Assembly (NCBI GenBank): GCA_021783355.1
Contig: JAJXTZ010000009.1
Location: 1 to 33,168, forward strand
Direction: 5' to 3'
Origin: a bacterium
GTDB taxonomy: Bacteria > Elusimicrobiota > Elusimicrobia > UBA1565 > UBA9628
DNA length: 33,168 nucleotides
Shown: piece after piece, positions 1 through 33,168 of the stretch
How positions within the stretch are numbered: position 1 is the first letter of the stretch
Layout: every line of letters begins with the position of its first letter
Notes under the pieces: model-generated
Seen by the model: only the letters and a program-made list of their open reading frames with translations
The model's database searches: none
What the model was told of the DNA's origin: nothing
Made by a program: the position numbers and the translations under genes

Positions 1-168
1 AAGGACCAGTTCTCCTACGTCACGGCGCAGCTGTCGCACTACTTCGCCACGAACCTCAAGTCCTCCATCGAGTACATGGCCGACCTCAAGCAGGACATCA
101 CGGGCAGCAACACCGACCGCGATCCGAAGGGCACCCGGGTCACCGCCTCGATCGAACTCGGATTCTAA
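1..168 (+). CDS. C-terminal end of a probable outer-membrane beta-barrel protein (partial)
   Basis: Frame 1 is open from the first base to TAA and gives the last 55 residues of a protein that begins outside the window. The end shows alternating polar and hydrophobic residues typical of amphipathic strands (YVTAQLSHYFATNLKSSIEY, then TRVTASIELGF). It finishes on a terminal phenylalanine, the usual C-terminal recognition signal for the BAM machinery in Gram-negative outer-membrane proteins. The family (porin or another barrel) cannot be told from this fragment. A strong hairpin follows 12 nt after the stop, so this gene probably ends its own transcript and is separate from hemA. Confidence 0.6.
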   Translation, partial: KDQFSYVTAQLSHYFATNLKSSIEYMADLKQDITGSNTDRDPKGTRVTASIELGF

Positions 169-180
169 AGACATGAAGGG

Positions 181-212
181 CGTCCGGGGCGGGGGAGACC
201 CCGCCCCGGACG
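181..212 (+). terminator. GC-rich hairpin, probable terminator after the outer-membrane gene
   Basis: A perfect 14-bp stem (181-194 with 199-212) closes a GAGA tetraloop. It starts 12 nt after the upstream stop codon. The downstream side is not T-rich, so it may act as a Rho-dependent or processing hairpin rather than a classical intrinsic terminator. The AT-richer stretch that follows (about 220-275) probably holds the hemA promoter, but no convincing -35/-10 pair was seen. Confidence 0.6.
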
Positions 213-275
213 ATCCCGATTGAAGGGCAAATCTGTTGCGTAAATAGAGATACAGCGAACACCGTTTACAAAGAC

Positions 276-1331
276 ATGACCTCCCTCGGAACCCAGCGTC
301 TCGTCGGAATCGGCTTCAGCCACCTCTTGGTGCCGCTGTCGTGCCGGGAGCGCGCGATGGTCCCGGAGCCGCAGGTCGGCGCCGTGCTGCGAGGCCTGGC
401 CCAGGAACTGGGGGTCCGCGAGGCCGCTCTGGTGTCGACCTGCAGCCGGCTCGAGCTCTACGCGGCCACGGACGAGTCGGAGCGCGTGCTGGCGCAGGCG
501 CGGCGCTGGTTCGCGGCGCGGGCGGGGGGCGAGATCGAGACCTGCCTGACCGCCTGGCGCGGCCAGGAGGCTCTCGCGCATCTCTTCAAGGTCGCCTCGG
601 GCCTCGACTCCTGGATCATCGGCGAGTCGGAGATCCTGGGTCAGGTCAAGCGCGCCTACGAGACGGCGCGCGGTGCGGGCCTCACGGGAGCGACGCTCAA
701 CCGGGCGTTCCAGAGCGCGGCCGCGGCCGGCAAGACCGTGCGCGCGCAGACGGGCATCCAACAGGGCGTCCACTCGATCGGAGGGGCGGCGGCCTTGCTC
801 GCGCGCAGCATCTTCGGCGCCGCCGAGGGCGGCTCCACCGTGATCTTCGGCGCGGGCGAGGCCGCGCGAGCGACCGCGCGCCACCTGGCCGCGAAGAACT
901 TCTCCAAGGTCTTCGTCGCCAACCGTACCGTCGAGAGGGCCTGCGCGGTCGCGGCCGAGATCGGCGGGCTCGGAATCGGCTTCGACGAGGGCCTTCGCTT
1001 GCTCGGATCCGCGGAGATCGCCGTCTTCTCCGTTTCCAGCGACGCCCCGGTCCTCGAGGTCGCGGCCCTGCGGCGCCTGGCCGCCGGGAGGTGCCGGCCC
1101 TTGTTCCTGGTGGACCTGGGCATGCCCCGCAACGTCGCGGCGGATTGCGCGGCCCTGCCCGACGTCTACCTCTACAATCTCGACGATTTGAAGGGCGTCG
1201 TGGCGCGCAGCGTCGCGGGCAAGGCGGACGAGTGCGGCCGGGCCGAGGCGCTGGCGGCGCAGGCCGCGCGCGACTGCGCGGCGGAACTCGACAAGGCGGC
1301 GGAGCGGCGGCTGGCCGCGGCGGCGGCGTGA
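276..1331 (+). CDS. hemA: glutamyl-tRNA reductase, short form
   Basis: Reduces glutamyl-tRNA(Glu) to glutamate-1-semialdehyde with NADPH, the first step of C5-pathway tetrapyrrole synthesis. The N-terminal catalytic domain has the family landmarks: VGIGFSHLLVPLSCRER, the nucleophilic cysteine in STCSRLELYA, and the signature GLDSWIIGESEILGQVKRAY. The NADPH-binding domain follows with VIFGAGEAARATARHLA and VFVANRTVERA. At 351 residues it is shorter than the usual 410-450. It stops in the linker helix, where the C-terminal dimerisation domain would normally begin. The sequence after the stop does not look like a frameshifted remainder. No good Shine-Dalgarno is seen before the ATG, but the start fits the family N terminus. 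It lies just upstream of cytochrome genes, which suggests coupling of haem supply to cytochrome production. Confidence 0.93.
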   Translation: MTSLGTQRLVGIGFSHLLVPLSCRERAMVPEPQVGAVLRGLAQELGVREAALVSTCSRLELYAATDESERVLAQARRWFAARAGGEIETCLTAWRGQEALAHLFKVASGLDSWIIGESEILGQVKRAYETARGAGLTGATLNRAFQSAAAAGKTVRAQTGIQQGVHSIGGAAALLARSIFGAAEGGSTVIFGAGEAARATARHLAAKNFSKVFVANRTVERACAVAAEIGGLGIGFDEGLRLLGSAEIAVFSVSSDAPVLEVAALRRLAAGRCRPLFLVDLGMPRNVAADCAALPDVYLYNLDDLKGVVARSVAGKADECGRAEALAAQAARDCAAELDKAAERRLAAAAA

Positions 1332-1369
1332 GGACGACGGACGGCTTTCGAAAATCAAGGAGAACCATA

Positions 1370-1774
1370 ATGAACTTCGCGATGATGCTGGCGTTGGCGG
1401 CGACTGTCTCGGCGGCCCCGGCCCCGAAGACGGACCCCGGGATGAAGGTCTTCAATGCGAACTGCACTGCTTGCCACGGCAAGGACGCCAAGGGCAAGAG
1501 GGCGATGGCGGGCGCGTTCGGCGTCAAAGTCGAGCAGATGAACCTGACGGAGATCCTGCGGGGCAAGACCGACGCGGACGTGATCAAGATCGTGACCGAG
1601 GGTCTCAACAAGAAGATGCCGCCTTTCAAGGGCAAGCTCGACGAGGCCCAGATCAAGGCCGTCGTGTCTTACGTGCGCACTCTCGACCCGAAGTGGACGG
1701 ATAAGAAGGACGAGCCCAAGGCGGACGGGAAGGACGCGGCGAAGGCGGACGAGAAGCCCGCGGGGAAGAACTGA
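1370..1774 (+). CDS. small secreted monohaem cytochrome c with Lys/Ala-rich tail
   Basis: A 134-residue protein with a short signal peptide (MNFAMMLALAATVSAAPA). A single haem-binding motif CTACH lies at residues 32-36, and a likely distal methionine ligand is in KKMPPFKGKL near residue 83, a class I cytochrome c layout. The last 25 or so residues are charged and low-complexity (Lys, Asp, Ala, Pro). The start is set by AAGGAG at 1357-1362, 7 nt before ATG. It sits between hemA and the complex III genes. It could be the soluble electron acceptor of that complex or an accessory electron carrier; this role is inferred from position only. Confidence 0.88.
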   Translation: MNFAMMLALAATVSAAPAPKTDPGMKVFNANCTACHGKDAKGKRAMAGAFGVKVEQMNLTEILRGKTDADVIKIVTEGLNKKMPPFKGKLDEAQIKAVVSYVRTLDPKWTDKKDEPKADGKDAAKADEKPAGKN

Positions 1775-1781
1775 CGCGGCC

Positions 1782-1820
1782 ATGACGGACACTCTCGTCG
1801 GCGGCTCCGAGGTCCGCTGA
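1782..1820 (+). CDS. possible 12-codon leader ORF overlapping the actA start
   Basis: ATG at 1782 opens a 12-codon frame (MTDTLVGGSEVR) whose TGA shares its last base with the ATG of actA (TGATG). GAGGT at 1809-1813, inside this frame, is the probable ribosome-binding site of actA. The arrangement would allow translational coupling, but a frame this short can arise by chance and no Shine-Dalgarno stands before its own ATG. Confidence 0.2.
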   Translation: MTDTLVGGSEVR

Positions 1821-2398
1821 TGGATCCTCGAGACCGCTTCTGGCGCGTGACGGCGCCCTTGGGCGCCCTCTGCGTCGTCCTGACGATCCTCGTGGTCGGC
1901 TGGTCGGTGGAGCCGGCGCGCTATCAGCTCGGCTACGCGCCGGAGCAGCCGATCCCGTTCTCACACCGGATCCACGCCGGCGTCAACGGCATCGCGTGCG
2001 AGTATTGCCACACGAACGCGGACCGCAGCCGGTCCGCGACCGTGCCGCCGTTGCAGACCTGCATGAACTGCCACCAGTTCATGACGCTGCCCGACAAGAC
2101 CCTGCAAGGCGACATCGACAAGGTCGTCGCGGCCCGGGTGAAGTCCGACGCGCCGATCGCGTGGAAGCGCGTCTACCACATGCCGAGCTACGTGTTCTTC
2201 GACCATCGCGCGCACGTCAACGCGAAGATCCAGTGCCAGAGCTGCCACGGCCGTGTGGAGACGCTGGACGTCCAGCAGCGCCTGATGAACATGCGCATGG
2301 GCCGCTGCCTGTCCTGTCACCGGGACCCGGCGCCCTACCTGCCGCCGGGCTCCCCGGTCAAGAAGGGCCCGACGGACTGCTACGCGTGCCACCGATGA
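1820..2398 (+). CDS. actA: alternative complex III subunit A, pentahaem cytochrome c
   Basis: A 192-residue subunit with an N-terminal membrane anchor (about residues 13-29) followed by a periplasmic domain. It carries five CxxCH motifs: CEYCH (60), CMNCH (81), CQSCH (139), CLSCH (163) and CYACH (188). This number and spacing, with the FSHRIHAG and FFDHRAHV histidines that serve as distal ligands in cytochrome c7-like modules, match ActA of alternative complex III. ActA passes electrons from the iron-sulphur subunit ActB towards monohaem cytochrome. GAGGT at 1809-1813 lies 6 nt before ATG. The identification is supported by the downstream actB, actC, actD and actF. Confidence 0.93.
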   Translation: MDPRDRFWRVTAPLGALCVVLTILVVGWSVEPARYQLGYAPEQPIPFSHRIHAGVNGIACEYCHTNADRSRSATVPPLQTCMNCHQFMTLPDKTLQGDIDKVVAARVKSDAPIAWKRVYHMPSYVFFDHRAHVNAKIQCQSCHGRVETLDVQQRLMNMRMGRCLSCHRDPAPYLPPGSPVKKGPTDCYACHR

Positions 2399-2412
2399 AC
2401 GAGGAGAGGAGA

Positions 2413-2593
2413 ATGGGAGACAAGAGGATGACTCGCCGGCAGGCGCTGACCGGTCTGTTCTCGGCGCTCGCCGTCGCGGCGACGCAGCTCCCTCTGCTCG
2501 GCGCGATCTGGCGGCGCTCCGTCCCGGGGCGCGACCGCGTCCGCCGCGGACGCCCGGCCCGCGTGAGCCCCGCGCCGCACACGGTGACGCGCC

Positions 2594-2601
<8 letters not shown>
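2413..2601 (+). CDS. 62-residue Tat-signal-like membrane peptide between actA and actB
   Basis: A short protein not recognised as a known subunit. It begins MGDKRMTRRQALTGLF, a twin-arginine-like motif, followed by one hydrophobic segment (about residues 13-32). It ends in an arginine- and proline-rich tail with no cysteine or haem motif. The ATG at 2413 is chosen because the purine-rich run GAGGAGAGGAGA directly precedes it; an in-frame ATG at 2395 overlaps the actA stop as ATGA. Its end overlaps actB by 8 bp, so it is translated within the operon if at all. It could be an assembly factor, a small structural subunit, or the remnant of a larger Tat-exported protein. ActB carries its own separate RRRFL signal, so this is not simply the actB leader. 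Confidence 0.6.
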
Positions 2602-6883
<4,282 letters not shown>

Positions 6884-6891
<8 letters not shown>

Positions 6892-8014
6892 GCCCGCTTA
6901 CGGCGTGCTGGCCCTCTTCCCGAGCGCCGACGCCCTGCTGAAGGCGATCCCGAAGGTGAAGGCCAGGGGCTACGCGCAGCTCGAGGCGTACACCCCGTAC
7001 CCGGTGCACGGGCTCGACGCGGCGCTGGGACTGCCGGAGTCGAAGCTCGGGGTCTTGGTCTTCTTGATGGCCGCCTTCGGCGCCGTCGGCGTGTTCGCCT
7101 TCGAATGGTGGGCGAACGCCGTCAACTATCCGCTGCTGACGGGCGGCAAGAACGCATTCACCTGGCCGGCCTGGATCCCGCCCACGCTGGAGGGCTCGAT
7201 CTTCCTCGGGACGTTCACGGCCGCGCTCGCGATGCTCTTCATCTTCAACGGACTGCCGTTCTTCGGACATCCGCTCCTGCAGACGAAGACGATTGACGAG
7301 ATCACGCGCGACCGATTCGCCCTGCTGATCGTCCCGTCGGGCGCCGCGTTCGACGAAGCGGACGCCGCGGCGGCACTGCGGGCGGCGGGCGGCGCGGCGG
7401 TCGAGACCCTGCCCGCGCCGAGCCACGAGACGCCGGACGCCGCATGGTGGACGCGGACCGCGCTGGCGATCGCGGCGGCGTGCGCCGTCGCGGGCGGCGC
7501 GACGGCCTTCGCGATCCGGGTCTTCCCGACGGTGAAGCCGATGGTCAACATGGAGGTCCAGCCGCGGCTCGACGCCCAGGAGCCGGACTCGTTCTTCGCG
7601 AACGGGCGCGGGATGCGCCTGCCTCCGGCGGGGACCGTGCCCCGCGGCGGAACGCCGATCCTCGCCGCGAGCCTCGATGCGGCCGGCCGCGAGCTGATCG
7701 ACCCGCTCCCGGTCACCGAGTTCGTGCTCGAGCGCGGGCGGCGCCAGTTCGACCGGCACTGCGCGGTCTGCCACGACCGCCTCGGCACGGGGCGGGCGAG
7801 TCTGAGCTCCGTCTACACGGCCAAGCCCGCCGACCTGCAGTCGTCGACGATGCGCAAGATCGCCGACGGTTCGCTGTACTGGGTGATCTCTCAGGGCTAC
7901 AACACGATGCCCGCCTACGCGGCGGACGTCTCGCCGGACGACCGCTGGGCGATCGTCCGCTACATCAGGGCGCTCCAGCGATCGCAGGACGCGCCGGAGA
8001 GGGACTTGAAATGA
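6884..8014 (+). CDS. actDE: fused alternative complex III subunits D and E (DUF3341 membrane domain plus monohaem cytochrome c)
   Basis: A 376-residue protein joining two subunits that are often separate. Residues 1-170 match ActD: a cytoplasmic start (YGVLALFPSADALLKAI, YTPYPVHGLD) and two membrane helices near 55-77 and 105-125, with the FEWWANAVNYPL and GGKNAFTWPAWIPPTLEGSIF stretches between them. A third helix near 190-212 leads into a periplasmic ActE-like domain. That domain has one haem motif CAVCH at about residue 292 and a likely distal methionine in YNTMPAYA near 342. With three membrane passes, the cytochrome ends up in the periplasm, as needed. No lipobox is needed because the domain is anchored by fusion. 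It overlaps actC by 8 bp and actF by 4 bp. Confidence 0.93.
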
Positions 8015-9168
8015 GCGCGGCGACGACGAATCATCGGGGGCGAGCCCTGCTGGCCGCGGCGGCGGTCGGAGCGGCCGGCATGGCGGCCACCTACTTCCTG
8101 GACGGCGCGGCGCGCTTCTGGGCCAACTGGCTGCTGTGGTTCGTCATCCTGGCCTGCCTGGCCCTCGGGACGCTCTTCCTCGTGGCCCTTCAGCACATCA
8201 CGGGCTCGCTCTGGAGCGTGCCGATGCGGCGCGTCCCGGAGCGGATCGCCGCGCTGACGCCGTGGCTCGTGCCGGTCGCGGCGGTCGCGCTGTTCTCGGT
8301 GCCCGCCGTCTTCTCGTGGACGCAGCCGGGGGCCGACGCGGTCACGCCGCTCGTCCTGAAGTCGGCCTGGCTCAACTACCCGTTCTTCATTCTGCGCCTG
8401 GCGGCGTGCCTGGCGCTGTGGATGCTCTCCTATCACCTGCTGGTCCGGCGCTCGCTGCGCCAGGACGAGTCGAAGGACCCGCGCGTCACGGTCTCGCTCC
8501 GGCGCTTCGCGCCGGCGTTCATGATCATCCTGGCCTTGACGATCACGGTCTTCGCCTTCGACTGGGTCTCCAGTCTCGAGGCGGCGTGGTACAGCGACAT
8601 GTTCGGCGTCTATTTGTTCGCTGGCGCGGTGACGACCGCGATCGCGGCGACGACGCTTGGCGTCATCTACCAGCGGCGCCGCGGGCGCCTGCCGGGCGTG
8701 ACCGAAGACCACCTGTACAACCTCGGCGGCTTGATGTTCGGCTTCACGATCTTCTGGAGCTACATCGCGTTCTCGCAGTACATGCTGCAATGGTACGCGA
8801 ACCTGCCGGAGGAGGTCTTCTGGTTCCAACAGCGGACCTCGGGGAAGATGGAGGGCGTCTTCGTCCTGCTGATGGCCGGGCACTTCTTCGTGCCGTTCCT
8901 GGGACTGATGATGAGGAGCGACAAGAAGGATTGGCGGCGCCTGCGCTGGATCTCGATCTGGGTCCTGTTCATGGAGTTCGTCGACGTCTTCTGGCTGATC
9001 TCCCCGATCGCCGGCAAGGGCCTGAACCTGGGCTGGCCGGAGGCCGCGTTCGCGCTCTTCTTCCTCTCGGCGGGCCTGCTGGTGGTGTCGCGCGCGATGA
9101 GCCGGGGTCCGGACATGCCCGTCGGCGACCCGTTCCTTGAGGACGGGCTCAAATTCCATCTCCGATGA
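8011..9168 (+). CDS. actF: alternative complex III subunit F, integral membrane protein
   Basis: A 385-residue membrane protein with about ten predicted helices, related to ActC but lacking a complete quinol site in characterised complexes. Typical stretches are FSWTQPGADAVTPLVLKSAW, FDWVSSLEAAWYSDMFGVYL, FWSYIAFSQYMLQWYANLPE and GHFFVPFLGLMMRS. The ATG at 8011 overlaps the preceding stop as ATGA, and the gene's own stop overlaps the next ATG the same way, so translation is probably coupled along the operon. It completes the A-B-C-DE-F set of alternative complex III. Confidence 0.94.
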   Translation: MSAATTNHRGRALLAAAAVGAAGMAATYFLDGAARFWANWLLWFVILACLALGTLFLVALQHITGSLWSVPMRRVPERIAALTPWLVPVAAVALFSVPAVFSWTQPGADAVTPLVLKSAWLNYPFFILRLAACLALWMLSYHLLVRRSLRQDESKDPRVTVSLRRFAPAFMIILALTITVFAFDWVSSLEAAWYSDMFGVYLFAGAVTTAIAATTLGVIYQRRRGRLPGVTEDHLYNLGGLMFGFTIFWSYIAFSQYMLQWYANLPEEVFWFQQRTSGKMEGVFVLLMAGHFFVPFLGLMMRSDKKDWRRLRWISIWVLFMEFVDVFWLISPIAGKGLNLGWPEAAFALFFLSAGLLVVSRAMSRGPDMPVGDPFLEDGLKFHLR

Positions 9169-10067
9169 GAGACAAGATGACGTCGCAAGAGTCCAAGATC
9201 CTCGCCGCGTCCGGGGGCGCCCTCGCGGCTGTCGTCCTGGTCGGCGCCGTCGGGGCGCTGTTCATGCGCGGGCCCGGGGCCTACGGCCCGACCTACCGGC
9301 AGGCGACCGCGGGCGCGCCCGCGGACCCCACCGTCTTCGAGAGCGTCCGCGGGAAGATGGAGAGCTCGGGCGGCGCTGCCGCGCTGTTGGCCGTCACGCC
9401 GCAGGCGCTGGCGCGCGGGAAGTCGCTCTACGCCGACTCCTGCGCCGGCTGCCACGGCGACGACGGCAACGCGAAGACCCCCGTCGCGGCCGTCATGAGC
9501 CCGCCGCCCCGCGACTTCACGAGTCCCCGCGGCTGGACGCGCGGCTACACGCTCGCCGAGACCTACCGGACGCTCACCGAGGGCGTCGCCGGCACGGGCA
9601 TGGCGGCGTTCGACACGCTGTCTCCCGCGGACCGCTTCGCGCTGGCTCACTACGTCCAGTCCTTCGGCAAGTTCGATCACAAGGACGACCTGGCCGCCGA
9701 AGCGAAGCTCCTCGACGCGAAGTATCATCTGGCCAAGATGGTCCGCGGCCCCAACAAGGTCTCGGTCCCCGTCGCCATGGCGCACATGGCGGCCGAGTAT
9801 GCGGCGCCGCGCGCGGTCGTCCTGCCGCTCGCCTCCGACCGGAGCCCCGGCGCCCGTTTGTGCCGGCGGCTGGTCTCGGACCCGGTCCGCGCCGCGACGA
9901 TCCTGTCCCAACTCCCGGGCTGGCGGGAGAAGCTGGACGTCTTCGCGGCGGCCGTCCTGGAGGGCGCGCCGGCCAACGGCTTCCGGCCTGCCGCGGCCCT
10001 GCTGACGCGCGCGCAGTGGCGCGCCTTTCACGCCGAGCTCGTCGCCCGCGCGCCCGCGCGGCGCTGA
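9165..10067 (+). CDS. membrane-anchored monohaem cytochrome c with a C-terminal extension
   Basis: A 300-residue protein with an N-terminal hydrophobic anchor (about residues 12-33) and a cytochrome c domain. The haem motif CAGCH is at residue 93, and a likely distal methionine in GTGMAAFD is at 146. Residues from about 165 to the end form a separate Ala/Leu-rich helical region with no haem motif that I do not recognise. The start overlaps actF by 4 bp, so it belongs to the complex III operon. It may carry electrons from the complex to an oxidase encoded elsewhere. A weak 7-bp inverted repeat (10071-10077 with 10092-10098) lies after the stop, in the short gap before the convergent gene. Confidence 0.88.
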   Translation: MRDKMTSQESKILAASGGALAAVVLVGAVGALFMRGPGAYGPTYRQATAGAPADPTVFESVRGKMESSGGAAALLAVTPQALARGKSLYADSCAGCHGDDGNAKTPVAAVMSPPPRDFTSPRGWTRGYTLAETYRTLTEGVAGTGMAAFDTLSPADRFALAHYVQSFGKFDHKDDLAAEAKLLDAKYHLAKMVRGPNKVSVPVAMAHMAAEYAAPRAVVLPLASDRSPGARLCRRLVSDPVRAATILSQLPGWREKLDVFAAAVLEGAPANGFRPAAALLTRAQWRAFHAELVARAPARR

Positions 10068-10104
10068 CGCCGCGGGCAGCGGCCGGAGTTCGCCCGCGTG
10101 GTCC

Positions 10105-11361
10105 TCAGCGCAGGCGCAGGTCGCCTTCGCCGAGGCCTCCGGTCAGCAGCTGCGGCGACTGCTTGCGGCCCGCGCGGCGCGCGTCCTCTTGGACCGCGCG
10201 CCGCGCGTAGCCGTAGAGGCCCTTCAGGGTGACGGCGCCGTCCGGGGCGGCGGCCGCGCCGTTGAGCCCTTCCAGGACGGCTTCGGTCAGGGCGCCGTGC
10301 TTGCGGGCGTCCAGGACCCCGTCCTCGTCGCCGGCCGAGACGGCCAGCAGGGCCGCCGCGCGGCCCAGGGCGCTCGCGGCGGGGTCCAGCGCGGGCACCG
10401 GCGCCTTCACGCCGGGAGCGGCGGCGGTGCGCGCGCCCGCGCCGGAGAAGCCCGCGTCGATGACGGCGACCGCGGCGCGCGCCTTCAGGCCGTCCAGGGC
10501 CTTGTACAGGCGGGAGAGGGGGTAGCCGGTCACCTCCAGTTGAGCCGGGTCGCCGTCCCAGGGCAGCAGGTAGGCGGCCCCGGTCTTGGGGTCGGCGGCC
10601 CCGTCGCCGGCGAAATAGAAGAACACCCGGGAGTTCTCGTCTGCGTTATTGGGCAGCCAGAGCTCCAGGTATCGTTCCAGCCCCGCGCGGCCGGCCTGGC
10701 GGCCGGTCAGCACGAGGACGTTGCGCCGCGGCCAGCCGAGCGCGACCAGATGGCGGCGCACCGCCGCGGCGTCGTTCTCGGCGAAGGCGGCAGGGGGGGC
10801 GTCCCTGTAGTCCTGGATGCCGACGACCAGCGCGAAGTCGTCCGGATGGGCGCCGACCGAGTAGGAGGGGAGGTCCGCGCCGGCGGCGGGCGCCGCGCCC
10901 GCGGTGAGACCCTCGCTCTTGGCCTTGGCGGCGGCCTCCTGGCGCAGGGCGGCGTCCTTGAGGCGGGAGACGATTCCGTCATGGAAGGGGCCGCGGGCCC
11001 GGAGCTCGTCGCGGTGAGTCGCCTCGGCCCCGCGGGCGAGGAGGATCTCGACGAGGCTGAGGTCGCCCTCGATGGCGGCCAGGCTCAGCGCGCTGGTGCC
11101 GTTGCGGCGGGCGTTCACGTCGGCGCCGCGGTCGAGCAGGAGCGTGACCAGGGCGTTGCGGTGGTAGCGGACCGCCAGGGTGAGGGGGGTGAGGCTCGCG
11201 GAGCCGTAGGTCCCGTTGAGGTCGGCGCCGCCGTCGAGCAGAGCGGTCACCTTCGCGGCGTCTCCGGAGCGGATGGCCTTCTCCATCGGGGACGCGGCGC
11301 GGGCCGGACGGCCGAGAAGGACGACGAGCGCGAGCGCCGCGCCGAGCGTGCGAGTGTTCAT
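10105..11361 (-). CDS. secreted ankyrin-repeat protein with a catalytically dead caspase-like (peptidase C14) domain
   Basis: A 418-residue protein. A signal peptide (MNTRTLGAALALVVLLGRPA) is followed by three or so ankyrin repeats (about residues 24-115, for example LTPLTLAVRYHRNALVTLLL and TSALSLAAIEGDLSLVEILL). A linker and a caspase/metacaspase fold (about 173-400) complete it. The fold is clear from ALVVGIQDYRD, FAENDAAAVRRHL, FFYFAGDGA and AVIDAGFSGAGA. The catalytic His (usually YFAGHG) is Asp253 and the catalytic Cys (usually DACFSG) is Gly304. The codons GAC and GGC are unambiguous, so proteolysis is not expected. A longer in-frame start at 11418 exists, but 11361 gives the signal peptide and has GGAGGAG 11 nt upstream. 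A TAGAAT -10 lies at 11387-11392 (minus). It may be a binding or scaffold protein of the envelope. Confidence 0.85.
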   Translation of the reverse strand: MNTRTLGAALALVVLLGRPARAASPMEKAIRSGDAAKVTALLDGGADLNGTYGSASLTPLTLAVRYHRNALVTLLLDRGADVNARRNGTSALSLAAIEGDLSLVEILLARGAEATHRDELRARGPFHDGIVSRLKDAALRQEAAAKAKSEGLTAGAAPAAGADLPSYSVGAHPDDFALVVGIQDYRDAPPAAFAENDAAAVRRHLVALGWPRRNVLVLTGRQAGRAGLERYLELWLPNNADENSRVFFYFAGDGAADPKTGAAYLLPWDGDPAQLEVTGYPLSRLYKALDGLKARAAVAVIDAGFSGAGARTAAAPGVKAPVPALDPAASALGRAAALLAVSAGDEDGVLDARKHGALTEAVLEGLNGAAAAPDGAVTLKGLYGYARRAVQEDARRAGRKQSPQLLTGGLGEGDLRLR

Positions 11362-11426
11362 GGTTTCGGCTGCTCCTCCGGCGGCCATTCTACCCCTTTT
11401 GGCGCGGCGCCCGTCCACCCGCCCGG

Positions 11427-11456
11427 TTGCGTTCGCCGGGCTTTGCGTGCTAACAT
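11427..11456 (+). promoter_or_regulatory. promoter of the TolC-RND operon
   Basis: TTGCGT (11427-11432), an 18-bp spacer and TAACAT (11451-11456) form a plausible sigma70-type promoter directly before a perfect inverted repeat. The predicted transcription start falls inside that repeat, about 16 nt before the TolC start codon. A repressor bound there would block initiation. Confidence 0.5.
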
Positions 11457-11476
11457 ATGACTGACCAATCAGTCAT
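11457..11476 (+). promoter_or_regulatory. perfect 8-4-8 palindrome, probable TetR-family operator
   Basis: ATGACTGACCAATCAGTCAT is a perfect inverted repeat of 8-bp arms around CCAA. TGACTGA/TCAGTCA palindromes of this size are typical of operators bound by TetR-family repressors of efflux pumps. It begins right after the -10 box and ends 2 nt before the ATG of the TolC gene, so it overlaps the predicted transcript start. No regulator gene is present in the window, so the repressor would act from elsewhere. Confidence 0.65.
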
Positions 11477-11478
11477 TT

Positions 11479-12795
11479 ATGCATCCCCGCCACCCTCTCC
11501 TGCGATTCGTCCGGTCCTGGGCCGTGCTGGCGGCGCTCGCGCTGCCCGCGGCCGCGTCCGCCGCCGCGGTCCCCGCCGTCTCCACCGCTTCCGACGCCGG
11601 CCGGGCGATCACGCTGGACCAGGCCTACGCCGCGGCGCTCGCCCGCAGCGAGACGGTCGCCGAAAAGGGCGAGACCTACGCGCAGCTGCGGGCCCAGATC
11701 GACGAGCTGTGGTCCGCCGTCCAGCCGCGGCTGGAGCTGCGCGGCAGCCAGGAGTGGCAGGACGCCGGAGGCGGCGGGGGGGGCTTCCCGATCCCGACCA
11801 GCCAGCCCACCGCGGCCTTGAACGCGCACCAGCCGCTCTTCTCCGGCCTGCGCGAGTACCTGGCGGTGCGCGCCGGGCGCGAGGAGAGCGCGTCGGCCGA
11901 ACTGGCGCTGGCCCGGGCCAAGCAGCTCCTCTATCAGGACGTCGCGCAGGCGTACCTGAACCTGCTCGGCAGCCACCAGGACTTGAGGGTGCGCCGCGCC
12001 CAGGTCAAGCTGACCGGGGACCGCGTCAAGGAGCTGGAGGGCTTCGTGCGCATCGGCCGTTCGCGGACGAGCGAGGTCCTCGCCGCCCGATCCCAGCTGG
12101 CGCAGAACGAGGCGGACCTGGCCACCGCGCGGGGGCAGGAGCGCGTCTATCAGGAGACGCTCCAGTTCCTGACCGGTCTCGACCAGGACCTGCTTCCGTC
12201 GGAGGTCCCGCCGCCCGGGCCGGCCGACGAGTCCTCCTACCTCGCCCGCGCGGGCTCGCGCCCCGACGTGGAAGCCGCGCGCCGCGACCTCAACTACGCG
12301 GGCCTCTACGAGAGCATGCAGTCCCGCCAGCGCTGGCCGACGATCGGCCTGGACGGCAACTACTACCTGAAGCGCCCGGACAACGTCTACAAGCACGTGC
12401 GCTGGGACGTGACGCTCTCCGGGACCCTGCCGATCTACTACGGCGGGGAGATTTCCGCGCAGGTGCGGCAGGCCGAGGCCCAGAAGCGCTCGAAGGCCCT
12501 GGCGTTGTCCCTGGCGCGGCGGCAGGCGGCTCTGGACGTGCGCTCCGCCTACAGCGACCTCTCGTCCGACCTTGACATCGTCGCGGCCCTGGAGAACGCC
12601 AAGTCCCTGGCCGAGGCCAACGCCGCGGCCCAGGAGCAGGATTACCGGTACGGCCTGGTGACGAACCTGGACGTGCTGGCCAGCCTGACGACCGTGCAGG
12701 ACACGAACCTGCGCCTCGACCAGGCCCGGAACGCGGCGTATTTCGCCCGCGTCCGGCTGGAAGTGGCCGCCGGCGGCCCGGAAAGCGCGCGATGA
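11479..12795 (+). CDS. TolC-family outer-membrane efflux channel
   Basis: A 438-residue outer-membrane efflux protein with a signal peptide (residues 1-30, ending AAASAAAVPA). It has the two related halves of coiled coil and strand typical of TolC/OEP proteins. Landmarks are ITLDQAYAAALARSETVAE, the proline-rich turn before ALNAHQPLFSGLREYLAVRA, YLNLLGSHQDLRVRRAQVKL, VTLSGTLPIYYGGEISAQVR and YRYGLVTNLDVLASLTTVQD. It forms a trimeric trans-periplasmic duct for efflux. No Shine-Dalgarno is visible; the start lies just after the palindromic operator. The end overlaps the RND pump gene by 4 bp (ATGA), so the two are co-translated. Confidence 0.92.
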   Translation: MHPRHPLLRFVRSWAVLAALALPAAASAAAVPAVSTASDAGRAITLDQAYAAALARSETVAEKGETYAQLRAQIDELWSAVQPRLELRGSQEWQDAGGGGGGFPIPTSQPTAALNAHQPLFSGLREYLAVRAGREESASAELALARAKQLLYQDVAQAYLNLLGSHQDLRVRRAQVKLTGDRVKELEGFVRIGRSRTSEVLAARSQLAQNEADLATARGQERVYQETLQFLTGLDQDLLPSEVPPPGPADESSYLARAGSRPDVEAARRDLNYAGLYESMQSRQRWPTIGLDGNYYLKRPDNVYKHVRWDVTLSGTLPIYYGGEISAQVRQAEAQKRSKALALSLARRQAALDVRSAYSDLSSDLDIVAALENAKSLAEANAAAQEQDYRYGLVTNLDVLASLTTVQDTNLRLDQARNAAYFARVRLEVAAGGPESAR

Positions 12796-15700
12796 CCCTG
12801 TCCGACCTGTCGATCCGCAACCCCGTCTTCGCCTGGATGCTGATGATCGGCCTGATGGTCTTCGGCTGGATCGGCTTCCACCGCATGGGCGTCAGCCAGC
12901 TGCCCGACGTGGACTTCCCGGTGGTGACGGTGACGATCAACTGGGAGAACGCCTCGCCGGACATCATGGAGACCGAGGTCGCCGACGTGGTCGAGGACTC
13001 CGTGATGAGCGTGGAGGGCATCAAGGACATCTCGTCGACCTCCCGCCTGGGCCAGACCACGATCACCATCGAGTTCAACCTCAGCCGCAACATCGACGCG
13101 GCGGTCGAGGACGTGCAGAGCCACATCTCCCAGGCCCAGAAGGACCTGCCCAAGGACATCGACGCGCCGATCATCCAGAAGGTCAACCCCGAGGACCAGC
13201 CGATCATGTGGCTCTCCCTGCGGGCGGCCCCCGGCTCGAACACCAGCCTGCTCGACATCTGCCGCTACATCAACGAGCACCTGAAGGACCGGCTGGCGAT
13301 GACGCCGGGCGTCGGGGACATCCGCCTCGGCGGCTACGTGGACCCGAACCTGCGCGTGTGGCTGGACGCCGAAAAGATGGCCAAGCGCGAGATCACCGTG
13401 GAGGACGTGCTGGGCGCCATCGACAGCCAGCACGCCGACGTGCCCGCCGGCTGGCTGGACTCCGGCGCCAAGGAGTACAACGTCCGCGTCTACGGCGAGG
13501 CCACGACGCCCGAGCAGTTCGCCAACCTGCTGATCCCCACGCGCGTGCGCGGCGGCCAGATCTACCGCAAGATCCGCTTCGGGGACGTCGGGACCGTGGA
13601 GGACGGGCTCGACGACATCCGGCGCATCTCCCGCTTCCAGGGCGAGCGCGCCGTGGGCATGGGCATCGTCAAGCAGCGCGGCACCAACGCGGTGGCCGTC
13701 GCCGACGCGGTCCAGAAGGAGATCGCGGCGATCCGGCCGATGCTTCCCAAGGGCATGGACCTGCAGGTCGTCTTCGACTCCACCCGCTTCATCAAGAACT
13801 CCGTCAGCGAGCTGGAAAGCCAGCTGATCCGCTCGGCGGTGCTGACCTCCCTGGTCTGCCTGCTCTTCCTGGGCTCCTGGACGGCGACCATCAACGTCCT
13901 GCTCGCGATCCCGACGGCGATCCTGGGGACCTTCATCGTCCTCTACTTCTGCGGGTTCACGATCAACAGCTTCACGATGCTGGGGCTGTCGCTCGTCATC
14001 GGCATCATCGTCGACGACGCGATCATGGTGCTGGAGAACATCGCCCGCTACCGGGAGCAGGGCCTGACCAAGGTCAAGGCGGCGCTGGTCGGCGCGCGGG
14101 AGATCACCTCCGCCGCGATGGCCGCCTCGCTGGCCATCCTGGCCATCTTCCTGCCGGTCGTGTTCATGGACGGCATCGTGGGCAAGTTCTTCTTCCAGTT
14201 CGGCGTGACGATCTCGGTGGCGGTCATGGTCTCGCTGATCGAGGCGCTGACGATCGCGCCGATGCGCTGCTCGCAGTTCCTGGAGGTCGGCGCGACCAAC
14301 GCGGTCAGCCGCGGGATGGACCGCCTGATGGACTCCGCGCGCGCCGGCTACCGGCGCCTGCTGGATTCGGCCCTCCGGGTCCCCAAGACGATCCTGGCGG
14401 TCTCGCTGGCGGTGTTCGTCTCCTCGCTGTTCCTGATCAAGGGTCTCAAGAAGGAGTTCATCCCGTCCCAGGACCAGGGGCTGTTCCTGGTCAACATCAC
14501 CCTGCCGCTGGGCGTCTCCCTGGACCACACCGACCAGGTCTTCAAGACCGAACTGGAGCCGTGGATGCTCAAGCGCCCCGAGCTGGCGCACTACTACTGC
14601 GCCATAGGCGGGTTCCAGGGCGGGCAGGTCAACACCGGCCTCTTCTTCGTCACGATGAAGGACCTCAAGGACCGGCCGATGTACCACGGCCATCGCGAGA
14701 CGCAGGCCGACTTCATGCAGATCGTGCGCCGGAAGTTCAGCGCGGCGCCCGGCGTCGAGCGCGCGGCGATCATGGACATGTCGCAGGCGGGCTTCTCGTC
14801 CCATCGCGGCTATCCGATCGAGTTCATGGTGCAGGGCCCGGACTGGAGCAAGCTGGCCGAGGTGGCCGACGCCTTCCGCGACAAGATGAAGGCCACGGGC
14901 CTGATGACCGACGTGGACACCGACTACAACCCCGGCATGCCCGAGATCCAGGTCCGCCCGAACCGCGCGGCGGCGGCGCGATACGGCATCACCGCGCGCG
15001 CCATCGGCGACACCATCAACGCGATGATCGGCGGCGTCAAGTACGGCAAGTTCACGGGGCGCGGCAAGCGCTACGACGTGCGCGTGCGCCTGGTGGACAA
15101 GGACCGCAACAGCCCCAAGGACCTCAGCAAGATCTGGGTGCGCGACAACTTCGGCAACGTGGTGCGCCTGCCGGAGGTCATCACGCAGACCATCAAGCCG
15201 TCCCTGTTCGCGATCACGCGCTACAACCGCGAACGCTCGATCACGGTCTTCGCCAACCCCGCGCCCGGCAAGTCCCAGGGCGAGGCGCTCGCGGCCGTGC
15301 AGGCGATGTCCAAGTCCCTGCTGCCCGAGGGCTATCACATCGTGATGTCGGGCAACTCCCAGCTGATGAAGGAGTCGTCGCGCAGCCTGCTCTTCGTGAT
15401 GCTGCTGGGGGTCTTCGTCGCCTACATGGTGCTGGCGACGCAGTACAACAGCTTCATCGACCCGGTCACCGTCCTGATGGCCCTGCCCTTCAGCGTGACC
15501 GGCGCCCTGGCCGCGCTCCGCCTCACGCACCAGAGCCTGAACATGTACAGCATGATCGGCATGATCCTGCTGATGGGCATCGTGAAGAAGAACTCGATCC
15601 TGCTCGTGGACTTTACCAACGAGCGGCGCCGGCACGGCCTGGGCGTGCGCGCGGCCCTGCTGGAGGCCTGCCCGATCCGCCTGCGCCCGATCCTGATGAC

Positions 15701-15965
15701 CACGGCGGCCACCATCGCCGGCGCGCTGCCCGAGGCTCTGGCCCGCGGCGCGGGCGCCGAGCTGATGGTCCCGATGGCGGTGACCATCATCGGCGGCCTC
15801 CTGGTCTCCACGATTCTGACCCTGCTGGTGGTGCCGTGCTTCTACCAGGTGATGAGCGCTTTCGAGAACCGCCGCTCGGACGAGGAGCTCAAGGAAGCCC
15901 TGCGCGAGCTGGGCGAGCTGCCGCCGGAGACCGCGTCAGCTCCGGTCATCGTCACCGCCGACTAG
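12792..15965 (+). CDS. RND-family (HAE1-type) proton-driven efflux pump
   Basis: A 1057-residue inner-membrane transporter, the normal size for the AcrB/MexB type, with 12 predicted helices and two large periplasmic loops. It starts with the family's LSIRNPVFAWMLMIGLMVFG and VSQLPDVDFPVV. The proton-relay aspartates are present in GIIVDDAIMVLEN (residues 408-409), as is the relay lysine in GIVKKNSILLVDF (residues 932-933). The residues needed for proton-coupled export are therefore intact. Substrates cannot be told from sequence. The gene follows TolC directly, but there is no HlyD/AcrA-type periplasmic adaptor gene on either side, which is unusual for an RND operon. Confidence 0.94.
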   Translation: MTLSDLSIRNPVFAWMLMIGLMVFGWIGFHRMGVSQLPDVDFPVVTVTINWENASPDIMETEVADVVEDSVMSVEGIKDISSTSRLGQTTITIEFNLSRNIDAAVEDVQSHISQAQKDLPKDIDAPIIQKVNPEDQPIMWLSLRAAPGSNTSLLDICRYINEHLKDRLAMTPGVGDIRLGGYVDPNLRVWLDAEKMAKREITVEDVLGAIDSQHADVPAGWLDSGAKEYNVRVYGEATTPEQFANLLIPTRVRGGQIYRKIRFGDVGTVEDGLDDIRRISRFQGERAVGMGIVKQRGTNAVAVADAVQKEIAAIRPMLPKGMDLQVVFDSTRFIKNSVSELESQLIRSAVLTSLVCLLFLGSWTATINVLLAIPTAILGTFIVLYFCGFTINSFTMLGLSLVIGIIVDDAIMVLENIARYREQGLTKVKAALVGAREITSAAMAASLAILAIFLPVVFMDGIVGKFFFQFGVTISVAVMVSLIEALTIAPMRCSQFLEVGATNAVSRGMDRLMDSARAGYRRLLDSALRVPKTILAVSLAVFVSSLFLIKGLKKEFIPSQDQGLFLVNITLPLGVSLDHTDQVFKTELEPWMLKRPELAHYYCAIGGFQGGQVNTGLFFVTMKDLKDRPMYHGHRETQADFMQIVRRKFSAAPGVERAAIMDMSQAGFSSHRGYPIEFMVQGPDWSKLAEVADAFRDKMKATGLMTDVDTDYNPGMPEIQVRPNRAAAARYGITARAIGDTINAMIGGVKYGKFTGRGKRYDVRVRLVDKDRNSPKDLSKIWVRDNFGNVVRLPEVITQTIKPSLFAITRYNRERSITVFANPAPGKSQGEALAAVQAMSKSLLPEGYHIVMSGNSQLMKESSRSLLFVMLLGVFVAYMVLATQYNSFIDPVTVLMALPFSVTGALAALRLTHQSLNMYSMIGMILLMGIVKKNSILLVDFTNERRRHGLGVRAALLEACPIRLRPILMTTAATIAGALPEALARGAGAELMVPMAVTIIGGLLVSTILTLLVVPCFYQVMSAFENRRSDEELKEALRELGELPPETASAPVIVTAD

Positions 15966-15968
15966 CCG

Positions 15969-16556
15969 CTAGTACGGGACCTCGAAGCTCGTCCTCAACG
16001 GACCGGAGACCCCCGGGGCGCGGTGGCGCAGGAGGATGCGGCCGGGCTCCGGGGCGCGCGGGTAGTCGTAGCGCACCGGGAGCGGGGGCAGGAGCGCGCG
16101 GAAGAGCCGCGGCGGAGCCTCCTCGACGCGCTCGATCACCGTGACGCGCACGGTCACCGGCGCGGGGCGCGGAGCCAGTCCCTCCCGCGCCAGGAGCGCG
16201 TCCAGTTCCGCGCGGGTGATCCAGTCGCCCTCGTACTGGACCAGGCCGCGCGCCCTCTGGCGGCGCTCGAAGGCCGCCTCGCCGCGCTCGCGGGCTTCGG
16301 CGGCCAGGCGCTCGGAGCGCCAGCGCGCGCGCAGGCGGGCGTTCTCCGCGGCGGAGGCGCGGGCCGTCCCCGTCACGGTCGCCGAGTCCAGCACGACCAG
16401 GCCTGCGTCGGCGACGGCGAGCGTCAGGCTCGCGGCGTCGCTGGAGACCAGGATGCCTTCGAGGGTCTTGCCTCCGCGCAGGCGGACCTCGTCGGCCGCC
16501 GCGGACGCGGCGGTCAGGAGGAGCGCGGCGAGGACGGCGCGGCCGGGGGCGCCCAT
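15969..16556 (-). CDS. secreted hypothetical protein
   Basis: A 195-residue protein with a signal peptide (MGAPGRAVLAALLLTAASAA). A short beta-rich segment follows (EVRLRGGKTLEGILVSSDAASLTLA), resembling small barrel domains that begin with a glycine-rich hairpin. Then come an Arg/Ala/Glu-rich helix (about 68-105) and a proline-rich C terminus. There are no cysteines or recognised catalytic motifs. The predicted helix followed by WITRAELDALLAREGL may contact another protein. The start is supported by a TATACT -10 box 6 nt upstream. It follows the histidine kinase gene on the same strand but probably has its own promoter. Function unknown. Confidence 0.65.
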   Translation of the reverse strand: MGAPGRAVLAALLLTAASAAADEVRLRGGKTLEGILVSSDAASLTLAVADAGLVVLDSATVTGTARASAAENARLRARWRSERLAAEARERGEAAFERRQRARGLVQYEGDWITRAELDALLAREGLAPRPAPVTVRVTVIERVEEAPPRLFRALLPPLPVRYDYPRAPEPGRILLRHRAPGVSGPLRTSFEVPY

Positions 16557-16562
16557 GGCGAC

Positions 16563-16568
16563 AGTATA
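16563..16568 (-). promoter_or_regulatory. -10 box of the secreted hypothetical gene, leaderless type
   Basis: TATACT on the minus strand ends 6 nt before the ATG at 16556. Transcription starting 6-7 nt after the hexamer would begin at the start codon, and no Shine-Dalgarno is present. No -35 consensus was seen. Confidence 0.5.
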
Positions 16569-16601
16569 GCCCCGCCGGGGCGCGGCGGCCAGCCGCCGAG
16601 G

Positions 16602-17873
16602 CTAGGCCGGGGACCCGGCGGTGGACGCGACGGCGGGCAGGCGCACGACGAAGCGGGCGCCCCCGCCGGCGCGGTTCTCGGCGGTCAGGTCTCCGCCGTG
16701 ACGGCGGGCCGTCTCGCGCGAGGCGAAGAGACCCAGCCCCGTGCCGCCCCGCCCGGCGCGCGTGGTCGCGAAGGGCTGGAAGAGCCGGGCCATGATCTCG
16801 GGCGCCAGCCCCGGCCCCTCGTCGTCCACGGTCAGCAGGGCCCAGTCGCGCCCGTCGCGGCTCTCGCGGGCGAGGGACACGCGCACCCGTCCGCCCGACG
16901 GCATGGCCTTGGCCGCATTGCCCACCAGGTTGAGCGCGACGCGCTCGATGGCTTGGGGGGCGGCCATGACGCTCAGGTCCTCGAGGGGATACTCGCGCTC
17001 GACCGAGACGCGGCGCGAGCGCAGGATGGGCTCGGCCAGGGCCAGCGCCGTCTCGACGGCCGCGTCCAGGCGCCGCGCCGAGGCCGGGCCGCCGGCGCGC
17101 GAGAGAAGTCCCGAGGCGAGGTTCTGGCAGAAGGCGGCGGCGTCGTCGATGCGCTTGAGGTCGCGCGCGAGCTCGGGGTCGTCCACGCCCTTGTCGAGAT
17201 GGATGCGGGCATAGCCGCGCACGACCATCAGCGGCGTGGCCAGGTCGTGCGCGGCGCCGGCGCCGCCGGCCGCGATGGAGGTCAGCTCCCTCTCGCGCTC
17301 GCGCGTCTCGGTCTCGGCGCGGATCTCGCGCTCCAGTCGCTCGATCACGGCCCGCTGGCGCCGCGCGCGCGCGCCGGCCTCGCGCTCGGAGCGCGCGAGC
17401 AGCCAGGCGGCGCCCGCCGCGCCGGCGAGCACGGCGCTCTTGAGCGCGAGCTCGAAGGTCGCCCCGGGGCTCCATGGCCCGGGGGCGGCCGCGTAGAGCG
17501 CCGCGTTGCAGACGCAGGCCCCGGCCGCGGTCCACGCGACGGCCCGCCCGTCCAGCAGGATCGCGGCCGTGAACAGCGGGAGGAGATAGAGCGCCCACAG
17601 GATCGACGCGGGGCCTCCGGACCACTCCTGCAGCGCGGCGACGGACGCGAAGCCCGCCGTCAGGCCCAGCGCGTGCAGCCAGTCCGTCCGCGGCGCCAGG
17701 CGCACGGCCAGGCTGGTGCCCAGGCTGGAGGCGAGCAGTCCCAGGAACAAATAGAGCGCCTGGGGGTAGACCAAATCCGGGTTGTCCTTGGCGAGGAAGG
17801 CCAGCACTCCCAGCACGATCCAGAGCGCGGCTTCCAGTCGCGTCGTGCGGCGGCGGCGGGACTCTTCGTCCAT
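16602..17873 (-). CDS. membrane sensor histidine kinase (orphan)
   Basis: A 423-residue kinase. The N-terminal half holds five or six hydrophobic helices (about 13-160), with little extracytoplasmic sequence, suggesting a membrane-embedded sensor. A coiled linker (164-198) leads to the dimerisation domain with the phosphoacceptor His209 in GAAHDLATPLMVV. The ATPase domain has an N box (NLVGNAAKAM), G1 (VDDEGPGL) and G2 (GGTGLGLFAS). All key residues look intact. There is no adjacent response regulator gene, so the partner is encoded elsewhere. GGGAGG lies about 6 nt before the ATG. The neighbouring minus-strand genes are a small secreted protein downstream and hsp20 upstream. Confidence 0.88.
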   Translation of the reverse strand: MDEESRRRRTTRLEAALWIVLGVLAFLAKDNPDLVYPQALYLFLGLLASSLGTSLAVRLAPRTDWLHALGLTAGFASVAALQEWSGGPASILWALYLLPLFTAAILLDGRAVAWTAAGACVCNAALYAAAPGPWSPGATFELALKSAVLAGAAGAAWLLARSEREAGARARRQRAVIERLEREIRAETETRERERELTSIAAGGAGAAHDLATPLMVVRGYARIHLDKGVDDPELARDLKRIDDAAAFCQNLASGLLSRAGGPASARRLDAAVETALALAEPILRSRRVSVEREYPLEDLSVMAAPQAIERVALNLVGNAAKAMPSGGRVRVSLARESRDGRDWALLTVDDEGPGLAPEIMARLFQPFATTRAGRGGTGLGLFASRETARRHGGDLTAENRAGGGARFVVRLPAVASTAGSPA

Positions 17874-17978
17874 GACGGCCTCCCTGCGGCCCGCGCGGGC
17901 CTCGTGAGAAGGATGCGCCGCGGCGCCGAAAGGACGCTCAGCCGCCGCTGATAAAAGGCTTAAGTCGCGCGTCCCGGC

Positions 17979-18003
17979 GGGGGCGGGGCGTCGCCCCGCC
18001 CCC
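17979..18003 (-). terminator. GC-rich hairpin after hsp20
   Basis: An 11-bp perfect stem (17979-17989 with 17993-18003) with a 3-nt loop lies 10 bp after the hsp20 stop. On the minus strand there is no immediate T run, so termination may be Rho-assisted. The gap between hsp20 and the kinase gene (17874-18012) otherwise holds no gene. Confidence 0.5.
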
Positions 18004-18012
18004 CGGCGAAGC

Positions 18013-18498
18013 TCACTCGACCTTCACGTGGATCCCGCGGCTTCCGGCCTTCTCCGGCTTGCGCAAGGACACGATCAGCTGCCCGTCCTTGTGGGAGGCC
18101 TTGACCTCCTCCGGGTGCATCCCGGTCGGGAGCACGAAGCTCCGCTGGAAGGACCCGTAGGCGGACTCGCGCCTCAGCCAGGTCTTGCCCTTCTCTTCCT
18201 TCTCCTCGCGGCGCTCCCCGGTGATGGTCAGCACGCCCTCCTCCACCGAGACCTTCACGTCCTCCTTCTTGACCCCCGGCAGGGAGACGGACAGCAGGTA
18301 CTCCTTGTCGGTCTCCTGAATGTCCACCCGCGGCGTCCACGCGCGCGGCGGCGTGGGAAACTGCAGGGGCGTCATCTTGCCGGCGAACAAGTCGTCGAAG
18401 AGCTCCGACAGGCCCGTCAGCCCGCGCAAGCCCTGGAACGGGGACCAGGCCTGCGCCCCCTTCTCCTCGGCGTGCGCCGTCATCGCTTTGCGTTCCAT
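18013..18498 (-). CDS. hsp20: small heat-shock protein (Hsp20 / alpha-crystallin family)
   Basis: A 161-residue ATP-independent chaperone that holds unfolding proteins in a refoldable state. The alpha-crystallin domain spans about residues 55-150: PRVDIQETDKEYLLSVSLPG, KKEDVKVSVEEGVLTITGER, and SFVLPTGMHPEEVKASHKDG followed by QLIVSLRKPE. The N-terminal arm has SPFQGLRGLTGLSELFDDLF, a typical membrane/client-binding helix. ATG 18498 is chosen because a strong GGGAGGTGGAG lies just upstream; the frame stays open further upstream but that part is not hsp20-like. A TACAAT-like hexamer (minus, 18545-18550) lies about 45 nt upstream. No CIRCE or clear sigma32 site was found. Confidence 0.94.
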   Translation of the reverse strand: MERKAMTAHAEEKGAQAWSPFQGLRGLTGLSELFDDLFAGKMTPLQFPTPPRAWTPRVDIQETDKEYLLSVSLPGVKKEDVKVSVEEGVLTITGERREEKEEKGKTWLRRESAYGSFQRSFVLPTGMHPEEVKASHKDGQLIVSLRKPEKAGSRGIHVKVE

Positions 18499-18583
18499 GA
18501 GACTCCACCTCCCGGCGTCGATCGGAGCGGCGGACCGCTCCGGAATTGTAATCTTGCAACGCTCGGGCCGGGACCGGGGGCCT

Positions 18584-18628
18584 AAAAAGCAAGGAGCCGG
18601 GCGGGACCCTCGACCCGCCCGGCCTTGC
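18584..18628 (-). terminator. intrinsic terminator on the minus strand
   Basis: A 10-bp GC core (18596-18605 with 18614-18623) is extended across a 2-nt bulge by 5 more pairs (18589-18593 with 18624-18628). On the minus strand it is followed at once by TTTTT (18588-18584). It lies upstream of the hsp20 promoter and would insulate hsp20 from minus-strand transcription entering from the right. Confidence 0.75.
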
Positions 18629-18776
18629 GTTGGAGCGCCGTCCGCAGGCCCGGGAAGGGCCGCCGACGCGTCCGCCCCATAACATCGCAACGGTCCGGCC
18701 GCAGCCTCCCGTCGGGAGCGGGCGGCCGGGCCGCCGCGGTGTCCCGGCCGCGCGCCGCGTCCGGCCGGGGGCGGCG

Positions 18777-18812
18777 TGAAAAAAGGCCGGGCGGCCTCGC
18801 GGCCGCCCGGCC
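18777..18812 (-). terminator. intrinsic terminator on the minus strand
   Basis: A perfect 12-bp stem (18785-18796 with 18801-18812) closes a 4-nt loop. On the minus strand it is followed directly by TTTTTT (18784-18779). This is a textbook Rho-independent terminator. It stands 17 nt after the stop of a 54-codon minus-strand frame; no recognised gene ends here. Confidence 0.8.
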
Positions 18813-18829
18813 CGTGCTCCCCGGAGCGC

Positions 18830-18994
18830 CTACTCGATGCCCGCGCAAGGGGCCGTCGGCGTTTCCGGTGCGACGGTCGCGGACCCCGAGGGGCCCGGGG
18901 ACGGGGCGGCATCAGCCTTTCGCCCGTCCGCCAGGGTGCGGCGCAACGCATCGGCCGCGGACGCCGCGGCGCGGGTCTGGTACAATGGGCGCAT
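18830..18994 (-). CDS. possible 54-residue ORF ending just before an intrinsic terminator
   Basis: The frame starts MRPLYQTRAAASAADALRRT and ends APCAGIE. It is Ala/Pro-rich with no recognised motif and no Shine-Dalgarno. Its ATG overlaps, on the opposite strand, the ATG of the plus-strand methyltransferase (shared CATG). The only support is its position directly before a strong terminator. It may instead be a non-coding transcript or a chance frame. Confidence 0.15.
   Translation of the reverse strand: MRPLYQTRAAASAADALRRTLADGRKADAAPSPGPSGSATVAPETPTAPCAGIE
18981..18986 (+). promoter_or_regulatory. extended -10 box of the methyltransferase gene, leaderless type
   Basis: TGGTACAAT (hexamer 18981-18986) is an extended -10 element ending 6 nt before the ATG at 18993. 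Transcription would begin at or next to the start codon, and there is no Shine-Dalgarno. Confidence 0.5.
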
Positions 18995-19667
18995 GGAGGA
19001 CCGCGACTGCCCGCTGTGCGGCGGGGCCGCGCGCGAGTTCCTGCGCGCCGACGGCCGCGATTTCCGGCGCTGCGGGACCTGCGCGCTGACCTTCGTGCCC
19101 GCGTCCCAGCATCTGCCTCCGGCCGACGAGCGCGCCCGCTACGAAAGCCACCAGAACCGTCCCGGCGACCCCGGCTACCGGGCCTTCCTGGACCGCCTTC
19201 TCGTCCCGCTCGGCGCGCGTCTGTCCCCCGGAGCCGAAGGCCTGGACTACGGCTGCGGGCCGGGCCCGACCGCGTCGCGGATGCTGTCCGAACGGGGCTT
19301 GCCCACGCGCGACTACGACCCGTTCTTCGCCCCGGACGAGGGCGCGCTCTCCCGCGCCTACGACTTCGTCGTCTGCACCGAGGTCTTCGAGCACCTGGCC
19401 CGGCCGGACCGCGAGCTGGAACGCCTGTCGCGCCTGCTCAAGCCCGGGGGCCTGCTCGGCGTGATGACCGGCGTGCTGGAGGACGACGCGGCTTTCGCGG
19501 GCTGGTGGTACCGGCGCGATCCCACGCACGTCTGCTTCTATCGCCCGGAGACCTTGGAGTGGATCGCCCGCCGGCGCGGCTGGAGCCTGGAGCGCCCGTC
19601 GCTCAACGCGGCGCTGTTCCGGCGGCCGGGCGCGCCGTCCGCGGGTCGGTCGCCGGCCCCGCGCTAA
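18993..19667 (+). CDS. class I SAM-dependent methyltransferase with N-terminal zinc ribbon
   Basis: A 224-residue protein. An N-terminal two-knuckle zinc ribbon (CPLCGG at residue 6, CGTC near 28) is followed by a methyltransferase fold. Motif I is a short GLDYGCGPGPTASRML. The acidic motif region YDPFFAPD, the motif in YDFVVCTEVFEHLARP and the post-core LLKPGGLLGVMTGVLEDD are all visible. The WYRRDPTHVCFYRPETLEWI stretch is typical of the UbiE/COQ5-like group acting on small molecules or sugars. The substrate is unknown. The start at 18993 is chosen because the zinc ribbon begins there and a -10 box lies 6 nt upstream. Confidence 0.85.
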   Translation: MEDRDCPLCGGAAREFLRADGRDFRRCGTCALTFVPASQHLPPADERARYESHQNRPGDPGYRAFLDRLLVPLGARLSPGAEGLDYGCGPGPTASRMLSERGLPTRDYDPFFAPDEGALSRAYDFVVCTEVFEHLARPDRELERLSRLLKPGGLLGVMTGVLEDDAAFAGWWYRRDPTHVCFYRPETLEWIARRRGWSLERPSLNAALFRRPGAPSAGRSPAPR

Positions 19668-19694
19668 GGCCCGGGCGGGAGCCCCGCGAATTCG

Positions 19695-19700
19695 TATAAT
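19695..19700 (+). promoter_or_regulatory. consensus -10 box of the M13 peptidase gene, leaderless type
   Basis: A perfect TATAAT ends 7 nt before the ATG at 19708. No Shine-Dalgarno is present in the 7-nt gap (CGGGACC). The predicted transcript begins at the start codon. Confidence 0.6.
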
Positions 19701-19707
19701 CGGGACC

Positions 19708-21723
19708 ATGAACGCCTTCGCCCTCCTGCTCGCCCTCGCCCTGCCCGCCGCGGCCGCCGACCTGCCCGCCGCGCCGTCCTCCTTCGATCCGTCCGCGCTG
19801 GACCGCTCCGTCTCGCCGTGCTCGGATTTCTACCAGTACGCGTGCGGCGGCTGGGTGAAGACCCACGAGATCCCCGCCGACCAGTCGCGCTGGGGGCGCT
19901 TCCAGGAGCTGGCCGAGCGCAACAAGACGATCCTGCGCGGCATCCTGGAGAAGGCGTCGGCGGACGACCCGAAGCGCACCCCGTCCCAGGCGCGCATGGG
20001 CGACCTGTACGCCGCGTGCATGGACGAGGACGCGGCCGACGCCAAGGGGGCGCTGCCGCTGAAGCCCGACCTGGACGCGATCGCGGCGCTGTCGTCGGTC
20101 CGGGAGATGCCGGCCCTGCTGGCGCGCCTGCACGCGGAGGGCGTCAACGCGGGGTTCTCGTTCGGTTCCGACCAGGACTTCAAGGACGCCGCGCGCGTGA
20201 TCGGCGTGGTGGACCAGGGCGGCCTGGGCCTGCCCGACCGCGACTATTACTTCCGGACCGACCCCAAATCCGAGCAGATTCGCCGCGAGTACCTGTGGCA
20301 TGTGGCCAAGACGTTCGGACTCCTCGGCGACGACCCCAAGACCGCCGCCGCCGAGGCCGACACCGTGATGCGCGTGGAGACCGCGCTCGCGAAGGTCTCG
20401 CAGGACCGCGTGACGCGCCGCGATCCCGACGCCACCTACCACCGCGAGACCGTGAAGCAGCTGGAGGGCCTGGCGCCGGGTTTCGACTGGGGCCGCTACT
20501 TCGTCGACGCGGGCGCGCCGCGCTCGCGCTGGCTGAACGTGGTCTCCACCGGCTACGCGGCGGGGTTCTCCGCGCTGCTGTCCTCCGAGCCCCTGGCCGA
20601 TTGGAAGACATACCTGCGCTGGCACGACGCGTCCTCGGCCGCGCCGTGGCTGTCCCGGGACTTCGTCGAGGAGAGCTTCGACTTCGGCGGACGCAAGCTG
20701 TCCGGGGTCAAGGAGCTCCAGCCGCGCTGGAAGCGCTGCGTCGGGCTCGTCGACGGCGAGCTCGGCCACGACCTGGGCCGCGCCTACGTGGCCAAGGAGT
20801 TCGGGGCCGAGGGCAAGGCGCGCACCCAGCGCCTGGTGAACGCGCTTCAGGCCGCCCTCAAGGAGGACCTGAAGGGCCTGGACTGGATGTCGGCCCGCAC
20901 CCGCCGCCGCGCGATCGAGAAGCTCTCCGCGATCACCGACAAGATCGGCTATCCCGACAAGTGGCGCGACTACAAGGGCGTCAAGATCGAGCGCGGCGAC
21001 CTGATCGCCTCCATCCGCAGCGCGGACGCCTACGAGACCCGCCGCGAACTCGACAAGATCGGCAAGCCGGTGGACCGCCAGGAATGGGGGATGACGCCGC
21101 CCACGGTCAACGCCTACTACAACGCCCAGCTCAACGAGATCGTCTTTCCCGCCGGCATCCTCCAGCCCCCGTTCTTCGACCGCGCGGGCGACCCGGCCTT
21201 CAACCTGGGCGCGATCGGCGTGGTGATCGGCCATGAGCTGACCCACGGCTTCGACGACGAGGGCCGCAAGTTCGACGCGAAGGGCAACCTGCGCGACTGG
21301 TGGACGAAGCGGGACGCGGCCAAGTTCGAAGCCAAGGCGCAGTGCCTGGAGGATCAGTACGGGAGCTACGAGACCATCCCCGGCGTCAAGCTCAACGGCA
21401 AGCTCACCTTGGGCGAGAACACCGCCGACAACGGCGGCGTGCGCCTGGCCACGATGGCCCTGGCGTCCCTGGAGAAGACCGGGACGGTCCCGGCCGAGGT
21501 GGACGGGTTCACCCCGGAGCAGAGGCTCTACCTGGGCTTCGCCCAGGTCTGGTGCCAGAAGCAGACCGACAAGACCGCGCGCCTGCTGGCCCACGTGGAC
21601 CCGCACTCTCCCGGGCGCTGGCGCGTGATCGGCCCCCTGTCGAACACGCCGGAGTTCGCCAAGGCCTTCTCCTGCAAGCCCGGGGACCCGATGGTGCGCG
21701 CGAAGGCCTGCCGGGTCTGGTAG
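19708..21723 (+). CDS. pepO: M13-family (neprilysin/PepO-like) zinc metallopeptidase
   Basis: A 671-residue secreted endopeptidase that cleaves peptides in the periplasm or outside the cell. A signal peptide (about residues 1-17) is followed by the M13 N-terminal domain (CSDFYQYACGGWVKTHEIPA). In the catalytic domain, NAYYNAQLNEIVFPAGILQP binds substrate, HELTH (His509, Glu510, His513) forms the zinc site and GENTADNGG gives the third ligand, Glu570. The C-terminal CKPGDPMVRAKACRVW matches the family end. Length and all catalytic residues are normal. It is flanked by a methyltransferase and a sensor kinase and probably has its own promoter. A 41-bp gap separates it from the kinase gene, so read-through is possible. 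Confidence 0.95.
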   Translation: MNAFALLLALALPAAAADLPAAPSSFDPSALDRSVSPCSDFYQYACGGWVKTHEIPADQSRWGRFQELAERNKTILRGILEKASADDPKRTPSQARMGDLYAACMDEDAADAKGALPLKPDLDAIAALSSVREMPALLARLHAEGVNAGFSFGSDQDFKDAARVIGVVDQGGLGLPDRDYYFRTDPKSEQIRREYLWHVAKTFGLLGDDPKTAAAEADTVMRVETALAKVSQDRVTRRDPDATYHRETVKQLEGLAPGFDWGRYFVDAGAPRSRWLNVVSTGYAAGFSALLSSEPLADWKTYLRWHDASSAAPWLSRDFVEESFDFGGRKLSGVKELQPRWKRCVGLVDGELGHDLGRAYVAKEFGAEGKARTQRLVNALQAALKEDLKGLDWMSARTRRRAIEKLSAITDKIGYPDKWRDYKGVKIERGDLIASIRSADAYETRRELDKIGKPVDRQEWGMTPPTVNAYYNAQLNEIVFPAGILQPPFFDRAGDPAFNLGAIGVVIGHELTHGFDDEGRKFDAKGNLRDWWTKRDAAKFEAKAQCLEDQYGSYETIPGVKLNGKLTLGENTADNGGVRLATMALASLEKTGTVPAEVDGFTPEQRLYLGFAQVWCQKQTDKTARLLAHVDPHSPGRWRVIGPLSNTPEFAKAFSCKPGDPMVRAKACRVW

Positions 21724-21764
21724 CCTCAGCGCGCCTCGGCAAGACCGTTGCCTGGAGACCGGTC

Positions 21765-24395
21765 ATGCGCACGGCGGGCATGGGCGGTCGGCTGCGCTTC
21801 GGTCTGGGCGCCGTCGCGGCGATCGCCGCGGGCGCGGCCGCCGTCGAGCTGGCCCGTTTCGGGTTCTTCTTCGCCGCCGCCGGCGCCCTGAGCGCCGGAG
21901 CGGCGCCGGTGCTGATGCATCTGCGCCGCGGGCCGTACGCCGACCTGCGCCGCGCGCGAACCCAGGCGCGCCTCTACCGCACGCTGGCGGCGGCCGGACA
22001 CGCCGCGATGCGTGCCGACGCGCCCGCGGAGGTCCACGCGGGCCTCTGCCGCGCCGCCGTCCAGGAGGGCGGGTTCCTTCTCGCCTGGGTGGGCGCGCCC
22101 GACGCGAGCGGCCGAATCGTCGCGCTGCACGGCGAGAGCGCCGGCGCCGCCGGCGCGGCGTACCTGTCCGGCCTCGACGCCCGGGTCTCGGAGTCCGACC
22201 CCCGGGGGCGCGGCCCCACCGGGACCGCCTGGCGCGAGGGGAGACCGGTGATCGCCTCCGACCTGAGGACCGACGCCCGCCTGGGGCCGTGGCGCGCGGA
22301 CCTGCTCGCGGCGGGCTTGCGCTCCTCGGCGGCCTATCCGATCCACCTCAAGGGCGCGGTCTGCGCGGTGTTCACGATCTACGGCGACGAGCCCGGCTTT
22401 TTCACCCCCGAGATCGCCGACCTCCTCGGGCACATGGTCCGGGAGGCGGAATACGCGCTCGATAACCAGGTCCTGGCGCAGGAGGCGCGGGATTCGGGCC
22501 GCGCCCTCCACGAGAGCCGGCGCCTGCTCTCTCAGGTGCTCGACACCCTGCCCACGGCCTGCTACGTGCGCGATCTGGACGAGCGGCGCCTCGTCTTCGC
22601 CAGCCCCGGCATCGAGCGCCTGGTCGGCGTCAGCGCGTCCCGCGTGCTGGAGATGGGGGCGGACTTCTTCGGCCTGCTGCATCCCGACGACGCCGCGGCG
22701 TTCGTCGCCGCCGCGGAGGAGCGGGCCCTTCCCGACGGGGCGGTCCACCAGCGCCAGCTGCGCCTGCGCAGGCCTGACGGCTCCTGGCGCTGGATCCGCA
22801 CGCGCGCGACGGTCTTCGAGCGCGGGGGGGACGGCCGCGTGCGGCGCATGCTGGGCTCGGCCGAGGACGTGACCGACCTGCTGGCCCTGGCCGACGAGAA
22901 CCGTCGGGTCGCGATGGCCGTCCAGTCGGCCGCGGAGAGCGTGGTCATCACCGACGCGAGCGGGACCATCGAGTACGTGAACCCGGCCTTCTGCCGCCTG
23001 ACCGGGTATTCTCGGGATGAGGCGCTGGGGCGCAAGCCGAGCATGCTCAAGAGCGGGCGGGTCGCCGACGAGACCTACCGGAGCCTCTGGGAGGCGGTCC
23101 GGTCGGGGCGCGTCTGGGAGGGGCGCCTGATCAACCGCCGCAAGGACGGCACGCTCTTCGAGGAGGAGGCCTCCATCTCGCCGGTGCACGACGACAACGG
23201 GGTCCTCACCCACTTCGTCGCGGTCAAGAAGGACGTCTCCAAGGAGCTCGAACTCGAGCGCGAGCTGCGCCAGGCCCAGAAGCTGGAGGCCATCGGCAAG
23301 CTGGCCGGCGGCGTCGCGCACGATTTCAACAACATCCTGACCTCGATTTTGGGCTGCGCCGAGCTGCTGTCGGCGCAGATCCCGGAGTCCTCGCCGCTGC
23401 GCGCGGATCTCGACGAGATCGCCCGCGGCGGGCGGCGCGCGGCGGACCTCACGCGCCAGCTGCTGATCTTCAGCCGGCGCCAGGTGGTCGCGCCGCGCCG
23501 TCTGGACCCCGCCGAGGTGGTCGGCGACCTGCAGAAGATGCTGCTGCGCATCGTCGGGGAGGACTGCCGGCTCGCCTTCGTCAACCGCGCCCGCGGCGTG
23601 CGCGTGGAGGCGGATCCCGGGCAGTTCGAGCAGGTGCTGATGAACTTCGTGGTGAACGGCCGGGATGCGATGGCCCGCGGCGGCGTCCTGGAGGTCGCGG
23701 TGGACGAGGCGAGGCTCGACGCCGCGCTGCCCGGAGTGGACGGCCCCATCCCCCCGGGGCGCTACGCCGTCCTGAGCGTGCGCGACGAGGGGGAGGGCAT
23801 CCCCGCCGAGGTCCTGCCGCGCATCTTCGAGCCCTTCTTCACGACCAAGCCGCCCGGCGTCGGCACCGGCCTGGGCCTGTCCACGGTGTACGGCATCGTC
23901 AAGCAGGGCGGAGCGCACCTCGAAGTGGAGACCGTCGTGGGGCGGGGGACGACGATGCGCGTCTACTGGCCCGCGCTCGCGCCCGGCGCGGATCCGGAGG
24001 CCGCGTCGGCCCCGGCCCCGGCGCCCGGGGGCACGGAGCGCGTGCTGGTCGTCGAGGACGAGGACCCGGTGCGCGTTCTCGTCGAGCGCATCCTGACCGG
24101 GGCCGGGTACCGGGTCGCCTCCTGCCGCGACGCGGGCGAGGGCCTGCGCCGGGCGGGCGACGGGGACTTCTCGCTCTTGCTCAGCGACGTGATCCTGCCC
24201 GGCGGGACGAACGGCCGGGACATGGCCGCGGAGCTGAAGAAGTCCCGGCCCGGCCTGAAGGTGCTGTTCATGTCCGGATATTCCGGGGACGCGATCGCGC
24301 GGCGCGGCGTCCTGGAGCCGGGGGCGCGCCTAATGCAGAAGCCGTTCACGCGCGACGCGGTCCTGCGCGCGGTGCGCGACGCCTTGGACGCCTAA
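21765..24395 (+). CDS. hybrid sensor histidine kinase with GAF, two PAS and C-terminal receiver domains
   Basis: An 876-residue signalling protein. It starts with two short hydrophobic segments (about 7-45). A GAF domain follows (about 75-215, including RGPTGTAWREGRPVIASDL), then a PAS domain (about 255-380) and a second PAS domain (about 385-500, ESVVITDASGTIEYVNPAFC). The kinase core has the phosphoacceptor His in LAGGVAHDFNNILT, an N box (NFVVNGRDAMARGG), G1 (VRDEGEGI) and G2 (GTGLGLSTVYGI). The receiver domain holds VVEDED, the phospho-Asp in LLSDVILPGG, the FMSGYS motif and the lysine of QKPF. It probably senses a small ligand or redox cue; the output partner is not in the window. The ATG at 21765 has GGAG 7 nt upstream. 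Confidence 0.92.
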   Translation: MRTAGMGGRLRFGLGAVAAIAAGAAAVELARFGFFFAAAGALSAGAAPVLMHLRRGPYADLRRARTQARLYRTLAAAGHAAMRADAPAEVHAGLCRAAVQEGGFLLAWVGAPDASGRIVALHGESAGAAGAAYLSGLDARVSESDPRGRGPTGTAWREGRPVIASDLRTDARLGPWRADLLAAGLRSSAAYPIHLKGAVCAVFTIYGDEPGFFTPEIADLLGHMVREAEYALDNQVLAQEARDSGRALHESRRLLSQVLDTLPTACYVRDLDERRLVFASPGIERLVGVSASRVLEMGADFFGLLHPDDAAAFVAAAEERALPDGAVHQRQLRLRRPDGSWRWIRTRATVFERGGDGRVRRMLGSAEDVTDLLALADENRRVAMAVQSAAESVVITDASGTIEYVNPAFCRLTGYSRDEALGRKPSMLKSGRVADETYRSLWEAVRSGRVWEGRLINRRKDGTLFEEEASISPVHDDNGVLTHFVAVKKDVSKELELERELRQAQKLEAIGKLAGGVAHDFNNILTSILGCAELLSAQIPESSPLRADLDEIARGGRRAADLTRQLLIFSRRQVVAPRRLDPAEVVGDLQKMLLRIVGEDCRLAFVNRARGVRVEADPGQFEQVLMNFVVNGRDAMARGGVLEVAVDEARLDAALPGVDGPIPPGRYAVLSVRDEGEGIPAEVLPRIFEPFFTTKPPGVGTGLGLSTVYGIVKQGGAHLEVETVVGRGTTMRVYWPALAPGADPEAASAPAPAPGGTERVLVVEDEDPVRVLVERILTGAGYRVASCRDAGEGLRRAGDGDFSLLLSDVILPGGTNGRDMAAELKKSRPGLKVLFMSGYSGDAIARRGVLEPGARLMQKPFTRDAVLRAVRDALDA

Positions 24396-24549
24396 GAGCG
24401 GCGGGCCAGGACGCGGGTGTGGACTGCGGCCAGGGCGGGCACGGCGAGCAGGAGGGCGAGCGCGGCGCGCGGGGGGCCGTTCGGGGCCCGTCACGCGGCC
24501 GTGACCCGGTCGTCTCCGGCTGCTCATGGCGCGGCGCGGGGGCATCCTT

Positions 24550-24555
24550 TATACT
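24550..24555 (+). promoter_or_regulatory. -10 box of the LpxH-like gene, leaderless type
   Basis: TATACT ends 6 nt before the ATG at 24562. The 166-bp gap before it (24396-24561) holds no convincing gene. It does hold a perfect 6-4-6 inverted repeat at 24490-24505 (GTCACG CGGC CGTGAC), about 45 bp upstream of the -10, which could be an operator or a chance GC-rich palindrome. Confidence 0.5.
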
Positions 24556-24561
24556 CAGGTC

Positions 24562-25368
24562 ATGGAAGACCGAGACCCGCCGGACGGCGAGACCCGGAGC
24601 TGGCGCACGATCTGGATCTCCGACATCCACCTGGGCACGCGCGACTGCAAGGCCGCGTACCTGCTGGACTTCCTGAAGCACAACGAGAGCGAGACCCTCT
24701 ATCTCGTCGGCGATGTGATCGACGGCTGGCGCCTGAAGACCTCCTGGCACTACTGGGACCAGAGCCACAACGACGTGGTGCAAAAGCTCCTGCGCAAGGC
24801 GCGCAAGGGCGCGCGCGTGATCCTGGTCCCCGGCAACCACGACGAGGCCTTCCGCGATTTCGCGGGGATGCACTTCGGCGGCGTGGAGGTCGCGCTCGAG
24901 GCCGTGCACGAGACCGCGGACGGCCGCCGCCTTCTGGTGGTCCACGGGGACCAGTTCGACGGCGTGGTGCGCCACGCCAAGATCCTGGCCCTGCTGGGCT
25001 CCTGGGCCTACGACGCGGCCCTGCGCGTCAACCACTGGTTCAACGGGGCGCGCCGCCTGGCGGGCCTGCCGTACTGGTCGCTGTCGGCCTGGCTCAAGCA
25101 CAAGGTCAAGAACGCGGTGGAGTTCATCGGGAAGTTCGAGGAGGAGATGACGGCCGAGACGCGGCGGCGGGGCCTCGACGGCATCGTCTGCGGCCACATC
25201 CACCACGCGGAGATCCGTGGCGCGGGCGGCGTCCTCTACTGCAACGACGGCGACTGGGTCGAGTCCTGCACGGCGCTGGTGGAGGACTTCGACGGGCGCT
25301 TGAGCCTGGTGCGCTGGACCGAGGAGCGCGCCCGTGCGCGCGCCCGGCCCGAGACCGCCGCGGCGTGA
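24562..25368 (+). CDS. LpxH-like UDP-2,3-diacylglucosamine diphosphatase family metallophosphoesterase
   Basis: A 268-residue calcineurin-like phosphoesterase with all metal-binding blocks: ISDIHLGT, LVGDVIDGW, VPGNHDE, VVHGDQFD and CGHIHHAEI. The stretch YLLDFLKHNESETLYLVGDV and the HNDVVQKLLRKARKGARVI block are characteristic of the LpxH-like subgroup often found beside glycosyltransferases. LpxH removes UMP from UDP-2,3-diacylglucosamine in lipid A synthesis; whether this paralogue does the same is uncertain. ATG 24562 is chosen over an in-frame ATG at 24526 because a TATACT box lies 6 nt before it. The stop overlaps the next start as GTGA, so the pair is translationally coupled. Confidence 0.88.
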   Translation: MEDRDPPDGETRSWRTIWISDIHLGTRDCKAAYLLDFLKHNESETLYLVGDVIDGWRLKTSWHYWDQSHNDVVQKLLRKARKGARVILVPGNHDEAFRDFAGMHFGGVEVALEAVHETADGRRLLVVHGDQFDGVVRHAKILALLGSWAYDAALRVNHWFNGARRLAGLPYWSLSAWLKHKVKNAVEFIGKFEEEMTAETRRRGLDGIVCGHIHHAEIRGAGGVLYCNDGDWVESCTALVEDFDGRLSLVRWTEERARARARPETAAA

Positions 25369-26591
25369 GCGCCCGGCGCCGCCCCGACGGGATCTTGATC
25401 CTGCACGCCTCGGTGGGCGCGGGGCACGCGCGCGCGGCGCAGGCCGTCGCCAAGGCCCTGGCCTGGGAGGCGCCGGACGCGCGCGTGGCCGTGGTGGACG
25501 CCCTGGACCTGGCGCGCCCGGCCTTCAGGCGCGTCTACGGCCAGGGCTACCTGCGCCTCGTCGAGAAGGCCCCGGCCCTGTTCGGCCTGCTTTTCGACCT
25601 GACCGACCGCCCGGCGCGCGCCGCGGCCCCGGGCGAGCGCCTGCGCCGCGCGGTCCAGCGCTGGGGCGCGGCGGAGTTGGTGCGCCTGCTGGAAGGCGGT
25701 GGGTGGGACGCGATCGTCCACACGCACTTCCTGGCCCCGGAGCTGGCCTGCGCGCTGAGGCGGCGCGGGCGGCGGTGCGCGCCGCAGTTGGTGGCGGTGA
25801 CGGACTTCGACGCGCACCGGCTCTGGGCGCACGCCCCGGTGGAGCGCTACTGCGCGGCCGGTCCTCTGGCCGCGGCGTCCCTGAGCCGCCACGGGGTCCC
25901 CCCGGACGCGATCCTGGAGACCGGCATCCCCATCGACCCGGCGTTCTCCGTCCCCGTCGACCGGGACGCCGCGCGCCGCGCGTTCGGCCTCTCCGGCGAG
26001 CGCCCGGTGGTGCTGCAGGCGTCCGGAGGCCACGGGGTGGGCCCCGTGGAGGAGGTCACGCGCGGACTGCTGGCCGGGAGCGTCCCGTCGGACCTGGTCG
26101 TCGTCTGCGGCCGCAACGAGGAGGCGCGCAGGCGCCTGGCGCGCCTGCGCCCCCCGGAGCGCCACCGCGTGAAGATCCTGGGCTACACGGACCGCATGCG
26201 CGAGCTGATGGCGGCCGCGGACCTGCTGGTCACCAAGCCCGGCGGCCTGACGGTCAGCGAGGCCCTGGCCTGCGGCCTGCCGATGGCGCTGATCCGCCCG
26301 ATCCCGGGCCAGGAGGAGCGCAACGCGGACTACCTGGTGAAGGCGGGGGCCGCGGCGCGGGCGGGGGCGCCGGCGGAGCTGGGGAGGGTCCTGGACGCGA
26401 TGCTGGGCGACCCGGAGCGGCTGGCGCAGACGCGCCGCAGGGCGCGCGCGCTGGGCCGCCCGCGCGCCGCGTTCGCGGTCGCGCGGGAGGCCCTGCGGCT
26501 GGCGGCCGTCAGCCGACGCGCCGCTGGCCCAGAGGCTTGTACTTCGTCTCCCTCGGGCCGACGTAGATCTGGCGCGGACGCCCGATCTTGA
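25365..26591 (+). CDS. MGDG-synthase / UgtP-like lipid glycosyltransferase (GT28)
   Basis: A 408-residue glycosyltransferase. The N-terminal domain has the MGDG-synthase motif ILILHASVGAGHARAAQAVA and VVDALDLARPAFRRVY. The C-terminal GT28 domain has the donor-binding KPGGLTVSEALACGLPMALI followed by RPIPGQEERNADYLV. Relatives add glucose or galactose from UDP-sugar to diacylglycerol. With the coupled LpxH-like gene this suggests a small membrane-lipid module. The start is a GTG overlapping the upstream stop (GTGA). The last 27 or so codons run into the 3' end of the convergent citrate synthase gene (83-bp overlap); this tail is Arg/Ser-rich and not family-like, so a stop codon may have been lost. 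Confidence 0.85.
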   Translation: MSARRRPDGILILHASVGAGHARAAQAVAKALAWEAPDARVAVVDALDLARPAFRRVYGQGYLRLVEKAPALFGLLFDLTDRPARAAAPGERLRRAVQRWGAAELVRLLEGGGWDAIVHTHFLAPELACALRRRGRRCAPQLVAVTDFDAHRLWAHAPVERYCAAGPLAAASLSRHGVPPDAILETGIPIDPAFSVPVDRDAARRAFGLSGERPVVLQASGGHGVGPVEEVTRGLLAGSVPSDLVVVCGRNEEARRRLARLRPPERHRVKILGYTDRMRELMAAADLLVTKPGGLTVSEALACGLPMALIRPIPGQEERNADYLVKAGAAARAGAPAELGRVLDAMLGDPERLAQTRRRARALGRPRAAFAVAREALRLAAVSRRAAGPEACTSSPSGRRRSGADARS

Positions 26592-27834
26592 AGTTCGGCG
26601 ATTCGCTCATCTCCTTCCACTGCGCGATCCAGCCGGGCAGGCGCCCGATCGCGAACATCACCGTGAACATGTTCGTCGGGATGCCGACGGCGCGGTAGAT
26701 GATGCCCGAGTAGAAGTCCACGTTCGGGTAGAGCTTGCGCGAGACGAAGAAGTCGTCCTTCAGGGCGGCCTCCTCCAGGCGCTTGGCGATCTCCAGCAGC
26801 GGGTCGTCGACGCCGAGCTTGTTGAGGACGGTGTCGCAGGCGCGCTTGATGATCAGCGCGCGCGGATCGAAGTTCTTGTACACGCGGTGGCCGAAGCCCA
26901 TCAGGCGGGCGCCGCCCTCGCGCTTCTTGACCTTCTCCACGTAGTCCTTGACCGAGATCCCGCTCTCGCGGATGGAGGTCAGCATCTCGACGACCTCCTG
27001 GTTGGCGCCTCCGTGCAGCGGGCCCCACAGGGCCGAGATGCCCGCCGACACCGACGCGTACAGGGAGGCCCGGCTGGAGCCGACGAGGCGCACCGTGGAG
27101 GCCGAGCAGTTCTGCTCGTGATCGGCGTGCAGGATCAGCAGGAGGTCCAGCGCGCGCGCGACGTCTGGGTCCACCTCGTAGCCCTCGCAGGGCACGGAGA
27201 ACATCATCTTCAGGAAGTTCGAGAAGTAGTCCAGGCTGTTGTCCGGGTAGACGAACGGCTGGCCGATGGACTTCTTGTACGAGGCCGCGGCGATGGTCGG
27301 GAGCTTGCCGAGCAGGCGGTGGATGGTCAGGTCGATGTCCTCGGTGCCCGTCGTCTTCTGATAGAAGGTGGACAGGGTGCTGACCGCCGAGGAGAGCATC
27401 GCCATCGGGTGGGCGTCGCGGGGGAAGCCGTCGTAGAAGCGCTTCATGTCCTCGTGGATCAGCGTGTGGCGCGTGATGTTGGTGGTGAAGGCGTCGAGCT
27501 CCTTCTTGGTGGGAAGCTTGCCGTAGATCAGCAGGTAGCTGGTCTCCACGAAGGTGGACTGCTCGGCCAGCTGCTCGATCGGGATGCCGCGGTAGCGCAG
27601 GATGCCGCGCTCGCCGTCCAGGAAAGTGATCGCGCTGGTGCAGGCGCCGGTGTTCAGGTAGCCGTTGTCGAGGGTGACGAGGCCGGTCTCCTTGCGCAGG
27701 GCGGAGATGTCAACGCCCTTCTCGCCTTCGGACCCGAGCACGATGGGCAGTTCGATCTCGCGCCCGCCGTACCTGAGAATCGCCTTCTCCGTCTTGTCCG
27801 CCGCGGGCTTCTCCGCCTTGGCCGTTTCCGCCAT
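26509..27834 (-). CDS. gltA: citrate synthase (type II-like, GltA family)
   Basis: A 441-residue enzyme that condenses oxaloacetate and acetyl-CoA to citrate at the entry of the TCA cycle. The catalytic residues are visible: His in ILHADHEQNCSAS, WGPLHGGANQEV, His in MGFGHRVYKNFDPRA, and Asp in NVDFYSGIIYRAVGIP. The N-terminal LRYGGREIELPIVLGSEGEKG and LDNGYLNTGACTSAITFLDG are typical of the bacterial NADH-sensitive GltA group. A strong Shine-Dalgarno (GGGAGG) stands before the ATG, with a good promoter 45-70 nt upstream. It is transcribed alone and ends convergently with the lipid glycosyltransferase. Confidence 0.97.
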   Translation of the reverse strand: MAETAKAEKPAADKTEKAILRYGGREIELPIVLGSEGEKGVDISALRKETGLVTLDNGYLNTGACTSAITFLDGERGILRYRGIPIEQLAEQSTFVETSYLLIYGKLPTKKELDAFTTNITRHTLIHEDMKRFYDGFPRDAHPMAMLSSAVSTLSTFYQKTTGTEDIDLTIHRLLGKLPTIAAASYKKSIGQPFVYPDNSLDYFSNFLKMMFSVPCEGYEVDPDVARALDLLLILHADHEQNCSASTVRLVGSSRASLYASVSAGISALWGPLHGGANQEVVEMLTSIRESGISVKDYVEKVKKREGGARLMGFGHRVYKNFDPRALIIKRACDTVLNKLGVDDPLLEIAKRLEEAALKDDFFVSRKLYPNVDFYSGIIYRAVGIPTNMFTVMFAIGRLPGWIAQWKEMSESPNFKIGRPRQIYVGPRETKYKPLGQRRVG

Positions 27835-27878
27835 GATCGCCTCCCTCTTCGCGTCTCGCTTGGAAAATCAGTCCCTCT

Positions 27879-27907
27879 ATTATACGCAACGCCCATGCCG
27901 GTTGGAA
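27879..27907 (-). promoter_or_regulatory. sigma70-type promoter of gltA
   Basis: On the minus strand TTCCAA (27907-27902), a 17-bp spacer and a perfect TATAAT (27884-27879) form the best-matched promoter near a housekeeping gene here. Transcription would start near 27872, giving a leader of about 38 nt that contains the GGGAGG ribosome-binding site. Confidence 0.7.
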
Positions 27908-27927
27908 GCGGCGCGCCGGAGACCGCC

Positions 27928-28479
27928 TCAGGCGCGCGGGCGCAGGACGGCGGCGAGCGGCAGCGACAGGGCCGACAGGAGGAGGACGACGGCCGTCCGC
28001 CGCGCCCAGAGGCCGAGGCCCGGACGCCAGACCAGGGAGGTCGCCAGGCCCGAGGCGGCCACGGCGAGGAAATAGTCGACGGGCAGGCCCAGGAGCTTGC
28101 GCCGGAACCACGGAACCGGGCGCGCGCGCAGGGCCTCGAAGCCCCAGGCCGGGTTCCACGCGAACCACTGGAGGTCCCAGACTGCGGTGAGGAGCAGGTA
28201 GGACGACAGGCACTTGGCCCAGAGCGGGCGCGAGAAGCCCGCGAAGACCAGCGGCAGGTGCAGGACGCCGACGAGGAACAGCGTCAGCCACAGGTGGTAG
28301 CCGGTCAGCTCCTTGCCGTTGGTGAGCGCGAGCCACCAGTCCGGGCCCCAGCGCCAGGTCGGCAGGTCTTGCGCCCAGCCGCGCGCGCCCTCGATCTCGA
28401 TCTCGACGCGGGCCAGCCCGTGGCACAGCGCGAAGAGGGCCAGGCCCTCGCCGGCCGCGCGCACGGCTTCAGCGCTCAC
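27928..28479 (-). CDS. integral membrane protein of unknown function
   Basis: A 183-residue protein with four or five predicted helices (for example YHLWLTLFLVGVLHLPLVFA, CLSSYLLLTAVWDLQWFAW, LPVDYFLAVAASGLATSLV and TAVVLLLSALSLPLAAVL). It is rich in tryptophan (WRWGPDWWLAL, WDLQWFAWNPAW). I do not recognise the family. The start is a GTG at 28479 lying inside the end of the symporter gene (11-bp overlap), so the two are probably co-translated. It may be an accessory partner of the transporter; this is inferred from coupling only. Confidence 0.7.
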   Translation of the reverse strand: MSAEAVRAAGEGLALFALCHGLARVEIEIEGARGWAQDLPTWRWGPDWWLALTNGKELTGYHLWLTLFLVGVLHLPLVFAGFSRPLWAKCLSSYLLLTAVWDLQWFAWNPAWGFEALRARPVPWFRRKLLGLPVDYFLAVAASGLATSLVWRPGLGLWARRTAVVLLLSALSLPLAAVLRPRA

Positions 28480-29979
28480 GCATGACCCAGCACCCGGCCG
28501 GGACCGCCAGCGCGCCGAAGATCACGTACAAGCGCCAATAAGTGGCGTGGAGCTGCTGCCAGAAGACCGAGGTCGTGCCGTGCGCGGTCATGTACCACGC
28601 GGCCATCTCCAGGCCGAAGGTCACCAGGGTGCAGAACAGCATCATCCCCAGCACCTTGCGCCCGTCCACCTTCCAGTTCGTCAGCGTCGCGACGCCGATG
28701 GTGCCCAGCAGGGGGCCGTAGGTGAACGCGACCATGCGGAAGGCCAGCCACAGCAGGTTGTCCAGATTGCGCATCAGCAGCGCGAGGACGATGAAGATCA
28801 GGCCGAAGCCGACGAAGAACCGCTTAGACGACTTGACCAGCTCCTCCTCGCTGCGGCCGCGGCCCCAGATCGGCTGGTAGAAGTCCACGGTGAACGCGGT
28901 GGCCAAGGACGCCAGCGCCGAGTCCGAGCTGCCCATCGCGGCCGAGGCGACCGCGGCCAGCATCAGGCCGCGCAGGCCGTGCGGCATCTCGGTCAGGATG
29001 AAGCGGGGGAAGATGAAGTCGTTGTCGGTCATCCCCGCGGTCAGCGCCGGGTGCGTCTTGGCGTACGCGTAGAGGCCCACGCCGATGAACAGGAACAGCC
29101 CGGAGATCGGGATCGAGACCAGGCCGGAGATGATCAGGCTCCAGCGGGCCTTGCGCTCGTCGTTGCAGGCCAGCAGGCGCTGGACCATGTCCTGGTCGGT
29201 GCCGTACGCGGCCGAGGAGTTGAAGAAGCCCCAGATCGCCAGCAGGAAGAAGAGCCCCATGTTCCTGGCCTTGAACATCTCCAGGAAGTTGAACTTGTCG
29301 TACACCGTGCCGTCCGGCTTGACCGCGTGCCGGCCCGCCTCCACGATGGCGCCGAAGCCGCCGGGGACGTGGGCGGCGATGTAGAAGAGCGCGACGACGC
29401 CGCCGCCGATCAGCAGGCAGAACTGCATGGTGTCGGTCCAGGCGATCGCGCGGCCGCCGCCGGCGGTCGTGTAGAGCAGGATGACCGTGACGGTCGCGAT
29501 CACGCAGACCGGGAACGACAGGCTCCCGCCGCTGACCACCTCCAGCACCTTGGCGATCGCGACGATGCGCACCGTCGCGGCCAGCGTGCGCGTGGCGATG
29601 AAGTAGCCGGAGCAGGCGCGGCGGGTCAGTTGGCCCATCTTCTTCTCGACCGCGGCGTAGATGGAGGTCACCTTGTGGCTCTGGTAGAACGGCAGGAGGA
29701 CCAAGGCCACGAAGATCGCCGCGCCGATGTCGCCCACGTTGCTGAACAGGTAGCGGAAGTCGGCGCCGTAGCCCTCCGACGGCGTGCCGACGAAGGTCAG
29801 CGCGGAGATGCAGGTGGCCAGGAAGCTGGCGGTCGTGATCAGCCACGGGATTGAGCGTCCGGCCAGGAAGTAGTCGTCGGTCGTGCGGTGCGTGCGGCGC
29901 GCGGCCCACCAGCCGATGCCGGCCAGCGTGGCCGTGTAGGCCACCAGGACCGTCGTGTCCAAGGCTCCGAGGCCGCCGC

Positions 29980-29983
<4 letters not shown>
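28469..29983 (-). CDS. sodium:solute symporter family (SSS) transporter
   Basis: A 504-residue transporter with about 13 predicted helices and the LeuT-type fold of the SSS family. Landmarks are TTDDYFLAGRSIPWLITTAS, ATCISALTFVGTPSEGYGAD, TAGGGRAIAWTDTMQFCLLI, FFNSSAAYGTDQDMVQRLLA and the sodium-site region AAVASAAMGSSDSALASLAT. It would move a small organic solute inward with Na+. The substrate cannot be told from sequence. The start at 29983 overlaps the rsgA stop by 4 bp (ATGA) and its end overlaps the membrane-protein start by 11 bp, so rsgA, the symporter and the membrane protein form one operon. Confidence 0.92.
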
Positions 29984-31047
<1,064 letters not shown>

Positions 31048-31054
31048 TCCGGCG

Positions 31055-31060
31055 ATTCTA
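31055..31060 (-). promoter_or_regulatory. extended -10 box of rsgA, leaderless type
   Basis: TGCTAGAAT on the minus strand (hexamer 31060-31055) is an extended -10 element ending 7 nt before the ATG at 31047. It lies in the 39-bp gap after the nitroreductase gene, so rsgA has its own start of transcription. Confidence 0.55.
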
Positions 31061-31086
31061 GCAGAAGCGCCGGGCCGCCGGGGCCG

Positions 31087-31752
31087 TCAGAGGTGCGCGA
31101 CGACCTCTTCGCGCGGGAAGCGGACCTTCGCCTGGGACGCGTACGCGTCGTCCGGGGCGCGGTAGCCGGCCGCGGCGAGCACGACCGAGTTGTAGCCCTT
31201 CGCGGGCAGGCCCAGGATCTCGTCGAACTTGTCCTTGTCGAAGCCCTCCATCGGGCAGGCGTCCACGCCCAGGGCCGCGGCGGAGGTCAGGAAGACGCCC
31301 AGCGCGATGTAGACCTGGCGGATCAGCCACGCCGTCACGCGCTCCGGGGGGAGGCTCGCCGAGGCCAGCATCATCTTCTTGTAGCCCTCCAGCGCGGCGA
31401 CGGGCAGGCGGCGCACCTCGGAGACGCGCTCGACGAAGCGCTCCACGTCGGCCGCGCCGAAGTCCTTCTTGACCGCGAAGACCACCAGGCGGTCGGCGTC
31501 GGTGATCTGGGCCTGGTCCCAGGCGGCGGGGCGCAGCTTGGCGCGCAGGGAGGGGTCGTCCACGACGAAGAACCTCCAGGGCTGCAGGCCGTACGAGGAC
31601 GGCGCCAGGGTCAGCGCGTCCTCCAGGGCGGTCCAGGCGCCGGCCGGGATCCTCTTCTCGGCGTCGAACTTCTTGATCGCGGCGCGCCAGCGCAGGCTGG
31701 CGAGCAGGGTCTCGGGGGCGGCGGCGGCGTTCGCGGCGGCGGTGATGGCCAT
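31087..31752 (-). CDS. NfsB-like NAD(P)H-dependent flavin nitroreductase
   Basis: A 221-residue FMN oxidoreductase of the nitroreductase family. The N terminus has the FMN-contact block (LASLRWRAAIKKFDAEKRIP). ALTLAPSSYGLQPWRFFVVD and the C-terminal segments (ACPMEGFDKDKFDEILGLPA, YNSVVLAAAGYR) are typical of the NfsB/YfkO group, which reduces nitroaromatics or quinones. The start has AAGGAGA about 7 nt upstream, and that site includes the stop codon of the preceding Rrf2 regulator gene. The 11-bp spacing indicates a regulator-enzyme operon. The Rrf2 protein probably controls both genes in response to redox or electrophile stress. Confidence 0.92.
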   Translation of the reverse strand: MAITAAANAAAAPETLLASLRWRAAIKKFDAEKRIPAGAWTALEDALTLAPSSYGLQPWRFFVVDDPSLRAKLRPAAWDQAQITDADRLVVFAVKKDFGAADVERFVERVSEVRRLPVAALEGYKKMMLASASLPPERVTAWLIRQVYIALGVFLTSAAALGVDACPMEGFDKDKFDEILGLPAKGYNSVVLAAAGYRAPDDAYASQAKVRFPREEVVAHL

Positions 31753-31763
31753 GTGTTGTCTCC

Positions 31764-32177
31764 TTACGCGGGAAGGCGGCGTACGACGTCCGCCAGGGTG
31801 GTCTTGCGCAATTCGGGGGCGACCTTGGACTCCACGCGGGAAAACACTCCGCCGAGGAAGCCCTTCATGCGGCACGAGACCGGGCACGCGTCGTTGCCTT
31901 TCTCGGGAAGGGCGAAGAAGCCGCCCTCCTCCACCGCCCGGTACACCGCGTAGAGGCTGATGCGGGCCGCGGGGCGGCCCAGGACGAAGCCGCCCTTGGC
32001 CCCATGCGCGGAGCGCACCAGCCCCGCGCGCTGGAGCTGGGTCAGCAGGCGCCGGATCACGACCGGGTTGGTGGCCACCGAGCCCGCGATCTCGCGCGAG
32101 CTGCGGCGTTCGCCCTCCCGCCAAGCCAGGAGGCTCAGCGCGTGGACCGCGACGGCGAAGCGGGAATTTGCCGCCAT
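31764..32177 (-). CDS. Rrf2-family transcriptional regulator with two cysteines
   Basis: A 137-residue regulator. The winged helix domain (residues 1-70) has SSREIAGSVATNPVVIRRLL as the recognition region and LVRSAHGAKGGFVLGRPAAR as the wing. The sensor region has two cysteines, Cys98 and Cys102 (DACPVSCRMK). IscR and NsrR use three cysteines for an iron-sulphur cluster, so this protein may instead sense by thiol chemistry or use another ligand. Its promoter (TTGACA-17-TAGAAT) is nearly perfect. The ATG lies 9 nt after the -10 with no Shine-Dalgarno. It faces a divergent methyltransferase gene across a 62-bp gap. Confidence 0.92.
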   Translation of the reverse strand: MAANSRFAVAVHALSLLAWREGERRSSREIAGSVATNPVVIRRLLTQLQRAGLVRSAHGAKGGFVLGRPAARISLYAVYRAVEEGGFFALPEKGNDACPVSCRMKGFLGGVFSRVESKVAPELRKTTLADVVRRLPA

Positions 32178-32186
32178 AATGTAACC

Positions 32187-32215
32187 ATTCTAGTTGCGAT
32201 TGAGGCATTTGTCAA
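32187..32215 (-). promoter_or_regulatory. near-consensus promoter of the rrf2-nitroreductase operon
   Basis: On the minus strand a perfect TTGACA (32215-32210), a 17-bp spacer and TAGAAT (32192-32187). Transcription would start about 3 nt before the Rrf2 ATG. Auto-regulation by Rrf2 would be expected in this 62-bp divergent gap, but no clear palindrome was seen. Confidence 0.75.
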
Positions 32216-32227
32216 TCCCCCCTGTGC

Positions 32228-32233
32228 TAGAAT
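32228..32233 (+). promoter_or_regulatory. extended -10 box of the divergent methyltransferase gene, leaderless type
   Basis: TGCTAGAAT (hexamer 32228-32233) ends 6 nt before the ATG at 32240. It matches the rsgA box at 31055-31060 in hexamer, extension and spacing. No -35 consensus at 16-18 bp was seen. Confidence 0.5.
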
Positions 32234-32239
32234 CCGCTG

Positions 32240-33064
32240 ATGGAGCGCCGCTACCCCCTCGGAGAGTCCCGCCGCGAGGCCGCCCGCCTGCGCGCCCAGG
32301 CGCACCTGTGGGACCCGGAGTCGCGCGGACTCTTCGACCGCCTCGGCGTGCGCCGCGGCTGGCGGGTGCTGGAGCTCGGGCCGGGGCAGGGCTCGCTGCA
32401 CCTGGAGCTGCGGCGGCGCGTCCGCGGGCCCGTGGACGCCGTGGAGCCGTCGCCGGCCTTCGCCGCGCGCCTGAAGCGCCTTTGCGCGCGCGACGGCTTT
32501 GGCCCCGGCCGGCTCTGGGCCGAGCGCCTGGAGGACGCCCGGCTCCCGGACGGCGCCTACGACCTGATCTTCGCACGCTGGGTGTTCCTGTTCCTGCCCG
32601 ACCCCGCGGCGCGCGTGCGCCGGCTGGCGCGGGCCCTCAAGCCCGGCGGGGTTCTGGCGGTCCAGGACTACCACCGCGAGACCCTGGAGATGATCCCGCG
32701 CCCGCGGGACTGGGACGACTTCCTGGCCGCCGACCGCGCCTTCTTCGCCGCGGCCGGCGGCGACGCCAGCGTGGGCGGGCGCCTCCCGGGACTGATGCGC
32801 GCCGCCGGCCTGGAGGTCCTGCCGCTCGCCGCGCGGCTGAAGTCCGGGGCGCCGGGAAGCCCCGTCTGGGAGTGGCTCTCGTCCTACTTCCTGGGCGTGC
32901 TGGGCCGCTACGGGTCCTTGCGTCCGCTGACACCCGCCAAGTCCGCGCGCCTTGCGCGCGCCTGGCGTGCGGCGGCCCGGGACCGCACGTCGCTGATCGT
33001 CGCGCCGGCGGTGCTGGACGCCGTCGGCCGCCGCCCGCGCCGCGCGCCGGCGGCGCGTCCGTGA
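32240..33064 (+). CDS. class I SAM-dependent methyltransferase
   Basis: A 274-residue methyltransferase. Motif I is VLELGPGQGSLHLEL, the acidic loop VDAVEPSPAFAARL, then a motif in LPDGAYDLIFARWVFLFLPD and the post-motif LKPGGVLAVQDYHRET. The C-terminal third (about 170-274) is Arg/Ala-rich and probably forms a substrate-binding cap. No specific substrate can be assigned. A -10 box 6 nt upstream supports this start. The stop overlaps a GTG of the next frame (GTGA), suggesting coupling to the partial gene that follows. Confidence 0.85.
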   Translation: MERRYPLGESRREAARLRAQAHLWDPESRGLFDRLGVRRGWRVLELGPGQGSLHLELRRRVRGPVDAVEPSPAFAARLKRLCARDGFGPGRLWAERLEDARLPDGAYDLIFARWVFLFLPDPAARVRRLARALKPGGVLAVQDYHRETLEMIPRPRDWDDFLAADRAFFAAAGGDASVGGRLPGLMRAAGLEVLPLAARLKSGAPGSPVWEWLSSYFLGVLGRYGSLRPLTPAKSARLARAWRAAARDRTSLIVAPAVLDAVGRRPRRAPAARP

Positions 33065-33168
33065 ACGATGAGCTCTCCTGACCTCGGCCGTCTTCGCGTG
33101 GAACTTCCTGACCATCGGCGCCTACGCGATGGTGGGGCCCGCGCGCGGGGCGCTGCTCGCGGCCGCCG
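33061..33168 (+). pseudogene. start of a membrane protein gene, apparently frameshifted (partial)
   Basis: A GTG at 33061 overlaps the methyltransferase stop as GTGA and reads MNDELS before hitting TGA at 33079-33081. In another frame, starting at 33078, the sequence reads LTSAVFAWNFLTIGAYAMVG then PARGALLAAA up to the window end, which looks like a true transmembrane helix. An upstream TGA at 33069 closes that frame. A single missing C in the TCCTG stretch (33076-33080) would join the two as MNDELSLTSAVFAWNF. This is either a real frameshift, a sequence error, or a gene starting at an unusual codon. The family is not recognised from this short piece. Confidence 0.4.

Follow-up and report, generated by a model that had tools for sequence, protein, structure and literature searches.

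As summarized in Table 1, the window, by which we mean the whole stretch of 33,168 nucleotides analyzed, carries a gene whose product joins an export signal to about three ankyrin repeats followed by a caspase domain. The gene stands alone between an alternative complex III/cytochrome c cluster and a divergent pair of tolC and RND pump genes. An operon link was ruled out by the gene orientations, convergent with the cytochrome c gene and divergent from tolC. The pump gene directly follows tolC (11479–15965 for the pair), and no adaptor gene was noticed beside the two. A perfect palindrome, TGACTGACCAATCAGTCA, with no other exact copy in the genome, lies just before tolC at 11458–11475, and was found conserved, wholly or nearly so, ahead of tolC in G012, G015, G018, G005, and G007. 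Because it is kept beside tolC in relatives with no homologue of the pseudo-caspase (P0001) in that stretch, it was rejected as an operator of the pseudo-caspase gene; the palindrome thus belongs to tolC, and has the look of a TetR-type operator for the efflux genes.

Table 1. Positions of the pseudo-orthocaspase gene, its parts, and the neighboring genes in the window
Feature	Position	Strand	Basis or remark
ActD	6884–8014		
Cytochrome c	9165–10067		
Ankyrin-pseudo-orthocaspase gene	10105–11361	(-)	418 aa + stop
Caspase (Peptidase_C14) domain, residues 163–418	10108–10875	(-)	Pfam, model, Foldseek
Loop 313–322 past the Cys site	10396–10425	(-)	Alignment; VxxxGxRPLV in active paralogues, eroded in window protein and ortholog
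Gly304 replacing catalytic Cys	10450–10452	(-)	Alignment
Asp302, kept acidic position, S1 Asp211 by motif	10456–10458	(-)	Equivalence inferred from motif
Asp253 replacing catalytic His	10603–10605	(-)	Alignment
Asp197, kept acidic position, metacaspase S1 Asp95 by motif	10771–10773	(-)	Equivalence inferred from motif
Helical linker, residues 121–162	10876–11001	(-)	Model; 153–159 disordered
Ankyrin repeats, residues 29–118	11008–11277	(-)	Pfam Ank_2; model helices
Signal peptide, residues 1–22	11296–11361	(-)	By-eye reading; signal peptidase I-like site between ARA and A; lipoprotein signal LLGC in ortholog
Arg18 (CGT), at or beside the ortholog's lipobox Cys in the alignment	11308–11310	(-)	Sequence, alignment
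tolC	11479–12795		
RND pump gene	12792–15965		

Domain architecture and the replaced catalytic dyad

Pfam searches identified Ank_2 over residues 29–118 (E 1.5e-11, above the cut-off), in agreement with the ankyrin repeats claimed in the first-pass annotation, and Peptidase_C14 over residues 176–405 (E 9.8e-10; 38.9 bits versus a cut-off of 21.4). Orthocaspases are described as lacking a p10 domain; in the window protein, about 110 residues lie beyond the Cys site and match the tail of the Pfam C14 model. The best domain match in NCBIfam was to the EACC1-type caspases (NF047832; E 4.8e-17), falling below the cut-off (62.1 bits versus 140), and no EACC1 partner genes were seen. Searching the PDB by sequence, using only the caspase domain, revealed no relative (best E 1.2), so that comparison of folds was needed. 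The AlphaFold model, for which the window protein was supplied with 48 relatives, displayed a mean pLDDT of 90.7 and a pTM of 0.68. When submitted to Foldseek, its caspase part gave MALT1, the yeast metacaspase Yca1, and the Geobacter caspase homologue GSU0716 as the best folds (E 1e-9 to 9e-9), with T. brucei MCA2 also among the matches, and its ankyrin part matched DARPins. The caspase/metacaspase fold proposed earlier was thus borne out by Pfam, the model, and Foldseek. While sharing this fold with the Type I metacaspases and the MALT1 paracaspase, the window protein is only 15–17% identical to them and has no Ig or death domains and no catalytic residues.

The open reading frame, its coordinates, and the codons of Asp253 and Gly304 had all been given exactly in the first-pass annotation, and its claim that both catalytic residues are replaced was confirmed in the family alignment, in which the same two columns hold the His and Cys of the sampled paralogues in 50 of the 56 sequences. 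The other six were the window protein (Asp, Gly), its ortholog (Cys, Gly), G034:C11 and G027:C14 (both His, Gly), a remote protein on contig C208 of the window's own genome (Arg, Gly), and one fragment. There is no cysteine anywhere in the window protein, so that it cannot be a Cys–His protease, and the catalytic Cys does not lie at another position, an objection that had been raised beforehand. Meanwhile, the p20 domain is otherwise kept, as in pseudo-orthocaspases, and Asp197 and Asp302, equivalent by motif to Asp95 and Asp211 of the acidic S1 pocket of TbMCA2, are retained by the window protein and its ortholog alike.

Ancestry of the dyad loss and constraint on the fold

A single ortholog was found, in Elusimicrobia bacterium RBG_16_66_12 (G004; L031:9165–10397; 54% identity), in which the catalytic His is replaced by Cys (AGCG) and the catalytic Cys by Gly. 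A contig search of the genomes with the window protein alone found nothing, and one with the alignment of the two sequences recovered nothing beyond the ortholog already known and three remote relatives. The two proteins were reciprocal best matches (E 6e-118 versus 2e-79 for the next) and formed a clade with a support of 100/99, nested in a family with intact His and Cys; the shared Gly would therefore most simply have been present already in their common ancestor. The sharing of Asp and Gly by close relatives, a point raised in the first reading, thus held for the Gly but not for the Asp, His having been lost in both proteins to different residues.

Only two genomes carry this lineage, at different places. 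In the relative G012 (L098, G012:C341), the same interval lacks a caspase gene and contains the same cytochrome end, a tatA-like gene (read by eye), and, ahead of tolC, the same palindrome. The G004 ortholog lies in another gene setting. The window gene has thus moved or been replaced at this site, and so is mobile or dispensable.

The ratio of non-synonymous to synonymous change, which had been put forward as a check, was calculated over the caspase domain for the pair formed by the window protein and its ortholog. The resulting pN/pS of 0.61 (bootstrap 0.48–0.75) was below 1 and higher than the 0.21–0.46 obtained for five usable active pairs, two out-of-frame control pairs being left out, and all these values are ratios of proportions rather than rates because pS was near saturation (third-position G+C near 0.9). 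The dead pair thus appears constrained, yet more loosely than its active relatives. The earlier proposal that the protein retains the caspase fold and would have no proteolytic activity was supported. Both reading frames are intact though synonymous change is largely saturated, and the caspase part (59% identity, pN 0.27) showed stronger conservation than the ankyrin part (pN 0.37).

At the 71 columns conserved in the family, as defined on its active members, the window protein and its ortholog were identical in 59, versus 92 of 184 elsewhere. Twelve of these columns were lost in the window protein and 18 in the ortholog, and ten were altered in both (S251A, H253, P256A, V299A, C304G, V313A, R319K, P320, L321P, and F358L), versus 0–7 in twelve active sister pairs; beyond the dyad, the two proteins thus share eight changes at conserved positions. 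The losses in the window protein were concentrated in the His loop and residues 300–322 (9 of 21 conserved columns, versus 3 of 50 elsewhere; Fisher p 0.0005), and 10 of the 18 losses in the ortholog fell in the active-site loops (Fisher p 0.008), both p values being descriptive because these regions were picked after seeing the data. These substitution patterns point to a fold under selection, with catalysis abandoned and the acidic pocket probably kept.

Export signals and pseudo members in the Elusimicrobiota family

The window protein begins with MNTRTLGAALALVVLLGRPARA followed by Ala, in which Arg replaces the lipobox Cys (LLGR, versus LLGC in the ortholog) ahead of a signal peptidase I-like site read by eye, whereas the ortholog bears the lipoprotein signal MKNLRISAALALLAPLLGC followed by Ser. 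An export signal as claimed in the first-pass annotation is thus present in the sequence on a by-eye reading. With the lipobox Cys lost, the window protein should be released, and is probably soluble outside the cytoplasm, in the periplasm or secreted, unlike many of its relatives. Among the latter, at least 26 of 56 carried lipoprotein signals according to a strict lipobox script, which misses several visible cases such as L074 (LFSGC).

The intact motif D-x-C-F-S-G-A-G-x-R occurred 224 times in 56 genomes of the order, with up to 22 occurrences per genome. Elusimicrobiota have a large orthocaspase family whose members are exported and in many cases bear a lipobox (family-wide, e.g., L003–L030). 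A search of an open-access literature library found no description of it, although this is weak evidence of absence. Since ankyrin repeats were present in about 19 of 49 sampled members, many of them probably lipoproteins, the exported ankyrin-fused form is, contrary to the earlier suggestion, not unusual here: the ankyrin-caspase export architecture is one branch of this expanded family, which probably consists mostly of lipoproteins. What is unusual instead is the double dyad loss, in a two-sequence clade versus about 224 intact Cys motifs in 56 genomes, and the loss of the lipobox Cys.

Two pattern searches were directed at the altered sites. The Cys-site pattern, defined as another residue at Cys with a codon not starting with T, gave nine matches including four true homologues (window, G004, G027, and G034); the His-site pattern gave three, all true (window, G004, and the Tyr form G040:C22 with Cys kept). 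The matches in G013, G017, G006, G004:C118, G018, G043, and G063 were due to chance, showing no caspase homology by tblastn. These counts of pseudo members are lower bounds, because T-starting codons at the Cys site (e.g., Ser TCN) and C-starting codons at the His site are missed. As far as seen, double dyad loss was confined to the clade of the window protein and its ortholog and to the remote C208 protein.

The genome of the window itself encodes paralogues at C238 and C208 in which the Cys motif is intact, and directly after the intact C208 paralogue, with almost no gap, lies a very degenerate caspase-like protein with FAGRTAR, DAGTIGA, and a lipobox. In all, four other pseudo members, G000:C208 (R-G; L056:1354–4151), G027:C14 (H-G), G034:C11 (H-G), and G040:C22 (Y-C), directly adjoin an intact paralogue in the same direction. 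As any family neighbor within 2.5 kb was found for 32 of 191 members, an outcome of four out of four has an expected chance of about one in a thousand, in a comparison that was post hoc and made on incomplete lists. The pairing suggests frequent cooperation between dead and live members. On the 33-kb contig of the window no caspase neighbor was found, and the nearest caspase genes of the ortholog are about 14–15 kb away; for the window gene, the link to a partner thus comes by analogy only.

Candidate roles and relation to known systems

The best explanation, to which we give even chances, is that the window protein is a pseudo-orthocaspase of an exported, usually lipid-anchored family, dead and soluble, which binds without cutting and serves active lipoprotein caspases as a decoy or adaptor. 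The lost dyad, the lack of any cysteine, the predicted fold, purifying selection, and the intact-motif paralogues in the same genome are established; its localization, ligand binding, and regulatory role are what we infer. The nucleophilic Cys would have changed to Gly in the common ancestor, with His lost in both lines as different residues, and the window protein, upon losing the lipobox Cys, would have become soluble, either periplasmic or secreted. While the catalytic loops eroded, the fold was retained together with the acidic S1-pocket positions. The pocket may still hold Arg/Lys-type peptides and the ankyrin repeats a partner, and the protein could compete with, or regulate, the cell's own active lipoprotein caspases. 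The decoy or adaptor role is supported indirectly, in that four other pseudo members each adjoin an intact paralogue. We regard as speculative a wider exported network that would comprise numerous lipid-anchored orthocaspases, with dead members as dedicated partners, most of them beside an active neighbor, and the window lineage as a freely diffusing ankyrin decoy, a bacterial analogue of c-FLIP in its relation to caspase-8 but outside the cytoplasm.

The main rival to binding without cutting is slow decay, in which catalysis and the lipid anchor have been lost and the weakly constrained gene is heading to a pseudogene. The pN/pS above that of the active sister pairs, the 12 and 18 lost conserved columns, and the patchy presence would fit such a course, as would the ortholog caspase domain, which no longer reaches the Pfam threshold of E 0.001. 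We nevertheless consider decay unlikely, because both frames are intact after near-saturated synonymous change, pN/pS is clearly below 1, identity is concentrated at the family-conserved columns, derived residues are common to both proteins, and the structure model is of high confidence. Alternatively, the protein might be a plain exported ankyrin binder, the caspase fold serving as a structural platform with no link to caspase substrates or paralogues. The repeats retained in both orthologs and the lack of an adjoining caspase gene are in line with this; but the caspase part is better conserved than the ankyrin part, which argues that it is not a mere spacer, and the acidic pocket positions are kept, making this alternative doubtful as well.

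New catalytic chemistry through Asp253 or other residues of the old active site is very improbable: although Asp253 sits in the old His loop with the G-x-G frame kept, no candidate catalytic residue is conserved, the ortholog having Cys where the window protein has Asp, and the adjoining loops erode in both proteins. Scarcely conceivable is that both codons stem from errors of sequencing or assembly. The two are a single base from CAC and TGC, respectively, and the assembly is a draft of 260 contigs; yet in an independent genome Gly occupies the same site, His is lost too, and the eight further changes are shared, and the window protein contains no other cysteine. The dyad loss is thus not a matter of chance or assembly, and for Gly304 an error is refuted in practice.

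The window protein fits the description of the pseudo-orthocaspases, a known class (PMC6426788), in line with the comparison with known pseudo-enzymes made in the first-pass annotation. That class comprises 858 of 9,994 orthocaspases, 90% of those reported being from Alphaproteobacteria and Cyanobacteria, with mainly YS, YN, YA, and FS dyads, and its cyanobacterial members retain both S1 Asp residues corresponding to TbMCA2 (PMC6426788; Klemencic et al., 2019). The window protein likewise has a caspase p20 fold without the His–Cys dyad and with the acidic pocket Asp residues kept, and some pseudo-orthocaspase types are also fused to repeat scaffolds (Phe-Ser with TPR). In contrast to them, the window lineage has Asp-Gly and Cys-Gly dyads, N-terminal ankyrin repeats, and a lipoprotein-family export signal, and occurs in Elusimicrobiota. 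To our knowledge, no ligand is known for SyOC from Synechocystis PCC 6803, the one studied bacterial pseudo-orthocaspase. SyOC carries a Tyr-Gly dyad, with Gly in place of the Cys, and its deletion raises oxidative-stress tolerance (PMC7889975).

Dead orthocaspases as a class are thus already known; what is new is the lineage, dyad type, architecture, export, and phylum. The orthocaspase family proves to be expanded in a phylum listed without metacaspases in a 2012 survey (PMC3501461). A dead, doubly substituted member amid dozens of intact paralogues, together with the dead/intact tandems elsewhere, makes the idea that dead members regulate live ones directly testable. The intact Elusimicrobiota lipoprotein orthocaspases share the caspase domain and often the ankyrin part with the window protein (about 36–50% identity), differing in the presence of His and Cys and, in many of those inspected, of a lipobox. 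The same Cys-to-Gly replacement, engineered rather than natural, is found in laboratory metacaspase mutants (AtMC9 C147G; PDB 9n3d–9n3f), in which the fold survives.
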